A DNA stretch of 64,000 bases from contig JAQSWS010000003.1 of the NCBI GenBank assembly GCA_029266495.1, forward strand, positions 1-64,000, given 5' to 3'. Of the stretch, positions 1 to 64,000 are shown in pieces. Numbering within the stretch: position 1 is the first letter of the stretch; the number at the start of each line of letters is the position of its first letter. The position numbers were made by a program, and so were the translations under genes. The stretch is from Rariglobus sp. GTDB taxonomy: Bacteria; Verrucomicrobiota; Verrucomicrobiia; Opitutales; Opitutaceae. Below the pieces are notes generated by a model. The model saw only the letters and a list, made by a program, of their open reading frames with translations. It was not told the origin of the DNA and ran no database searches.

Positions 1-1481
1 TAGATTTTTTCGGGCTGGTCGCGGGAGAAGGCGAGGTCGAGACGGGTGAGCACGCCGGCGGATTGGAGCGCGGTGAGTTCGTTTTGATAGAGGAAGTCGG
101 TGGTGGCCTTTTGGTCGCCGAAGAAGAGCCAGTTTTTGCCGGGAGCTTTCGTGGCGGCGCGTTCCTCGAGGAAGGCGCGGAAGGGGGCGATGCCGGTGCC
201 GGGGCCGACCATGATCATCGGTGCGGCGGGATCGGCGGGGGGGCGAAAGGCCTTGTTGGAGTGAACGAAGACGCCGGCGGTGCCGTGGGCGAGGGCGCGC
301 TCGGCAAGGAACGTGGAGCAGACGCCTTTGCGGGGGAGGCCGTTGAGTTCGTAGCGGACCGCGCCGACGGTGAGGTGCACCTGGTTGGGGTGGGCCTTGG
401 GCGAGGAGGAGATGGAGTAGAGGCGGGGCTGGAGTTTTTTAAGGGTGCCGACGAACGCGACGGGGGCGGGCTTGGTGAGGGCAAGGTGGAGGGCGTCGAG
501 CACGTGGGGCATGGGCGCAGGGGTGCTCCCGGTGATGCCGAGCATCTCGAGGAGCGCGGGGGTGGGCTTGCCGAGATCGTAATGCTGGAGGAGAGCGGTG
601 CGCAGGGGGAGTTCGCCGGCGGGGCTGGGGACGGCTTCCTCGCCGTCGCAGCCGAGGGACTGGATGACGGCGGAGACCAGGTCGGAGCAGTTTTGCGGAA
701 TCACGCCGAGGGCGTCGCCGGCTTCGTAGGCGAGACCGGAGCCGGTGAGGTCAAATTCGACGTGGTTGACCTCCTTGGCGGAACCGGGGGCGTTGAGATT
801 GCGGACGGTCAGGACCGGGGCGGCGAAAGGATTTTTTTTGTCGTAAACAAGCGGTTCGGCGGGAGCCGGGGGACTGCCAGCGGGGGCGGCGACCCCGGCA
901 CCACCGGAACCCAGCGCATTGAGACTGGTGTCGAGCCAGCTGGTGAAGGGCGCCTCGTAGTCGAGATCGCAGTCGGTGCGCGGGGTGAGGCGGGTGGCGC
1001 CGAGCTTTTCGAGGTGGGTGTCGAAGTCTTTTCCGGCCTGGCAGAAGAGGGTGTAGTTGGTATCGCCGAGCGCACACACGCTGTAGCGGAGCGAGGCGAG
1101 GGAAGGGGCGGAGCCGGCAACGAGGGCGCTGTGGAGCGGCTTGGCGGCGTCCGGCGGTTCCCCGTCGCCATAGGTGCTGGTGATGAGCAGGAGGTTGGAA
1201 TGATTCGGTAATTGGTCGGCGGATACATTGGCCATGTCCAGCACGGTGGGGGCGAAGCCGCGTTTGCCGGCCTCCTTGGCGGCCTGTTTGGCGAGGCTTT
1301 CGGCAGTGCCGGTCTGGGAGCCGTAGAGGATGGTGAGCGGAGTGAGGGCGGCGGCGACGGACGACACGGAGGTCGCTCCTCCCGGAGCGCGGCTGAAGAT
1401 GCCGGCGAGAAAGCCGTTGAGCCAGGCGCGTTGCTCGGGGGAGAAAGGCGCGGTTTCGGGAATAAGGGGGACGGTGCTCAT
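1..1481 (-). CDS. CysJ-like NADPH diflavin reductase (3' end outside window)
   Basis: This is a flavodoxin/FNR-type diflavin reductase that would pass electrons from NADPH through FAD and FMN to a siroheme reductase. Reading from the ATG at 1481 gives about 493 residues with no stop before the window edge. The FMN flavodoxin part starts near residue 52 (LTILYGSQTGTAES) and contains TSTYGDGEPP. The FAD motif RLYSISSS and the NADPH motif GPGTGIAPFRAF follow, then APGKNWLFFGD. The reading ends at FSRDQPEKI, so roughly the last 80 residues of a normal CysJ are missing. The gene starts 55 bases after nirA on the same strand. Families of this type are usually named sulfite reductase alpha subunit. 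The neighbouring nitrite reductase and nitrate transporters make nitrite reduction the more likely job here, but assimilatory sulfite reduction is not excluded. Confidence 0.88.
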   Translation of the reverse strand, partial: MSTVPLIPETAPFSPEQRAWLNGFLAGIFSRAPGGATSVSSVAAALTPLTILYGSQTGTAESLAKQAAKEAGKRGFAPTVLDMANVSADQLPNHSNLLLITSTYGDGEPPDAAKPLHSALVAGSAPSLASLRYSVCALGDTNYTLFCQAGKDFDTHLEKLGATRLTPRTDCDLDYEAPFTSWLDTSLNALGSGGAGVAAPAGSPPAPAEPLVYDKKNPFAAPVLTVRNLNAPGSAKEVNHVEFDLTGSGLAYEAGDALGVIPQNCSDLVSAVIQSLGCDGEEAVPSPAGELPLRTALLQHYDLGKPTPALLEMLGITGSTPAPMPHVLDALHLALTKPAPVAFVGTLKKLQPRLYSISSSPKAHPNQVHLTVGAVRYELNGLPRKGVCSTFLAERALAHGTAGVFVHSNKAFRPPADPAAPMIMVGPGTGIAPFRAFLEERAATKAPGKNWLFFGDQKATTDFLYQNELTALQSAGVLTRLDLAFSRDQPEKI

Positions 1482-1536
1482 GCGGAGTGGCGGAGAAAAA
1501 GGCGGAGAACGAGAACGGGTAAGAGAACGAGAACGA

Positions 1537-3339
1537 TCAGGCGGAGAGGAACTCCTGGAGTTCTTTGACGGAGTGGCGGCGGGTCCATTGGACGAACGTT
1601 TCACCGGCGGTTTTGCGCTCGTTGTAGGCGCGGAGGATTTTTTCGGTCAGGGCGGGGACTTCCTGGGCGTGGACGCCGCGGAAGACTTCGCGGGCGATGC
1701 CCTGCTCGTGATCCATGCCGCCACCGAGGACGATGTGGAAGCCGTCGGCACCATCGGGTTGCTTGGCCCCGATGAGGCCGATGTCGCCGCAGTAGTGCTG
1801 GGCGCAGCTGTTGGAGCATCCGGTGAAGTGGATGTTGACGGGTTGCTCGACGGAGAGGCTGGACGAGGCGAAGTGCTTGGCGAGCGCGGCGGCGGCCCCC
1901 TTGGTGTCGGCGGCGGCGTATTTGCACCCGCGGCTGCCGGTGCAGGCGACGATGCCGCTGGTCGTGCTCGACGCCTCGGTGGTGAAGCCGAGGTTTTGAA
2001 GCTGGCGGGAGGCGGAGGCGACGAGGGCGTGCGGGACGTGGGGGATGATGACGTTCTGCCAGACGGTGAGGCGGAGTTCGCCCTTGCCGAAGTTGGCGGC
2101 GAGGGTGGCGAGGCCGTGCATCTGCTTCGCGGACATGCGCCCGACGGGAATGCCGACGCCGATGGAGGTGAAACCGCGCTGGGCCTGTTTGTAAGGACCG
2201 ATCCAGCCATGCTTGATGAGCGGGCGGCGGGGCTCGCAGGCGGCAAGAGGAACGCGGACGAGCGGGAAGGATAGTTTCTTTTGGACCTCGTCGAGGAAGC
2301 GGTCGAAACCCCATTTATCGAGGAGGTATTTGAGGCGGGCCTTTTTGCGGTTGGTGCGGTCGCCGTGCTCGACGAAGACGCGGACCATGGCGGCGGAAAG
2401 AGCGGTGGCTTCGGCGGGTTTGATGAGCAGGCCGGTGTCGCGGGCGAAGTCCTGGTGGCCAGTGATGCCGCCGAGGAGGACGCGGAAGTAGAGACCGGGG
2501 GAGACGGAAAGCGCGTTGGGGTCAACGCGCTCCACCCGGGAGAGAGATGCCTCGGTGACGCGGGTGGCGATGAACGCGATGTCGTTGGTGTCGGCGGCGA
2601 CGGTGAGGCTGCCGCCATTGTCGAAGGAGATGTTGAACTTGCGCGGCAGGCCGTAGCAGTCGCGGTGGTTCATGATGTAGTGATGAACGGCCTTGGCGTA
2701 AGGGCGCACGTCGAGGAGCTCGTTGGGATCGAAGCCGCTGTTGGGGGACGCGGTGACGTTGCGGATGTTGTCGGCGCCGGCGCCGCGCGACGTAAGGCCG
2801 AGTTCCTGCACGCGGGTCAGCACGGCGACGAGGTCGCGGGGGCGGAGTTCGCGCAACTGGAGGTTGCCGCGCGTGGTGAGGTCGACCTGGCCGTTGCCGA
2901 GTTCGGCGGCGAGATCGGCGAGTCCGTGAAATTGATGGGAGGTGATTTCGCAGGCGGGGACGCGCAGGCGGATCATGAAACTGTCCTGCGCGGGGGCGAC
3001 GTAGAACAGGCCGTGGGTTTTAAAACGATAGGTGTTCTCGGGGTCGGGAAATTTATCGGCATCCGAATGGGCGAGCAGGCGTTCCCAGGCGTCGAGGGGG
3101 TTTTCGTCGTGCTTCCAGCGCTCTTCCTTGCAGAGGTCGGCGAGCGGGGTGCCGTAAACGACAGGTTCGGAGGCGGGGGCCGGGGCGGCGGAGCCGGATG
3201 GCACGGAGGCCGTCCCTCCCGTGAGGGGGAGCTGGCCGGAAGCGGATACACCCGCCATGAAACCTTGCAGGTATTCCTTTTGCTCGAGCGTGAAGGCCCG
3301 GGCGGAATCGGAGGGAAATGCGGTGGGTGTTTCAGTCAT
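1537..3339 (-). CDS. nirA: NirA-family assimilatory nitrite reductase (siroheme/4Fe-4S)
   Basis: This 600-aa protein would reduce nitrite to ammonium in the cytoplasm with siroheme and a 4Fe-4S cluster. The cluster ligands are visible as C466-x5-C472 and C508-x3-C512 (CTGSRGC and GCSNSC). The substrate-side segments LTTRGNLQLREL and GADNIRNVTASP match NirA/SiR half-domains. Residues around 165-260 and 340-520 form the two sulfite/nitrite reductase repeats. The family also includes sulfite reductases. Nitrite is preferred because nitrate/nitrite transporters and cyanase lie upstream. An Ala/Pro-rich linker near residues 35-60 separates an N-terminal helix, FTLEQKEYLQGFMAGVSA, from the catalytic part. 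That helix resembles the N-terminus of the neighbouring flavoprotein. The upstream 98 bases (3340-3437) contain a weak LysR-like dyad. Confidence 0.92.
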   Translation of the reverse strand: MTETPTAFPSDSARAFTLEQKEYLQGFMAGVSASGQLPLTGGTASVPSGSAAPAPASEPVVYGTPLADLCKEERWKHDENPLDAWERLLAHSDADKFPDPENTYRFKTHGLFYVAPAQDSFMIRLRVPACEITSHQFHGLADLAAELGNGQVDLTTRGNLQLRELRPRDLVAVLTRVQELGLTSRGAGADNIRNVTASPNSGFDPNELLDVRPYAKAVHHYIMNHRDCYGLPRKFNISFDNGGSLTVAADTNDIAFIATRVTEASLSRVERVDPNALSVSPGLYFRVLLGGITGHQDFARDTGLLIKPAEATALSAAMVRVFVEHGDRTNRKKARLKYLLDKWGFDRFLDEVQKKLSFPLVRVPLAACEPRRPLIKHGWIGPYKQAQRGFTSIGVGIPVGRMSAKQMHGLATLAANFGKGELRLTVWQNVIIPHVPHALVASASRQLQNLGFTTEASSTTSGIVACTGSRGCKYAAADTKGAAAALAKHFASSSLSVEQPVNIHFTGCSNSCAQHYCGDIGLIGAKQPDGADGFHIVLGGGMDHEQGIAREVFRGVHAQEVPALTEKILRAYNERKTAGETFVQWTRRHSVKELQEFLSA

Positions 3340-3419
3340 GGAAAACGTAGGTTCAAATCAGCACCGGCGATGCCATCGGCGCCGTTTCTGTAATTAATCC
3401 CGTGAATAGTTTTATGAGT

Positions 3420-3435
3420 GATGATGAATGATCTT
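3420..3435. promoter_or_regulatory. Imperfect LysR-type dyad upstream of nirA
   Basis: GATGA, seven bases, then TCTT: one mismatch from the ATGA-N7-TCAT dyad found at three other promoters of this cluster. Its centre lies about 89 bases upstream of the nirA ATG, close to the spacing seen at the nitrate transporter gene. On its own it would not be convincing. Confidence 0.3.
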
Positions 3436-3437
3436 AA

Positions 3438-5084
3438 TTATTTTTTGTTGAGCAACAGGCCGGCTAAGACGACGACTATCAGGAACAGGACGAAGCTCAG
3501 GTATTTGTAAAATTGCAGGGGATCGCGTTCGAGGAGCGAGGCATCGCGCCGGGTGAAGGCGGTCACGGTTTCCGGATGGTCGAGGTCGTAGGCCATCTCG
3601 GAGAAATGCTGGTAGCGGTGGGCGGGATCGGGCGTGATCGCGCGCAAAATGATCGTTTCCAGCCAGAGGGGAATGGCCGGATTCAACCGGGTGGGGCGTT
3701 TGGGGGGATGATCGAAGCGGGGGGTTTGGAATCGTTCGATTTCGCCGTAGGGGTAAAGCCGGGTAAGTGCTTCGTAGAGAGTAACCCCGATCGAGAAAAT
3801 TTCGGTGCGTTCGGAGAGGGCGGCTCCGTGGAAACGCTCCGGGGCGAGGTAGCTGGGGGTGCCGGCCCGGGAGGTGACAGAAAACACCTCGGCGGTGCTG
3901 CCGAAGTCGATGAGTTGGAACCGCGGAGGGGCGTCGCCGAGGACAAGGACGTTGTCGGGTTTCAAGTCGCCATGCACGAGATCGCGCGAGAGCAGGAACT
4001 GGCCGGCGCGCAGGAGGAAACGGCCCAAATCTGCGGTGTCTTCGGCACGCAGGGGCTGTTTTTTTAATGTCTCTCTCAGGGTGGGGGCATCAACGAACTC
4101 CATCGCGTAGTAACGCAAGGAGCCTTCGTTCGACGTCAGGGCGCGGGCGAAATCGGGGGAGTCGATCCGGGTGGCACGCCACAATTCGCGGATAAAGGCA
4201 TCGGCGCGGACCTCGTCGGTGAGGGCCTCGAGCGGTGGGAATTTAAGCACGTGATCCACGCCGTCGTCACGGCGGGCGAGCCAGACGCGCTCACCGGTCT
4301 GGAGCGAACGCAGGAGTTCATACCGATCGATACGTTCACCGGCGCGGAGCGACGGGAGGACCTCGAGTGGACGGGTGGATTCGGTGCCGCTCCAGCCGCG
4401 TTGATCGATTTCAAGGACAATGGCGCTGGTGTCGTCGCCCAGTTCGGGATGTTCCGCGACCACCTCCAGGGCGGCGGCGACGAGGGTGCGGGCGGCGGCG
4501 CGTCGGGCGAGCAGCGGGGAAAGCGACTCGGGTGAGAGGGCGGTGCTGACGCCGTCGGAGCACAGCACGATGAGATCGCCGTCTTCCAAGTCGCACTCGA
4601 AGAGCGCGGGCTCGACGGAGTTTTCGAGTCCGATGGCACGCGTCAGCACGTGTTGCATGCCGGGTTGGGCGAGCGCGTGGCTTTGGGAAAGCGTGCGGAG
4701 GGCACCCTGGCGCCATAGGTAGACGGGCGAGTCGCCGACATTGAATCCGTAGAGCCGTCCGCCTTCGAGGGCGACGGCGCTCAGGGTGCAGAGCAATTCG
4801 GACGAGTCGTAGAGCAACTGGGATTCCAGGTGGAACACCCGGTTGATCTGCGCGGCGAATTCGCCGAGGGCGCGGCGCGGACTCCACGCCTGCGGCCGGG
4901 CCAGGTAGTAGTCGACCAGCATGTCCACGGCGCGACGGGCGGCGGCTCCGCCGGCTTTGCTGGAGCCGAGGCCGTCCGCGAGCACGGCAACGACACGGCC
5001 GTCGCCTTGATGAACACGAAAGGCATCTTCCGAGGGCGAGGTGGGGTGGCGGGGGGCTCCGTGGGTGGTGGCCTGGACTTTCAT
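3438..5084 (-). CDS. PP2C phosphatase / Ser-Thr protein kinase fusion with C-terminal membrane anchor
   Basis: This 548-aa protein joins two opposing enzymes. Residues 1-228 form a PP2C-type phosphatase with metal-binding acids at D20, D37-G38, D177-G178 and G216-D217-D218. Residues 254-505 form a Hanks-type kinase with lysine K281, a likely helix-C glutamate E300, catalytic loop HGDLKPDN (371-378), DFG (393-395) and APE (414-416). The usual HRD arginine is a glycine (G372) and the glycine-rich loop is degenerate. Residues 528-545 form one hydrophobic segment just before a KK terminus, so both domains should face the cytoplasm. The gene lies between the nitrate transporter and nirA, all on one strand. 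From memory, phosphatase/kinase fusions next to nitrate assimilation genes also occur in Pseudomonas, which suggests post-translational control of nitrate or nitrite use. The substrate is unknown. Confidence 0.93.
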   Translation of the reverse strand: MKVQATTHGAPRHPTSPSEDAFRVHQGDGRVVAVLADGLGSSKAGGAAARRAVDMLVDYYLARPQAWSPRRALGEFAAQINRVFHLESQLLYDSSELLCTLSAVALEGGRLYGFNVGDSPVYLWRQGALRTLSQSHALAQPGMQHVLTRAIGLENSVEPALFECDLEDGDLIVLCSDGVSTALSPESLSPLLARRAAARTLVAAALEVVAEHPELGDDTSAIVLEIDQRGWSGTESTRPLEVLPSLRAGERIDRYELLRSLQTGERVWLARRDDGVDHVLKFPPLEALTDEVRADAFIRELWRATRIDSPDFARALTSNEGSLRYYAMEFVDAPTLRETLKKQPLRAEDTADLGRFLLRAGQFLLSRDLVHGDLKPDNVLVLGDAPPRFQLIDFGSTAEVFSVTSRAGTPSYLAPERFHGAALSERTEIFSIGVTLYEALTRLYPYGEIERFQTPRFDHPPKRPTRLNPAIPLWLETIILRAITPDPAHRYQHFSEMAYDLDHPETVTAFTRRDASLLERDPLQFYKYLSFVLFLIVVVLAGLLLNKK

Positions 5085-5114
5085 GGGTCTCGCCGGCGGA
5101 GGCCGGTCGAACGC

Positions 5115-6320
5115 TTAGATGCGGGCGGCGGCGGTGGCGCCCCAGGTGGTGCGCCAGCGGTGCTTCACGCGGGTGAGGCCGGCGAGGGCGATCAGGCAGA
5201 GGCCGGCGAAGACAATGATCCCGGTGGTGTAGCTGCCGGTGTATTCCTTGGAGGTGCCGAAAAACATACCGAGGATAAAGCCGCCGAGGCCGCCTCCGCA
5301 GCCGACCAGGCCGGTCATGACGCTGATGTCCTTGGCAAAACGCTGGGGCAGGAGCTGGAAAACGGAGCCGTTGCACATGCCGAAGGCGCCCGAGGCGACA
5401 AAGAACGCACCGCCGCAGATCCACAGGTTGCTGGTGAGCGCCGCGCCGACCATGGCGACGGCGGCGATCGAATAAAAAATGCTGAGCGCGCGGATGCCGC
5501 CGAGCTTGTCGGCGAGCGCACCGCCCATGGGTCGTCCGAGGGCGCCGACCAGCGTGCAGAAGGCGGCCATTTCGCCGGCGTGGACGGGGCTGAGGTGGAA
5601 TTGGTCCTTGAAGTAGATCGCGAACGCCGTGGCGAGGCCGACGAAGCCGCCGAAGCTGATGGTGTAGAAAAAGCAGAACCAGTGGGCGTCGCGTTCGGAG
5701 AGCAGGCGGACGTAGTCGATGAGTTTCTTCTTTTTGAATTCGCCGGGGGGCTCCTTCGAAAAAATCACATACAGCACGAACGCGAGGCCGAGGGGGATCA
5801 GGGCAAAGCCAAAGACCGCCTGCCAGCCCCAGGCGGCGGCGATGCGCGGGGCGAGCAGGTGATCGATCACCACGCCGACGTTGCCCGCGCCGGCGAGGCC
5901 GAGCACGACGCCCTGCATGTGGGGCGGATACCAGCGGCCGGACTGGGGGAGCGCGACGGCGAAACTCGCGCCGGCAACGCCGAGAACCACGCCGAGCATC
6001 AGGGCCTGATTAAGCGAGGAGAGTCCGCACTGCCAGGCGACGACCAGACCGGCCATCACGACGAGCTGGGCGATGATGCCGGTGGTCTTTGTGCCAATAC
6101 GATCGACCAGGAGGCTCAAGGCGATGCGCAGCACGGCGCCGGCGAGGATCGGCGTGGAGACCATTAAAAACTTTTGCTGGGCGTTGAGCCCGAGCTGGGG
6201 TGCGATCAGCGCGCCGAGGGCGCCGAGGATCGTCCACACCATGAAGCTGACGTCGAAATAAAGGAAGGAGGTGGCCAGAGTGGGCCAGTGTCCGGATTGC
6301 TTAAGCTGGGCGAAGTTCAT
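5115..6320 (-). CDS. NarK/NasA-type nitrate/nitrite transporter (MFS)
   Basis: This 401-aa polytopic protein of the NNP branch of the major facilitator superfamily moves nitrate (or nitrite) across the inner membrane. About twelve hydrophobic segments can be seen. The family signature is present in the first half as GVAGASFAVALPQSGRWYP followed by GLAGAGNVGVV, and in the second half as a glycine-rich GLVGCGGGLGGFILG. The central loop is basic (EFKKKKLIDY). It precedes the phosphatase/kinase gene by 30 bases and is probably cotranscribed with it. A LysR-like dyad lies 82 bases upstream of its start at 6394-6410. Import for assimilation is inferred from the neighbours. Nitrite export is possible but less likely. 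Confidence 0.93.
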   Translation of the reverse strand: MNFAQLKQSGHWPTLATSFLYFDVSFMVWTILGALGALIAPQLGLNAQQKFLMVSTPILAGAVLRIALSLLVDRIGTKTTGIIAQLVVMAGLVVAWQCGLSSLNQALMLGVVLGVAGASFAVALPQSGRWYPPHMQGVVLGLAGAGNVGVVIDHLLAPRIAAAWGWQAVFGFALIPLGLAFVLYVIFSKEPPGEFKKKKLIDYVRLLSERDAHWFCFFYTISFGGFVGLATAFAIYFKDQFHLSPVHAGEMAAFCTLVGALGRPMGGALADKLGGIRALSIFYSIAAVAMVGAALTSNLWICGGAFFVASGAFGMCNGSVFQLLPQRFAKDISVMTGLVGCGGGLGGFILGMFFGTSKEYTGSYTTGIIVFAGLCLIALAGLTRVKHRWRTTWGATAAARI

Positions 6321-6393
6321 GTGAGCGGCGTCAGAGAGGACGTGAACCGCCCGGAGGTCTATGAAACAAACGGCGAGTCTTTTTTAGAGAAAC

Positions 6394-6410
6394 GATGAAT
6401 TATTCTCATG
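6394..6410. promoter_or_regulatory. LysR-type operator candidate upstream of the nitrate transporter
   Basis: GATGA-ATTATTC-TCATG contains the exact dyad ATGA-N7-TCAT and so a T-N11-A LysR box. The centre is about 82 bases upstream of the transporter ATG. The same dyad occurs at 7846-7860 and next to the LysR gene at 15503-15519. Confidence 0.55.
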
Positions 6411-6452
6411 TTGCAGATGGGGGCTGGCTTAAGTCCTGCGCCGGGGGCTGGT

Positions 6453-6492
6453 AAAAAAAAGCCCCACGCCAAGAGAAGCTCCTGGGTGGGGC
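6453..6492 (-). terminator. Intrinsic terminator after the 6512 porin gene
   Basis: Stem GCCCCAC (6461-6467) pairs with GTGGGGC (6486-6492), and eight A bases on the plus strand (6453-6460) become a U tract in minus-strand RNA. It lies just past the stop at 6512, so it separates the porin from the downstream nitrate transporter gene. That transporter therefore probably has its own promoter. Confidence 0.85.
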
Positions 6493-6511
6493 GGTGAACA
6501 GGGGGATTTTT

Positions 6512-7792
6512 TTAGAACGTGTAGTCGGCCTGGAGCCAGAACTTGGTGCGGTCGGCATTGGACGCGACGCCGGGGACGACGGCTTCGTCGCTCCAGTATT
6601 TGGCGGCCTTGGCGGTGAGGCTCAGTTCCTTGGTGACCTTGTAGGTCGCCATGACATCGAACTCCTGGCCGATCTGGGACGGACCCTCTTCGGTGCCGAA
6701 GAAGTGATAGAAGGCGAGGAGGTTCACTTTACCCGGGAGGGTGGTGCCGTATTTGACGTAGGTGTCCGTCAGGCCGGCGGCGGGCGTGGCGAGGAAGACG
6801 TCGGCCCAGCCGTTGTGGGCGTGGAGCGTGGCGATCGGGGTTTTGAAGCCAACGAGTCCGTTGTCGGAACCGAGGACCTCGTAACCGGCGGCGAGGGTGT
6901 TGCCCTTGGCGACCAGGCCGAGTTCGGCGAGGTAGTAGTCGGCATCGTAGCTGACGGGATTGTCGCCGTAGTCGGACTGGGTGGCATATTCGAGGCGGTA
7001 GGTGCCCTTGATGTCCTTGGTGAGCGCGGGGGTGCCGGCGAGGCTCAGGCCGTAGGTCTGGCTGGAAGCGCCGAGGGCGCCGGCGGTGCCCAAGCCGTCG
7101 GCGTTGAAGTCGAGCAGATAGGCGTAGCCGGTCAGGGTGCCGATGGGGAAGCCGGCGTAGCTGGCGTTGATGACATGGGAATCGGAGTCCCAATCAGGCT
7201 GACTCGAGGCGGCGGCAGGGCCGGTTTCGTTGTCGAAGATGCGATTGACGTGATCGAGATAGGCGTAGGTGAGGGTGGTCTTCTCGAAAGATTTATCCTG
7301 GACGACGAAGGCGTCGAAGGTCTGGTCGTTCTGACGCCAGCCGACGTCGCCGATGAAGCGGGCGTTATCGAGAATGATCTTCTGGCGACCGAGGGTGCCC
7401 TTGGTTTTTTCGAAGGTGTAGGCGACCCAGGCCTGGTTGAGATTATAGACCTCGGGATCGGCGATGACGGCGCGACCGGCGGAATTGGTGCCGGTGCCAT
7501 CGAAGTAGTCGTTGATGAGCGGGGTCACGGCCTCGCCCTCGATCATGGCCTGAAAGCCCTTGTAGAGCCGGGTGGTGTAACCGAGGCGAAGACGCGCGGT
7601 GAGGGCCTCGGCGTCGGCGACGGCGTCCTGGTCAACGAACTCGTAGCGGAGGCGGGCGTTGATGGAGACTTTGCCTTGGGTGAGGGCGTCGGTGAACGAG
7701 GCGGGAGCCTCGGATTTGGCGGCCGGCTGGGCCGCGAGAGAGGCGGCGCCGAGCAGGGCGATGAGGGCGATGGAGGGGAGGTGCGACTGCAT
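6512..7792 (-). CDS. Outer-membrane beta-barrel porin-like protein (alginate-export-type fold)
   Basis: This 426-aa secreted protein has a signal peptide ending near residue 21 (AALGAASLAAQ-like region) and alternating hydrophobic and aromatic residues typical of a beta barrel. It ends in a phenylalanine after an aromatic strand (FWLQADYTF), the usual outer-membrane insertion signal. Segments such as INARLRYEFVDQD and TLGRQKIILDNARFIGD resemble the alginate-export or OprD-like barrel families annotated in Bacteroidota and Verrucomicrobiota. It lies between cyanase and the nitrate transporter, so entry of nitrate, nitrite or cyanate through the outer membrane is a reasonable inference. The solute cannot be read from the sequence. 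A LysR-like dyad lies 61 bases upstream and a strong terminator follows. Confidence 0.8.
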   Translation of the reverse strand: MQSHLPSIALIALLGAASLAAQPAAKSEAPASFTDALTQGKVSINARLRYEFVDQDAVADAEALTARLRLGYTTRLYKGFQAMIEGEAVTPLINDYFDGTGTNSAGRAVIADPEVYNLNQAWVAYTFEKTKGTLGRQKIILDNARFIGDVGWRQNDQTFDAFVVQDKSFEKTTLTYAYLDHVNRIFDNETGPAAASSQPDWDSDSHVINASYAGFPIGTLTGYAYLLDFNADGLGTAGALGASSQTYGLSLAGTPALTKDIKGTYRLEYATQSDYGDNPVSYDADYYLAELGLVAKGNTLAAGYEVLGSDNGLVGFKTPIATLHAHNGWADVFLATPAAGLTDTYVKYGTTLPGKVNLLAFYHFFGTEEGPSQIGQEFDVMATYKVTKELSLTAKAAKYWSDEAVVPGVASNADRTKFWLQADYTF

Positions 7793-7845
7793 GGTGTTGT
7801 TTGGTTCTTAACGGGAAAGAAAAGTCGGACGGACAAGACAGTAGT

Positions 7846-7860
7846 ATGAATTTCTGTCAT
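7846..7860. promoter_or_regulatory. LysR-type operator candidate upstream of the 6512 porin
   Basis: ATGA-ATTTCTG-TCAT is an exact dyad with a seven-base spacer, centred about 61 bases upstream of the porin ATG and 26 bases past the cyanase stop. It contains the T-N11-A pattern of LysR regulators and matches two other sites in the cluster. Confidence 0.55.
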
Positions 7861-7885
7861 GGAAGCCCTAAAAAAATCGGACGTC

Positions 7886-8329
7886 CTACCAGGTTTTGTA
7901 GGCGAGGAACTTTCCGCACATCTCGATTTTCACGCGGTCGCCCTTGGGGTCCTCGACGCGGTCGATGTGCATGGTGAAGTCGATGGCGCTCATGATGCCG
8001 GCGCCGAATTTTTCCTCGATGAGGGCCTTCAGGGTGGGGCCGTAAACGTAGAGGATTTCCTGGAAGCGGTATTGGAGCGGTTCCTTGGTGAGGGTGGAGG
8101 CGGCTTCACCTTTGTTGGCAAATTCGGTGAGTGCGAAGGCGATGTCGGGCCCGAGTTCGAGCGCGGTGGCCACACGTGCGGCGGCATCGGGCGGAAGGGC
8201 GTTTTCGCCGAGGCAGGCGGAGGTGGTGTAGACTTCGGAGAGGCCGGCGGCCTGGGCGATGGCGGCCCAGGTGAGCCGGCGTTCCGCTTTTGCGGCGAGG
8301 AGGGTGGCGGTGAGTGCGGACTTGGTCAT
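7886..8329 (-). CDS. cynS: Cyanase (cyanate hydratase)
   Basis: This 147-aa cytoplasmic enzyme converts cyanate and bicarbonate to ammonium and carbon dioxide (via carbamate). An upstream in-frame start would add 45 residues unlike the family, so the ATG at 8329 is chosen. It gives the normal cyanase length. Residues of the known E. coli active site are conserved: Arg and Glu in YRFQE, and Ser in GAGIMSAIDF. The segment VYGPTLKALIEEKFG is the core family block. The N-terminal half carries the HTH-like fold (LTWAAIAQAAGLSEVY). The gene lies between two barrel genes in a nitrate block. NrtABC-type ABC transporters are known to have close cyanate-transporting relatives, so the transporter upstream may carry cyanate as well as nitrate. 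Confidence 0.96.
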   Translation of the reverse strand: MTKSALTATLLAAKAERRLTWAAIAQAAGLSEVYTTSACLGENALPPDAAARVATALELGPDIAFALTEFANKGEAASTLTKEPLQYRFQEILYVYGPTLKALIEEKFGAGIMSAIDFTMHIDRVEDPKGDRVKIEMCGKFLAYKTW

Positions 8330-8342
8330 GGCGGGTGGATAT

Positions 8343-8380
8343 AAAAAAGCGGCGCGGTTCCTGGGAGGAGACCGCGCCGC
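8343..8380 (-). terminator. Intrinsic terminator between the 8395 porin and cynS
   Basis: Stem GCGGCGCGGT (8349-8358) pairs with ACCGCGCCGC (8371-8380), and A bases at 8343-8348 become a U run in minus-strand RNA. It follows the porin stop at 8395 and ends just before the cynS start at 8329. Cyanase therefore depends on read-through or on a promoter inside this short gap. Confidence 0.85.
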
Positions 8381-8394
8381 CGGGTGGACTGGGA

Positions 8395-10023
8395 TCAGAG
8401 GTTGAGCGTCAGCTGGAGATAGGCGTAGCTGGCATCCTTGGAGGAGCCAGGGGCGTTTTCCCACGATTGCTTGATGTAATCGCCGCGGAAGTAGTGGGAG
8501 ATGCCGGCTTCAATGTTGAAGTAAGGAACCGGGGAGTAGCCGATGATGAGATCGATTTCCTGCCCGAGTTCGGAGCTGTTGCCGGAGTTGATGCCGTAGC
8601 CCGTGCCGTTGGTGGTGCCGGTGCCGCCGGCGAGGACCTGGGTGCCGCCGCCGCGGGGAACGCCGCCGACGTTATACCAGTAGTCGTCGGTGCTCGCGAG
8701 GCGCTGGAGGTGGGCTTCCAGGGCAACCCGGAGTTTGGGGGTGGGCTTCACTTCCAAGGCGAGGCGGATGTCGTGCAGATTCTGCAGACTGTTCAAATCC
8801 ATGTAGCCATAAAAGAAGTGGGTCGTGGCGAACTGGTTTTGGAACGTGTTGGACACGCCGTCATTGGCGTCGCGGTCACCCGAGGCGTAGCTGTAGGTGA
8901 GCGAGAGGCGGGGCTGCCAGGCGAGATCGCTCCAGGTGTAACCGAGCTGGGCGATGGCGGCGTAGGCCTCCTGGTCGAGTTCGGGTGCGCTGCTCAGGGC
9001 GAGAGGCGTGTTGACCGGGGTGACGGCGGTGCCGTTGGGGTTGCGGCTGTTGATGGAGCCGAACTGGTGCATGGCTTCCGCGGTGTAGTCCCAGTTGCCA
9101 TAGGCGTTGGGCTTGGACTTCACGCGCAGGCCGATGGTGTAAAGATCCTGGATGTAGGGCTGGCGGAAGGGAGCGGCGACGCCGGCCCAGTCTTCCTCGG
9201 TGACGCTGGCGGCGTCCACGTTGCGGCTGAACAGATAGGTTTCGACGATCTGCTTTCGGCTGATGCCGGGGATCTTGGTGAGGTTGAAATACGCACCCGA
9301 GAACTTGTCGTTGTCGTAGTGGGATTCGTCGAAGTTGCGGTTGTCGTGATAGACGACGCCGCCGGTGAACAGATCCAGGCCGCCGAAGGCATTTTGATAG
9401 CGGACCTTGCCGGCATCGAAGCTGCGGGCGTTGTTATTCCAGAGGAAGTGGCCCACCTGGCGCTGGTCGCCGTAGGCGAGTTCCTGGCGTCCGATCTTGG
9501 CGGACAAGGGGAACTCCTTGTGATTGCCGACGAAAACATACGCCTGATGGAGGCTGAGGTCGTAGTTGTTTTCCTGTTCGCCGTCGCCGGCGACCACGCC
9601 GGGCGTGGCAGGGTTGACGTTGGTCGTGCCGTTGTTGCCGCGTTCGTCGTCAAAGGAGAAGTTGGAGCGGCCCTGGACGAAGAGCTGATACCATTTGTCG
9701 GTATAGCCGATGCGGGGCATGATGCGCAGCAGGCCGTAGGTGTTGTTGTTGTCGAACAGGTCGGCGTTGCCCAGGGGCGGGCGGCCGCCGGAGAAGTCGC
9801 GATTCTGACCGGCGGAGGTGAAGCCGGCGTCGTCCTTGGCCTCGAGGCGGGCGCGGACGTTCACGCCGATGTCCCATTGCGCGGCGTAGGGGTCGATGGC
9901 GCGAAGTTTGAAATTGGTGTAGCCCGGGTAGGCCGGGGGGGGCGGGGGATAGAACTGGGCCGAGGCCGAGGCGGCCGCGGCGGCGAAGCCGAGCGTGGCG
10001 ATTACGGAGTGGAGGCGATTCAT
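8395..10023 (-). CDS. Outer-membrane beta-barrel protein, alginate-export-like
   Basis: This 542-aa secreted protein has a signal peptide ending at about ASASAQF. A Pro/Tyr-rich stretch (residues 24-36) is followed by a long barrel region rich in aromatic strands such as QLFVQGRSNFSFDDERG and SAKIGRQELAYGDQRQVG. The latter resembles the alginate-export porin family. It ends in YAYLQLTLNL, a typical last strand, though the final residue is Leu rather than Phe. It lies 52 bases after the second ATPase gene of the ABC operon and is probably the last gene of that transcript, closed by the terminator at 8343-8380. It is longer than and clearly different from the 6512 barrel. A role in passing nitrate or cyanate through the outer membrane is inferred from location only. 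Confidence 0.8.
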   Translation of the reverse strand: MNRLHSVIATLGFAAAAASASAQFYPPPPPAYPGYTNFKLRAIDPYAAQWDIGVNVRARLEAKDDAGFTSAGQNRDFSGGRPPLGNADLFDNNNTYGLLRIMPRIGYTDKWYQLFVQGRSNFSFDDERGNNGTTNVNPATPGVVAGDGEQENNYDLSLHQAYVFVGNHKEFPLSAKIGRQELAYGDQRQVGHFLWNNNARSFDAGKVRYQNAFGGLDLFTGGVVYHDNRNFDESHYDNDKFSGAYFNLTKIPGISRKQIVETYLFSRNVDAASVTEEDWAGVAAPFRQPYIQDLYTIGLRVKSKPNAYGNWDYTAEAMHQFGSINSRNPNGTAVTPVNTPLALSSAPELDQEAYAAIAQLGYTWSDLAWQPRLSLTYSYASGDRDANDGVSNTFQNQFATTHFFYGYMDLNSLQNLHDIRLALEVKPTPKLRVALEAHLQRLASTDDYWYNVGGVPRGGGTQVLAGGTGTTNGTGYGINSGNSSELGQEIDLIIGYSPVPYFNIEAGISHYFRGDYIKQSWENAPGSSKDASYAYLQLTLNL

Positions 10024-10075
10024 GGTGCGTGGATTTGTTGGTTGGATGAAGGACCTGGCGGGAAAGTCGGACGTC

Positions 10076-10900
10076 TCAGGCGTTGACGAGCACGGGCGCG
10101 GCCTGGTTGACGCGGGCGGGGCGGTGGTGGGAACGCTCGTTGAGGAAGTGGAGGAGATACTCGCGGAGACGGTAATACTCGGGGTCCTCGAGGAGCTGCT
10201 TGCGCGTGCGCGGGCGGGGAAAATTGATTTCGAGGATGTCCCCGACGGTGGCCTCGGGGCCGTCGGTCATCATCACGACCCGGTCTGAAAGGTAGAGGGC
10301 TTCGTCAACGTCGTGGGTGACCATCAGCGCGGTCTTCTGGTCGCGTTGCCAGAGATCGAGGAGGACGTCCTGCAACTCGTATTTGGTGAGGGAGTCCAGC
10401 ATGCCGAAGGGCTCGTCGAGGAGCAGCATCTTGGGCGAGAGTGCGAACGCGCGGGCGATGCCGCAGCGCTGCCGCATGCCTTGCGAGAGTTCGCCGGGGC
10501 GCTTGTCCATCGCGTCGCCGAGGCCGACGATCGTGAGGTAGTATTCGGCGATCTGGCGCCGCTCGAGTTTCGAGGCGGTGTAGTAGGCCTGGTCCACGCC
10601 CAGCATGACGTTTTCAAAGGCGGTGAACCAGGGGAGGAGGCAGGGAGCCTGGAACACGACGCCGCGGTCGGGCCCGGCGCCGACGACTTCCTTGCCGGCG
10701 AGGATGATGCCGCCGGAGGAGGACTCGGTGAGGCCGGCGACCATCGAGAGCACGGTGGATTTTCCGCAACCGGAGTGGCCGATGAGGGTGATGAACTCGC
10801 CTTTCTTCACGCCGAGGTCGAAGTCGCGCACCACGGTGAGCGGGCCCTTGGGCGTGGGGAAGGTTTTGACGAGTTGGGAGATTTCGAGAAATTTGCTCAT
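10076..10900 (-). CDS. NrtD-type ABC transporter ATPase
   Basis: This 274-aa ATP-binding subunit belongs to a nitrate/sulfonate/taurine-type importer. Walker A is GHSGCGKS (41-48), the signature loop is LSQGMRQR, and Walker B is [12 protein letters not shown] with a following switch histidine in [10 protein letters not shown]. The signature has Q instead of the usual second G (LSGGQ-type). It lacks the C-terminal NrtA-like domain that cyanobacterial NrtC carries. It starts 15 bases after the first ATPase gene, so the two probably pair as a heterodimer under the NrtB-like permease. The substrate could be nitrate, nitrite or cyanate. Confidence 0.92.
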
Positions 10901-10915
10901 GACGTTCGGGTGCGC

Positions 10916-11806
10916 TCAGGCGATCTGGATGCTTTCGCGTTTTTCCTCGTCGGGGCGGCGGGGCGGACGGTTGACGCGAGGGGCGTCGAGGTCCTCGGGG
11001 AGGATTTCCGGGCGTATCAATTTCTTGGTGACGGAGGTCTTGCGGGAGGCGTTGAAGCCGAGGAGCTGATTGGTCACGAGGGCGCGAAGACGCTTGAACT
11101 CGGGATCGTGGTTGAGGGCGGTGCGGTCGCGGGGACGGGCGAGCGAGACGGGGACCGATTCACCGAGGGTCGCGCCGGGCCCGATCGTGAGGGGGATGAT
11201 GCGGTCGGCGAGGAGCAGCGCCTCGTCCACGGAGTTGGTGATGAGGATGACCGTTTTGCGCTCGGTCTGCCAGATGCTGGCGATCTCGTCCTGGAGGGTG
11301 GCGCGGGTGAGGGCGTCGAGGGCGCCAAGGGGCTCGTCGAGGAGGAGGATGCGCGGGTTGATGGCGAGGGTGCGGGCGACGGAGACGCGCTGGCGCATGC
11401 CGCCGGAGAGCTGTTTGGGCAGGCGGTCCTTGGCGTGGGAGAGCTTGACCATCGCGATGTATTTATCGACGTGGGTGCGGCGCCTGGCGGCGTCCCATTG
11501 CGGGAAGACCTGGTCCACCGCGAGGGCGATGTTTTCGTAAACCGACAGCCAGGGAAGCAGGCTGTAGTTTTGGAAAACCAGGCCGCGGTCGGGACCGGGG
11601 CCGGTGACGATGTCGCCTTCCAGGCTGACTTCGCCCGAGTCGGGCTTGATCAGGCCGGCGATGAGCGAGATGAGCGTGGTTTTGCCCTGGCCGGAGTAGC
11701 CGACGATGGCGACAAATTCGCCGTCCGCGATGGACAGGTTCACGCCCGACAGCACGCTGTGGCTGCCGAAGCTCTTGGAGACGTTTTTGAGTTCGAGGAA
11801 GGCCAT
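10916..11806 (-). CDS. NrtD/NrtC-type ABC transporter ATPase
   Basis: This 296-aa ATPase has Walker A GYSGQGKTT (36-44), signature LSGGMRQR and Walker B RILLLDEPLGALD. The position normally holding the switch histidine reads LITNSVDEAL, so the His is replaced by Asn. The neighbouring ATPase keeps it. In ABC heterodimers this often marks one degenerate ATP site, which is inference here. A basic tail follows residue 250 (KTSVTKKLIRPEI and RPPRRPDEEKRES) in place of the binding-protein domain of cyanobacterial NrtC. It lies 5 bases after the permease gene and 15 bases before the second ATPase gene, in one operon. Confidence 0.9.
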   Translation of the reverse strand: MAFLELKNVSKSFGSHSVLSGVNLSIADGEFVAIVGYSGQGKTTLISLIAGLIKPDSGEVSLEGDIVTGPGPDRGLVFQNYSLLPWLSVYENIALAVDQVFPQWDAARRRTHVDKYIAMVKLSHAKDRLPKQLSGGMRQRVSVARTLAINPRILLLDEPLGALDALTRATLQDEIASIWQTERKTVILITNSVDEALLLADRIIPLTIGPGATLGESVPVSLARPRDRTALNHDPEFKRLRALVTNQLLGFNASRKTSVTKKLIRPEILPEDLDAPRVNRPPRRPDEEKRESIQIA

Positions 11807-11811
11807 GGGGA

Positions 11812-12792
11812 TCAGCTGATGGCCTTGAAGCGGGCCTCGACGAGGGACATGAGGCGATCGAGGATGAGACCGACGATGCCGATGGTCAGGATGGAGAAGA
11901 TGATGTGCTCATAGATGAGCGCGTTGTATTCCTGCCAGAGGAAGCCGCCGGCGCCGGGGCGGCCGGTGAGCATCTCGGCGGCAACGATGGCCAGCCAGGC
12001 GATGCCGAGGCTCAGGCGGAAGCCGGTGAACATGTAGGGCAGGGTGGCCGGGATGAGGATCTTGGTGAGCATCTTCCAGCGGGAGAGCTTCAGAACGCGA
12101 CCGACGTTCAGGTAATCCTGCGGGACGGCGCGCACGCCGACGGCGGTGTTGAGGACGGTCGGCCACATGCCGCAGAGGGCGATGGTGAAGAGGGCGGCGT
12201 AGGTGCCGGCCTCGGGGCCGGCGCGCATGAAGAGCACGAGGCCGAGGGGGAGCCAGGCGAGTGGCGAGACGGGGCGCAGCACCTGGATGAGCGGGTCGAA
12301 CATCTTGGTGAAGGTGGGCGAGAGGCCGAGGAAGAAGCCGACGGGCACGCCGATGATAAGGGCGATGGCGTAGCCCTGTGCGACGAGCACCAATGAATAC
12401 CAGGTGAAGCGAAGGATGCCCTGGTCCATCTCGCCGCGCTTGGCCCACGGATCGACGATGTAGGGTTTGCTGGAGTCCCACGTCTCGACGACGTTGGGGA
12501 GATCGGGGATGAGGCCGATGCGTTTTTCTTCAAAGGAGCTGCTGATCGCTTCCCAGACATCGGGACGAAGGCGTTTGGTCTCGGTGGCTTCGATCTCGCC
12601 GGACTTCAGTTTGGGCGCCAGGGCCTTCCACTGGGCTTCGCCTTCCGGCAGGGCGGCGACGGTGGTCCCGAGCTCCGCCATTCCGGTCGTGAGGCTGTAA
12701 ACCTTTTTGCCGCCGACGATGTGCCAGGCAGCGAGTATGATGAGGACACCGACAACGGGCAGGATAAGCCAATCGAACTTGAATTTATTCAT
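11812..12792 (-). CDS. NrtB-like ABC transporter permease
   Basis: This 326-aa inner-membrane permease belongs to a nitrate/cyanate-type importer. One N-terminal membrane segment (about 10-27) is followed by a roughly 100-residue hydrophilic region before the five-segment permease core. That region is longer than in simple SsuC-type permeases. The cytoplasmic EAA-type loop is recognisable around KILIPATLPYMFTGFRLS. Its start codon overlaps the stop of the 82-aa gene upstream by four bases (ATGA), which suggests translational coupling. ATPase genes follow after 5 bases. Confidence 0.9.
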   Translation of the reverse strand: MNKFKFDWLILPVVGVLIILAAWHIVGGKKVYSLTTGMAELGTTVAALPEGEAQWKALAPKLKSGEIEATETKRLRPDVWEAISSSFEEKRIGLIPDLPNVVETWDSSKPYIVDPWAKRGEMDQGILRFTWYSLVLVAQGYAIALIIGVPVGFFLGLSPTFTKMFDPLIQVLRPVSPLAWLPLGLVLFMRAGPEAGTYAALFTIALCGMWPTVLNTAVGVRAVPQDYLNVGRVLKLSRWKMLTKILIPATLPYMFTGFRLSLGIAWLAIVAAEMLTGRPGAGGFLWQEYNALIYEHIIFSILTIGIVGLILDRLMSLVEARFKAIS

Positions 12793-13037
12793 GAGACGGA
12801 AGTGGAGCGAAGTGCGGCGGCGCGGGTGGCGGCGGCGGAAGTGAAGGCGATGAGAAAAGAGAGGGCGGGGGACAGGATGGATTTGGCGACGACGGCGACG
12901 GACACGGCACCGGCCAGCCAGTGGTCGCCCTGGTTGAGGGCGACCTGCACGAAGCCCACCGGGAGGCCCAGCCTGGCCGCGCGCCTCCAGACGGAGGCGT
13001 CGCGGCAGATGGACCAGAACCGTGAGCGCGCGCTCAT
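12789..13037 (-). CDS. Small membrane protein inside the nrt-type operon
   Basis: This 82-aa protein is not recognised. It has a basic N-terminus (RSRFWSICRDASVWRRAARLG), a short hydrophobic patch near residues 24-34, the motif LNQGDHW, and one clear membrane segment at about residues 41-68. It probably sits in the inner membrane. It starts 21 bases after the nrtA-like stop, and its TGA overlaps the permease ATG by four bases. That tight fit in the operon is the main reason to call it a real gene. It could be an accessory subunit of the transporter. There is no direct evidence for its function. Confidence 0.65.
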   Translation of the reverse strand: MSARSRFWSICRDASVWRRAARLGLPVGFVQVALNQGDHWLAGAVSVAVVAKSILSPALSFLIAFTSAAATRAAALRSTSVS

Positions 13038-13058
13038 GGCGGGAGTCGTCCGGCTGGA

Positions 13059-14348
13059 TCAGCCCTTCAGGTTTTTAACCGCGAAGCCCTTGGCGTAGGC
13101 CTCGGGGTTGGACGGGTCGAAGGTCACGCCGTCGAAGAGGGTCTCGGGCGTATTGTCGATGCCACCGGAGGTGACGCCGATTTCCTTCATGGCTTCCTCA
13201 TAGATATCGTTGCGGATAACGCGCTTGTTGAGCGCGGCGTAGTCGGGTGCGCCGGTGACCATGCCCCAGCGGCGGAACTGCGAGAGGAACCACGTGCCGT
13301 GCTTGGGCTGCGGGTAGTTGCAGTTGTTCTTGCTGAAGTGCATCGGGGAGGCGTCCTTGACCTTGCGGCCGTCACCGTAGTCGAGGTCGCCGAGGAGGCG
13401 GCCGAGGATGATGTCCGGGGCGCAGTTGATGTAGGTGGCCTTGGATACAAGCTGGCACTGTTCGGGGCGGTTGCCGAGGTCGTCGAGCCAGACGCTGGCT
13501 TCGTGGAGGGCCTTGAGGACGGCCTTGACGGTCTTCGGGTTCTTGTTGGCGAACTCCTCGGTGAAGGCGCAGACTTTTTCGGGGTGGTCCTTCCAGATGT
13601 CCTGGGTGGTGACGGCGGTGTAGCCGATCTTGTCGGCGATGGCGCGGGCGCCCCAGGGCTCGCCTACGCAGAAGCCGTCCATCTTGCCGATCTTCATGTT
13701 GGCAACCATCTGGGCGGGCGGAACGACGATGAGGTTGACGTCCTTGTCGGGATTGATGCCGCCGGCCGCGAGGTAGTAGCGGATCCACATATTGTGGGTG
13801 CCGGGCGGGAAGGTCATGGCGAAGGTGAGCGGTTCGCCGAGGCTGTTGGCCTGGTCGACGAAGGGCTTGAGGGCTTTCGGGTCGGCGCCGATCTTGCCCT
13901 TCCACTCGGTCTTGAGGGTGATGGCCTGGCCGTTGCGATTGAGGACCCACGGAATGATCATCGGCTTCTTGGGCGAGCCGGCGAGGCCCATGGTCGAGGC
14001 GAACGGCATGCCGTAGAGCATGTGGGTGGCCTGGATGGAGCCGGTGGAAAGGTTATCGCGGATGGCGGCCCAGTTGGCGCCCTTGGTCACCTTGGAGTTG
14101 ATGCCATATTTCTTGAACAGGCCTTTTTCGTGGGCGATGACGATGGGCGAGCAGTCGGTCAGCGCGATCATGCCGAAGTTGATGTCGGTGGTCTCGGGCG
14201 CTTCCGAGGCGCCGCTTTCGGGGGCGGACCATCCCTTGGGGAGATTGGAGAGGAGGGCGGCGGCACCGAGGCCTTTGGCGGCGGTGGAGAGAAATGCGCG
14301 ACGATTAAGACGGCGCAGGTCGAAGGAATCAGGCGTGGGCGAGTTCAT
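13059..14348 (-). CDS. NrtA-like substrate-binding protein with Tat signal
   Basis: This 429-aa periplasmic binding protein of the NrtA/CmpA family captures nitrate, nitrite, cyanate or bicarbonate for the ABC transporter. The N-terminus has a twin-arginine type signal (LNRRAFLSTAAKGLG, R16-R17) followed by a hydrophobic stretch, so folded export by Tat is likely. No lipobox cysteine is seen, unlike cyanobacterial NrtA. Family blocks include FGMIALTDCSPIVIAHEKGL, VVPPAQMVANMKIGKMDGFC and GEPWGARAI. The start overlaps the end of the cytosolic homologue by 20 bases. Nitrate is the favoured ligand because of nirA, but the bicarbonate (CmpA) and cyanate branches use the same fold. Confidence 0.92.
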   Translation of the reverse strand: MNSPTPDSFDLRRLNRRAFLSTAAKGLGAAALLSNLPKGWSAPESGASEAPETTDINFGMIALTDCSPIVIAHEKGLFKKYGINSKVTKGANWAAIRDNLSTGSIQATHMLYGMPFASTMGLAGSPKKPMIIPWVLNRNGQAITLKTEWKGKIGADPKALKPFVDQANSLGEPLTFAMTFPPGTHNMWIRYYLAAGGINPDKDVNLIVVPPAQMVANMKIGKMDGFCVGEPWGARAIADKIGYTAVTTQDIWKDHPEKVCAFTEEFANKNPKTVKAVLKALHEASVWLDDLGNRPEQCQLVSKATYINCAPDIILGRLLGDLDYGDGRKVKDASPMHFSKNNCNYPQPKHGTWFLSQFRRWGMVTGAPDYAALNKRVIRNDIYEEAMKEIGVTSGGIDNTPETLFDGVTFDPSNPEAYAKGFAVKNLKG

Positions 14349-15417
14349 GGTTGTTACGTTTGCGGGAGGATTTCTGGGCGAGAGTGTAGAGGTCCGAACG
14401 AAAGGTGCGGGTGGCGAGGTCGGCCGGGATGACGGTGCCTGCGGGCAGGAAGCGGTGGCGGTTGAACCCTTCGATCAGCCAGGTGGCCTTGGCAGAGGTG
14501 GGGTCGTTGGCGCCGTTGCGGTGATAGTGGATGAAGTTGTCGGCCGGCACCGTGTTGCCGTGTCCGTAATCGAAGGGACCGACGAGGCTCGCCTGGATGA
14601 CGCGCGCGGGGACGTTCATGTATTCCCGGCGGGCGAGGAGATTGCAGAGCTCGGGGCGGAAGGCGGGGTCGTCGCAGAGGGCGGCGGCTTCGGAAAGCGC
14701 GGCGACCATTGCGAGGTGTTCGCCGGAACGGCTTTCGGCGAAATCGCGGCGGACCATCAAGACTTTTTCGGCGTGGCCGGGGGCGAGATCCGGGCTGATG
14801 GCGGGGCACCAGCCGATTTTTTCACGCACGGCGAGGGAGTTCCACGGATCGCCGACGCAGTAGCCATCGATGGTGCCGGCCGCGAGGTTGCGGAAAAGCT
14901 GGGGGGGCGGCACGACGACGACGCGCACATCCTTCTCGGGGTCGACGCCGGCGCTGCGCAGCCAGTCGCATACGTGAATGCGGTGCGAGGAGTGCGCGAA
15001 GACCACGCCGAAAACATAGGTGCGTTCATGGCGGGACCGAATGATCTCGTCGCGCATGGTGGAGGCGTCGCGGACGCCGCGGTTCCACAGGTCTTCGGAA
15101 AGAGTGATGCAGTTGCCGTTGGTGTTGAGAACAAATGCGGTGAGGCATTCGCAGGGCAGGCAGTTGAGGCCGAGATTGGTGCTGATGACCATCGCGCCGA
15201 GCGCATGCGAGGCATCGAGTTCGCGATGAATGATCTTGTCGCGGATGCTTGCCCAGCCGACTTCGCGGCTGAGTTCGATGTTCAGGCCGTGCTTTTGGAA
15301 GAAACCATTTTCATGCGCGACGATAATGGGCGCGGCGTCATTGAGCGCGATGAAGCCAATGCGCAGAGGGCGCTGCGTCGAGGGACTGGCGGTGGCTTTT
15401 CGGTTGAGCGAAGACAT
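14329..15417 (-). CDS. Cytosolic NrtA/NasS-like protein (possible nitrate sensor)
   Basis: This 362-aa homologue of NrtA has no signal peptide and so should stay in the cytoplasm, as NasS sensors do. The ATG at 15417 is preferred. An in-frame TTG at 15447 would add ten residues, but an AAGGA lies ten bases before the ATG. Family blocks are IGFIALNDAAPIIVAHENGF, VVVPPPQLFRNLAAGTIDGY and VGDPWN. It is unusual in having a cysteine cluster, C86-x2-C89-x-C91 with C103, at the ligand-side segment where exported NrtA proteins have none. NasS normally works with the ANTAR antiterminator NasT, and no nasT gene is visible in the window. It is the first gene of the minus-strand block, 20 bases overlapping nrtA. 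Confidence 0.85.
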   Translation of the reverse strand: MSSLNRKATASPSTQRPLRIGFIALNDAAPIIVAHENGFFQKHGLNIELSREVGWASIRDKIIHRELDASHALGAMVISTNLGLNCLPCECLTAFVLNTNGNCITLSEDLWNRGVRDASTMRDEIIRSRHERTYVFGVVFAHSSHRIHVCDWLRSAGVDPEKDVRVVVVPPPQLFRNLAAGTIDGYCVGDPWNSLAVREKIGWCPAISPDLAPGHAEKVLMVRRDFAESRSGEHLAMVAALSEAAALCDDPAFRPELCNLLARREYMNVPARVIQASLVGPFDYGHGNTVPADNFIHYHRNGANDPTSAKATWLIEGFNRHRFLPAGTVIPADLATRTFRSDLYTLAQKSSRKRNNHELAHA

Positions 15418-15438
15418 GCGTTGGATGTCCTTGCCTCT

Positions 15439-15454
15439 AGCCTCCAACGTGCCA
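15439..15454 (-). promoter_or_regulatory. Sigma-54-like -24/-12 candidate
   Basis: On the minus strand TGGCACG-TTGG-AGGCT matches the full -24 box and keeps the GC of the -12 element of sigma-54 promoters, with two mismatches. A start from it would fall near 15428, only about 11 bases before the chosen ATG and within the presumed ribosome site. That argues against it, so it is recorded as weak. Confidence 0.25.
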
Positions 15455-15465
15455 TGGACTCCGGG

Positions 15466-15486
15466 TGAAATAAGAAATGTATTTCA
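15466..15486. promoter_or_regulatory. Perfect 7-bp inverted repeat in the divergent promoter region
   Basis: TGAAATA (15466-15472) and TATTTCA (15480-15486) are perfect inverted arms around a seven-base spacer. It lies in the 103-base region between the divergent nasS-like and LysR genes. It could be a second binding site for the LysR protein or for a global nitrogen regulator. Confidence 0.5.
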
Positions 15487-15502
15487 AACATTTAATTAAA
15501 AT

Positions 15503-15519
15503 GATGAGTAAACTTCATC
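15503..15519. promoter_or_regulatory. LysR-type operator candidate at the LysR start
   Basis: GATGA-GTAAACT-TCATC is a five-base dyad with a seven-base spacer and contains T-N11-A. It ends one base before the LysR ATG and is centred about 94 bases upstream of the nasS-like ATG. This position suits autorepression of the regulator and activation of the divergent operon. Confidence 0.55.
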
Positions 15520-15520
15520 T

Positions 15521-16459
15521 ATGAGCCAGACTCTCGACAGCAGGCAGATGCTCGCTTTTGCAACGCTCGCCCGTCGTGGAAGCTTCACTCAGACCGCCAA
15601 GGATCTCTTTCTGACGCAGTCCGCGGTGAGCCATACCATCAAGGCGCTGGAGCGGGATGCGGGCGTGGCGCTTTTCGATCGCGTGGGAAAAAAGGTGCAC
15701 CTCACCCAGGCGGGGGAGCAGTTGCTGCCGCATGCCGAGCGCATCCTTCGCGAGATGCAGGATGCACGCAACGCGCTGGAGGAGCTGCAGAATTGGGGAC
15801 ATGGACGTTTGCGCGTCGGTGCGAGCACGACGGCGTGTCACCACATTCTCCCTACAGTGCTGCGCGAATTCAAACAGAGCTTCCCGACGTGTGTGATCAA
15901 AATCGAATCAGGCGATCATCCGCGTCAGCTGGAGCTGCTGCGGAGTAATCAGGTCGACATCGCGCTCACGCTGGAATCCGAGGCGAATGCCGCGGACCTG
16001 GAGTTCCGCCCGTTGTTTGACGATGAGTTGCGATTTCTGGTTTCCCCCATGCATCCGTGGGCGGCGAAGCGGCGGGCGCCTCGCGAGGAGATCGCGGCCG
16101 AGAGTCTGGTGCTCTATAATAAGAGCAGTTACACCTTCCGCCTCGTGGACCAATATTTCCGTGACGAGGGCGTGGTGCTGCAGAACGTGATCGAGCTGGG
16201 CAGCATGGAGGCGATCAAGGAGCTGGTGAAAATCGGCATGGGTGCGGGTGTGCTCGCACCGTGGATCGCGAGGGAGGAGCTGGCCAGGGGCGCTCTGATT
16301 TCGGTGCCGCTGGGCAAACGGAAATTAAAACGCCGCTGGGGCGTATCCTTTCTCAAGGGGCGGAAACTTCCCCTGGCGGAGGAGACATTCGCCGGCTTGT
16401 GCGAGGCGGTGACGCAGGATTTCGGACGCGTGCCCGAATTTAACGCCGAGGAATCCTGA
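15521..16459 (+). CDS. LysR-family transcriptional regulator
   Basis: This 312-aa protein has an N-terminal winged helix (residues 9-66, with GSFTQTAKDLFLTQSAVSHT) and a LysR effector domain (about 95-300). It is transcribed away from the nitrate/cyanate block and is its only local DNA-binding regulator. The relation to known nitrogen regulators (NtcB, CynR, Cbl types) or to CbbR/CmpR is plausible but cannot be decided by eye. Dyads with the LysR T-N11-A pattern lie before its own start and before three or four promoters of the block. Nitrate, nitrite or cyanate is the likely effector by inference. Confidence 0.9.
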   Translation: MSQTLDSRQMLAFATLARRGSFTQTAKDLFLTQSAVSHTIKALERDAGVALFDRVGKKVHLTQAGEQLLPHAERILREMQDARNALEELQNWGHGRLRVGASTTACHHILPTVLREFKQSFPTCVIKIESGDHPRQLELLRSNQVDIALTLESEANAADLEFRPLFDDELRFLVSPMHPWAAKRRAPREEIAAESLVLYNKSSYTFRLVDQYFRDEGVVLQNVIELGSMEAIKELVKIGMGAGVLAPWIAREELARGALISVPLGKRKLKRRWGVSFLKGRKLPLAEETFAGLCEAVTQDFGRVPEFNAEES

Positions 16460-16504
16460 GCGGGCGTTCCCGATTGCCGGAACGTGGCGCCGCTTTCCGT
16501 CTGC

Positions 16505-18778
16505 TCAAGGTTTGCGGCTTTCAGCGAGCGCCCAATTGCCGGACTCGGCGCCCCAGATCGGTTGGATCGCGAGGATGTTGGCCGGGCCGGCGTTGACATA
16601 CAGAATGTTGTCCACTCCGGCCGCAGCCGGATCCACCGGCGCCTTGCCGTTGGCGCCTGCGCCGGGGTTGCCGTAAAGATAGCGCAGCTTGAGGAGACCT
16701 GGCGGCATGCTTGCCAGCGTGATCTTAAACTGGGTGGGGCCGATCAACACCGCCGACTTGATCGGGAGGGTGCTGGCAAAATTGTCGGATGAAACCGAGA
16801 GACCGCTGATGTTTGCCGACGGATTTTTAAGCGTGAGCGCGGTGCCGGCATAAAGCCGGAGCTGGACGATGAGGTCCGTGCCATCACGTTGGAAACCCAC
16901 GATCTCGCCGGCGCGAGGGTCGGCGAATTTCTTTGGATCACGCATCCAGCCGGCGGCGTTGCCCCAGCGGGGGCCCATCAAATCCCATGCGGAGTCGGTG
17001 GGATGCACGCCATCCTTGGTGGTGTGGTCGAGCGAGACGCCGGCAAACGCGCCGGCTTCGGGGTGGTCGCGCGTCCAGCGCCAGCAGGCTTCGCGGACTT
17101 TGTGCGCGCCAAGGGCGGGCGTGGTGTCGGGCGCGTAGGTGATGGGAAACGGCATGATGAGCAGTTGCCACGTGCCCGCGCCGAGATCCGCATCGAGGAC
17201 GTTTTTGAAGAGATCGAAGTCGGAGTGGTAGGCGGAGGCGTTCGCGTTGAGTTTGGCGCTGGCGCAGTTCCCGACCCACGTGATGATGTTCGGTTTGTTG
17301 AGGCCACCGTTGGCGAGCATCGTGACCTTGGCGGCGTTGTAGGAATTCAGGCTGGTGCGGCCGTTCCAGTGGTCGAGCTGGCTGGCGCCGCGCCAGAACA
17401 CGGAAAGGCCCACGCAGCAGCCGGAGGCTTCAGAGAGAGTGTTGGCGATGAGATTTTCGCCTTGTGAACCTCCGCCCATGCCGGAACCGCGCAGGAGATT
17501 CCACGTGCCTTTGACCAGCGAATTGGTGTCGCCGGGAAGCGTCGGCGTGATGGACGTGAGGTATTTGGCGGTGAAGCTGTTGGGCGCGACTTTGTTTACG
17601 CGCGAAGGGCCGTCCACCTGGCCTTGGATGCTGTCGCCCCACACGACGACGACCTCGCCGACCGCCCAGCGACACCACGTGCGCACAGGGCGGTTGCTGT
17701 CGGCTTTGCCTCCGGCGGAGCGGACGCGGCGAACTTCCATGGTTTTCCAATAGCCTTTCGGCACGGACAACGTCGCCTGCACGGCGGCGCCACCACCGGG
17801 AGAGTTTGTCCGCCGGGGCCGCCCGGCGGAGGCGAGGTGATGGTCTTCGTCGATGAAGCGCAGCTCAATGTCGGCGGGCGCAGTGCCGTGATCGAAGCCG
17901 GTAAACCTGACGTCGGCGGAGCCGTTGTGATGGCGGATGACTTGAAACGGTTGAAAGCTGGCAAGGCTGACAACCTGCGTCGGCACGAGGGTGTCGGCGG
18001 AAAGCTGACGGGACGAACGAGCGCCGCGCAACATCGGGGCATTGGCAATGGCTTCGGAAGCGCCGAAGCGCGTGAAGGCGGCGATAGCGTCGGCGGTGGA
18101 TTCGAGCGGAAAATAAACGGCGAGTTCGCGCGTGATGCTCACCACGTCGGCGGGTTTGAAACCGGCGGACAGGCGGCAGAGGTCGGCGTCGGTGATCGCG
18201 GACGTCGCGAAGAAAAAGCCTTCGAGATCGGCGTCGTAAAACGGGCCGGCACCCTGCTTGGAGCCCAGGCACCAGTTGCCGGCCGTGGTGACGCCGAACG
18301 GGCGTGCCTCGCTGGCGACGAGCACGGGGGCGTGGCCGGCCTCGGCGACGAGGTATTCGCTGTAACCGGCGCGGCGGCGGATGATGTGCAGGCGAGGCAT
18401 GAACAGGCCGGGGGGCCGGCCAGGATAACCGGAGGAGAGCGAGCCGGCGATGCCGTTGAATTTCGCGCCGCCGAAGAGATTACCGGCGGCGTCCTGTCCG
18501 CCGACGTAGTAGCGGCCGGCGACGTGATCATAGGACAAGTTCAGCGAACCGCCGTTGTCGGGTGCAGAGTAGCCAATCAACCAACCGCCATTGCCCGCGA
18601 AGTTGTTGTCCCAGATGCCGACAGTCCAGTCGCCGTCGGGCAGAGCCCAGCCGCCATTCGTGCGGTATTGGACCGAGGTGTTGTTGCCGTCGGGCGAGAG
18701 CCGGACCGAGGCGGTGGACAACGTCACCAGCGAAAGAGCGAGAAGAACGGCGGCGAGCGGACGGGCGGTTTGTTTCAT
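16505..18778 (-). CDS. Secreted SGNH-type esterase with N-terminal LamG-like domain
   Basis: This 757-aa protein has a signal peptide ending near residue 24. Residues 30-225 look like a concanavalin/LamG-type beta sandwich (SVQYRTNGGWALPDGDW). The hydrolase core begins at VVVVWGDSIQGQ with the likely nucleophile S383. N504 in ITWVGNC is a candidate block III residue, and DGVHPTD gives D589 and H592 of the SGNH block V. This layout resembles sialate O-acetylesterases and related carbohydrate esterases that remove acetyl groups from glycans. The residues after about 620 form another beta-rich domain. The gene starts 11 bases after the SurA-like gene and is probably cotranscribed with it. The exact substrate is not shown. 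Confidence 0.8.
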   Translation of the reverse strand: MKQTARPLAAVLLALSLVTLSTASVRLSPDGNNTSVQYRTNGGWALPDGDWTVGIWDNNFAGNGGWLIGYSAPDNGGSLNLSYDHVAGRYYVGGQDAAGNLFGGAKFNGIAGSLSSGYPGRPPGLFMPRLHIIRRRAGYSEYLVAEAGHAPVLVASEARPFGVTTAGNWCLGSKQGAGPFYDADLEGFFFATSAITDADLCRLSAGFKPADVVSITRELAVYFPLESTADAIAAFTRFGASEAIANAPMLRGARSSRQLSADTLVPTQVVSLASFQPFQVIRHHNGSADVRFTGFDHGTAPADIELRFIDEDHHLASAGRPRRTNSPGGGAAVQATLSVPKGYWKTMEVRRVRSAGGKADSNRPVRTWCRWAVGEVVVVWGDSIQGQVDGPSRVNKVAPNSFTAKYLTSITPTLPGDTNSLVKGTWNLLRGSGMGGGSQGENLIANTLSEASGCCVGLSVFWRGASQLDHWNGRTSLNSYNAAKVTMLANGGLNKPNIITWVGNCASAKLNANASAYHSDFDLFKNVLDADLGAGTWQLLIMPFPITYAPDTTPALGAHKVREACWRWTRDHPEAGAFAGVSLDHTTKDGVHPTDSAWDLMGPRWGNAAGWMRDPKKFADPRAGEIVGFQRDGTDLIVQLRLYAGTALTLKNPSANISGLSVSSDNFASTLPIKSAVLIGPTQFKITLASMPPGLLKLRYLYGNPGAGANGKAPVDPAAAGVDNILYVNAGPANILAIQPIWGAESGNWALAESRKP

Positions 18779-18789
18779 GCGATGAAAAA

Positions 18790-19536
18790 TCAGGGGGTGG
18801 CCACGTCGTCCGGGCGCGGGCTTAACCGGGCAAGCGCCTCGGGACGGATTTCCGTGACGGCGGAGGCGCAGAGGTCCGCCAGTTTTTTTTGCGCGGCGCG
18901 GAGGCTCAGGACTTCCTTGGCGCGCTGGCGGGCCTCGTCGGCCGGGACCTCCTTGAAGTCTTTTTCATGCGCAGCGAGGAAGCCGTTGATCTCCGCGGCG
19001 GTGATGGCGGGTTCGAGTTCCTTGGCGATCGCGTGCTCGAGTTTATAGGACACGTCGCCGAAGAGGATGAAGTAGTAGATGTCGCGCCGGTATTGGGGCG
19101 GTCCATAGATGACCTCGTTGCGGGCCTTGGCCGCGAGGCGGCGGGCATTTTCCTTTTCGAAGGCGTCGCGGAAAGAGGCGAAGTCGATGGCCTTCATCAG
19201 GCCGCGCGCTTTGGCTTCGGATTGGTAAATTTTGATGCGAACGAGTTCGGCGAGGGTGAGTTCGCGGAGCTTGGCGAGCGGGCCGTCGGGGCCGGAGGCA
19301 GGGCTCCAGTAGCCGGGCCGGTCGTCGAGGTCGCGCGTCTGCTTGAAGTGACTGGTGACGAGCGCGGTCTTCCGGTGCATCACTATGGCGTATTCATCGG
19401 ACGATACAGGTTCACCGTTGACGGTGAGGACGATCGGATCCTCCACGGAGGCCGAGGCGGGAGCGGCGGGCTGGCCGAACAGGGTGACAGCCTGGGCGAA
19501 GAGCAGAGTCAGAAACAGGCGGGGCGAAGATTTCAT
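18790..19536 (-). CDS. SurA/PpiC-like exported protein without a PPIase domain
   Basis: This 248-aa protein has a signal peptide (SPRLFLTLLFAQAVTLFG) and an opening block VEDPIVLTVNGEPVSSDEY that is typical of the N-terminal chaperone domain of SurA-type proteins. The rest is helical and charged, with no parvulin domain, so it would act as a holdase or assembly factor if it is a chaperone at all. It sits between a large secreted beta-helix protein and a secreted esterase, so a role in folding those products is a reasonable inference. It probably forms an operon with the 16505 esterase (11-base gap). Confidence 0.65.
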   Translation of the reverse strand: MKSSPRLFLTLLFAQAVTLFGQPAAPASASVEDPIVLTVNGEPVSSDEYAIVMHRKTALVTSHFKQTRDLDDRPGYWSPASGPDGPLAKLRELTLAELVRIKIYQSEAKARGLMKAIDFASFRDAFEKENARRLAAKARNEVIYGPPQYRRDIYYFILFGDVSYKLEHAIAKELEPAITAAEINGFLAAHEKDFKEVPADEARQRAKEVLSLRAAQKKLADLCASAVTEIRPEALARLSPRPDDVATP

Positions 19537-19550
19537 GGGGTAAAGGAAGC

Positions 19551-19580
19551 AAGACGCCCCCGGGTTAGCAGGGGCATCTT
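19551..19580 (-). terminator. Hairpin terminator after the 19604 beta-helix gene
   Basis: AAGACGCCCC (19551-19560) pairs with GGGGCATCTT (19571-19580), with one G-U pair in RNA. It begins 24 bases past the stop of the minus-strand gene. The following U run is broken, so strength is uncertain. Confidence 0.6.
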
Positions 19581-19603
19581 GATTGGGGTTAGCGGAACGT
19601 GCG

Positions 19604-22600
19604 TTACTGTTTTACGAAGCGCACGGCGTCGGCGATGACGTAACACTGCGACGGGATCGGCAGCGGGCCGGTGTAAGCGTTCGTGATGAGAACGTTGCCG
19701 GTGGTGCCGGCGTTGAACGTGTAGGTGCCGAGTGAATACCACTGGCTGCCGTTGGCCTGCTGGTTGACATTCACGGTCGGGCTGCCGCTGGCATGCGTGA
19801 TTTTGAATGGCACGCTCGGCGAGCGGTTGGTGGCGGCCGGCCACCAGGCGAACACCTCGTAGGTTCCCGCGACCGGCAGGTTCGGAGTGAACCGGACGGT
19901 CTGGGTTCCGCTCTTGGTGTTGCCGTCGTTGAGGGCGTCGGCGCCATGGTAGCCGGCGGTCGTGCCGGACGGGGTCCACGTGCCGACTTTGGTGACGCCG
20001 GTCGTGTCCGAGGCATCCACCACGATATCGACCGGTGTCGCCTGCTGCTGGGTGAAGCGCACGGCGTCGGCGATGGTGTAGCCAGGGCTTGAGGTGGCGC
20101 GGATACGCACATTGCCGGTGGTGCCGGCATTGAACGGAAACACGCCAAGGGAGACCCACTGGCTGCCTTGAGCGGTCTGATCCTTCGGCACGGTCACGGT
20201 GCCGCTGGCGGAGGTGATCTCGTAAGGAACGGTGGTCGCGCGGTTGGTCAGCTGCGTCCAGCGGGCGAAGACCTCATAGGTGCCGGCCGAGGCGATCGTC
20301 GGCGTGTAGAGCACGTTGCTGGTCGCGCTGGTGGGACTGCTGACGTAGTTGGTGCCGTAGAAGCCGGAGACGGAGGTGGACGGCGACCACACGCCCGTGA
20401 GGGTGACGCCGGTCGCGGCGGTGTTGTCCAGGATGATATCAGCGCCGCCGGGGCCCGTGCCGCCAACGGGGCTGATGGCTTGGATAAGATCGAGCGCGAT
20501 CGTGTTGGCGGTGGAGGCGGGATCTTTGGTTGCGACGGTGACGCGCAGGGTGTGCGTGCCCGGCGACAGGTTGGTCCCCTCGAAGAGCGTCCTCTGGAAT
20601 TCATCGAGGATGTCGTGGTAGCAGTTCACCGAGGTGATGGCGCCGCCGTCGATGGAGACATTGATCTTGCCGAAGGCGCCGCCCTTGGTGCCGAGGAGGC
20701 GGACCCCGGTGCCGGTGAAGGTGAAGTCCGCATAGGCGCCGACGGTCGCGGAGACGGATCGGGTCTTGGCGTAGTAAAGGTCGGTGGTGTTGGCGTCGGT
20801 GGTGAAGTGAGTCCACGTGCCGGTGTAGACCTTGCCGGTGCCGGGAGCGGCATCGATGGGGGTGACGATCGGGCCGGCAGCCGGGGCAACAGGGTCGCGT
20901 TGGAAATAGTCGATCACGACGAGGTTGCTGCTGGCTGCGAGATTCTTGGCCATGACCGTGGCGCGCAGCGTATGCGCGACGTTGGCGAGACCGGTGAACT
21001 GGTGAAGCAAGACGCGGTGGCGCGGCACGGGCCAGTAGCAGTCGACGAGCACGGAAGCGCCGCTGTCCATGGTGAGGAAGACCTTGCCCATGTTGGGTCC
21101 CATGGCTCCGTAAACGCCTACGTTGGTGCCAGTGAAGGTGTGCTGGGTGTAAGCGCCCACACCGGAGGTCATCGACTTGGTCGACAGGTAGTAATCGTAG
21201 TCGTTCGTCGGATGGGTCCAGGGTCCCGCGTAAGTCACGGAAGCGCCGGCGGGATTGTCGACGAACGTGACCGCCGCAGGGGCGGCCGCGGTGCCGCCCG
21301 GGAACTCATGCGCGCCGATATCCGCGCGGCTGCCCGTGCCCGAGTAGAGCGTTTCGCCCCAGAAGTCGCGTCCTCCGTTACCGAGTAGATCACCTGGCAA
21401 GCCGAGCGCGGGAATGTTCATGCCGGCGTTGATGAGGGGGGAGTTCGCCTGAAGCTTGAAGACCTGGGTGTTGGCGGGAATGTTTCCGTCCGGCGCAGCT
21501 CCCGTGGGCAAGAGGCCGACGAACTTGGGATCGGCGACGACCTTGTAGGGGTCATTCACGTCGGGAAAATGGCCGTAATAGGCGTTGTTGGAAAACACCG
21601 GCGCGGTCGGGTAGATCGCCGAGGTCACGTGGAAGACGTTATTGTAGTAGTAGGCGCCGGCGTAGTCGCGGAATTTGAAGCCGTCGGGCTTCGTGGAATA
21701 GAAGACGTTGTTGTAAACGTAGGCGTAGCTCAGCGGCGGATAAGGATGCATCGAGAACTGGCACGCGGTGTTGGTCTTGCGGCCGTCGTTGACGCTCAGA
21801 TTGTAGCGGTAATACGCCACTTTCGAGCGGGTCGGATCGGGCATGAGGATCAACACGCCGCCTTCGTTTTCGTGCGTGTAGTTATATTGGAAGATGTGTT
21901 TGCCCCAAGTGCCGAGGTCGGCGTCGAAGGCCTGCGAGTCGCCTTTCGTTCCGTTGTTGATGTTGTTGTTACGCGTGCGGGCGACCTCGTTGAACTGAAA
22001 GGTGATGTCGCGTGTGTGGTAGGCGGACCACATGCCGGCGATGTGGCAGTCATTATCGTAGGTCGACAGGGAGCTGAGGCCAGCGTCGTAAGCGGCGTTA
22101 TACTCGATCAGCGCGCCGGTGGCGCCGTTGACGACAATATGGTCGGCACCGGAACCCTGGAAAATATTCTCGCGGATTTTGAGGTTGGTGGCCCAAAGAT
22201 CTTCACGATCAAGGTAGTTCTTGGGGGCTTTCACGTGCAGGCCGATGCAACGATTGTCTGCGAAGTAGTTCCCTTGGATTAGCAAACTATCCACCTGGGT
22301 CTGGGATCCCAGGTAGTCCATCATCTCGACGTAGATGCCGCCGGTGTTGTCGTAAAGGCGTTGTGGTCGCGTGGTGGTGCCCCATACGTCAGTGATGTCG
22401 TTGTTGAGGATCTGGACATCTTTATACTGATGGACAACGCCGATGGGCGCGCCGGTGCCGCCGAAGGCCACGCGAATACCGATGCGGTTGCCGTCCGCGC
22501 CGGCGATGTTGGTGATGTGGAAATTCTGAAGAGTGAAGTATTGCTTGTTGATGATCTGCACGGCGACCGGCGCGCCATTGCCGTTGATCTTCGGTTTGTC

Positions 22601-23002
22601 TCCGGTGCCATAGGCGTCGAAGGTGACGCGATTGGTCGGACTGCTGCCCGACCCCTGCGTGATGGTGGCGAAGGTGGTGCCGCTCTTCGGGTAGAGCGTG
22701 CCGTTCCAGACACCGCCGCGCCTGAAAAACACATTGTCGCCGGGTTGGAAGATGACGTCGTTGACCTTGACCAAATCTCGCCAAGGCGCGCCGAGGAGGC
22801 CGGAGTTGTTGTTACTCCCGCCTACATCGTCGACGTAGTAGTCGGTGGCGAGGACGGACGTGGCCGGTAGCGCGAGGAGGATGCCGGATAACACCAGCGT
22901 TCTGACCGAGGCCACACGGGATTTAAAAGTCCGGGCATGCGCCGGGACGCGAGTCGACGGGCACGCAGCACCGTCAACGAACACAGCAGGGGTAGGATTC
23001 AT
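19604..23002 (-). CDS. Secreted right-handed beta-helix protein with four C-terminal beta-sandwich modules (copy 1)
   Basis: This 1132-aa protein has an unusually long N-terminal lead, with the hydrophobic signal core at about 36-50 and likely cleavage near ATDYYVDD (53). Residues 54-567 form a parallel beta-helix with many asparagine-rich turns (ILNNDITDV, NEVARTRNNNINN). It closes with the common ADIGAHEF motif. Two related sandwich modules follow (578-703 and 715-843), then two golvesin/xanthan-lyase-C-terminal-like modules (855-986 and 992-1132), each ending in IADAVRF. Beta-helix proteins of this design usually bind or cleave polysaccharide. No lyase active site can be assigned. It is a tandem paralogue of the 23189 gene. 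A LacI-type operator lies about 85 bases upstream. Confidence 0.82.
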   Translation of the reverse strand: MNPTPAVFVDGAACPSTRVPAHARTFKSRVASVRTLVLSGILLALPATSVLATDYYVDDVGGSNNNSGLLGAPWRDLVKVNDVIFQPGDNVFFRRGGVWNGTLYPKSGTTFATITQGSGSSPTNRVTFDAYGTGDKPKINGNGAPVAVQIINKQYFTLQNFHITNIAGADGNRIGIRVAFGGTGAPIGVVHQYKDVQILNNDITDVWGTTTRPQRLYDNTGGIYVEMMDYLGSQTQVDSLLIQGNYFADNRCIGLHVKAPKNYLDREDLWATNLKIRENIFQGSGADHIVVNGATGALIEYNAAYDAGLSSLSTYDNDCHIAGMWSAYHTRDITFQFNEVARTRNNNINNGTKGDSQAFDADLGTWGKHIFQYNYTHENEGGVLILMPDPTRSKVAYYRYNLSVNDGRKTNTACQFSMHPYPPLSYAYVYNNVFYSTKPDGFKFRDYAGAYYYNNVFHVTSAIYPTAPVFSNNAYYGHFPDVNDPYKVVADPKFVGLLPTGAAPDGNIPANTQVFKLQANSPLINAGMNIPALGLPGDLLGNGGRDFWGETLYSGTGSRADIGAHEFPGGTAAAPAAVTFVDNPAGASVTYAGPWTHPTNDYDYYLSTKSMTSGVGAYTQHTFTGTNVGVYGAMGPNMGKVFLTMDSGASVLVDCYWPVPRHRVLLHQFTGLANVAHTLRATVMAKNLAASSNLVVIDYFQRDPVAPAAGPIVTPIDAAPGTGKVYTGTWTHFTTDANTTDLYYAKTRSVSATVGAYADFTFTGTGVRLLGTKGGAFGKINVSIDGGAITSVNCYHDILDEFQRTLFEGTNLSPGTHTLRVTVATKDPASTANTIALDLIQAISPVGGTGPGGADIILDNTAATGVTLTGVWSPSTSVSGFYGTNYVSSPTSATSNVLYTPTIASAGTYEVFARWTQLTNRATTVPYEITSASGTVTVPKDQTAQGSQWVSLGVFPFNAGTTGNVRIRATSSPGYTIADAVRFTQQQATPVDIVVDASDTTGVTKVGTWTPSGTTAGYHGADALNDGNTKSGTQTVRFTPNLPVAGTYEVFAWWPAATNRSPSVPFKITHASGSPTVNVNQQANGSQWYSLGTYTFNAGTTGNVLITNAYTGPLPIPSQCYVIADAVRFVKQ

Positions 23003-23086
23003 AATACGAACATTGGGGATTAATGCCGCGAAAGAACTGACGTCTGACGAGTGACGGCACCGGTGTTTTCACTCAACGACTGCCGT

Positions 23087-23101
23087 GATTAACGGTTCAT
23101 C
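23087..23101. promoter_or_regulatory. LacI-type operator candidate upstream of beta-helix copy 1
   Basis: GATTAAC-G-GTTCATC is a 15-base near-palindrome with one mismatched pair. It matches the perfect palindrome at 27829-27843 beside the LacI gene. Its centre is 92 bases upstream of the ATG at 23002. Confidence 0.6.
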
Positions 23102-23135
23102 ACACCGTTCGCGGGGCTATCGGACGCTAAAAAGC

Positions 23136-23166
23136 AAAACGCCCCCACGTGAGGAGGGGGCGTTTT
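23136..23166 (-). terminator. Strong intrinsic terminator after beta-helix copy 2
   Basis: An 11-base stem (23136-23146 with 23156-23166) of AAAACGCCCCC against GGGGGCGTTTT closes a nine-base loop. It lies 23 bases past the stop at 23189 and ends in U bases in minus-strand RNA. It isolates copy 2 from copy 1. Confidence 0.88.
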
Positions 23167-23188
23167 GGGTCGGATGTTGGGTGATGGG

Positions 23189-26100
23189 TTACTGCCGGAC
23201 GAAGCGCACGGCATCGGCGATGACGTAGCACTGCGACGGAATCGGGAGCGGGCCGGTGTAGGCATTCGTGATCAGAACGTTGCCGGTGGTGCCCGCGTTG
23301 AACGTGTAGGTTCCGAGTGAATACCACTGGCTGCCGTTGGCCCGCTGATCCACGTTGATCGTCTGGTTGCCGCTGGCATGGGTGACCTTGAACGGCACGC
23401 TCGGGGAGCGGTTGGTCGCGGCGGGCCACCAGGCAAACACCTCGTAGGTTCCCGATGTGGGCAGGTTCGGCGTGAACGTCACGGTCTGGGTGCCGCTCTT
23501 GGTATTGCCGTCGTTGAGGGCATTGGTGCCGTGGTAGCCGGCGGTGGTGCTGGAACCGGTCCAGGCGCCGGTCGTCGTGACGCCGGTCGGATCCGAGGCG
23601 TCCACAACGATGTCAACCGGCTGCGCTTGCTGGGTGAAACGCACGGCGTCGGCAATGGTGTAGCCCGGGGACGAGGTGGCGCTAATCAGCACGTTGCCGG
23701 TGGTGCCGGTATTGAACGGAAACACGCCGAGCGAAACCCATTGGCTGCCTTGGGCGGTTTGATCCTTCGGCACGGTCACGGTGCCGCTGGCCGACGTGAT
23801 CTGGTAAGGAACGGTCGTCGCGCGGTTGGCGAGCTGCGTCCAGCGGGCAAAGACCTCATAGTTGCCCGCGGAGGCGATCGTCGGCGTGTAGCGCACGGTG
23901 CTGGTCGCACTGGTGGGACTGCTGACGTAGTTGGTGCCTTGGAAGCCAGGGACGGAGGTGGACGCGGACCAAGCGCCGACGAAGGTGATGCCGGAGGCGT
24001 CTGTGTTGTCCTTGATGATGTCCACCCCGGTGCCGCTGCCGGCGGGAGCGGAGGTCACCTGAATGAGATCGAGTGCGACGGTGTTGGCGGTGGAGGCGGG
24101 ATCTTTCGCGGCCACCGTCACGCGCAGCGTGTGCGTGCCCGGCGAGAGGTTGTTGATCTCGAAGAGGTGCCGCTGGAATTCGGTGATGAGGCCCTGGTAG
24201 CAGTTGACGGAGGTGGTGGCACCGCCGTTGACCGAGACGTTGAGCTTGCCGAACGCGCCTCCCTTGGTGCCGATCAGGCGGACGCCGGTGCCGGTGAACG
24301 TGAAGTCCACATAGGCGCCGACGGTGGCGGACTCGGAACGAGTCTTGCCGTAGTAGGCTTGGTCGGGCGCGGCGTCGGCGGTGAAGTGGGTCCAGGTGCC
24401 GGTGTAGACCACGCCGGTTCCGGGAGCGGCGTCACGCGCGGTGACGACCGGGCTGGCGGCGGGCGCGACGGGGTTGCTCTGGAAGTAGTCGATCACGACA
24501 AGATTGCCGCTGGCAGCGGGATTCTTGGTCATGACCGTGGCGCGAAGCGTGTGCGCGGCATTCAGCAAGGGGGTGAACGTGTGGAGCAGCACACGATTGC
24601 GCGGCACAGGCCAGTAGCAATCGACGAGCGCGGAGGCACCGTTGTCGAGGGTGAGGAGAACCTTGCCCATGTTGGGGCCTTTGGCTCCGTAAACGCTGAT
24701 GTTGGTGCCGGTGAACGTGTGCTGGACGTAGGCGCCCACACCGCCGGTGCTCGACTTGGTGGAGAGGTAGAAGTCCGCGTCGGTTGCCACGTGAGTCCAT
24801 GGCCCGGCGTAGGTCACGGTGGCGCCGGCAGGATTGTCCACAAACGTGACAGGGGCCGGAGCCGCGGCGGAGCCACCGACATATTCGTGTGCGCCGATGT
24901 CCGCGTAACCGCCCGCGTAGAGCGGGTTGCCCCAGAAGTCCCGGCCGCCGTTATCGAGGAGATCTCCCGGGAGGCCGAGCGCGGGGATGGCCATGCCTGC
25001 GTTGATGCAGGGCGAGTTCGCCAGGATCTGGAAGGGCTGGGTGTTGGTCAACGTGTAGCCGTCGTTGTTCGGAGGCAGGACGGGCGTGCCGGCGAACTTG
25101 GGATCGGCGACGACCTTGTAGGGATCGTTCACGTCGGGCGTGTGGCCATAGTAGGCGTTGTGGGAGAAGACCGGGGCGGTCGGGTAGATCGCTGCGGCGA
25201 CGTGGAAGATATTGTTGTAGTAATACGCGCCGGCGTAATCGCGCATTTTGAAGCCTTCGGGCCGGGTGGAGTAGAAGACGTTGTTGTAAACGTAGGCGGC
25301 ATTGACCCCGGGATTGGGGTTCATCGCGAATTGGCAGCCGGTGAAAGTCTTGCGACCGTCGTTGACGCTCAGGTTGTAGCGATAATACGTGAATTTGGAA
25401 CGGGTGTCGTCGGGCATGACGAGGAGGACGCCGCCCTCGTTTTCGTGCGTGTAGTTGTATTGGAATACATGTTTTCCGAGCGTGCCGAGATCGACGTCGA
25501 AGGCCTGCGAGTCGCCCTTGATTCCGTTGAGGATGTTGTTGCGGGTGCGGGCGACCTCGTTGAATTGAAACGTGATGTCACGCGTGTGGTAGCAGGACCA
25601 CATGCCAGCGATCCAGCAGTCGCCGTCGTAGGTGGACAAGGTGCTGATGCCGGCGTCATATCCGGCGTTGCCTTCGATGAGAGCGCCTTTGGCACCGTTC
25701 AAGACGATGTGGTCGGCGCCGGTGCCGTCGAAGATATTGTTACGGATCTTGAGGTTGGTGGCCCAGAGGTCTTCGCGGCCGTTGTAGTTGCTTGCCGCCT
25801 TCATGTGGAGCCCGATGCACCAGTTGTCGCGGAAATAGTTCCCCTCGATGAGGAGTCCGTCCACCTGGACTTGGGCGCCGTTGTAGGCCATCTGCTCGAC
25901 GTAGATGCCGCCGGACTGGTCGTAAATGCCTTGGGCGCGCACGGTGATGCCGCGCACATCGGTGATGTCGTTATTGACGATCTTCACATCCTTGTATTGG
26001 TGCACGACGCCGAGAGGCGTGCCATCGCCACCGAAGGCCACGCGAATACCCATGCGACTCCCGTCGGCGCCCGCCGGGTTGGTGACGTGGAAATTTTGGA

Positions 26101-26584
26101 ACGTGAAATACTGCTTGTTCACAAGCTGCACCGCCCACTTGGCGCCGTTGCCGTTGATGATGGGCTTGGGGTCGGCGGCGTTGCCATAGGCGTCGAAGGT
26201 GACGCGGTTGGTGGGGCTGGTGCCGGAACCGAGACCGACGTTGGCCGGGTTGAGGTCGCACTTCGGATAGAGCGTGCCGGTCCAGCTGCCGCCGCGTTTG
26301 AAGTAAACGTTGTCGCCGGCGGCGAACATCACGCCGTTGACCTTGGTCAAGGACTGCCAGGGCGCGGCGAGCGTTCCGGGGTTGCCGTCGCTTCCGGCGG
26401 CGGAATCCACGTAGTAATCCGCAGCGAGCGCGTCGGCGCACGGCAGAGCGAGAAACGTTGCGGCGAAGAGAAGGCGTTTGCGTCCGGCCGACAGGCGGGA
26501 TTTCGCGAAACGACCGAGGGGATTTTGGGCAGGAGCCGATGCGCCGAAGACGCGATCGGCGGACGCTGACGGGGTAGGATTCAT
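23189..26584 (-). CDS. Secreted right-handed beta-helix protein with four C-terminal beta-sandwich modules (copy 2)
   Basis: This 1131-aa protein has the same plan as its downstream neighbour: long lead and signal core (to about residue 53, ALAADYYVD), beta-helix to about residue 565 (closing with ADIGAHEY), two sandwich modules, then two golvesin-like modules ending in IADAVRF. The pair are near-identical in length and align throughout. The last ~270 residues are almost identical, whereas the signal peptide and the first helix turns differ most. The gene has its own operator-like site (26667-26681) and its own terminator (23136-23166), so each copy is a separate transcription unit. It probably acts outside the cell or in the periplasm on polysaccharide. 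The substrate and catalytic activity cannot be read. Confidence 0.82.
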   Translation of the reverse strand: MNPTPSASADRVFGASAPAQNPLGRFAKSRLSAGRKRLLFAATFLALPCADALAADYYVDSAAGSDGNPGTLAAPWQSLTKVNGVMFAAGDNVYFKRGGSWTGTLYPKCDLNPANVGLGSGTSPTNRVTFDAYGNAADPKPIINGNGAKWAVQLVNKQYFTFQNFHVTNPAGADGSRMGIRVAFGGDGTPLGVVHQYKDVKIVNNDITDVRGITVRAQGIYDQSGGIYVEQMAYNGAQVQVDGLLIEGNYFRDNWCIGLHMKAASNYNGREDLWATNLKIRNNIFDGTGADHIVLNGAKGALIEGNAGYDAGISTLSTYDGDCWIAGMWSCYHTRDITFQFNEVARTRNNILNGIKGDSQAFDVDLGTLGKHVFQYNYTHENEGGVLLVMPDDTRSKFTYYRYNLSVNDGRKTFTGCQFAMNPNPGVNAAYVYNNVFYSTRPEGFKMRDYAGAYYYNNIFHVAAAIYPTAPVFSHNAYYGHTPDVNDPYKVVADPKFAGTPVLPPNNDGYTLTNTQPFQILANSPCINAGMAIPALGLPGDLLDNGGRDFWGNPLYAGGYADIGAHEYVGGSAAAPAPVTFVDNPAGATVTYAGPWTHVATDADFYLSTKSSTGGVGAYVQHTFTGTNISVYGAKGPNMGKVLLTLDNGASALVDCYWPVPRNRVLLHTFTPLLNAAHTLRATVMTKNPAASGNLVVIDYFQSNPVAPAASPVVTARDAAPGTGVVYTGTWTHFTADAAPDQAYYGKTRSESATVGAYVDFTFTGTGVRLIGTKGGAFGKLNVSVNGGATTSVNCYQGLITEFQRHLFEINNLSPGTHTLRVTVAAKDPASTANTVALDLIQVTSAPAGSGTGVDIIKDNTDASGITFVGAWSASTSVPGFQGTNYVSSPTSATSTVRYTPTIASAGNYEVFARWTQLANRATTVPYQITSASGTVTVPKDQTAQGSQWVSLGVFPFNTGTTGNVLISATSSPGYTIADAVRFTQQAQPVDIVVDASDPTGVTTTGAWTGSSTTAGYHGTNALNDGNTKSGTQTVTFTPNLPTSGTYEVFAWWPAATNRSPSVPFKVTHASGNQTINVDQRANGSQWYSLGTYTFNAGTTGNVLITNAYTGPLPIPSQCYVIADAVRFVRQ

Positions 26585-26666
26585 GATGCTATCGTTAGGG
26601 GTTTAACGCGGCGTGACCGCGCAGCACCGTTAGTAGAACGCCGCGGCATTCCACAATGACTTGCAT

Positions 26667-26681
26667 GATGAACTGTTAACT
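26667..26681. promoter_or_regulatory. LacI-type operator candidate upstream of beta-helix copy 2
   Basis: GATGAAC-T-GTTAACT is a near-palindrome matching the site beside the LacI gene (GATTAAC-C-GTTAATC) in its central half-sites. Its centre is 90 bases upstream of the ATG at 26584, nearly the same spacing as for copy 1. It lies in the gap after the LacI stop at 26719. Confidence 0.55.
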
Positions 26682-26718
26682 TTGCCTTCCGCCTCTAAAA
26701 AGGGAGGAGCTGCGCCGC

Positions 26719-27804
26719 CTAAGTCCGTGTTTTTTCGCTCGTGGTATGACCGGTGAACCGACCGAGCACGAAGGTGCCGTCCTCCGAAATGTAGTTTGAA
26801 ATCGACCGGCTGAGCGTCTCTCCCGACTGCCAGTAATCTTCCACCTCCCAGCAGCGCGGCCTCGGTGCAAGACCGAGTTCGTTCCGGTCCAACAAAAGCG
26901 AGAGCATCTCGACCGCGCTGCTTCCGAGTCCCGCCAAGTCCGCACGCAATCCCGAGAGGCGGGTCTCGCCCACATTGGAGCTGAAGAGTGAAACATCCGC
27001 CGGCACCTTCAGGCCCATGGCTTGCAGCCAGCCCTGCACGCTTTTCGCGTGATGCACCACGAGGACGTCCGGACGATGCGTTTCAAACCAGTTTCGAAAA
27101 CCTTCGAGAGTCCAGGCGCCGGCGTAGGGGGGGAGACTCTGCCGGCTGCGTTGCTGCCACAGCAGGTAGGAAGCGGTGTAAACGCCGCGACGATTTTTGT
27201 CCTCCGTCGGTTCGATCACCAAGCCCACCCGGCGGTAGCCCACCCGCTTCAGCAGGTGATACGCCTCCAGCAACTCGTAATACAACGGGCGCTCCGTGCG
27301 ATGCAGGTTGCGTGGCGTCCAGAGGGTTTTGCCGATCTCGACCGCCGCGAAATGTTCCCATTGAAGAAACATGCGGGGGACCCGGTGGGCGAGGCGCGGC
27401 ATAATGATTAGTCCGCGAATTCCGCGCGCGCGCAACATGCGCCCCAACTGGCGGTGCTCCGCGGGTTTTTCGGCGAGCAGAAAGGGCTCGATGTTGAATC
27501 CCACCTTGTGGGCGCGCTCGACCGCGCCCTCGTAAATGCGCCGTTGGAACTCGGCGCCGCCCTTGATCGCAAACTCAGTGATGAAGGCGAGCGTCTCGCG
27601 ATAGTTGCGCCTGCCTTGGGGTTGACGAACCATCGACAGGGCCTTGGCCAGCAGCGGCGAGGGCTGATAGCCGGCTTTTTTCGCCGCGGCCTGGACGCGG
27701 GCCTGCGTGGCGGCGGAAATACGGCCCGCGCCGCGAAGTGCCAACGACACCGTGGCCACGCTTAATCCTGTCTGACGGGCCAGCTCGCGAATGGTGGATG
27801 CCAT
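26719..27804 (-). CDS. LacI/GalR-family transcriptional regulator
   Basis: This 361-aa protein has a LacI helix-turn-helix at residues 4-50 (TIRELARQTGLSVATVSLAL, with the hinge near AAKKAGYQPSP). A periplasmic-binding-like effector domain fills the rest, with blocks such as RGIRGLIIMPR and HLLKRVGYRRVGLV. It is longer than LacI because of a C-terminal tail after about residue 335. The two beta-helix genes lie directly downstream on the same strand. A perfect palindrome before its own start and related sites before both beta-helix genes suggest that it represses itself and them in response to a sugar. The effector is unknown. Confidence 0.92.
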   Translation of the reverse strand: MASTIRELARQTGLSVATVSLALRGAGRISAATQARVQAAAKKAGYQPSPLLAKALSMVRQPQGRRNYRETLAFITEFAIKGGAEFQRRIYEGAVERAHKVGFNIEPFLLAEKPAEHRQLGRMLRARGIRGLIIMPRLAHRVPRMFLQWEHFAAVEIGKTLWTPRNLHRTERPLYYELLEAYHLLKRVGYRRVGLVIEPTEDKNRRGVYTASYLLWQQRSRQSLPPYAGAWTLEGFRNWFETHRPDVLVVHHAKSVQGWLQAMGLKVPADVSLFSSNVGETRLSGLRADLAGLGSSAVEMLSLLLDRNELGLAPRPRCWEVEDYWQSGETLSRSISNYISEDGTFVLGRFTGHTTSEKTRT

Positions 27805-27828
27805 AATGGGGCAGAGTGTTGGCGCAAA

Positions 27829-27843
27829 GATTAACCGTTAATC
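27829..27843. promoter_or_regulatory. Perfect LacI-type palindrome in the LacI/PEP-CTERM divergent region
   Basis: GATTAAC-C-GTTAATC has perfect seven-base arms around a central C, a form typical of LacI-family operators. It is centred 32 bases upstream of the LacI ATG (27804) and 77 bases upstream of the divergent PEP-CTERM gene, so it can control both. Confidence 0.7.
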
Positions 27844-27912
27844 AACGAAATAATCGAACGCGCGCATTGGACGGAGGTAGCCTCGCCCGTCACCCAAAAT
27901 CCCTCTCTTCCT

Positions 27913-28710
27913 ATGAAAAAACTACTCCCTTGCTACGCGGGCCTTCTCCTTGGCGCCGCTGTCGGTTTGAGCGCCCAAACCACCAATCTCGTGTTACTCG
28001 ATTTCGAGACCACGCAGTATCCGAATAACTTCCGCGTCCTGAATGCCAATGGCGCGACCCTCTCACAGACCACGAACGGAGGGGCAAACGATTTTATGAG
28101 GAGCGTGAACGGCAGCGGTGCCTCCATCGTGTATGATGCCAACGGCTCTGCGGAGAACATTTCAAATTTTACCGTGAGCAAAACAGTTTCGCTCAACGTG
28201 ACGATGGATCTCAGCTTTTCCACCAGCGGGAATTCCTTCGGCATCTACATCATCAATGCGGCCAACGAAGCCCAAGGCTATCTGGCTTTGTTTAACGTCA
28301 ACAACTCGGGCTCCAACGATACCATTCGTTTCTCCAGCGCGGTGGTCAACCCGACTACTCCGTCTACGGTCGGCTCAATCCCCGCCGGCAGTTACGCGAA
28401 CAACCAGGATCTGGGCATCGGGCCCACCGGGACCTTCAGCAGCTACTCTTTCAGCTATAGCATCAACGCAAACAACGAGGCGGTCCTCTCGATGACGGCC
28501 GGGGCTCAGACCAGCACGTATACCATCGCCGGCACGAGCGCCTTCACCAACGTGGAGGTCGGTTTCCGTCTCGGCTCCAGCTCGGGCACGGTAGGCGTGG
28601 ATAATTTCAACATCTCCACCACGGCGATCCCCGAACCTTCCACCTACGCGGCCCTGGCCGGTATTGCCGTCCTCGGCATGTGCCTCGCGCGCCGCCGCAT
28701 TACTCACTAA
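27913..28710 (+). CDS. PEP-CTERM exported protein
   Basis: This 265-aa protein has a signal peptide (KKLLPCYAGLLLGAAVGLSA) and a beta-rich Ser/Thr/Asn-rich body. It ends with IPEPSTYAAL, a hydrophobic stretch and a basic tail (ARRR), the classic PEP-CTERM sorting signal processed by an exosortase. It would be exported and anchored or released at the cell surface, often with polysaccharide matrix. The residues after the signal (LVLLDFETTQYPNNF) resemble the lectin-like domains common in this group. It is transcribed away from the LacI gene across a shared operator. No exosortase gene is in the window. Confidence 0.85.
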   Translation: MKKLLPCYAGLLLGAAVGLSAQTTNLVLLDFETTQYPNNFRVLNANGATLSQTTNGGANDFMRSVNGSGASIVYDANGSAENISNFTVSKTVSLNVTMDLSFSTSGNSFGIYIINAANEAQGYLALFNVNNSGSNDTIRFSSAVVNPTTPSTVGSIPAGSYANNQDLGIGPTGTFSSYSFSYSINANNEAVLSMTAGAQTSTYTIAGTSAFTNVEVGFRLGSSSGTVGVDNFNISTTAIPEPSTYAALAGIAVLGMCLARRRITH

Positions 28711-28764
28711 CGCTCACGTTCGTTTGTCCGCCCCGTCACCGCGTAATTTGCAGCCATTTCTTGC

Positions 28765-30162
28765 ATGAAGTCGTTTCAGTTGCCCGCCCGCACGCTCACG
28801 CTCGACGACTCTTGGGACGTCATCGTCGCGGGTGGCGGGCCTACGGGCTGCACGGCGGCCGCGGCGGCGGCGAGAGAGGGTGCACGGACGCTTCTAATCG
28901 AGGCGTCCGGCTGCCTCGGCGGCTCCGGCACCTCGGCACTCGTGCCCGCGTGGTGTCCGTTCTCCGACAAGGAAAAGATCATCTATCGCGGGCTGGCGGA
29001 GAAGGTATTCACCGCCGCGAAGAAGGATGTGCGCCACGTCAAAGGCGGCGATCTTGACTGGGTGCCGATCGACGCGGAGCGCCTCAAGCGCGTCTATGAC
29101 GACCTTGTCACCGAGGCGGGCGCGTCAATTTTGTTTCACACGGTGCTTTCGTCGGTCGAGACGGAAGCCGGGGGCACGGTTTCGACGATCGTCGTGAGCA
29201 ACAAGGCGGGTCTGACCGCGTTGCGCGCGAAGGTTTATATCGACTGCACGGGCGATGCCGACCTTGCCGCCTGGGCGGGTGCGGAGACGCACAAGGGGGA
29301 CGAGCGCGGCGCGATGCAGCCGGGGACGCATTGTTTCATCCTCACCAATGTCGATGAATATGCCTACCGGCATGGCCCTGCTTTGTATTGGACAAATCCA
29401 GCCAGCCCCATCCATGCGATTCTGGCGTCGGGTCGCTACCCGGAGATCCCGGACCACCACATCTGCAACAATCTGGTGGGACCGGGTGCGGTGGGATTCA
29501 ACGCGGGGCATCTTTTCCACGTGGACAACACCGATCCCGAAGGCATGTCGCGCGCGTTGGTGGCGGGCCGTCGCATGGCGGTCGCCTATCGCGATGCCCT
29601 GGCGGAGTTTTTTCCCGCGGCTTTCGGCAACGCCTTTCTCGCCACGACCGGGTCGGTCGTGGGGATTCGCGAAACACGCCGCGTCGTCGGCGACTACGTG
29701 CTGACCCTGCAGGATTATCTGGATCGCCGGGTGTTTGATGACGAGATCTGCCGCAATTCCTATTTCATTGACCTGCACGAAACCAAGAAAGAGCTCGCCG
29801 CGAAGGGCGAGGACTGGGTTTCACGTTTTGCCCATTACGGCAAAGGCGAGTCGCACGGCATCCCGTATCGCTGCCTCACTCCTCGCGGGTTGAAGAACGT
29901 GCTCGTGGCGGGGCGGTCCATTTCGTGCGAACGCATTGTCCAGGGCAGCATCCGCGTGATGCCGGTGTGCCTGGCGATGGGCGAGGCGGCAGGCGTGGCC
30001 GCGGCGCTCGCCGCCGCCGGTCCTGTCGTCGATATCCACCAGCTGGATACGGATCTTTTGCGCGAACGTCTGCGGGCCGAGGGTGGTTATTTGCCCGAGC
30101 TTCCGGGCGAAACGGTTCGCCTGGCGACGCCGATGATCGTGAGCGCTGCGGTCGTGGCTTGA
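28765..30162 (+). CDS. FAD-dependent oxidoreductase (FAD_oxidored-type)
   Basis: This 465-aa flavoprotein has a dinucleotide-binding start DVIVAGGGPTGCTAAAAAA (residues ~18-36) with the following acidic residue E46 (LIEASGCLGG). The C-terminal FAD block is LKNVLVAGRSISCER followed by MPVCLAMGEAAGVAAA. This arrangement matches the FAD-dependent oxidoreductases often found beside glycan-degradation genes in Verrucomicrobiota and Planctomycetota, whose substrates are mostly unknown. No signal peptide is seen, so it should be cytosolic. It lies 54 bases after the PEP-CTERM gene on the same strand and may share its transcript. Confidence 0.85.
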   Translation: MKSFQLPARTLTLDDSWDVIVAGGGPTGCTAAAAAAREGARTLLIEASGCLGGSGTSALVPAWCPFSDKEKIIYRGLAEKVFTAAKKDVRHVKGGDLDWVPIDAERLKRVYDDLVTEAGASILFHTVLSSVETEAGGTVSTIVVSNKAGLTALRAKVYIDCTGDADLAAWAGAETHKGDERGAMQPGTHCFILTNVDEYAYRHGPALYWTNPASPIHAILASGRYPEIPDHHICNNLVGPGAVGFNAGHLFHVDNTDPEGMSRALVAGRRMAVAYRDALAEFFPAAFGNAFLATTGSVVGIRETRRVVGDYVLTLQDYLDRRVFDDEICRNSYFIDLHETKKELAAKGEDWVSRFAHYGKGESHGIPYRCLTPRGLKNVLVAGRSISCERIVQGSIRVMPVCLAMGEAAGVAAALAAAGPVVDIHQLDTDLLRERLRAEGGYLPELPGETVRLATPMIVSAAVVA

Positions 30163-30230
30163 GGCGGTCGCGCGGCGGCAGGGCTGGCGCCGGCGCCCCG
30201 CCGTTCGTGGCAGGTGAGATGGACGAGGCA

Positions 30231-30244
30231 CGCCGCAAGCGGCG
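30231..30244. repeat. REP-like GC hairpin
   Basis: CGCCGC-AA-GCGGCG forms a compact hairpin followed by GCTCTACATC, in the gap between convergent genes at 30162 and 30277. A loosely similar sequence (CCGCCGCTTCTAC) lies near 60560. It may be a dispersed REP-type element or a weak bidirectional terminator. Confidence 0.4.
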
Positions 30245-30276
30245 GCTCTACATCGGAGACGACACGCCGGCGGGGT

Positions 30277-31074
30277 TCAGCGGGAATACACCAGCGGGGT
30301 CGATGTGCCGGCGGGTTCGGGAGGAGGAGCCGGCGGGGCCCAGTCAAAGAGCTGCACGATGGCGATGTTGGGCTCGTCCGCGCGGTTCGATTTTTCAGGC
30401 CGGTCGCGGAGAATCACGAGGATGCGGCCGGCGCCGCTAATGGGAAGGGGAGTGCTCGAAAGCAGTCTCCAATCACCGTTCTCAAGCTGGGCGGCCGCGC
30501 GGAAGGGCATGCGTTTGACGCCCTCGGTGATCGGGACCTGGGTCTTGTCGCGAGGTGGCAGGGTGAGTTGCCGGCTGGCGATGTTGATGGCGATGGGCAG
30601 GCGTGAAAAATTGCGGAATTCGATCGTGCCGGCGGGGTGCGCGGCCGGAGAGTTGTCGAGGACGACGCAGTCGTAGACCATGGCGGCCTCTTTGCTCACC
30701 TGGCCCTGGCTGTTGGGAAGGACCTTGCGGGAGGTGACCTTTGCATCGTCGCCCGGGACGAGAATGACCAGGGCCTGTTGAATCTCCGGAGGCACGGTGA
30801 TTGTGCAGGCGGTCTGTCGCTGGGGTTTGCCGTCCACTTCGACCATTTTGAAAAGCACGATGGAGTTCTCGGCGGATTCATAGGTGGTGGAAAAACTGCG
30901 GGGAAACACGGCGAGTTCCTGCGGGGCTTTTCCGGCCTGGAACTGAAGGTTGAGGTCGTAGGTGCCCCAGGCGAGGAGGCGGAACTGGACGGCCCGGGCC
31001 GGCGAGGCGCAAACGATGAAGGCGAGGGCGAGCCCGAAGGCGGCCGCCATGAGGCGTGTGGGATTAGATGTCAT
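30277..31074 (-). CDS. Exported protein of unknown function, partner of the giant pilin-like gene
   Basis: This 265-aa protein has a signal peptide (LMAAAFGLALAFIVCASPARA) and a beta-rich body ending in a proline-rich tail (APPAPPPEPAGTSTPLVY). It is not recognised. Its start overlaps the stop of the 1223-aa pilin-like gene by 11 bases, so the two are translated together and probably act together in the envelope. It converges with the FAD oxidoreductase gene. Confidence 0.75.
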   Translation of the reverse strand: MTSNPTRLMAAAFGLALAFIVCASPARAVQFRLLAWGTYDLNLQFQAGKAPQELAVFPRSFSTTYESAENSIVLFKMVEVDGKPQRQTACTITVPPEIQQALVILVPGDDAKVTSRKVLPNSQGQVSKEAAMVYDCVVLDNSPAAHPAGTIEFRNFSRLPIAINIASRQLTLPPRDKTQVPITEGVKRMPFRAAAQLENGDWRLLSSTPLPISGAGRILVILRDRPEKSNRADEPNIAIVQLFDWAPPAPPPEPAGTSTPLVYSR

Positions 31075-34000
31075 TGGCGGAAAGCCAGCGGAACGAGATG
31101 ATTTTGAACCGGCGCCCGAACGTTTGGTTGCCGGCGATGGTGAGGTTGGCGGGAGCGACCGTGGCGGCGTCGGTGGTATTCACATATTCGTGGGTTCGCT
31201 GGACGACGGCTTCACACCAGGCGCGACCGACGACTTCGCCGGTGACGGGGTTTTGTGTATCGCCATAGGCACGGATGCGGAAGGTGTCGGAGCGGGCGGT
31301 GAGTGAAGGGCCGAGGGCGGTGAGCAGGTCGGCTTGGGACAGATAACCCGGGGTGAGCGAGGCGCGGGACGCGGCGGATTGCGTCGTGTCGGGAGCGGTG
31401 TTGGCGGTGTTCACGGTGCCCGAATAAACGATTTGTTGCTCAAGATCGGGAGGGACCTTTCCGGAGCTGTCCTTGATGTCGCGGGGGTAAGTATCGGCGG
31501 GCAGACCATCGCCCGCGCTGTCTTGGTTGACGGCACCCGCATCGATGGCGGCCTGCAGAACACCTTTCAATCCGGTGCGGTCCGCGACGAGGCGGCGATT
31601 GACGAAATCCGCGAGGGAGAGGAAGGGGCCGCGAGCGCGGATTTCGGCGACGATCTTGGGGGCGAGATCGTCGATCTGGGCGTCCGAGAGAATGCGATAG
31701 CCCATCCACGTGTCATTGACCGTGATGCCGGTAAACGGGCGGGAACGGGCGGTGGTGAAGCGGGAGAACGGGTGCTTGTTGAGCGGGTCGGCGGGGTCGG
31801 TGGCGACGCCGTTATGACTGTGGAGCAGGGCGCGCCACGCCTGGACGGAGGTGGAGTTGACGTTGAAGCCGCCGTTGACGCGGAGGTGGGCGGCGGATTG
31901 CCCGACGGTTTTGAGCGCGGTGACGTCGCCGGCGGTGGCGGCGCCGCTGGTCCAGACAAACTCATGCCGGCTGTTGGGCAGGTGATAATTGACGGCTCCG
32001 GCCTGGGCAACGGTGAGCGTGTCGGGGACGGTGGAGAAAAAATAGCCGTCCCAGAGCGCCTGGTTGAGCCAGTAGGAAAGATCGTAGATGCGATTGAACA
32101 CCGCCTTGCCGGGAAAGCCGGTGGGATCCGAGAGGGCGAACGAGTCGTCGGTGGACAACACCGTGAACGACGCGTTGCGATTCACGTAGAGATTGGCGTG
32201 CGAATTGCCGATGGCGTAGGCGGGGTTGAGGTTGATGAGCGAGGCGTTGGCGTGCTGCAGCTGGGCGATCGAGAACAGCGGGACGTCCGGGGACGGGAAC
32301 TCGCGGATGACCGTGTTCTGCGCGCCGCCCGACGTGATGGAAACCCGGGTGCCGGAGGAGACGCGGCCCTGGGCGTCGGCGTTGGGAATGTCGTGCTTGG
32401 TCAAATTCAACGTCGTGCCGCTGACGGGCGGCTCCACATAAAATTCCGTGAGGTAGGAGGGATTGAAGTTGGATCGATAACCGCTGCTGACCTGCTCGAC
32501 GAAGGGTTTGCGCAGCATGATGGAGGCTTGGGGATTGAGCGTGGAAAGCCAGCGGGGGGCGCCCGGATTGGGCTTGTCCAGCCGGTCCTGCGGATTGGAT
32601 TCCGGCGGCGTGGTCGGCAGATCCGACATCATCAGCTCGAGGCGGTGATAAATGAGCGGTTCACCGGTGTTTTGAGGCGGGATCTTGAGGCTGTTCAGGT
32701 TGAACCGCCATTCGAGCCCGGCGCCGAGGATTTTTTGATAGGCGTTGGCGCGCAGGAATTGCCGCACGGCGGTGATGTCGCCGGGGGGAATCGAGGCGGG
32801 GAGCGGCTCGGTCAGCAGCACCTCCATGCGCGCGGAGTTGTAAGTCGACGGGGTGGTTTGGGGGAAGCATTCCAGGAAGATCGTCTGGGTTTGGGCGACG
32901 ATGTATTGGTTGAAGGGAACCTCGCCCTGCATGCGCACGGCATTGTTGACACCGACATCGTTCCTGAGGGCGCCGCGGTCGCTTAGCCGTGAGACACCGC
33001 TTTTATAAAGCGTGCCGTCATGTCCATCGGGACTGTCGATCGCGTCGCAGATCGTGAAGATGCGGCTTTCGCCGGGATCCATGTCTTGGGAAACCTCCAG
33101 CTTGAAGCGGAAGTATTCGGCTTCGGTGTCGGAGGTGTTTTCTCCATATTCCTTGGTGACAATGGGGCTGGAGCCGTGCTTCACGCGTATCACCATCAGA
33201 TCGAAATCCTCGGGCTCGAGGGCGGGGTTGGTGGGCGACACGGGGCTGTAAGCGCCGGTCCGATAACGAAGCCCCGCGCCCGTGGTGGAGGCCGGCACGA
33301 GGTTGGAGTATTGGACGCAGAACTCGTAGGTCCTGGCGGCGAGTTTGACGTTGTAGGGATTCCACAGCGTGACGACCGGCATGATGTTGAAATCAGGCGG
33401 GGTGTCGGTGGCAGGACAGGTGAGGTTGTATCCCATGCGCAAATACGTGATGACGGGAGCGACGCCGGGGTGCGTGGCGGACTGCTGCCTGGGCTGAAGC
33501 GCGGCCGCGCCGGCGGACGCATTGGCGAATTCGCGCAGCAACTGCCATTTGGGGAGGCTGTATCTGGAGGTGTCGGCAGGGTCTCCCGGGGTGATGTAAT
33601 CGTCGTTGGCCGAGGGAGGCGAAGAGGGGGTGGGATTTGACGCCGAGGATCTGAGCCAAGAGCCGAGATCGCGCTTGAGGCCGCCTTTGGCGACGTCCAC
33701 GGGGAGGCTGTAGGAGTCGAGCGTGAGATCGTGAAAACGGCTTTTGACGGCGCGTCCGAGAGCGCTTTGTCCGACCGAGTCGGTGTTGGCCAAGGGAAGC
33801 TGGGAGAGCGAAAGCACCTTGGGAAGCGTGGCGAGGAACGCGGAGTCGGTGCCCGGGAAGGCGGAGCCCAGCTTGGTATCCGCAGTGTCTTGTCCGATCG
33901 CTTCAATCCCAAGGCGTTCTGCATTGATGAACCGATAATCAGCGGCTTGGGCGGCGGTGGTGGGCGGAGTGACGGCGGCGGGGTTTTCCCAAGGGGCGCT

Positions 34001-34735
34001 CAGGGACGCCTTGGCCTTTATTCCCTCGTCGCCGATCCAGTAGGCAAAATGGCCGACAGTAGGCGTGATCGCCGGATCGAGGCCGGGGACCGTGCCGCCT
34101 GCGACTGTGATCGGCTCGGTGGGGGCGACGACGAAGCGTTCGGTCACGGAGTCCGGGGAGGCGCTGGCAGATGTCTCGAGCGTGCTCGCAGGGCCGACGA
34201 GTAGAATGCCGTCGCGGTTGCCAATTTTTAACCCTGGGGTTTGCGGCGTGACGGATTTGGAGAGCGGACCGGTCGCCGTGATCACGGCGGTGTCGGGGGT
34301 AACGACCGGGGTGTTGGCCGAGGATGCGCTGACCGAGAGACTTTGATTGCCGCTGACCAGCCAGCTGAGCAGTTGCGGATTGCGTGGGGTCGATGCGGTC
34401 GGATTCTGGCGATACACGCCGATCCAATTGGGATTGTTGTCCGCGTCGGCCGTCGCATACGAAGCGAGACCGTCGCCTTTTTGGGAGGCGGGAGCGCTGA
34501 CGCGGGCGTCGGGGCCCATCATAAGCTGGAGCTGCCCGAGCGCGATGTTCAGCCCCATAAGCGCGTTCTGGCGGGCTTGGGATAGATGCTGGTTGTTGGA
34601 GGCGACTTGGGTTTCGACGCGCGTGAGCGCGGCGAGCGAGACAAGCAGCAGCACCAGAAAGGCCAGCAACGTGATGGTGATCAGCAGGGCGAATCCGGAC
34701 CGACGACGCCGGGCAGTGAAGGCGCTGGGTTTCAT
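31064..34735 (-). CDS. Giant pilin-like protein, Verru_Chthon cassette protein A type
   Basis: This 1223-aa protein starts with a short basic leader (TARRRRSGFALLITITLLA), a hydrophobic segment (about 14-40) and then RVETQVASNNQHLSQARQNA. That is the arrangement of type IV pilin and PilX-like proteins. The body is very long, polar and repeat-poor, with Ser/Thr/Pro-rich stretches. The family annotated as Verru_Chthon cassette protein A has this form, normally alongside small pilin-like proteins B, C and D. None of those is visible here. Its last 11 bases overlap the next gene. It would be anchored in the inner membrane or assembled into a pseudopilus. Function is unknown. Confidence 0.75.
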   Translation of the reverse strand: MKPSAFTARRRRSGFALLITITLLAFLVLLLVSLAALTRVETQVASNNQHLSQARQNALMGLNIALGQLQLMMGPDARVSAPASQKGDGLASYATADADNNPNWIGVYRQNPTASTPRNPQLLSWLVSGNQSLSVSASSANTPVVTPDTAVITATGPLSKSVTPQTPGLKIGNRDGILLVGPASTLETSASASPDSVTERFVVAPTEPITVAGGTVPGLDPAITPTVGHFAYWIGDEGIKAKASLSAPWENPAAVTPPTTAAQAADYRFINAERLGIEAIGQDTADTKLGSAFPGTDSAFLATLPKVLSLSQLPLANTDSVGQSALGRAVKSRFHDLTLDSYSLPVDVAKGGLKRDLGSWLRSSASNPTPSSPPSANDDYITPGDPADTSRYSLPKWQLLREFANASAGAAALQPRQQSATHPGVAPVITYLRMGYNLTCPATDTPPDFNIMPVVTLWNPYNVKLAARTYEFCVQYSNLVPASTTGAGLRYRTGAYSPVSPTNPALEPEDFDLMVIRVKHGSSPIVTKEYGENTSDTEAEYFRFKLEVSQDMDPGESRIFTICDAIDSPDGHDGTLYKSGVSRLSDRGALRNDVGVNNAVRMQGEVPFNQYIVAQTQTIFLECFPQTTPSTYNSARMEVLLTEPLPASIPPGDITAVRQFLRANAYQKILGAGLEWRFNLNSLKIPPQNTGEPLIYHRLELMMSDLPTTPPESNPQDRLDKPNPGAPRWLSTLNPQASIMLRKPFVEQVSSGYRSNFNPSYLTEFYVEPPVSGTTLNLTKHDIPNADAQGRVSSGTRVSITSGGAQNTVIREFPSPDVPLFSIAQLQHANASLINLNPAYAIGNSHANLYVNRNASFTVLSTDDSFALSDPTGFPGKAVFNRIYDLSYWLNQALWDGYFFSTVPDTLTVAQAGAVNYHLPNSRHEFVWTSGAATAGDVTALKTVGQSAAHLRVNGGFNVNSTSVQAWRALLHSHNGVATDPADPLNKHPFSRFTTARSRPFTGITVNDTWMGYRILSDAQIDDLAPKIVAEIRARGPFLSLADFVNRRLVADRTGLKGVLQAAIDAGAVNQDSAGDGLPADTYPRDIKDSSGKVPPDLEQQIVYSGTVNTANTAPDTTQSAASRASLTPGYLSQADLLTALGPSLTARSDTFRIRAYGDTQNPVTGEVVGRAWCEAVVQRTHEYVNTTDAATVAPANLTIAGNQTFGRRFKIISFRWLSANDI

Positions 34736-34809
34736 ACGGGGTAAACGAACGACGGGCGAAACCGAAGTGCGGGCCGCGCTTGATTGCGCGAGCTTCGCAG
34801 GAGGAGAGG

Positions 34810-36942
34810 TCAGTTTACGCCCGGTGAATCAAACGTGGGGCGCAGCAGGGACTCCGTTGGGCGGATAGTGAGCTCGGGATCGGCACGGTGTGCAGGAGAC
34901 GGGGCGGTTTCATGGGGATTTTTGGACAAAGCTGTTTTGACGCGGGCGAGGCTGAAGGTTTGCCAGGCGACCATCGGGTTCATGGGAGGGAATTTGGCGC
35001 GTTCGAGCATCTCGACCTGGGTCCAGCCTTCCCGTTCGCCGGCATGATGAGAGGAGTAGCAGTCGGGACCGTTGAAGATGCCGTAGGGAACTTCAGGGTG
35101 GAGGCGGGCGTGGTTGCGGAGGCTGATCCGCTCCCAGACCGCGAGGGCTTCGTCGTTCCATCCCAGCTCGGTCAGCGCCCAGATTGCCCAGTGCACCGTC
35201 TGCGGCCAGATCCCGGCATTTTCGCCTTCGCCTGCCGGTATCGGACAGGTGGATATTTCCACGGGCGGGGGGCACGGGTAGGGGCGGCTCATGAGGGTGA
35301 GTCCCAGTTCACTGTGACATTTTTCAAGCACCGCGCGCATGGCGCTTTCACGCATCGCGGGCGTTCCGCAGCCGCCGAGCACGCACCAGGTTTGGGCGTT
35401 GAGGAAGACACGGTCCTCCGCGAGCGTGCCAAAGGGAAGGCCGTCATCGGTATAGCCGCGCACGAACCAGCGCCCGTCGAAAGCCGCCGTGGCGGCGGCG
35501 CGAAGCGAAGCAAGGCGTTCTTCGCATTCCTTCGCGAAGCGGGGATCGCGGGCGCGTGCCAGCGGGATGAGGCGGTCGAGCGCGCAACACGCCATGCCGG
35601 TGTTCATCATGGATTCGCCGAAGCCCCGTGCGCCGACAAAGGACAAGTAGTCGTTCCAGTCGCCGTCGGCGATGAGGATGAGTCCGTGGGAACCGAGGCC
35701 GATACCGTTGAAGATCCATTTCATGGCACGGCGGAGATGTTCCCAGACGGAGGCGGATTCGCCTTCCCAGAAGGGAAGCTGTTCGTCGAGGAAATCGACG
35801 CTTCCGGTTGCGTGCACCACCTCGGCGCACGCGAGGATGAACCAGATCTCGTTGTCGCTTTCCCTGTGTCCGGTCGAAAGCGTCTCGCCGGGCGCGGGAC
35901 GTCGGAAAGAATGACAATGCGGGATGTCGCCGCTCACGTATTGAATTTTGGCCATCCAGCGAAGACAGCTGAGCGCAAGCGCGGGATCGTGAGCGGCGAT
36001 GGCGAGCGCGGTTTCGGGCACCTCGCGCGCACCGAATCCGATCCAGCCGTAGCCGCCGAGATTCAGGTAGTGTTCTCCGACCGATGCATCCCATGCTTCG
36101 TAGGAATACAACTGGCCTGCGCTCCAGATTGCTTCATCGCGGATCCAAGGCGCGAAGGTGCCAAACTCAAGATCGCCGAGCCTTCCGGCCCAGGCACGTC
36201 GTGCTTCCGTCGGCGAAGGCGATGGAAGCAGGTTGTCCGAACCGTAGCCCACCTGCGCCACAATTTCGCGACTGGCGCCCGGCTCCAGCGAGAGCGACGA
36301 CGATAGCAGCAGGGAAACACCCTCGGTTGCGCAGGCGGTGAAGGAGGCGTCGGTGATCACCTGGAAATCGCCGAGGCCCGGATGGAACTCCTTCCAGGCA
36401 AGCCTGCCCGGTGCAGGGTGGAGGACGCGTGGCGAAGGACCGGAAACGCCCGCGGGGACCACGTCTGAACGCAGGCGCACGCGCGCCGACAGAGGAGTCG
36501 TTCCTAGGTTTTTGAGACAAAAACGAGCGGCCATGCGCGGCTGCCGGTCGGGAGAGGTGTAGAATTCCTGTTCGATCAGCAGCGCATCGCCGCGACCGTT
36601 CCGCCAGACACCGGCGTAGGTTGCATAACCGATGCCGTAGCGAACGGCTGATTTCTCAGCGAGGTCATCGTGAATCAGCGAGTGGCGGTCGTCTCCGGTT
36701 TCAAGTTCCAGATAGAGTCCGCTTCTTGCCTTGAACGTGTTTGCACACAGGTCGGTGTAACCGCCTTCGGTGGTGAAGAGACGGACGAGGCCCTGCCGGT
36801 TGACCAGCACCTGCAGGCGTCCGCTGGAGAAGCCGTGGACGAAAGGCCGTTCGATCGCGGCGGCACCCTTGAAGTGCCCCTCGAAACAAGGCAACCCGAC
36901 CTCATCCTTCCTCCAGGTCCCGTAATGCAGGGGTTCATTCAT
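34810..36942 (-). CDS. GH94-type glycoside phosphorylase
   Basis: This 710-aa protein looks like a cellobiose/chitobiose-phosphorylase family (GH94) enzyme, which splits beta-linked oligosaccharides with phosphate to release a sugar-1-phosphate. It has an N-terminal beta-sandwich (to about 250), a helical linker and an (alpha/alpha)6 barrel. Signature elements are ILIADGDWNDYL (the DWND motif carries the general acid in this family), NAQTWCVLGGCG, GENAGIWPQTVHWA and PYGIFNGPDCYSSHH. A TTG at 36951 would add three residues. The ATG at 36942 has a purine-rich site upstream and is preferred. At 710 residues it is shorter than typical cellobiose phosphorylases. No signal peptide is seen, so it is cytosolic. 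The preferred disaccharide is unknown. Confidence 0.85.
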   Translation of the reverse strand: MNEPLHYGTWRKDEVGLPCFEGHFKGAAAIERPFVHGFSSGRLQVLVNRQGLVRLFTTEGGYTDLCANTFKARSGLYLELETGDDRHSLIHDDLAEKSAVRYGIGYATYAGVWRNGRGDALLIEQEFYTSPDRQPRMAARFCLKNLGTTPLSARVRLRSDVVPAGVSGPSPRVLHPAPGRLAWKEFHPGLGDFQVITDASFTACATEGVSLLLSSSLSLEPGASREIVAQVGYGSDNLLPSPSPTEARRAWAGRLGDLEFGTFAPWIRDEAIWSAGQLYSYEAWDASVGEHYLNLGGYGWIGFGAREVPETALAIAAHDPALALSCLRWMAKIQYVSGDIPHCHSFRRPAPGETLSTGHRESDNEIWFILACAEVVHATGSVDFLDEQLPFWEGESASVWEHLRRAMKWIFNGIGLGSHGLILIADGDWNDYLSFVGARGFGESMMNTGMACCALDRLIPLARARDPRFAKECEERLASLRAAATAAFDGRWFVRGYTDDGLPFGTLAEDRVFLNAQTWCVLGGCGTPAMRESAMRAVLEKCHSELGLTLMSRPYPCPPPVEISTCPIPAGEGENAGIWPQTVHWAIWALTELGWNDEALAVWERISLRNHARLHPEVPYGIFNGPDCYSSHHAGEREGWTQVEMLERAKFPPMNPMVAWQTFSLARVKTALSKNPHETAPSPAHRADPELTIRPTESLLRPTFDSPGVN

Positions 36943-36989
36943 GCGGGACAAACTCTCTTTAATTCGGTTGGTGTCACAACCGCCGCCTT

Positions 36990-37005
36990 GGTTAACTGTT
37001 AGATC
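36990..37005. promoter_or_regulatory. Weak LacI-like site upstream of the GH94 gene
   Basis: GGTTAAC-T-GTTAGATC keeps the core TTAAC-N-GTTA of the palindrome beside the LacI gene but has an extra base in one arm. Its centre is about 55 bases upstream of the GH94 ATG. The regulator may be the local LacI protein or an unlinked one. Confidence 0.3.
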
Positions 37006-37161
37006 CGCGGTTTGCAGCCCCGGCGTGCTGAAATCCGACAGTGCGATGGAGGCGGGTGCAAGACGCCGTCACCGAAGCTTTACTTCGGATTTTGCGGCCC
37101 GCCTGCCGGGGAAACCCTGTGGTGATCCGCGGAAAAACTCCCGCGAGCAGAACTACTAAAT

Positions 37162-38649
37162 CTAGAACTGCTCGGCCATGGCGACGGCCTTGAAAAGGGC
37201 CGAGGCTTTGTTGACGGTTTCCTGGTATTCGGATGCCGGTATTGAATCAGCCACTACGCCGGCACCGGCCTGGATGTGCACGTTGCCGTCCTTGAGGAGC
37301 GAGGTGCGCAGCATGATGCAGGTGTCGCTGTTGCCATCATAACCGAAGTAACCGAGGGCACCCGCATAGAACCCGCGTTGGGACGGTTCGTTTTGCGCGA
37401 TGAGCTGCATGGCGCGGATCTTCGGTGCCCCGCTGACGGTGCCGGCGGGGAAGGTCGCGCGGAGAAGATCGTAGGCGGTCTTGTCGGAGGCGATTTTTCC
37501 TTCGACCTGCGAGACGATGTGCATGACGTGCGAGTAGCGTTCGATGACCATCATCTCGGGCACGGTGACGCTGCCGAATTCGCAGACGCGGCCGATGTCA
37601 TTGCGGGCGAGGTCGACGAGCATGAGGTGCTCGGCGCGTTCTTTTTCGTCGGCGAGCAGATCTTTTTCGAGGGCGAGGTCGTCGGCGTGGGTCACGCCGC
37701 GTTTGCGCGTTCCGGCGATGGGGCGGATCTCGACCAAGCCGTCGGTGAGGCGCACATGGACCTCGGGTGAAGCGCCCACGATGGAGAAGTCGCCCGTCTC
37801 AAGGATGAACATGTAGGGCGATGGATTGACGGTGCGGAGCGCGCGGTAGAGATCGAGCGGGGTTTTGGTGAACGGCTTGGTGAAGCGCTGCGATGGGACG
37901 ATCTGGATGATGTCACCGGAGCGGATGAATTCCTTGGTGCCCTCGACCACGGCCTCGAAGGCGGGCTGGGTGAAGTTGCCGGGCGGCACGGTGATCTTCG
38001 GCGGTTCAACCAGCGGCGCGGGGGCGAGCGCGCTGGGTTCGCGAAGGAGGGCATAGAGCGAGTTGAGCTCGGCGACGGCCGCGTCGTAGGCGGCGGCGGG
38101 ATCGGCGGCGGTGCGCAGGTGGGCGTTGACGCAGAGACGGAGGGTTTGCTTGGCGCGGTCGAAGATCAGCAGTGAGTCCGACAGCATGAAATAGAGCAGG
38201 GGCATGCCGAGCTCGTCGGTCCTGGCGACGGGGACGGTGGGCTCGATCCGTGTGACGTATTCGTATCCGATAAATCCCACGGCGCCGCCGGTGAAGCGGG
38301 GAAGGCCGGGGATGTTGACCGGGTGGTGGCCGGCCATTTCGGCCTCGATCAGCTTAAGCGGATCGGCGGGGGTGGGGACGGTTTGCGAGGGCTGGCCGGG
38401 GACGCGGATCTCGGTGGTGTGCGGACCGCAGATGAAGACCTTGCGCGGGCGGCATCCGATGAAGCTGTAACGGGAGAGGGTTTCGCCGCCCTCGACGGAT
38501 TCAAGAAGGTAGGACGGCCCGGCGGTCTTGAGCTTGGCGTAGGCGGAGACGGGCGTCTCGAAATCCGCCATGAGATCGGCGTAGACGGGGATGACATTGC
38601 CTTGGGCGGCGAGCTTCAGGAAGTCCTCGCGACGGGGAAAGATGTTCAT
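37162..38649 (-). CDS. trpE: Anthranilate synthase component I
   Basis: This 495-aa cytoplasmic enzyme makes anthranilate from chorismate as the first step of tryptophan synthesis. It has the N-terminal feedback-type segment LLESVEGGETLSRYSFIG and the chorismate-binding core with PSQRFTKPF, EIRPIAGTRKRG, LVDLARNDIGRVC and SGAPKIRAMQLI. The length matches TrpE. No trpG or other trp gene adjoins it, so it is an isolated trpE. A 123-base gap after glmS holds a repeat that forms a long inverted structure. No trp leader peptide is seen. Confidence 0.95.
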   Translation of the reverse strand: MNIFPRREDFLKLAAQGNVIPVYADLMADFETPVSAYAKLKTAGPSYLLESVEGGETLSRYSFIGCRPRKVFICGPHTTEIRVPGQPSQTVPTPADPLKLIEAEMAGHHPVNIPGLPRFTGGAVGFIGYEYVTRIEPTVPVARTDELGMPLLYFMLSDSLLIFDRAKQTLRLCVNAHLRTAADPAAAYDAAVAELNSLYALLREPSALAPAPLVEPPKITVPPGNFTQPAFEAVVEGTKEFIRSGDIIQIVPSQRFTKPFTKTPLDLYRALRTVNPSPYMFILETGDFSIVGASPEVHVRLTDGLVEIRPIAGTRKRGVTHADDLALEKDLLADEKERAEHLMLVDLARNDIGRVCEFGSVTVPEMMVIERYSHVMHIVSQVEGKIASDKTAYDLLRATFPAGTVSGAPKIRAMQLIAQNEPSQRGFYAGALGYFGYDGNSDTCIMLRTSLLKDGNVHIQAGAGVVADSIPASEYQETVNKASALFKAVAMAEQF

Positions 38650-38662
38650 GACGGAGGGGAAA

Positions 38663-38763
38663 GTAGCGAGTAGTGAGTAGCGGGTAGCGAGTAGTCGGAT
38701 GGGAGCGGCGGAGTGGCCGGAGGTTCGATATGCCCGCTACTCACCACCTGCTACCCGCTACTC
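38663..38763. repeat. Heptamer repeat with 14-bp inverted arms between glmS and trpE
   Basis: Bases 38663-38694 are five diverged heptamers of the type AGTAGYG. Inside them GAGTAGCGGGTAGC (38675-38688) is a perfect inverted match to 38750-38763, with about 60 bases between. The whole region could fold into a large hairpin between the two minus-strand genes. It looks like a simple-sequence dispersed element rather than a normal intrinsic terminator, since no U run follows. Confidence 0.6.
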
Positions 38764-38772
38764 TTTAGGGAA

Positions 38773-40626
38773 TCACTCCACGGTGACGGATTTCGCGAGG
38801 TTGCGGGGTTTATCCACGTCGCAGCCGCGCTCGCAGGCGATGTAATAGCTGAGCAGTTGCACGGGGATCGTGGCGACGATCGGCAGGACGGCCTCGTGGC
38901 ACTCGGGGATGGTGATGACTTCATCGGCGAGGCCGGGGGGAAGTTCGCAGCCTTCGGTGACGATCGCGATGACCGGGCCCTTGCGTGCTTTCACCTCCTG
39001 CATGGAGGAAATGACCTTGTTGAAGATTTCGCCTTTCGGGGCGAAGAACACGCTCGGGCAGAGTTCGTTGATAAGCGCAATGGGGCCGTGCTTCATTTCA
39101 GCCGCGGGATAGCCCTCGGCGTGGATGTAGGAGATTTCCTTAAGCTTGAGCGCACCTTCGAGCGCGATGGGGAAGAGCGACAGGCGGCCGAGGAAGAGCA
39201 TGTCGTTATACTTCGCGAAACGCTTTGCGACCTCCTTGATGTGGCCGGCTTGTTCGAGGGCCTTGCGAACGAGGGCGGGGGTTTGTTTGAGGGCGTTTAC
39301 GTATTCGACGCCGTCGGCGAAACTCATGTCGCGCATGCGGGCGACATGGAGGGCGAGCATCGCGCCGATGAGAAGCTGGGAGGTGAACGCCTTGGTGGAG
39401 GCGACTCCGATCTCGGGGCCGACGTGCTGATAGATGCCGCCATCGGCTTCGCGGGCGATGGTGGAGCCGACGGTGTTGTTGATCGCGAGGACCTTGTAGC
39501 CCTTGCGCTGGGCTTCACGGAGGGCGCCGAGGGTGTCGATGGTCTCGCCGGACTGGCTCATCACGAAGAAGAGCGGGTTGCCGGAGAGCGGGGCGTTGCG
39601 ATAGCGGAATTCGGAGGCGTAATCGACCTCGACGGGCACGCGGGCGAAACGTTCGATCAGGTGCTCGGCGACGAGGCAGGAATGCCAGGCGGTTCCGCAG
39701 CCGAGAAAGGCAAAGCGGTCGATCTGTCGAAAGTCCACCGGGCCGAGATTGAGACCGCCGAACTTGGCCGTGGAGCTGTCCTCGGAAAAGCGGCCGCGCA
39801 TGGAATTTTCGAGGGCGGCGGGCTGCTCGAAGATCTCTTTCTCCATGAAGTGCGCATAGCCGTTGAGCTCGGCGGCATCGATGGCCCAGGTGACCTTGTC
39901 GACGACCGGGGAGACGTCCTCCATCTCCAGGGTCGAAATGAAGAATTGCTTGGGCGTGACGTGGACGACTTCGCCGTCCTTCAGATAGACGACGTTTTGC
40001 GTGCGGCTGACGAGGGCGGAGACGTCGGAGGCGAGGATGTATTCGTTGTCACCTACGCCGAGGATGAGGGGGGAGCCTTTGCGGGCCGCGACGATTTCGC
40101 CGGTGCAGTCGTTGCAAAGGACGGCGATCCCGTAGGTGCCCTCGACATGGCGGAGGGTTTTGCGCACGGAGTGGAGGAAGCGGCTCTCCCCCACGGGGGC
40201 GGCGGGTTCCTTCGCGTAGTGGTAGGCGATCAGGTTGGAGAGCACCTCGGTGTCGGTTTCGGACTTGAATGAGTAGCCCTTGGACAGGAGGAACTTTTTG
40301 ATCGCGGTGTAATTCTCGATCACGCCGTTGTGCACGAGGGCGATCATCCCGTCGCTGCTGAGGTGCGGGTGGGCGTTGGCCTCGGTGACGCCGCCGTGGG
40401 TGGCCCAGCGGGTGTGGCAGATTCCGGTGGTGCCGGAGAGGCGCAGCTTGGAGACCTCCTTGACGAGGTTGTCCACGCGGCCGATTTTGCGGGTCACCTC
40501 CAGGCGTCCGTCCTGTTGCACGGCGATGCCTGCGGAATCATAGCCGCGATACTCCAGCCGTTTGAGGCCTTCGAGTAGGATGGGGGATGCTTTTTGACGT
40601 CCGACGTAGCCAACGATTCCACACAT
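38773..40626 (-). CDS. glmS: Glutamine-fructose-6-phosphate aminotransferase
   Basis: This 617-aa cytosolic enzyme makes glucosamine-6-phosphate for peptidoglycan and other amino sugars. The class II glutaminase domain opens with MCGIVGYVGRQ (Cys2 nucleophile) and contains LEYRGYDSAG and CHTRWATHG. The two SIS domains (residues about 290-600) bind the sugar phosphate, with FLGCGTAWHSC and FFVMSQSGETIDT. It ends in the family tail DKPRNLAKSVTVE. It diverges from glgC across 102 bases with two palindromes. No glmS ribozyme is evident in the short leader. Confidence 0.97.
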   Translation of the reverse strand: MCGIVGYVGRQKASPILLEGLKRLEYRGYDSAGIAVQQDGRLEVTRKIGRVDNLVKEVSKLRLSGTTGICHTRWATHGGVTEANAHPHLSSDGMIALVHNGVIENYTAIKKFLLSKGYSFKSETDTEVLSNLIAYHYAKEPAAPVGESRFLHSVRKTLRHVEGTYGIAVLCNDCTGEIVAARKGSPLILGVGDNEYILASDVSALVSRTQNVVYLKDGEVVHVTPKQFFISTLEMEDVSPVVDKVTWAIDAAELNGYAHFMEKEIFEQPAALENSMRGRFSEDSSTAKFGGLNLGPVDFRQIDRFAFLGCGTAWHSCLVAEHLIERFARVPVEVDYASEFRYRNAPLSGNPLFFVMSQSGETIDTLGALREAQRKGYKVLAINNTVGSTIAREADGGIYQHVGPEIGVASTKAFTSQLLIGAMLALHVARMRDMSFADGVEYVNALKQTPALVRKALEQAGHIKEVAKRFAKYNDMLFLGRLSLFPIALEGALKLKEISYIHAEGYPAAEMKHGPIALINELCPSVFFAPKGEIFNKVISSMQEVKARKGPVIAIVTEGCELPPGLADEVITIPECHEAVLPIVATIPVQLLSYYIACERGCDVDKPRNLAKSVTVE

Positions 40627-40661
40627 AATTTTGCCTGTTTAAGCTCGCGAATTTACGTCTC

Positions 40662-40679
40662 CGTTTAAACGTTGCGCAA
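40662..40679. promoter_or_regulatory. Adjacent palindromes in the glmS/glgC divergent region
   Basis: CGTTTAAACG (40662-40671) and TTGCGCAA (40672-40679) are two perfect palindromes placed end to end, 36 bases from the glmS start and about 50 from the glgC start. Such a pair could be operator sequence for a regulator of both sugar-phosphate genes. This is inference. Confidence 0.35.
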
Positions 40680-40728
40680 GGTAATACCCCAATTCCTCAA
40701 CATCCCCGTTTCTCTTAATCCTATTCGT

Positions 40729-42015
40729 ATGAGCATGCAGAAAAAAGTCCTCGCAGTGGTCATGGGCGGCGGGCGCGGCACGCGCCTCTATCCCCTCACC
40801 ATGGAGCGGTGCAAACCGGCGGTCCCCCTCGCGGGCAAGTATCGTCTCGTCGACATCCCGATCAGCAATTGCATCAACTCCGAGATCAACCGCATCTTCC
40901 TGCTGACGCAGTTTCACACCGCGTCGCTGCACCGGCACACCCAGAGCACCTACCATTTCGATCCGTTCGGCGGTGGCTTTGTCGACATCCTCTCGGCCGA
41001 ACAGACCGAAAAGAACGCCAACTGGTATCAAGGCACCGCGGATGCGGTCCGTCGCAATCTCCAGCATTTCCGCGGCTTCCCCCATGACCTCGTGCTGATC
41101 CTCTCGGGCGACCAGCTCTACCGGATGGATTTTCGCAAGATCATCGAGGACCACATCGCCAGCAACGCCGACGTGACCCTTGCGGCGATTCCATTCCCGG
41201 TGTCGAAGGTCGAGGGACTCGGCCTGATGAAGGTGAACGACGATCTCTCCATCAATCAGTTCGTCGAAAAGCCCAAGGATCCCGCCGTCATTCGCGGCCT
41301 GACCCTCAGCGATAAACTCGAGGCGACCCTCCACTCGGAATCCGGGGAAAAGCACTGCCTCGCGTCGATGGGCATCTATGTGTTCAACCGCCAGGTGCTC
41401 ACCGAGGCGCTGGATAACAACATGACGGATTTCGGCAAGGAGGTCATTCCGAGCCTGCTCGGTCAAAAGCGCCTTTTCGCCCACATCTTCGAGGGGTATT
41501 GGGAGGACATCGGCACGGTGAAGGCGTTTTTCGACGCCAACATCGCGCTCTCCGATCCGCTGCCTCCGTTTAACTTCTTTGATCCCTCCGCGCCGATCTA
41601 CACGCAGGACCGCTACCTGCCTGCGTCGAAGCTCAACAAGTGTGAAATCGACCATGTTTGCATCGGCGATGGCTCGATCATCACCGACTCGACGCTCAAG
41701 CGCTGCGTGCTCGGCATTCGTTCCTTCGTGGGCGAGGGCACCAAGCTCACCGAGGTGGTCATGATGGGTGCTGATTATTACGAGACGCCGGAGCAGCAGC
41801 TGGACAACGCCTCCAAGGGAATTTTCAACATCGGCGTCGGATGCAACTGCGAGATCGAGCACACCATCATCGATAAAAATGCCCGCATCGGTAACAACGT
41901 GAAGCTTTCACCCAAGGGCAAGCCCGACGGCGATTATGCTCATGGCATCATCATCCGCGACGGCGTGCTGGTCGTGCCGAAGGGCGTGATCGTGCCGAGT
42001 GGGACGGCGGTGTGA
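40729..42015 (+). CDS. glgC: Glucose-1-phosphate adenylyltransferase
   Basis: This 428-aa enzyme makes ADP-glucose for glycogen synthesis. An in-frame TTG 57 bases upstream would add 19 residues unlike the family. The ATG at 40729 puts the nucleotide-binding loop VMGGGRGTRLYPLT near residue 10, as expected. The block WYQGTADAVRR and the segment KYRLVDIPISNCINS resemble plant and cyanobacterial enzymes more than E. coli GlgC. The C-terminal half is a left-handed beta-helix with EDIGTVKAFF before it. The C-terminus ends in VPKGVIVPSGTAV, as in plant-type subunits. It stands alone, with a strong terminator after it. Confidence 0.95.
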   Translation: MSMQKKVLAVVMGGGRGTRLYPLTMERCKPAVPLAGKYRLVDIPISNCINSEINRIFLLTQFHTASLHRHTQSTYHFDPFGGGFVDILSAEQTEKNANWYQGTADAVRRNLQHFRGFPHDLVLILSGDQLYRMDFRKIIEDHIASNADVTLAAIPFPVSKVEGLGLMKVNDDLSINQFVEKPKDPAVIRGLTLSDKLEATLHSESGEKHCLASMGIYVFNRQVLTEALDNNMTDFGKEVIPSLLGQKRLFAHIFEGYWEDIGTVKAFFDANIALSDPLPPFNFFDPSAPIYTQDRYLPASKLNKCEIDHVCIGDGSIITDSTLKRCVLGIRSFVGEGTKLTEVVMMGADYYETPEQQLDNASKGIFNIGVGCNCEIEHTIIDKNARIGNNVKLSPKGKPDGDYAHGIIIRDGVLVVPKGVIVPSGTAV

Positions 42016-42033
42016 GTTCGTGCGCCGGAGAAT

Positions 42034-42053
42034 CCCGGAGCTCACGCTCCGGG
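42034..42053. repeat. REP-like hairpin after glgC
   Basis: CCCGGAGC-TCAC-GCTCCGGG is a perfect eight-base stem with a four-base loop, 18 bases past the glgC stop and before the true terminator. It has the look of a dispersed REP-type repeat, which may protect the transcript end. Confidence 0.45.
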
Positions 42054-42075
42054 CCACGCTGAAAAGCCGGGCACT

Positions 42076-42117
42076 AAAAAGGCGCGACCCCCATCCCTAG
42101 GGGTCGCGCCTTTTTTT
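42076..42117 (+). terminator. Strong bidirectional intrinsic terminator between glgC and ychF
   Basis: Stem GGCGCGACCCC (42081-42091) pairs with GGGGTCGCGCC (42100-42110), followed by seven T bases and preceded by five A bases. It ends glgC on the plus strand and can also end ychF, which converges on it with its stop at 42156. Confidence 0.92.
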
Positions 42118-42155
42118 GCGCGCATACCAGAACAGGACGGTTGGACGCCGGTTGC

Positions 42156-43259
42156 TCAGTTATTGAAACGGAACAACGCGACGTCGCCGTCCTGAAATAC
42201 GTATTCTTTTCCTTCGAGGCGGTATTTACCGGCATCACGCGCCGCGGCGGTGCTGCCCAGGCGGGTGAGGTCGTCGTAGGCGACGATCTCGGCCTTGATA
42301 AACCCTTTCTCGAAATCGGTGTGGATCACGCCGGCGGCCTGCGGGGCCTTCCAGCCTTTCTTGATCGTCCAGCAGCGCACTTCCTTTTCACCGGCGGTGA
42401 AGTAGGTCTGCAGGCCGAGCAACGTGTAGGTGCCTTTGATCAGCTGCGAGACGCCTGAGTCGGTCACGCCGAGATCCTTCAGGAACTCCCTGGCCTCCTC
42501 CGGCGACAGGTCGATCAACTCCGCCTCGATGCGCGCGCTGATCGGCACATACGCGGCGTCGTGGTGGGCCTTCACGAATTCAGCCACCTTCTTGACGAAC
42601 GGATTTTCCTCCGCGGTGGCAAGGTCGCCCTCGGCAACGTTGCAGGCGTAGAGCACGGGCTTGGCACTGAGCAGCTGGAAAAACTGGAGCAACTTCTTCT
42701 CGTCGTCCGTCGCGGGGAGCACGTTGGCGGGCTTGTTCTCATTGAGGTGCGGCACGAGGCGCTCAAGCAATGCGAGTTCGGCCTGCGCGTCCTTGTCGCC
42801 GGACTTGGCGAGCTTCTGGGTCTTGTTGAGACGTTTCTCCACCGCGTCGAGGTCGGCGAGAACCAGCTCGGTCGTGATGATCTCGATGTCGCGAACGGGG
42901 TCGACCGTGCCCATCGTGTGGATGATATCGTCGTCCACAAAGCAGCGGACAACGTGCACGATCGCGTCGGTTTCGCGGATGTTGGCGAGAAACTGATTGC
43001 CGAGTCCCTCGCCCTTGCTGGCGCCGGCGACGAGGCCGGCGATGTCCACGAATTCAATGGCGGCCGGCACGACGACGTTGGTCTTCGCGATTCCCTTCAA
43101 CACATACGCGCGCTCATCCGGAACGACGACCACGCCCACGTTGGGATCAATGGTGCAGAATGGATAGTTGGCCGCCTCCGCCTTGCGGGAGCGGGTGAGC
43201 GCATTGAAGAGAGTGGACTTGCCCACATTGGGCAGGCCGACGATACCGGCTTTCAGCAT
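42156..43259 (-). CDS. ychF: Ribosome-associated ATPase/GTPase YchF
   Basis: This 367-aa Obg-family P-loop protein is a conserved cytosolic translation and stress factor that prefers ATP in many species. The ATG at 43259 is chosen over an upstream start that would add 13 residues, because the family begins [17 protein letters not shown]1 is GLPNVGKS, G3 is [12 protein letters not shown], and the G4 position reads NVAEG instead of NKxD, as in YchF. A coiled-coil region (about 130-190) and a C-terminal TGS domain ([20 protein letters not shown]) complete it. It converges with glgC and diverges from rpsP. Confidence 0.96.
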
Positions 43260-43413
43260 AAGAGGGCGCACGTTCAAGCCGGGTGGGGGGAGGGTCAAGG
43301 TTCGTCTTCCCTTATTAGAAGATTATCCCGAGAAATGGCTGCTTGACATCGTTTGGCGCGTTCGGTGGATTCCACGGCTTTTCAACTCAAGAACCCGCTC
43401 GTAACACACTCTC

Positions 43414-43671
43414 ATGGCACTCAAAATCCGCCTCTCCCGCATTGGTTCCACGCACAACCCGATTTATCACGTGGTCGTTGCCGAAGCCCGTTCCCGTCGT
43501 GATGGCGCTGCCGTGGAAACCCTCGGCACCCATAACCCCCGCGCTGCCAAGGACTCCCTGAAGCTGGATGTCGCCCGCGCCGACTACTGGATCAGCAAGG
43601 GCGCAACCCCCACGGACACCGCCCTGTCCCTGATCAAGAAGGCCCGCAAAGCCGCTGCCGCGACCGCCTAA
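43414..43671 (+). CDS. rpsP: 30S ribosomal protein S16
   Basis: This 85-aa small-subunit protein has the S16 start ALKIRLSRIGSTHNPIYHVV and the block RRDGAAVETLGTHNP. It heads the trmD-rplS region. The usual rimM gene does not follow. Instead a 150-base gap with a hairpin precedes trmD. Confidence 0.97.
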   Translation: MALKIRLSRIGSTHNPIYHVVVAEARSRRDGAAVETLGTHNPRAAKDSLKLDVARADYWISKGATPTDTALSLIKKARKAAAATA

Positions 43672-43715
43672 GGCTCGATCCTTTAAGGCACAGGCGCCCT
43701 AGGCGCCACGTTTCC

Positions 43716-43741
43716 AAGCCTCGGATTCATTTCCGGGGCTT
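43716..43741 (+). terminator. Hairpin between rpsP and trmD (weak terminator or attenuator)
   Basis: AAGCCTCGGA (43716-43725) pairs with TCCGGGGCTT (43732-43741), one G-U pair, six-base loop. The tract after it is only moderately T-rich (TTGTCATTTATATA), so it may attenuate rather than fully end transcription. The palindrome GGCGCC-CTA-GGCGCC at 43693-43707 lies just before it. Confidence 0.45.
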
Positions 43742-43821
43742 TGTCATTTATATACTTGGCCGATCCTGGTGCCTTCGCGCCTTTGCGATTAATCCGAAGC
43801 TGCCTTCCGAAATTCTCCGAC

Positions 43822-44496
43822 ATGCCTCTCCACATCGACGTGCTCACACTTTTTCCGCGGATGCTCGACGGTTTTCTCGCCGAAAGCATCCTGGGCAAAG
43901 GCATCGAGAGCGGTCTGCTCACAGTCAAAGTCCATGACCTGCGCGACTGGGCGTTGAGCAAACACAAAAATGCCGACGATCGTCCCTTTGGTGGCGGTGC
44001 CGGCATGGTCATGAAGCCTGAGCCGGTGTTCGCCGCGATCGAGCAACTCCAGACGCCCGGCTGCCGGCGCATTTACCTCACGCCTGACGGCGTGCCGTAT
44101 TCCCAAAAGCTGGCCGGCGAACTCGCGCAGGAGACGCACCTGATTCTTCTCAGCGGCCACTACGAGGGCATTGATCAACGCATCCGCGAAAAAGTCATCG
44201 ACCAGGAGATCAGCATCGGCGACTACGTGCTCACCAATGGCACGCTGCCGGCCGCCGTGGTGATCGATGCACTTGCGCGTTTTATCCCGGGAGTGCTTGG
44301 GGAAGAAAAGTCATTGACGCACGAATCCTTCACCGGCAAGTTGCTCGACTTTCCTCAATACACGCGTCCCGCCGAATTTCGCGGCATGTCCGTGCCGGAA
44401 GTCCTCCTTTCCGGCGACCATGCCAAGATCGAAGAGTGGCGAAACGCACAACGTATCGAGAAAACACGCCAGGTCCGACCCGATTTACTCAAATAA
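43822..44496 (+). CDS. trmD: tRNA (guanine-N1)-methyltransferase
   Basis: This 224-aa SPOUT methyltransferase makes m1G37 in tRNAs, which prevents frameshifting. The ATG at 43822 is chosen because it starts the family block [19 protein letters not shown]. An upstream in-frame TTG would add 27 residues overlapping the hairpin. The trefoil-knot cofactor region is visible as [15 protein letters not shown] and [15 protein letters not shown]. The C-terminal helical part ([14 protein letters not shown]) is present but ends earlier than in E. coli. rplS starts 16 bases after the stop. Confidence 0.96.
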
Positions 44497-44512
44497 CCAA
44501 CACTCAACCGTC

Positions 44513-44887
44513 ATGAGCAACCCGATCATCAAAGAAATCACCGCCAGCCAGGTCAAAAAAGACCTCCCTCCGTTCAAGGTGGGCGACGGCGTCAAAGTGC
44601 ACACCAAAGTGCGCGAGGGTGATAAAGAGCGTATCCAGATTTTCTCCGGCATCGTCATCGCCCTCAAGGGTTCCGGCATTCACGAGACGTTCACCGTCCG
44701 TCGCATCAGCTACGGCGAGGGTGTCGAGCGCGTGTTCCCCACCAGCTCCCCGAACATTGAGAAGATCGAGATCGAGCAGACCTCCGAGCCGATGCGCGCC
44801 CGCCTTTACTACCTCCGCGACCGCCTCGGCAAAGCCGCCGTCGCCGTCAAGGTCGAGAAGCGCGAGAAGGTCGTCGCCACCAAATAA
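44513..44887 (+). CDS. rplS: 50S ribosomal protein L19
   Basis: This 124-aa large-subunit protein lies at the subunit interface. The ATG at 44513 is chosen, since an upstream start would overlap trmD and add 31 residues. The L19 blocks [40 protein letters not shown] and [14 protein letters not shown] are all present. A clear terminator follows. Confidence 0.97.
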
Positions 44888-44915
44888 GAACCGGTTCCGG
44901 TTCCCGTATGAGACA

Positions 44916-44941
44916 AGCGAGTCCAACCGACTCGCTTTTTT
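44916..44941 (+). terminator. Intrinsic terminator after rplS
   Basis: AGCGAGTC (44916-44923), loop CAACC, GACTCGCT (44929-44936), then a T run to 44941. It lies 28 bases past the rplS stop and ends the rpsP-trmD-rplS unit before the transketolase gene. Confidence 0.9.
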
Positions 44942-45020
44942 CATGCCCTTTGGGCTTCCCCGTTTGGATGAGAATCGCTAATTTCTGACCTTTCATTTCC
45001 GAAAACACCCACTTTCAACC

Positions 45021-47006
45021 ATGCCACTCCAGACTGACATCCTCGCCCTCGCTGCCAACCAGGCCCGCGGCCTCGCCATCGACGCCGTCCATAAGTGCAA
45101 TTCCGGCCATCTCGGACTGCCGCTCGGCTGTGCCGAAATCGGTGCCGTGCTCTTTGGCAACGTCCTCTCTTACAACCCCGACGCCCCCCGCTGGCTCAAT
45201 CGCGACCGCTTCGTTCTCTCCGCCGGCCACGGTTCGATGTTCATCTACAGCTGGCTCCACCTGAGCGGCTACGATCTCTCCCTCGACGAGCTCACCAAAT
45301 TCCGCGTCCTCCACAGCAAGACCCCCGGCCACCCCGAGTTCCACGAGACCCCGGGCGTTGAGTGCACCACCGGCCCCCTCGGCCAAGGCATTGCGAACGC
45401 CACCGGTCTCGCCCTCTCCGGCCAGATGGCCGCCGCCCGTTTCAACACCGCGGAGCACACGATCTTCGACAGCCATGTGATCGCCATCGCCGGTGATGGT
45501 TGCATGCAGGAAGGCGTTGCCCTCGAAGCCATCTCCTTTGCCGCCCACCAGAAACTCGACAACCTCATCCTCATCTACGACTCCAATGACGTCACCCTCG
45601 ACGCAATGGCCAACAAGTCGCAAAGCGGTGATGACGCCAAGCGCTTCAAAGCCCTCGGCTGGGACGTGCAGGTGATCGACGGCCACGATTTCTTCGCCGT
45701 CCAGAAGGCGGTCAACAAGGCCAAGAAGGCCACCGGCAAACCCCAGCTGATCATCGCCAAGACGACGATCGCCAAGGGTATCCCCGAGGTCGCCGGCACC
45801 GCCAAGGGCCACGGCGAAGGTGGCGCCAAGTTCGCCGATGCCGCCCGCGCCGGCCTTGGTCTTCCCGCCGACCAGCACTTCTTCGTCAGTGACGATGTGA
45901 GCGCTTATTTTGCCGATCACAAGAAGCGCCTCGTTCGCGCCTACAAGAAGTGGGGCAAGACCTTCGAGGCTTGGAAAGCCGCCAACCCCGAGAAGGCCGC
46001 GCTCCTCGAGGGCCGCAGCGCCGCCCCCGCCTCCGCGCACCTCCTTGAGAAGACTCCGCTCTTCCCGGCTGATGCCAAGCTCGCCACCCGCGCCGCCGGC
46101 CAGCAGGTGCTGCAAGCGGTCGCCGCCGAGCTCCCGCTCCTCATCGGTGGCAGCGCCGACCTCTACGGTTCGACCCTCAACTACATCGCCGCCGACAAGG
46201 ATTTCGACGACACGAACCGCGCCGGCCGCAACATCCGCTTCGGCATCCGCGAGCACGCGATGGCCTCCATCGCCAACGGCGTTGCCTACGACGGCATTTT
46301 CCGTCCCTCGGTCGCCACGTTCCTCGTGTTCGCGGACTATTCGCGTCCGGCCATGCGCCTCGCCTCGCTGGCCAAGCTCCCCGTGGTCTACATTTACACG
46401 CATGACTCCGTCGGCGTGGGCGAAGACGGTCCGACCCACCAGCCCGTGGAAACGGTTTCCGGTCTGCGCGTGATTCCCGGCTTCGACGTGATCCGCCCCG
46501 GTGATCCGGAGGAAACCGCCGGTGCCTACGCCGCCGCCCTCGAACGCATCGACGGACCCACGCTCCTCGCGCTCACCCGCCAGGCGCTGCCCTTGCTCAA
46601 CGACGTCCCGGTTGACGTGCGCCGCAACGGTGTATCCAAAGGTGCTTACATCGCCGTCAAGGAAACCTCCGAGCTCACCCACATCCTGCTGGCGAGCGGC
46701 AGCGAGCTCCAATATGCGGTCAACGCCGCGAAGATCCTCGGCGCCGGCGTGCGCGTCGTTTCGGTGCCCTGCTTCGAGCGTTTCAACCGCCAGTCCGCCG
46801 ACTACCGTGAGAGCGTGCTGCCCACGGCGTGCCGCAAGCGCGTCGCGATCGAGGCGGGCGTCAGCGGCCTCTGGTATCAATATGTCGGTCTGGACGGCAA
46901 GGTGATCGGCATCGATCGCTTCGGCATGAGCGCCCCCGGCGCGACCGTCTTCAAAGAGCTCGGCATCACGACCGAAGCCGTGGTCGCCGCCGCACAGGCG
47001 CTGTGA
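45021..47006 (+). CDS. tkt: Transketolase
   Basis: This 661-aa thiamine-diphosphate enzyme moves two-carbon units in the pentose phosphate pathway. The TPP site is visible as GDGCMQEG followed by NDVTLDA, and the pyrimidine/PP domain block [13 protein letters not shown] in the second domain. Early conserved segments are [11 protein letters not shown] and [18 protein letters not shown]. The active-site histidine-containing loop [10 protein letters not shown] is intact. The length matches the family. It has its own terminator and no operon partners. Confidence 0.97.
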
Positions 47007-47045
47007 GCTGAGGGCAGGAAGTTCAGAGCTGAAAGCGCACTCAAA

Positions 47046-47071
47046 GGCGGGCCCATGGGCCCGCCTTTTTT
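47046..47071 (+). terminator. Intrinsic terminator after tkt
   Basis: GGCGGGCCC (47046-47054) and GGGCCCGCC (47057-47065) form a near-continuous palindrome followed by six T bases (47066-47071). It lies 39 bases past the tkt stop. The remaining 228 bases to the next gene show no further feature. Confidence 0.9.
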
Positions 47072-47299
47072 ATGTCCGGATGTTTTTTGCTGGTCGTCTC
47101 TCGAATGGAGGACGGGCGCTTGCGGCCGCGTCTTTTGCCCGGGCGCGCTGCATTCCCGCGACGCATTCGCGTCTGCATGGCCCTGCCCAGTAGGCCATCT
47201 TAATAACGCATCAAAGCCAAAAACTGGAAACGAGTGACGGGCAATTAACCGGAGTTGCTCCTCGTGTTTGACGCTTTCGCCGAATAGATATCGTGCACT

Positions 47300-47962
47300 A
47301 TGTCGCTCGACCCCCATGCGCAGCTGGATCAGACCGTGCTCGATAAAATCGAGCAAAGCCCCATCGGAGCGGTGCCCCACACGCCGACCTATCAGGATGC
47401 GCTCCGCCGCCTCTACGCAACGCATCAGGTTTATGCCTCGGCCGACCACAAGGACTGTCACGTGACGACCCGTTCCCTGGCGAAGGCCCCCCTGTTCTAT
47501 GCGAGCAATCTCGATTCTTTCGTCGCCGGGCAGATCGACGCCGCCGCACTGGAGACCAATGCCAGTGTTTTTTCCCGTTATGTGCAGTCGCTCCCGGCCG
47601 CGCTCCGCGACAAGGCGGAAGCCCTTCGTTTAAAAGTGATCGGCCGCGCGATCCAGCACCGCAAGCACCACGGTCCCGGCGAGCCCCCGGTGATCCACGA
47701 TCCGGTGAACAGCATCTTCCTTGTTCCGGGCACGGGTCCGCATCCCGGCCTGCCAGGCAATTACCTTTATGGCTCGTTGCATGAAATCGTGCATCCGGGC
47801 GCCCCGTCGACGTGGAGTGTGCAACTGCATGACTCGGAGGACGCCGTGTCGTCATTCAATGCGGCCACGATGCCCGAGGCGTTGACGGCATTGCAGGACG
47901 TGATTGCGAGCGCCCCGTTCCACCTGAGCGAACTCGCCGCGCTGGGCTTCAAGGCCAACTGA
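47300..47962 (+). CDS. Protein of unknown function (220 aa)
   Basis: This 220-aa protein has no signal peptide or membrane segment, so it should be cytosolic. It is not recognised. Visible features are the N-terminal run ALRRLYATHQVYASADHKDC, a histidine-rich loop (IQHRKHHGPGEPPVIHD) and the well-ordered segment IFLVPGTGPHPGLPGNYLYG. Codon use and the uninterrupted reading frame suggest a real gene. It stands alone between the tkt terminator and the convergent 48009 gene. Confidence 0.75.
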   Translation: MSLDPHAQLDQTVLDKIEQSPIGAVPHTPTYQDALRRLYATHQVYASADHKDCHVTTRSLAKAPLFYASNLDSFVAGQIDAAALETNASVFSRYVQSLPAALRDKAEALRLKVIGRAIQHRKHHGPGEPPVIHDPVNSIFLVPGTGPHPGLPGNYLYGSLHEIVHPGAPSTWSVQLHDSEDAVSSFNAATMPEALTALQDVIASAPFHLSELAALGFKAN

Positions 47963-48008
47963 GCCGCAGGCCATCACGCACGTGCCGGCCTGCAAAGACC
48001 GCCGGCAG

Positions 48009-48512
48009 CTAGCGACCCGTCGCGGCCAGAAACGCCGCCTTTTCCCCGGACGAATGAAACGCCCGCAACGGGATCACGCATGCGCCTTTGTTGCCGAATC
48101 TGAGTTCGAGATAGTTTGAGTCCTCGGCGGTATCAGAGAGATCGGCGAGCTCAAAGGCAGAGGTGACGCCCGCGGTCGTGCTGGTGATCTTCCCTGCATC
48201 GATTTCAATGACCGTTGTTGCCGGCCAGGGGCCTTTCATTTCACTCGTCGCATATTTCCGAATACGCCGCCGCACGGTGCCGTTGTAGGTGAGCAGAAAG
48301 AGTCCGGCGCCCCATCCGGCGGCGGCCAGGCAAACCACGGGCAGGTTGACGTTTTCCTTTGATTGAAATCCCAGCCAGGCAAACACGGCGAATATCGCCG
48401 CGCACAGGAGGGCCCCGCGCCATCGATTGGTTGCACAGGTCTTGCCTCGCATAAACAGGCGGACGCCGGGCTCGATGACATCGTCAAGGCTGGCTTCGTA
48501 GGTGAGCTTCAT
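48009..48512 (-). CDS. YcxB-like membrane protein
   Basis: This 167-aa protein has two membrane segments in the middle (about 33-50 and 56-74), then a beta-rich cytoplasmic part with VIEIDAGKITSTTAGVTSAF and ELRFGNKGACVIPLRAF. This pattern resembles YcxB-like proteins, whose function is unknown. It follows the DUF2314-type gene by 15 bases on the same strand and may be cotranscribed. Confidence 0.65.
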   Translation of the reverse strand: MKLTYEASLDDVIEPGVRLFMRGKTCATNRWRGALLCAAIFAVFAWLGFQSKENVNLPVVCLAAAGWGAGLFLLTYNGTVRRRIRKYATSEMKGPWPATTVIEIDAGKITSTTAGVTSAFELADLSDTAEDSNYLELRFGNKGACVIPLRAFHSSGEKAAFLAATGR

Positions 48513-48527
48513 TCGGGCGGGATTACC

Positions 48528-49823
48528 TTATTGGTCACGGCTGCGATTCAGGACCTTGCCTGTTTCGTTGCCCACGGAGCCGCCGTCCGGCTTTTGGTGA
48601 AGATAGTCGTAAACATCTTTGAGGTTAACCGTGACTTTCCGGCCCTCCCTCAGGGTGTCGTCGAAACGGGAGTCGTTGAGCAGCACGCCTTCAACGGACG
48701 TCGGGTTCCACCGCACGATTTCGATCCACATGTATTCCGTTTCGTCACCGATCTTGAATGCCTTCTTTACGAGGACGCGTTCGTTGGGGTCGAGGCCGTT
48801 GCGGAAGGCTGGTTCGGCGGCGTAAAAAGCTTTGCGGGCTTTTTCGCTGGCGGCCTGCAGCTCGGCGTCTCCCGAGCGGCGATTGGTCACTTTGTCCTCC
48901 GCTCCGTAGAGGCTGGCGAGGGCGGCGGCCTGACGCTCAAGGGTGCTTGAGCCGGCGGCATCCGGGAAGCTCAACGACCAAAGCCGGTTGCCCGGGTCGC
49001 CTTTTTCGGCCGTGGCGACGGCGGGCTTGATTTGAAGCCGTCCGGTGGCACCCGGCTGCGGGTTCTTCAGCATGCTTTTCCGGGTCGCATCATGGCGGAT
49101 CTCGGCGAGCACCAATTCGAATCTTCCGCCCTCGGGTTTCTGACCCTCAATCAGGCGTTGGGCGACGGCATTCATGAGATTGCCCGCAGGGAGTGTGTTG
49201 CTCGAGGGCACCTCGGTCAGCACGAGGTCCGGGAGATCAAACTTACGCATGCCGAGCGTGATCATGCGCACCAGTTCCGGGTTACGATAGGCATGCATGT
49301 TCACATGTTCACGCACATCGGGGATGTCGCCCTGCCAGCTTTCCACGCGGGCTTTTCTCCACACTTCGCGCGAGTAGAGCAGGCGGCATTCTTCGTCCCA
49401 CGGAAGCCCCTCGGTGGCTTCCGCGAGACGGGCGACCAGGGTGCACGCCTCGCGGTTGACGGGCAGGAGATTTGTCGGGGAGGCTTCGAAGCCGAGCACG
49501 AGGACGCGGGTGGATTGGGCGATGGCCGCGCCCTGTTCCATGCGCAGGCCTTTCGTTGAATAACGAAAAGCGGCGGGCGAGGGCGGTGCGTATTTTTCGA
49601 TGTCGGTCCACTTGTGCCGCACGGTCGCGAGGCGGGCGAGGTCGGGGAACTCCTCCTTGAGGAGGGCCGCGAGCACAGGTTCCGGATCGGTCTTGGGGGC
49701 GGGCGCAAAATAGAGCGCGAACTCGATGCCCGTAACATCGGCCTGCTCAGGGGCGGCGGTGGAGGTAACCGCCGTCACGATGAGAATGCCGAGCAGTGAA
49801 AGGAAGGGGATGCGGACGGTCAT
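48528..49823 (-). CDS. Exported protein with C-terminal DUF2314-like domain
   Basis: This 431-aa protein has a signal peptide (VRIPFLSLLGILIVTAVTST). The ATG at 49823 is chosen because the upstream in-frame extension of 78 residues overlaps the next gene and looks non-coding. The middle part is not recognised. The last ~100 residues (EYMWIEIVRWNPTSVEGVL, then LLNDSRFDDTLREGRKVTV) look like the YegJ/DUF2314 fold. The domain combination is unusual. It lies 16 bases after the 141-aa gene and 15 before the YcxB-like gene, in what may be one operon. Confidence 0.72.
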   Translation of the reverse strand: MTVRIPFLSLLGILIVTAVTSTAAPEQADVTGIEFALYFAPAPKTDPEPVLAALLKEEFPDLARLATVRHKWTDIEKYAPPSPAAFRYSTKGLRMEQGAAIAQSTRVLVLGFEASPTNLLPVNREACTLVARLAEATEGLPWDEECRLLYSREVWRKARVESWQGDIPDVREHVNMHAYRNPELVRMITLGMRKFDLPDLVLTEVPSSNTLPAGNLMNAVAQRLIEGQKPEGGRFELVLAEIRHDATRKSMLKNPQPGATGRLQIKPAVATAEKGDPGNRLWSLSFPDAAGSSTLERQAAALASLYGAEDKVTNRRSGDAELQAASEKARKAFYAAEPAFRNGLDPNERVLVKKAFKIGDETEYMWIEIVRWNPTSVEGVLLNDSRFDDTLREGRKVTVNLKDVYDYLHQKPDGGSVGNETGKVLNRSRDQ

Positions 49824-49839
49824 AAAGCAGGTTGGCGGA

Positions 49840-50265
49840 CTACAGTGTCTGGCCGAAGCGCACTTTTTTCGCGGCTTTCTTTTTCCGGGGTGACGGAGGA
49901 ATGCCCAGACGCGGGTCGCGTGCACGGACCAGTTGCACGAGTCGTTTCGCGTCACGTTCGAAGGTATCCGCACTTTCCGGCAGGTAGAGCCATTTTCCCA
50001 AAATGGGATGTGGCACGAGGGCGGGGAACTCCGCCCGCAGGCTTTCCTGGTGTTCATGAAAGGTGCAGACGAGCACCCCTTGCCACGGTTCGCCCTGCGC
50101 CGTCAAAAACAGATGGTGCATCCCATGCAGCATGATGGTGCGTCCGCCGAACCAGGATTTGAGGACGAATGATGGTTCGGGAACGAGTGGCTCGGCGAGC
50201 CACTGGAGCGGATGTTCGGCTTTGACGGCGCGGGGCCGCGCGGTGGAGGCACGGATGGGTTTCAT
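49840..50265 (-). CDS. Conserved-looking protein of unknown function (141 aa)
   Basis: This 141-aa protein starts at the ATG at 50265. A further upstream start would add 21 residues of low quality. It has a tryptophan/histidine-rich core (WFGGRTIMLHGMHHLFL, EPWQGVLVCTFHEHQESL) and a very basic C-terminus (PRKKKAAKKVRFG), which could bind nucleic acid. No family is recognised. It diverges from the TPR gene and precedes the DUF2314-type gene. Confidence 0.68.
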   Translation of the reverse strand: MKPIRASTARPRAVKAEHPLQWLAEPLVPEPSFVLKSWFGGRTIMLHGMHHLFLTAQGEPWQGVLVCTFHEHQESLRAEFPALVPHPILGKWLYLPESADTFERDAKRLVQLVRARDPRLGIPPSPRKKKAAKKVRFGQTL

Positions 50266-50417
50266 GCGGGTGGGAGGTTGGAAACTTGAGCGATTCGATT
50301 GCCCAGGGCGAATCAAAGGAGGCGGCAAGCAGGCGTCGTATTATTGAAGCGGCGTTCTCCTCATTTCAGTCCGGCAGCAGGCTACTTGGCTTGTCTCACT
50401 GGCGGAGGTGCAAGAGC

Positions 50418-50912
50418 ATGACGGCACGAATGACGCTTTCCACGCATACACGACGCCAGCTCAGTTATGCCGAGGGTTACCTGGCATTGGGGCTTCACGA
50501 CGAGGCGGCGGAGGCGTTGGACGAAATCACCGGGGAGGAGCGTGACGCCACGCCCGTGCTCGTGATGTTATTGGGTGTTCATAACGAGCGGGGCGACTGG
50601 GCGCGGGCCGCCGAAACGGGCGCGGTGTTATGCGAACGTGAACCCCGGGTCGCCGGATTTTGGATCCAGTGGGCCTATGCCACGCGAAGGCATGCGAGTA
50701 TTGAGCATGCACGAACGATTCTGCTGCGCGGGCTGGGGATGCATCCGCGGGAGGCAATCTTTCACTTTAACCTGGCATGCTACGAGGCGCAGCTTGGCCA
50801 TCTGGACGACGCCCGCAGCTTTCTCGAAACCGCATGTCACCTCGATGCGACATTCACCGATCTGGCCAGGAGCGACGCGGATCTCGAACCGTTGCACAAG
50901 GAGCTTGGCTAA
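50418..50912 (+). CDS. TPR-repeat protein
   Basis: This 164-aa protein is made of helical repeats of the TPR type: AEGYLALGLHDEAAEALDEI, then LGVHNERGDWARAAETGAVL, then ARTILLRGLGMHPREAIFHF with NLACYEAQLGHLDDARSFLE. The ATG at 50418 is chosen because GGAGG lies about ten bases before it. A longer reading from 50286 would add 44 residues that overlap the divergent promoter. Such small TPR proteins act as protein-binding adaptors. No partner is indicated. Confidence 0.75.
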   Translation: MTARMTLSTHTRRQLSYAEGYLALGLHDEAAEALDEITGEERDATPVLVMLLGVHNERGDWARAAETGAVLCEREPRVAGFWIQWAYATRRHASIEHARTILLRGLGMHPREAIFHFNLACYEAQLGHLDDARSFLETACHLDATFTDLARSDADLEPLHKELG

Positions 50913-51063
50913 GAGCGGGAAAACCGGGGCAGTGGGTGGTGGGCCGATGGTTGGATCGCGGACGATTTGCTCGCGGCACCGATGAGCCCCGGGACGGAGT
51001 TCACCAACGGGCGACAAAAATCCGACCAGATTGAAACATTACACTTGCAACTCGGGCGATTGA

Positions 51064-51075
51064 TTAGCTGCCTAA
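51064..51075. promoter_or_regulatory. SlyA/MarR-type operator candidate
   Basis: TTAGCTGCCTAA is an inverted repeat (TTAG-N4-CTAA) that differs at two central bases from the SlyA consensus TTAGCAAGCTAA. It lies 53-64 bases upstream of the MarR GTG start, so autoregulation of the efflux operon is likely. The rest of the 215-base gap (50913-51127) shows nothing else. Confidence 0.5.
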
Positions 51076-51127
51076 CTATCAGCCTCCTTACTTGTTTCAT
51101 CTTATTTAACCCGCCTTAACAACTGTC

Positions 51128-51700
51128 GTGCAACGTCTGGTCCTCAAAGAACTCCCGCGCTATGAATGCCTCGTTGAGGCATCCAAGCAGTTTCCCGACC
51201 TCAAGCCGGCGGCCTGTGAGGCGTTCATGCAGCTTATTCGCGCGGGCGAGGAGGTCATGCGGGTGATGAACGCCCACTTTGCCGCCCATAACATCACGCA
51301 TGGACGGTTTCTCATGATGATGTTGCTGCTGGAAAAGACGGGCGATTGTCCGCGGCCGACCACTCCCGCCGAGCTGGCCGACCTCGCCTCGGTTTCCCGC
51401 GCCACCATCACCGGCCTGCTCGATACGCTGGAACGCGATGGTTTTGTCCGGCGCCAGCCTGATCCGGCGGATCGCCGGCAGATGTCCGTCCACCTGACGC
51501 CCAAGGGGCAGGAGTTCATGCATGGCATTCTGCCGGATCATTTCCGCCTGATCACCCGGCTGATGAGCAACCTTTCGGATCGCGAACAACAAACCCTCTC
51601 CGGCCTGCTCACCAAGGTGTCCATGCAGGCCGCCGGCCTCGGTTCCGGCAGCGGCAACCTCTCCGCCGAAACGGACTCCTCCAGTTCCGCTCAAGCCTGA
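51128..51700 (+). CDS. MarR-family transcriptional regulator
   Basis: This 190-aa regulator starts at a GTG (51128). The winged helix is clear: TPAELADLASVSRATITGLL as the recognition helix-turn-helix, then the wing VRRQPDPADRRQMSVHLTP. It heads a plus-strand operon with an RND efflux system 31 bases downstream, the usual place for a repressor of such pumps. The Ser/Ala-rich tail after about residue 165 is unusual but short. Confidence 0.9.
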   Translation: MQRLVLKELPRYECLVEASKQFPDLKPAACEAFMQLIRAGEEVMRVMNAHFAAHNITHGRFLMMMLLLEKTGDCPRPTTPAELADLASVSRATITGLLDTLERDGFVRRQPDPADRRQMSVHLTPKGQEFMHGILPDHFRLITRLMSNLSDREQQTLSGLLTKVSMQAAGLGSGSGNLSAETDSSSSAQA

Positions 51701-51731
51701 TTTTCCTCCTTTCACTCAACTCCTGCCTCCC

Positions 51732-52853
51732 ATGCTTAAGAAGTTCATCATCGCCATCTCTGGTTTCTTCCTGGTCGTCGCCGCGCTTGGCTTCGTCAAG
51801 GTGGTCCAGATCAAAAAAGCCTCGTCGCAACCGCATGTCATGCCCGCCACCGCGGTCACCACGGTCGAGGCCGTGGAAGAGACCTGGCATCCGGTGCTCA
51901 GCGCCATTGCCACGCTCGCACCGGTCCAGGGCGTGACCCTCGGTGCCGATGCCGATGGCACGATCGCCCGTATCGCCGTGGAAAACGGAGCCGCCGTAAA
52001 GGCCGGGGACCTGCTGCTCGAATTCGACACCACGGTTGAAGCCGCCCAACTCGCCGCGATCGAAGCGCGTCTCGCCATCGTGAAGCTCGATCGCGACCGA
52101 GCCGTCGAGTTGCGGGAGAAGCAGACCAACAGCCAGGCCGAACTCGACCAGGCCGAGGCCCAGCTCAAGCAGACCCAGGCCGACGTCGAGGCGCTCCGGG
52201 CCCAGCTCGCCAAGAAAAAAGTCACCGCGCCTTTTGACGGCCGCGTGGGTATCCGCCTCGTCAACGTCGGCCAGTTTGTCGCCCGCGGGGCGCCGCTGAT
52301 GCCGTTGCAAAAACTCAACCCCATCTACGTCAACTTCAGCATCCCGCAGCGTTACCTGCCGCAGATTGTCTCCGGGCAGGAGGCCCAGGTGAAGGTCGAT
52401 GCCTTCGGAGATCGCGTGTTCGCCGGCAAGATCACCGCGATCAACCCCGAGGTGGACGCGTCTTCCCGTAATGTTTTGGTGCAGGCGACAATTGAGAATC
52501 CCGATGAGATCCTCCGTTCCGGCATGTTTGCCCACGTGGAGGTGCAGCTGCCTTCCTCCAAGCCGTCCGTGATTGTTCCGGCGACCGCCATCGCCTACGC
52601 CTCCTACGGCAATTCGGTCTACATCATCGAGACGATGAAGGGCCCCGACGGGAAGGAATACCTCGGGGCGCGCCAGCAGTTCGTAAAGCTCGGCGCAGCG
52701 CGCGGAGACCAGATCGCCATCACGGAAGGCGTGAAGGCGGGCCAGGTCGTCGCCTCCGCCGGTATTTTCAAGCTGCGCAACGGCGCCCCGGTGCAGATCA
52801 ACAACGAAAAGCTCCCCTCCAACAGTCCTTCGCCCAAGCCGGAGAACACCTGA
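51732..52853 (+). CDS. RND efflux membrane fusion protein (periplasmic adaptor)
   Basis: This 373-aa adaptor is anchored by an N-terminal membrane segment (about residues 5-25). Lipoyl-type halves surround a coiled hairpin (residues about 95-165, LEQ/AEAQLKQTQADVEAL). The block VTAPFDGRVGIRLVNVGQFV is the usual HlyD-family motif. It links the RND pump to the TolC channel. The next gene starts 42 bases downstream. Confidence 0.93.
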   Translation: MLKKFIIAISGFFLVVAALGFVKVVQIKKASSQPHVMPATAVTTVEAVEETWHPVLSAIATLAPVQGVTLGADADGTIARIAVENGAAVKAGDLLLEFDTTVEAAQLAAIEARLAIVKLDRDRAVELREKQTNSQAELDQAEAQLKQTQADVEALRAQLAKKKVTAPFDGRVGIRLVNVGQFVARGAPLMPLQKLNPIYVNFSIPQRYLPQIVSGQEAQVKVDAFGDRVFAGKITAINPEVDASSRNVLVQATIENPDEILRSGMFAHVEVQLPSSKPSVIVPATAIAYASYGNSVYIIETMKGPDGKEYLGARQQFVKLGAARGDQIAITEGVKAGQVVASAGIFKLRNGAPVQINNEKLPSNSPSPKPENT

Positions 52854-52895
52854 AGCCCGCCACTCGCTTCCAGCGACCAGCCCTAGCATCTGCTC

Positions 52896-55800
52896 ATGAA
52901 ATCCAGTTTTACCGACCTCTTCGTCCGCAAGCCAGTGATCGCCCTGGTGGTCAATATCGCGATCCTCGTCATCGGCCTGGTTTCCTACAGCCAGCTCAAT
53001 GTCCGCCAGTATCCCCGCAGTGACAGCGCGGTCGTGAAAGTCTCCACCGTCTACTTCGGCGCGAGCGCCGAGACGGTGCGCGGCTACATCACCACGCAGC
53101 TTGAGCGCGTCATCGCCAGTGCCGACGGCATCGACTACATGGAGTCGCAGAGCGTCGCCGGCATGAGCACGATCAATGTGTTTCTGCGACTTAACTACGA
53201 CACCAACGCCGCCCTCGCGCAGATCAGTTCCAAGATCGACCAGGTGCGCAGCGAGCTTCCGCCCGAGGCCGAGTCGCCCACCATCAATGTTGAGACGAGC
53301 GACAACCAGTTCGCCTCGATGTATCTGAGTTTCTACTCCGACAGCCTCGAGCAGAACCAGATCACCGATTACCTTAACCGCGTCGTCCAGCCGCAGATCG
53401 CTTCAATCAAAGGCGTGCAGCGCGCCGATGTCCTCGGCGGACGGGTTTTTGCGATGCGCATCTGGCTCAAGCCCGACCAGCTTGCCGCCCGTGGCATCAG
53501 CGCCGCCGAGGTCCGCTCGGCCCTGGGCAACAACAACGCGCTCGCGGCCGTTGGCAAAACCAAGGGCTCGATGATCCAGGTAAGCCTCGTGGCCGACACC
53601 GATCTTAAAAACGTCGATCAGTTCAAGCAGCTCGTCGTCGCGGAGCGCAATGGTGCGATCATCCGTCTTGAGGACGTCGCCGAGGTGGTGCTCGGTGCCG
53701 AAAGCTACGACGAGGAAGTGCGCTTCGGCGGACAAAAAGCCACGTTCATGGGCATCTGGGTTTCGCCGACGGATTCGACCGTCGAGGTCATTCAACGCGT
53801 GCGTGATGCCTTCCCTGATTTGCAGTCACGTCTGCCTTCCGGGCTTCAAGCCAAAATCGCCTACGACGCCACGGCCTACATCGATGACGCCCTTCACGAG
53901 ATCGTGAAGACCCTCCTTGAGACCCTGCTGATCGTATCGATCGTGATCTTCCTCTTCATGGGCTCGTTCCGCTCGGTGATGATTCCGGTCATCGCCATGC
54001 CGCTCTCGTTGATCGGAGCGCTCTTTATCATGCTGGTGGCGGGTTTCACGGTGAACCTGCTCACGCTCCTGGCCATCGTGCTGGCGGTCGGTATCGTGGT
54101 GGACGACGCCATCGTCGTGGTGGAAAACGTCGAGCGGCACATCCGCGAAGGAAAGGCGCGTCTCGATGCCGCCATCCTCGGTGCTCGCGAACTCGTCGGC
54201 CCCGTCATCTCGATGACGATCACGCTCGCGGCGGTTTATGCCCCGATCGGTTTCCAAGGCGGTCTCACCGGTGCGCTCTTCCGCGAGTTCGCCTTCACAC
54301 TCGCCGGCGCGGTGCTGGTTTCCGGTGTCGTCGCCCTCACGCTCTCGCCGATGATGAGCGCCTACCTCCTCAAGGATCACGCCCACGAGGACGAGGGCTT
54401 GAGCGGCAGGATCAACAAGGCGTTCGACTTTGTTCGCAATCGTTATGACACGATCATCGGGCACAGCCTCAACTGGGTGCCCGTGACAATCACGGTGGCT
54501 GCGTTGCTCACGCTGCTGCTCGGGCCGTTCTTCATGTTTGCGCAGAAAGAACTCGCGCCAAAAGAGGACCAGGGCGTGGTGTTCAGCATCCTGCTGCCTT
54601 CGCCCAACGCGACGATCGACCAGAACATGATCTTCTCCGAGCAGGTGCAGACGATGTTCGAATCGTTTCCCGAATACGCCAATTCGTTCCAGCTCACCGG
54701 CACCTCGTTCGGCTTCGGCGGCGCCATCCTCAAGCCCTGGTCGGAGCGCTCGCGCACCGCGGAGGAAATCCAGGTCTCGTTGCAAGGCGACGCCGCGCGC
54801 ATCGCCGGTCTCCAGGTTGTCATGAATACTCCGGATCCGCTGCCCTCGGGCGGACAGTTCCCGATCGAGTTCGTGGTCCGTTCGACCGCCGACCACCGCC
54901 AGATGCAGGAGTTTGCCGACCAGCTTCTGACCTATGCCAACGGCGAGGCCAACGACCCGAACGCCATGCCGACGTTCTTCTTTGCAGACAGCGACCTGAA
55001 GTTCGACCTGCCGCAGGTCGAGATCGAGATCGACAAGGACAAGGTTGCCGCGATGGGTCTGAGCCTCAGCGATATTTCCCGCGACCTGGGTTCGCTCCTC
55101 GGCGGCGGTTACGTCAACCGGTTCGTCAACGATGGCCGCAGCTACCGCGTGATTCCACAGGTCGAGCGCGGCGAGCGTCTCAACGCCGACCAGCTCCTCA
55201 ACTACCATGTGCGCGGGCCCAACGGCCAGTTGATCGCGCTCTCCACCATCGCCAAGCTCAAGGAGACGGTCGAGCCCCGCACGCTCAATCGCTTCCAGCA
55301 GCTCAACGCCGTGAAGATCACCGGTGTCGGCCCCTCGGTCGATGCCGCGCTCGTGAAGCTCGAGACCAAGGCAAAGGAGATTCTCCCGCCCGACTACTCG
55401 ATCGATTACGGCGGCCAGTCACGCCAGCTGCGGCATGAAGGCAGCGCGCTCTGGAAGGCAGGCGTGCTTGCGTTGTTGCTCATCTTCCTGGTGCTCGCCG
55501 CGCAGTTTAACAGCTTTCGCGATCCGTTCATCATCCTGCTTGGATCCGTGCCGCTTGCGCTCGTGGGTGCGATGCTGCCGATCTTCCTCTGGGAAACGAC
55601 GCTCAACATCTATTCGCAAATCGGCTTGATCACCCTGGTGGGCCTGATCGCCAAGAACGGCATCCTGATCGTGGAGTTTGCCAACACGCTTCAAGAAGAG
55701 GGGCTCTCCAAGCGTGATGCCATCCGCCGTGCGGCCGCCACGCGCCTTCGCCCGGTGTTGATGACCTCCGCCGCGACGGTGTTCGGGCATCTGATGCTGA

Positions 55801-55997
55801 TCTTTGTCGCGGGACCCGGTGCGGCCGCTCGTAACAGTATCGGCTGGGTGCTGGTGGTCGGCATGGCGATCGGCTCGTTCTTCACGCTCTTTGTCGTGCC
55901 CGCCTTCTACATGCTGATCGCCAAGGAGCATAATCCAGACGCCGCATCCGGGAAGCCCGCCGCCGTTCCGCCACCGCTGCCGCGAGTTGCGCATTAA
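52896..55997 (+). CDS. RND multidrug efflux transporter (HAE-1 family)
   Basis: This 1033-aa inner-membrane pump has twelve membrane segments and two large periplasmic loops. The proton-relay acids lie in LAVGIVVDDAIVVVENVERH. The partner lysine region is LVGLIAKNGILIVEFANTL. Segments such as VRQYPRSDSAVVKVSTVYFG and NNALAAVGKTKGSMI match the hydrophobe/amphiphile family. It forms the pump with the adaptor before it and the TolC-like channel after it. Drug substrates cannot be predicted. Confidence 0.95.
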   Translation: MKSSFTDLFVRKPVIALVVNIAILVIGLVSYSQLNVRQYPRSDSAVVKVSTVYFGASAETVRGYITTQLERVIASADGIDYMESQSVAGMSTINVFLRLNYDTNAALAQISSKIDQVRSELPPEAESPTINVETSDNQFASMYLSFYSDSLEQNQITDYLNRVVQPQIASIKGVQRADVLGGRVFAMRIWLKPDQLAARGISAAEVRSALGNNNALAAVGKTKGSMIQVSLVADTDLKNVDQFKQLVVAERNGAIIRLEDVAEVVLGAESYDEEVRFGGQKATFMGIWVSPTDSTVEVIQRVRDAFPDLQSRLPSGLQAKIAYDATAYIDDALHEIVKTLLETLLIVSIVIFLFMGSFRSVMIPVIAMPLSLIGALFIMLVAGFTVNLLTLLAIVLAVGIVVDDAIVVVENVERHIREGKARLDAAILGARELVGPVISMTITLAAVYAPIGFQGGLTGALFREFAFTLAGAVLVSGVVALTLSPMMSAYLLKDHAHEDEGLSGRINKAFDFVRNRYDTIIGHSLNWVPVTITVAALLTLLLGPFFMFAQKELAPKEDQGVVFSILLPSPNATIDQNMIFSEQVQTMFESFPEYANSFQLTGTSFGFGGAILKPWSERSRTAEEIQVSLQGDAARIAGLQVVMNTPDPLPSGGQFPIEFVVRSTADHRQMQEFADQLLTYANGEANDPNAMPTFFFADSDLKFDLPQVEIEIDKDKVAAMGLSLSDISRDLGSLLGGGYVNRFVNDGRSYRVIPQVERGERLNADQLLNYHVRGPNGQLIALSTIAKLKETVEPRTLNRFQQLNAVKITGVGPSVDAALVKLETKAKEILPPDYSIDYGGQSRQLRHEGSALWKAGVLALLLIFLVLAAQFNSFRDPFIILLGSVPLALVGAMLPIFLWETTLNIYSQIGLITLVGLIAKNGILIVEFANTLQEEGLSKRDAIRRAAATRLRPVLMTSAATVFGHLMLIFVAGPGAAARNSIGWVLVVGMAIGSFFTLFVVPAFYMLIAKEHNPDAASGKPAAVPPPLPRVAH

Positions 55998-56024
55998 TCA
56001 ATCTTAAGTCTTCTTCCTTCTTTT

Positions 56025-57389
56025 ATGAAATCAGTGCTCAGCCTTTCGCTTGCCTTGCTGGCCGTGCCGGTGGCTTTTGCCCAGACGCCCCCGCGTGATC
56101 CGGCGACCGCCCCGGTTCCCGATGTTCCCCGCCGGCTCCACCTGCGCACGGCGATCGTTTATGCGATCGAAAACAACTTCGCCATCCGCCAGGCGCGTGA
56201 ACGCATCAAGGAGCAGGAAGGCCTCATCGTCGAGGTGAAGGCCCTGGCGCTGCCTAATGTCACCGCCGTGGCCGACTACTCGCGCAACGACGAGGAGATC
56301 TCCCAGGCCGTGCCGCCCAACCACCAGGACTGGACCATCGCCATCCAGGCCCGCCAGACGCTTTACGCCGGCGGCAGCGTCAAGGCGGCATTGGATTCGC
56401 AGAAAGTGCTGCGTGAAGCCGCGCTCCTTGATTTGCGTTCGGTGATCAACAACGCCCTCCTCGAAGTCCGCACCCGTTTCTACAACGTGCTCCTCGCCCG
56501 CGAGCAGATCAGCGTGCAGGAGGAAAACGTAAAGCTTCTCCAGGAGCAGCTGCAAAACGCCCGCAACCGGTTCGAGGCCGGCAGCGTGTCCAACTTCGAG
56601 GTGCTTCGCGCCGAGGTCGAACTCGCCAATGCCCAGCCCCAGCTGATTCGTGCGCGCAACAGCTTCCGCACCTCCACCGACCAGCTCCGCCAGTCGCTCG
56701 GTTATATCAACACCACCCAGGAGAACCTCCGTCGCACCCCGGAATTCGTCGGCACGCTGGAGTTCACTCCGACCGCCTACGACCTGCAGACCGCCCTCGA
56801 TCTCGCGCGTGTCAACCGTCCTGAACTTCTTCGCTCGGCCAAGCTCGTCCAGGCGCAGGAGCGCAACATCGACATCGCCCGCGCCGGTTATCGTCCCTCG
56901 GTCGATCTCGTCGGCAGCTACGGGCTCTTCAAGGACAACAGCTCGAATGCATTCAACGACTCGCGCGACGGCTGGACCGTCGGCGTCGAATCCTCATGGG
57001 CCATCTTTGATGGTCGCGCCACCTCGGGACGCGTGGCCCAGGCCCGCTCCCAATACCGCCAGTCGGAGCTTTCTTTGAACGAGCAGATCCTCGCGGTGGA
57101 AGTCGAAGTGCGCAGCGCTTTATCGTCCTTGCAGGAGGCCGCCGAACTGGCGGAAGCCGCCGTGAAAGTCGTCGGCCAGGCCGAGGAATCGCTCCGTCTC
57201 GCGAACGCCCGCTACAGCGCCGGCAGCGCCACCCAGCTCGACGTTCTTCAAGCGCAGGTCGCCCTCACGCAGGCCCGGGACAACCAGCTCCAGGCCAATT
57301 ACAGTTATAACGTGGCGCTCGCCAACGTGCGCCGCGCTCTCGGCGAACCCGACACTTATCTCGCCGACCCCGCCGCGGCGGTGAAGTAA
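56025..57389 (+). CDS. TolC-like outer-membrane efflux channel
   Basis: This 454-aa outer-membrane protein has a signal peptide ending at AFAQ (about residue 20) and two repeats of the outer-membrane efflux protein family. Each repeat has long helices such as VQEENVKLLQEQLQNARNRF and the alpha-hairpin region near SAGSATQLDVLQAQVALTQ. It starts 28 bases after the RND gene and completes the tripartite pump. No lipobox cysteine is seen, so it is of the TolC rather than OprM kind. Confidence 0.93.
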   Translation: MKSVLSLSLALLAVPVAFAQTPPRDPATAPVPDVPRRLHLRTAIVYAIENNFAIRQARERIKEQEGLIVEVKALALPNVTAVADYSRNDEEISQAVPPNHQDWTIAIQARQTLYAGGSVKAALDSQKVLREAALLDLRSVINNALLEVRTRFYNVLLAREQISVQEENVKLLQEQLQNARNRFEAGSVSNFEVLRAEVELANAQPQLIRARNSFRTSTDQLRQSLGYINTTQENLRRTPEFVGTLEFTPTAYDLQTALDLARVNRPELLRSAKLVQAQERNIDIARAGYRPSVDLVGSYGLFKDNSSNAFNDSRDGWTVGVESSWAIFDGRATSGRVAQARSQYRQSELSLNEQILAVEVEVRSALSSLQEAAELAEAAVKVVGQAEESLRLANARYSAGSATQLDVLQAQVALTQARDNQLQANYSYNVALANVRRALGEPDTYLADPAAAVK

Positions 57390-57451
57390 CGCAGGCCGGG
57401 GTGGGGGGCGGAGATCCGAATGGGACCTTCGCCTCTTGATCTTTCGGGCAA

Positions 57452-57490
57452 GGGGAACGCTTCCACCCAAGGCGTTCCTCCCCGGGCGTT
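57452..57490 (+). terminator. Possible terminator after the tolC-like gene
   Basis: GGAACGC (57454-57460) pairs with GCGTTCC (57472-57478), and flanking G and C runs can extend it. The following tract (GGGCGTTTT) is only weakly T-rich. The rest of the 184-base gap to the AsmA-like gene shows nothing clear. Confidence 0.4.
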
Positions 57491-57573
57491 TTCCGTTAAA
57501 TCCGGAACGTCGCGCCGCTTGCTTTGTCCTCATGGTTTCGCGCACGCTTGCGCCGATTCAGCGCCTTCTTGCC

Positions 57574-60543
57574 ATGAAACCTCTTCGTCTCCTTCTCATC
57601 GGCCTCGCCGCCTTCGCGCTGCTCCTGGTCGTGATCGTTGCGCTCGCGTTTAACCCCGGTGTGCAAACCTGGGCCGCCCGCAAACTGGCGCCCTCCACAC
57701 CCGAACTCACGGTTGGCATCGGCCAGGTGGATGCAGGTCTCCATCAAACCCGCGTGGAAAATATCCGCGTCGTCCAGCCCGGCCTGGTGCTTACGATTCC
57801 CTCCGCCGAGATCGAGGCCGGCGTGCTCGACGCCGCCGGCGGCAAGATCGAGGTCAAGCGCCTTGTCGCCAAAGGATGGATACTCGACCTGACTGTCCCG
57901 CCTGCGCCCGCGCCCGTGTCGCCCGGTGTGGGCCCGTCGAATCCCCCGGCGTCCGGATCCCCGTCCGCTTCGCGCCCCTCTCCCGAGGCGACCGCCCGGG
58001 AGGCGTTCAACGGCCTCTTCACGCTCCTCGAACTGCCATTCGATCTCGCGGTGGATGGCGTCGATCTCGCCGGAGAGATCATCCTGCCTGAAGGTCGCGC
58101 CCCTGTGACGATCACCGGTGGTGGCATCGCCGCGGGCAAGGACGGGACTTTTGCGCTCGGCGCCGATTTCAAGGGCACCGATGCCTCCGCCCTGGTCGTG
58201 CGGGGCACCCTTGCCGCGCGCATGAACACCCCGCGCACCTTTGATCGTCTCGAAATCACGGTGGCCGCTTCGGCCTCCGGTCCGCAGGTGCCGCAGGGGG
58301 CAAAGATCGACATCGCCTTGACCGCAACGCGGGAGGCCGAAGGCGAAGCTTACGTCGCGGCGCTGCGTTCCGGCACACGCGATGTTTTGGGCCTCGACGT
58401 CAAGCTGCCTCCCGGCACCGCGCCGCTCGCCGGGTCCTGGAAGCTCGATGCCATCGCGGCCGACCTCGCCCCGTTTGCCCTCGGTCGTCCGCTGCCGGAA
58501 TTCGTTGCGAAAGGGCAGGGCACTTTCGAATCCGACCGGCGGTTTTCCCGAATCAAGGCAGCCGGCACCGTGGACGCTTCCGTGGACAAACTCACGGTGC
58601 TGCAACCGGAGTTCGCCGCGTTCGGACGCCTGGCGCTCACCGCCGGCTTCGATGTCGCCACCCAGGGCGACCTTCTTCGCCTCAACAAACTCGACGCCCG
58701 CGTGACCAGTGCCGACCCCGTCGCGAGCGTCACGGCGCTTCAAGCCATCGAATTCAATCCCGCCACGGGCGCGCTGACCGCAGCCAACCCTGCGGCCGAA
58801 CTCCTGCGCATCACCCTCGACGGTATTCCGCTGGCCTGGGCCAGGCCCTTCCTCGGAGACCTGGTGCTCACCGGCGACGATGTGCGCGGCGCGTTCACCG
58901 CCTCGGCCCGCGACGGCGGTTTTGCCCTGCGCCCCGCCGCGCCGATCACCCTCACCAATCTCTCCGCCACGAAGGCCGGCGAGCCGCTGGTGCGGGCGGT
59001 TGATGTGTCGCTCTCGGCGCAAGCCGACTACACGCCCAAGGGCTGGACGGCCGAGGTCACCGATCTCTCCGCTCTGAGTGCCGGCGCGCCGCTCCTCAAG
59101 CTCACGGCCCGGGCCGCGCAACCTTCCGGGGAACAGCAACCGCTCACCGCGTCCGGCGTCTTCGAGGCAAACCTGCCCTCCCTGCTGGAGCAGCCGGTCG
59201 CCGCGAGGACGGTTGCGCTGAAGCGGGGTATCGCTCGCGGCAATTTTTCCATTGCAACTTCCTCGACCCGGCAGATCGGGCTCACGGTGCAACTTGTGGA
59301 TCTCATGGCCGCCAATTCGAGGTCTTTGCCCGGCGTTTCCTTGCAGGCACGAGCCGACATCGACGCCTCCGGTCGCATTGATGCAAAGGCTCCCGTCGTG
59401 ATTACGCAGGCCGGGCGGCGCTCCGATCTGAATCTCGACGCCGTGATCACGCCGGCCGGAAAAGAAACGAACATCAAGGCACAGCTCACCGGTGACACCC
59501 TGCATGTCCCCGACCTGATGCTTTTGTCGATGCTCTCTCCGGACTCGTCCGACCCCGTGGATCCCGAGGCACCGGAATCGTCCCCCCCCGAACCGGAGCA
59601 ATCGCCGGGCAAGCCTGCACCGGGCTCCGGCCCGACCGAGCCGTTATGGGCCGGGCTCACCGGTGAACTCAAGTTCGCCTTCAAGACGCTCGTTTATTCG
59701 AAGGAGGTCCAGGCGACCGATGTCGGCGGCGTCATCACGATCGAGCCCGCGGCACTCACGATGAAAAACATCGGGGCTGCGTTGAAGACCGGCGGCAGCC
59801 TCAAGGCCGGCGGCGACCTGAAGTTTGAGGCGAAAAAAAGACAACCTTACGCACTCAAGGCCGACGTTGCTCTGAACGATGTCGACCCCGCCCCGATCCT
59901 GCGCGCGCTTTCGCCCGGCGAACCTTCACCGGTTGAAGGCAGGTTCGACCTGACGACCCAGCTCTCCGGACGTGCGGTCGATCCTGCAAAGTTTACCGAT
60001 AACGTGATCGGAGACATCCACCTCACGAGCAAAGGAGGCACGTTCAAGGCGCTTAACGTGAAGGCCCGTTCAGTTGTTGGCGGAGCGGGCACCGCCGCCA
60101 CGATTGCAGGTGCGGTCGGCATTTTCACGGGGAGCGAGAAAACGGTGAAATACGCCGAGATGGGGCGCGCCGCCGCCGAGGTGATCAAGCAGTTGGGATC
60201 GATCAAATTCGACCAGCTCAACCTCGTCGTCGGCAGGGATAAAAAGAAGAACCTGGACATCAAGGACCTCACGCTGATCGCTCCGATCGTTCATCTCACC
60301 GGCTCAGGTCAGATCACCCATGTTCCCGGCGTATCCGTGATGCGGCAGCCCTTGCTGGTAAACCTGCAACTCGGGGCCAGAGACAAGCTCGCCGCCAATT
60401 TGCGCACCTTGAATCTTATTGAGGGACAGGAGGACAAAAAGGGCTATGCCGCGATGACCGACGGGTTGAGGCTGGACGGATCCCTCCAGGCGATCGGAAC
60501 CAAGCAGATCGAGAATCTGATCTACGACGCGATAACGAAGTGA
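57574..60543 (+). CDS. AsmA-like large envelope protein
   Basis: This 989-aa protein has an N-terminal membrane anchor (LLLIGLAAFALLLVVIVALAF) and a very long beta-rich body. The start at 57574 is chosen because it places that anchor at the N-terminus, whereas the longer reading begins in non-family sequence. The body shows repeated DAGL/IRVVQPG/VLDAAGGK-type strands like AsmA and related lipid-transfer proteins, ending with GYAAMTDGLRLDGSLQAIG. Such proteins are thought to move phospholipid between membranes or help assemble the outer membrane. A Pro/Ser-rich linker lies near residues 680-700. It is probably transcribed alone. Confidence 0.8.
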   Translation: MKPLRLLLIGLAAFALLLVVIVALAFNPGVQTWAARKLAPSTPELTVGIGQVDAGLHQTRVENIRVVQPGLVLTIPSAEIEAGVLDAAGGKIEVKRLVAKGWILDLTVPPAPAPVSPGVGPSNPPASGSPSASRPSPEATAREAFNGLFTLLELPFDLAVDGVDLAGEIILPEGRAPVTITGGGIAAGKDGTFALGADFKGTDASALVVRGTLAARMNTPRTFDRLEITVAASASGPQVPQGAKIDIALTATREAEGEAYVAALRSGTRDVLGLDVKLPPGTAPLAGSWKLDAIAADLAPFALGRPLPEFVAKGQGTFESDRRFSRIKAAGTVDASVDKLTVLQPEFAAFGRLALTAGFDVATQGDLLRLNKLDARVTSADPVASVTALQAIEFNPATGALTAANPAAELLRITLDGIPLAWARPFLGDLVLTGDDVRGAFTASARDGGFALRPAAPITLTNLSATKAGEPLVRAVDVSLSAQADYTPKGWTAEVTDLSALSAGAPLLKLTARAAQPSGEQQPLTASGVFEANLPSLLEQPVAARTVALKRGIARGNFSIATSSTRQIGLTVQLVDLMAANSRSLPGVSLQARADIDASGRIDAKAPVVITQAGRRSDLNLDAVITPAGKETNIKAQLTGDTLHVPDLMLLSMLSPDSSDPVDPEAPESSPPEPEQSPGKPAPGSGPTEPLWAGLTGELKFAFKTLVYSKEVQATDVGGVITIEPAALTMKNIGAALKTGGSLKAGGDLKFEAKKRQPYALKADVALNDVDPAPILRALSPGEPSPVEGRFDLTTQLSGRAVDPAKFTDNVIGDIHLTSKGGTFKALNVKARSVVGGAGTAATIAGAVGIFTGSEKTVKYAEMGRAAAEVIKQLGSIKFDQLNLVVGRDKKKNLDIKDLTLIAPIVHLTGSGQITHVPGVSVMRQPLLVNLQLGARDKLAANLRTLNLIEGQEDKKGYAAMTDGLRLDGSLQAIGTKQIENLIYDAITK

Positions 60544-60612
60544 AAGCAGCCGCGGCATCCGCCGCTTCTACTTTACACCGTCCCCGCCGCCCGCGAAAAG
60601 CATGGCCGCGTC

Positions 60613-61431
60613 ATGCTGAAAACGTCCACGTCGCGTCTGTCGCCGCCTTCGGGGCTGAGGTTGTTGAACCTCGGTTTTGGCGTCTGGACGGCCCTGGTCT
60701 TCGTTTTCCTCTACCTGCCGATCTTCGTGCTGGTGGTGTATTCCTTCAATACCTCCAGGCTCAACATCCTGTGGGAGGGGTTCACGCTCCGGTGGTATTT
60801 GGAAATAGCGGACAATGTCCGCATTATCCGGGCGCTTAAGAACAGCCTGATCGTCGCGAGTTTCACCACGCTGGCCTCGGTGATCATTGGCACGGCGGGG
60901 GCCTGGTTGCTTCATCGTTACCGGTATCGGTTCTCACGCACGATCCAGACGCTCATCTGCGTGCCGATGATCATGCCGGAGATCGTCCTCGGCGTCAGCC
61001 TGCTGGTTTTCTTCACCGTCGTCGGGCTGGAGCTGGGTTACCTCACCGTGATCCTGGCGCACGTGACGTTTTGTTTTCCGTTCGTGCTGGTGGCGGTGCA
61101 GGCGCGCTTGCAGGGACTCGACCCTTCGCTGGAGGAGGCCGCGATGGACCTCGGGGCCTCGCCGCTGAAGGCATTCTGGCTCGTCATCATTCCCTGCCTG
61201 CGCCCGGCGATCGTCTCGGGTGCGCTCATGGCGTTCACGCTCTCGATGGACGAACTCATTGTCACCGTATTCACGAGCGGCCTGGGTTCGGCCACGCTGC
61301 CCACCGTGGTTTTCGGCATGGCCAAGATCGGGCTCAATCCCATGCTCAACGCCCTCTCTGCCGTCTTTGTCGTCACAACAATCGCCTTTGTGCTGTTCTC
61401 CAACCACCTCAAGAAACTCTCCGCACGCTGA
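60613..61431 (+). CDS. potC: Spermidine/putrescine ABC permease PotC-like
   Basis: This 272-aa inner-membrane permease has six hydrophobic segments and the EAA loop EEAAMDLGASPLKAFWLVII. It is PotC-like because it is the shorter permease with the N-terminal segment LYLPIFVLVVYSFN. The operon order here is potC, potD, potB, potA, so this gene comes first. Substrate could be another polyamine or related cation. Confidence 0.88.
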   Translation: MLKTSTSRLSPPSGLRLLNLGFGVWTALVFVFLYLPIFVLVVYSFNTSRLNILWEGFTLRWYLEIADNVRIIRALKNSLIVASFTTLASVIIGTAGAWLLHRYRYRFSRTIQTLICVPMIMPEIVLGVSLLVFFTVVGLELGYLTVILAHVTFCFPFVLVAVQARLQGLDPSLEEAAMDLGASPLKAFWLVIIPCLRPAIVSGALMAFTLSMDELIVTVFTSGLGSATLPTVVFGMAKIGLNPMLNALSAVFVVTTIAFVLFSNHLKKLSAR

Positions 61432-61480
61432 TCGTGTGGCGCGTTTCCGGCTCAAGTCATTTTTCAACATCCCACCCACT

Positions 61481-62509
61481 ATGAAACCGATTCGCCTCCT
61501 CCCGCTTCTCGCGATCGCCGCAGTCTTCGCGACCGCCGCGCGCGCCGCCGACAAGGAACTCAACCTCTACGCGTGGTCGGAATACATTCCGCAAACCGTC
61601 CTCGACGGCTTCACCAAGGAGACCGGCATCAAGGTCAACTATGAGACCTTCTCCTCGGGCGAGGAGATGCTCGCCAAGCTCCTGGCCGGCGGCACGCGTT
61701 ACGATCTCATCCAGCCACCCGATTACGTCGCCGAGGCACTCATCAAAAACAAGCTCCTCGTCCCCCTCGACTACAAGAAGCTGCCCAACTTCAAAAACCT
61801 CCTGCCGGAGTTCACGAAGATGCCGCACGATCCGGCGCAAAAATTCACCGTGCCTTACATGGCCGGCACGGTCGGCATCGTCGTGAACACGGAAAAAATC
61901 AAGGAACCGGTCGCCGGCTACAAGGACCTCTTTTCCGCCAGATACAAGGACCGCATCGTCGTCCTTGACGATGGTCGCGAACTGGTCGTCGGCGCTTTCT
62001 ACACCCAGGGCATCGGCTTGAACGACATCACCCCTGCCACGCTTGAAAAGGCCCGCCCGATTCTCACCGCCTGGTTCAAGAACATTAAGCTTTTTGACTC
62101 CGACAGTCCGAAAACGGCCCTCCTCAATGGGGATGTGGACCTTGGCTTGGTCTGGAGCGGCGAGGCGGCGATCCTCTGGAACGAGAACAAAAAATTCCAC
62201 TATGTGCTGCCCTCCGAAGGCGTTCATATGTTCGTCGACGTGCTGGCGATTCCGAAGGGTTCGAGAAACCAGTCCGCCGCCCACGCGTTCCTCGACTACC
62301 TCCTGCGTCCCGATGTCAGCGCGCTGATCTCCGAGGAGTTCCCCTATACGAATCCCAACGGCGAGGCGCGCAAGCTCCTCACCCCCGAGCAGCTCGCCAA
62401 CCCGGCCAGCTACCCCAAGACGGATCGCAAGCTCGATACTTTCCGCCACCTGGGCACAAGCGGTGCGCTCATCGATGAATTGTTCACCGACCTGAAGAAC
62501 ACAAAGTAG
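61481..62509 (+). CDS. potD: Spermidine/putrescine-binding protein PotD-like
   Basis: This 342-aa periplasmic binding protein starts at the ATG 61481, which puts a signal peptide (PIRLLPLLAIAAVFATAARA) at the front. An earlier start would extend 87 residues back into potC. The mature start ELNLYAWSEYIPQTVLDGF is the classic PotD/PotF opening, and VPYMAGTVGIVVNTEKI is a further family block. It follows potC by 49 bases. Confidence 0.93.
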   Translation: MKPIRLLPLLAIAAVFATAARAADKELNLYAWSEYIPQTVLDGFTKETGIKVNYETFSSGEEMLAKLLAGGTRYDLIQPPDYVAEALIKNKLLVPLDYKKLPNFKNLLPEFTKMPHDPAQKFTVPYMAGTVGIVVNTEKIKEPVAGYKDLFSARYKDRIVVLDDGRELVVGAFYTQGIGLNDITPATLEKARPILTAWFKNIKLFDSDSPKTALLNGDVDLGLVWSGEAAILWNENKKFHYVLPSEGVHMFVDVLAIPKGSRNQSAAHAFLDYLLRPDVSALISEEFPYTNPNGEARKLLTPEQLANPASYPKTDRKLDTFRHLGTSGALIDELFTDLKNTK

Positions 62510-62578
62510 GCGCAAGGCTCCGCCTGTTGCGGGGCCGTCGCTCGCGGCGTGTCTCCAGCCGCCTTTCAGAAGGCATGA

Positions 62579-62592
62579 GGCGGGCGCCCGCC
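62579..62592. repeat. GC palindrome between potD and potB
   Basis: GGCGGGC-GCCCGCC is a perfect 14-base palindrome just before potB, next to a small hairpin (GCCTT-TCAG-AAGGC, 62560-62574). It may stabilise the potD transcript, as intercistronic hairpins near binding-protein genes often do. That role is inference. Confidence 0.45.
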
Positions 62593-62609
62593 CCACCACC
62601 CGGACCGGA

Positions 62610-63494
62610 ATGCAGGCTCTCCCTTCAACTTCTTTGACCGACAGTCCGCATGCCCTCCGGCCGCGCGTGTGGGGCTGGGTGCTGCTGGCGCCGATGCTCG
62701 CCTGGCTCGTGCTCTTCGTGCTTGTGCCGATGGCCATCCTGCTGGTCTACAGCTTTTGCACGCGTGACGACCTTGGCCGTGTGGTCTTCGAGTTCACGTT
62801 TGAAAACTACCAGCGCGTTTTCGATCCGATCTACCTGCGGATACTCGGCCGCTCCATTGGTTACGCGGCGCTGACGACCGGCATTTGCCTGTTGATGGGT
62901 TATCCGGTGGCGTGGTTCATCGCCCGGCAGCGCGAGAACGTGCGCAACTGGCTGCTTCTGCTGGTGATGATTCCGTTTTGGACCAGCTTTCTCATCCGGA
63001 CCTACGCCTGGATGACGATCTTGAAAGGCAACGGGCTGCTCAGCGGCCTGTTGCTTTCGGCCGGGGTGATCCCCGCGCCGTTGGAAATTCTCTATACGCC
63101 GGCGGCGGCCATCATTGGCCTGGTTTACGCCTATCTTCCGTTCATGATCCTGCCGATTTATGGCAGTGCGGAGAAGCTCGACAACGCGCTCGTCGAAGCG
63201 GCGCACGATCTCGGGGCCGGTCCGGTCCGGGCCTTTTCAGAAGTGATTGTGCCTCTCACCTGGCCGGGAATCGCGGCAGGCATCCTCCTGGTGTTTGTGC
63301 CCGCCATCGGTATGTTCGCCATCACCGACCTGATGGGCGGCGCCCGGGTCCCGATGATCGGCAACGTCATCCACAATCAATTCATCAAAGCCGGAAACCA
63401 GCCTTTCGGCGCGGCGCTCGGGATTATTTTCACGCTTATGTTCGTCGTTGCCTACACGCTCGCCCAACGCCGGGGACGTTCCTCGCATCCATGA
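62610..63494 (+). CDS. potB: Spermidine/putrescine ABC permease PotB-like
   Basis: This 294-aa permease has six hydrophobic segments, with the N-terminal opening [20 protein letters not shown], and the EAA loop [20 protein letters not shown]. PotB forms the heterodimeric pore with PotC. Its TGA overlaps the potA ATG by four bases (ATGA), so those two are translationally coupled. Confidence 0.9.
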
Positions 63495-64000
63495 TCGAAA
63501 TCCAGGGAGTCACCAAACGATTCGGCGAGTTCACCGCCGTGAACGATGTCAGCCTCCACATCAAGGCCGGCGAGTTTATCACGCTGCTCGGCCCCTCGGG
63601 CTGCGGCAAAACCACGCTGCTGCGCATGCTCTCGGGTTTCGAAACGCCCGACGCCGGACTCATCCGTATCGCCGGCGAGGACGTCACCCGCCTGGCGCCT
63701 TACCGGCGTAACGTGAACCAGGTTTTCCAGAGCTATGCGCTTTTCCCTCACATGACCGTGCGTGAAAACATCGGCTTCGGCCTGCGCATGCAAAAGGTCG
63801 CCGCCGCCGAGTCCGCCCGCCGCATCGACGAGGTCGTCGCCCTCGTGGCGCTCCAGGGGTTCGAGGACCGCAAACCCGGCCAGCTTTCCGGCGGGCAGCG
63901 TCAGCGCGTCGCCCTCGCACGCGCAATCGTTCCGCGCCCGTCCGTGCTGCTGCTCGACGAACCGCTTTCCGCGCTCGACGCCAAGCTGCGCGGCCAGATG
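63491..64000 (+). CDS. potA: Spermidine/putrescine ABC ATPase PotA-like (3' end outside window)
   Basis: The first 170 residues are visible. Walker A is GPSGCGKTT, the Q-loop follows as [20 protein letters not shown], the signature is LSGGQRQR, and Walker B is [12 protein letters not shown]. The gene continues past the window end. It energises the PotB-PotC pore. Confidence 0.94.

Follow-up and report, generated by a model that had tools for sequence, protein, structure and literature searches.

A phosphatase-kinase fusion encoded behind a nitrate transporter gene and its pairing with transporters in Verrucomicrobiota, Campylobacterota and Pseudomonadota

In the 64,000-nucleotide stretch of Rariglobus sp. 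DNA analysed here (the window), a single protein chain comprising a PP2C phosphatase, a Hanks-type kinase, and a C-terminal membrane anchor is encoded directly behind a gene for a NarK-family nitrate transporter. Because its relatives almost always sit right behind a gene for a nitrate, nitrite, or similar transporter, the fusion is probably a dedicated transporter on/off switch; the specific reading preferred here, a bifunctional Ser/Thr kinase/phosphatase that is anchored in the membrane, serves the upstream transporter, and reversibly switches NarK, is given about an even chance of being correct. The directly observed parts of this model are the architecture, the intact catalytic residues of both domains, the pairing with transporters across phyla, and the clades that track transporter type. 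Fused PP2C-kinase proteins of Pseudomonas and Deinococcus were already noted, as uncharacterised, in 2005 (PMC1262709), and in Pseudomonas the gene ppkB lies between nasA and nirB/nasD (PMC3596284, PMC6954232), with PA1782 counted as a third putative Ser/Thr kinase in P. aeruginosa (PMC8560001). No experiment on the function of ppkB or PA1782 was found in the open literature.

The relevant features of the window, all on the minus strand, are the following.

3438..5084, minus strand: PpkB-like PP2C-Hanks kinase fusion with C-terminal membrane anchor (ATG-start ORF, 548 aa)
4500..5042, minus strand: PP2C phosphatase domain, aa 15-195, with D20, D37, D118, and D177 (Pfam PP2C_2)
3735..4268, minus strand: Hanks-type kinase domain, aa 273-450 (Pfam Pkinase and motif survey)
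3441..3533, minus strand: juxtamembrane LERDPLQFYK (aa 518-527) and C-terminal helix 522-547 (motif/hydrophobicity survey, DSSP of the AlphaFold2 model)
5115..6320, minus strand: NarK-family nitrate/nitrite MFS transporter, short type, 401 aa, the proposed partner (MFS_1, TIGR00886)
5118..5159, minus strand: NarK C-terminal tail RWRTTWGATAAARI, aa 388-401, with T391/T392, candidate phosphorylation or docking site
1537..3339, minus strand: NirA-family ferredoxin nitrite reductase, downstream of the fusion (NF007126, 826 bits, above cut-off)
7886..8329, minus strand: cyanase CynS (TIGR00673/NF002773, above cut-off)
10076..15447, minus strand: NrtABC-type nitrate ABC transporter (TIGR01184, TIGR01183, NMT1_2)
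10076-10900 and 10916-11806, minus strand: NrtC
11812-12792, minus strand: NrtB
13059-14348 and 14329-15447, minus strand: NrtA-like

Within the fusion, Pfam matches PP2C_2 at 72 bits (cut-off 24) and Pkinase at 73.7 bits (cut-off 31.7), and an AlphaFold2 model built from a 28-sequence alignment (mean pLDDT 89.5) shows both catalytic domains and, as the last helix, residues 522-547. The reading frame, Pfam, and the model agree with the initial annotation of this DNA, which had described a PP2C and a Hanks kinase in one chain with a single C-terminal anchor, lying between NarK and NirA. The nearest solved folds to the PP2C half are tPphA and PstP (Foldseek of the model), and the kinase half is modelled with a normal kinase fold, closest to PknB. 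The fifth PP2C metal acid, D217, lies just past the end of the Pfam domain. The kinase half retains the catalytic Lys (K281), the alphaC Glu (E300), H371-G372-D373, N378, D393-F-G395, and the APE motif at 414-416, so that the HxD Asp, the Asn, and the DFG Asp of Hanks kinases are all present, and the arginine of an RD kinase is replaced, HGD standing for HRD. Lys281, Asp373, Asn378, the DFG motif, and HGD had all been named correctly from the sequence, and the loss of the GxGxxG glycine-rich loop, which here reads LLRSLQTGERVWLA, had been overlooked. Because this loop is gone, though fold and catalytic residues are kept, the protein is at most an atypical Hanks kinase. PASTA repeats gave no match in the fusion (Pfam), and the chain stops at the membrane helix. 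The order of an N-terminal PP2C and a C-terminal Hanks kinase in one chain is that of the class of about 540-600 aa, and LLERDPLQFYK ahead of the single C-terminal helix agrees with the family motif [LI]ER[ND]P..[FV][WY], found ahead of the membrane helix; with the gene also placed directly downstream of NarK, membership in the PpkB family (PGAP 'bifunctional protein-serine/threonine kinase/phosphatase') is supported.

The genomic setting of the fusion was surveyed across bacteria. Of 240 evenly sampled Verrucomicrobiota genomes, 8 have the full fusion, 16 have NarK, and 7 have both (Fisher p ~1e-8 for co-occurrence); in all seven genomes holding both, and hence for 7/8 fusions, the fusion stands directly behind NarK, and the eighth, from a genome without NarK, lies 70 bp behind an APC-superfamily permease and near kdpD. 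Among 40 Pseudomonas species, 34 carry the fusion and 35 a NasA-type NarK, and every one of the 34 fusions follows NasA/NarK directly, with gaps of 3-206 bp. A hand count in 20 further genomes, which were picked for holding a fusion, their second copies not being picked, placed 27 of 30 full fusions directly downstream, on the same strand, of NarK (19) or a formate/nitrite channel, FNT (8), the exceptions being those of G303 and G285 and one divergent case in G293. False (shadow) ORFs ahead of some GC-rich fusions were resolved by hand check and Pfam. The initial annotation had pointed to a similar fusion linked to nitrate genes in Pseudomonas, had supposed that the association may be wide, and had proposed a survey of genomes; the linkage is indeed found elsewhere, and it is stronger than had been stated. 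A few fusions, among them those at L071, L095, and L100, lack an adjacent transporter. The fusions at L095:8340-11617 and L100:507-3625 are related, gammaproteobacterial, and adjoined by a divergent VanZ-like gene; they are possibly relocated copies. Since the same NarK is present and the fusion absent in G015 (Opitutaceae) and Pseudomonas G326, the fusion is dispensable for the nitrate pathway in some species; in G015 (L210:5877-10210) the order is NarK-FNT-NirA, an FNT gene filling the slot used by the fusion in relatives. In Pseudomonas G316 (L212:4447-6966), which also carries two fusions, a PP2C-like gene and a kinase gene lie side by side unfused, and the glycine loop is intact there (GKGGMAEVF).

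Nine of the 20 further genomes carry two transporter-fusion pairs, each fusion having its own transporter. L076 and L110 represent one NarK-fusion pair plus one FNT-fusion pair each, L093 one pair of each type, and L108 two NarK-fusion pairs; two Pseudomonas species (L207, L208) have a second fusion, behind FNT, besides the NarK-fusion. Such gene pairing is compatible with the transporter either as substrate of the fusion or as a sensor feeding the kinase, and is no proof of the former. In the latter case, NarK or FNT would act as a transceptor and supply the input, and the fusion would relay nitrate/nitrite flux by phosphorylating some soluble protein, for instance PII, a metabolic enzyme, or a transcription factor. 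The position data fit this account equally well, and the unrelated folds of the partners (MFS, FNT, APC) could mean one output with different inputs; however, comparison of the loci revealed no second soluble neighbour that is conserved, and genomes with two pairs would feed two signals into one pathway. We consider it unlikely, although it is the strongest of the alternatives.

For a broader view of the family, 113 non-redundant fusions were collected from genome contigs, plasmids, and whole genomes; they come from Verrucomicrobiota, Campylobacterota, and Pseudomonadota. The PP2C acids D20, D37, D118, D177, and D217, whose completeness in the window protein had been noted initially, are invariant in all 113, as are the kinase residues K281, E300, H371, D373, N378, and D393, and because both active sites are kept throughout, both enzymes are probably under selection. 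At the middle position of HxD, 50 fusions have Q, 43 have G, 18 have R, and 2 have A, and the entire set shows a degenerate glycine loop; since the arginine is mostly lost and the loop degenerate throughout, a kinase without RD activation-loop control is, by these motifs, the family norm and not an oddity of the window. A hydrophobic C-terminal segment is present in 103/113 fusions. The same features, namely family-wide loss of the glycine loop and HGD, HQD, or HAD in 95/113, could indicate that the kinase half is a degenerate pseudokinase sensing ATP or a signal, with PP2C as the sole working enzyme, removing phosphate that other kinases have added. This appears improbable, given that pseudokinases usually lose residues such as K281, E300, D373, N378, and D393, all invariant here, and that the modelled fold is that of a normal kinase.

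With regard to the neighbours, the fusion, NarK, and NirA of the window share a same-strand run with two porin-like genes, the cyanase, and NrtABC, the gaps being 30 bp from the end of NarK to the fusion and 98 bp from the fusion to NirA; a promoter/terminator scan of window positions 3300-6600 gave nothing above chance. The window NarK scores 255 bits against TIGR00886, under the cut-off of 311.7, and is 83-85% identical to the fusion-adjacent NarK of four relatives. The two porin-like outer-membrane proteins (Alginate_exp family; 6512-7792 and 8395-10023) are kept in relatives and may be nitrate or cyanate porins. A cyanase gene is found close to the fusion at four loci, from two phyla (window 7886-8329, L028, L116, and L128), and directly adjoins it at two of them, on Sulfitobacter and Psychrobacter plasmids.

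In the 52 loci with at least 6 kb of flank on both sides of the fusion, NarK or FNT lies within 1 kb in 44 and an APC permease in 3 more, whereas a nitrate/nitrite reductase of any kind lies within 6 kb in 33 and NirA or NirB in 26, the reductase counts being lower bounds obtained by BLAST with few references. The constant neighbour of the fusion is the transporter, not the reductases. FNT-fusions with no annotated reductase within the surrounding 5 kb occur in Methylobacterium nodulans, Azospirillum lipoferum, Cupriavidus pinatubonensis, and Psychrobacter plasmids, and a transporter-fusion pair without an annotated reductase nearby is also found on a Thioclava plasmid. NarK, NirA, and the flavoprotein had initially been named as candidate targets; NarK is favoured by these data, while NirA and the flavoprotein, as less constant neighbours, are disfavoured and were rejected as conserved partners (33/52 against 44/52). 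Regulation of nitrite reductase (NirA/NirB) or the flavoprotein by the fusion, which its position directly between NarK and NirA and the 26/52 loci would suggest, is accordingly a still less probable account than a pseudokinase, for a reductase is missing beside FNT- and APC-linked fusions and at several plasmid loci, and genomes with two pairs duplicate the fusion together with the transporter.

On a tree of the 113 fusions, the partner labels need 15 changes, compared with 57.9 when shuffled; the fusions linked to APC fall into a single group, and two changes are needed for those linked to FNT. Verrucomicrobial long-NarK fusions (L030, L131, L132, L134) cluster with gammaproteobacterial long-NarK fusions and not with the short-NarK fusions of Opitutaceae. 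Fusion lineages track transporter type rather than organism. Distances between fusions correlate with those between NarKs within the two NarK types (Mantel r 0.78 and 0.46), which fits inheritance as a unit and by itself does not establish contact; common ancestry or transfer of both genes together would produce it as well. HRD-type PP2C-kinase fusions of a sister clade lie 50-86 bp behind an APC-superfamily permease of 636-712 aa (L031:8753-12536, L032:8563-12328, L033:693-4639, L129:5986-9984), and no nitrate genes were detected near these fusions. The nitrate assimilation setting of the initial annotation is too narrow for the family, nitrite/formate channels and, in this related HRD clade, the APC permease being partners too. 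At two of the four APC-linked loci, kdpA or kdpD is nearby, and OmpR-type response regulators are near the other two. Identification of the APC partner as a KimA-type potassium importer was rejected, as PDB sequence searches returned only weak amino acid transporter matches. The least probable account, a generic regulator that has no particular transporter as its partner and travels as a passenger of the nitrate regulon and is co-transferred with nas/nar genes, draws on the mobility implied by a patchy distribution (8/240 Verrucomicrobiota) and presence on plasmids, and has against it the clades that sort by transporter type, not organism, and the APC-linked clade, near which no nitrate genes were detected. 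The wider proposal that the fusions form a family of transporter-dedicated switches in at least three phyla, each a single protein with both opposing enzymes, each lineage specialised for short NarK, long NarK, FNT, or APC, and serving to turn solute uptake on and off rapidly, is put forward tentatively, with slightly less than an even chance of being right.

In the dedicated-switch reading, the C-terminal helix and the LER[ND]P motif would hold both catalytic domains at the cytoplasmic face beside NarK, where the kinase domain would phosphorylate NarK, with Thr391/392 of the RWRTTWG tail as candidate residues, and the PP2C domain would take the phosphate off. The kinase/phosphatase balance, set by a nitrogen or energy signal, would then open or close nitrate uptake faster than gene regulation. 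The contact between the proteins, the phosphorylation of NarK and where it occurs, whether it opens or closes uptake, and the signal are the parts of this model that we infer. NarK residues 390-401 are predicted to be disordered, and the RWRTTWG tail of short-type NarKs is presumably cytoplasmic, as judged from general 12-helix MFS topology. T391 is found in 48/49 and T392 in 49/49 linked or nearby short-type NarKs, and this conserved motif in a disordered tail looks like a candidate docking or phosphorylation site. The two threonines occur in 98% and 100% of linked NarKs versus 50% and 30% of unlinked rows, which are mostly distant. Because close unlinked NarKs, including that of the fusion-less G015, all keep RTTWG, the contrast is one of subfamily level, a fusion-specific phosphosite was rejected, and the tail is neither diagnostic nor proof of a substrate. 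The THx[RK]T tail of linked FNTs was also set aside as a specific site, the comparison FNTs without a fusion being distant.

Several known systems resemble parts of this arrangement. PpkB of Pseudomonas (PA1782; PputUW4_03641 in nasST-nasA-ppkB-nasDEC-cobA) shares the PP2C-kinase fusion directly downstream of NasA/NarK; the window fusion, 32% identical to a Pseudomonas fluvialis PpkB member and only distantly related to the Pseudomonas group on the tree, differs from those loci in its HGD motif and in a downstream ferredoxin-type NirA instead of NirBD. Short-NarK fusions of Campylobacterota and other Verrucomicrobiota fall in the same clade as the window fusion (starred support) and share its HGD kinase and transporter subfamily, whereas their reductase gene order varies and some Campylobacterota have an extra gene between NarK and the fusion. 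The kinases PknB, Stk1, and StkP and the phosphatases Stp1, PstP, and tPphA have the kinase and PP2C folds in common with the fusion but are encoded by separate genes, while the fusion is one non-RD chain without PASTA repeats or a glycine loop. In cyanobacteria, fast ammonium inhibition of nitrate uptake through NrtABCD is exerted post-translationally by PII, the role proposed here for the fusion; however, PII binds the ABC subunits NrtC/NrtD, and no transporter-linked kinase is involved (PMC6603209). NarK has no NrtC/NrtD-like ABC regulatory subunit, which may leave room for a kinase-based switch. The UW4 genome paper likens ppkB to kinase control of plant and yeast nitrate transporters, citing NprI-Ynt1 of Hansenula and CIPK8 nitrate signalling of Arabidopsis (PMC3596284), in which a protein kinase is likewise tied to a nitrate transporter; unlike the fusion, these eukaryotic kinases stand alone, with no phosphatase fused to them. 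As far as the open literature shows, the FNT and APC partners, the pattern of one fusion per transporter, and the clade-by-transporter structure are new.

If the model is true, nitrate/nitrite uptake in Pseudomonas, Campylobacterota, and Verrucomicrobiota would be gated after translation, and the fusions would represent a bacterial counterpart of eukaryotic transporter phosphorylation as well as a possible answer to how NarK-type nitrate uptake is shut off in bacteria without NrtC/PII control. If the pairing is read correctly, a self-contained writer-eraser protein would switch individual transporters, and, by the pairing rule, the preceding gene would predict the partner for many 'bifunctional kinase/phosphatase' genes that are so far uncharacterised.
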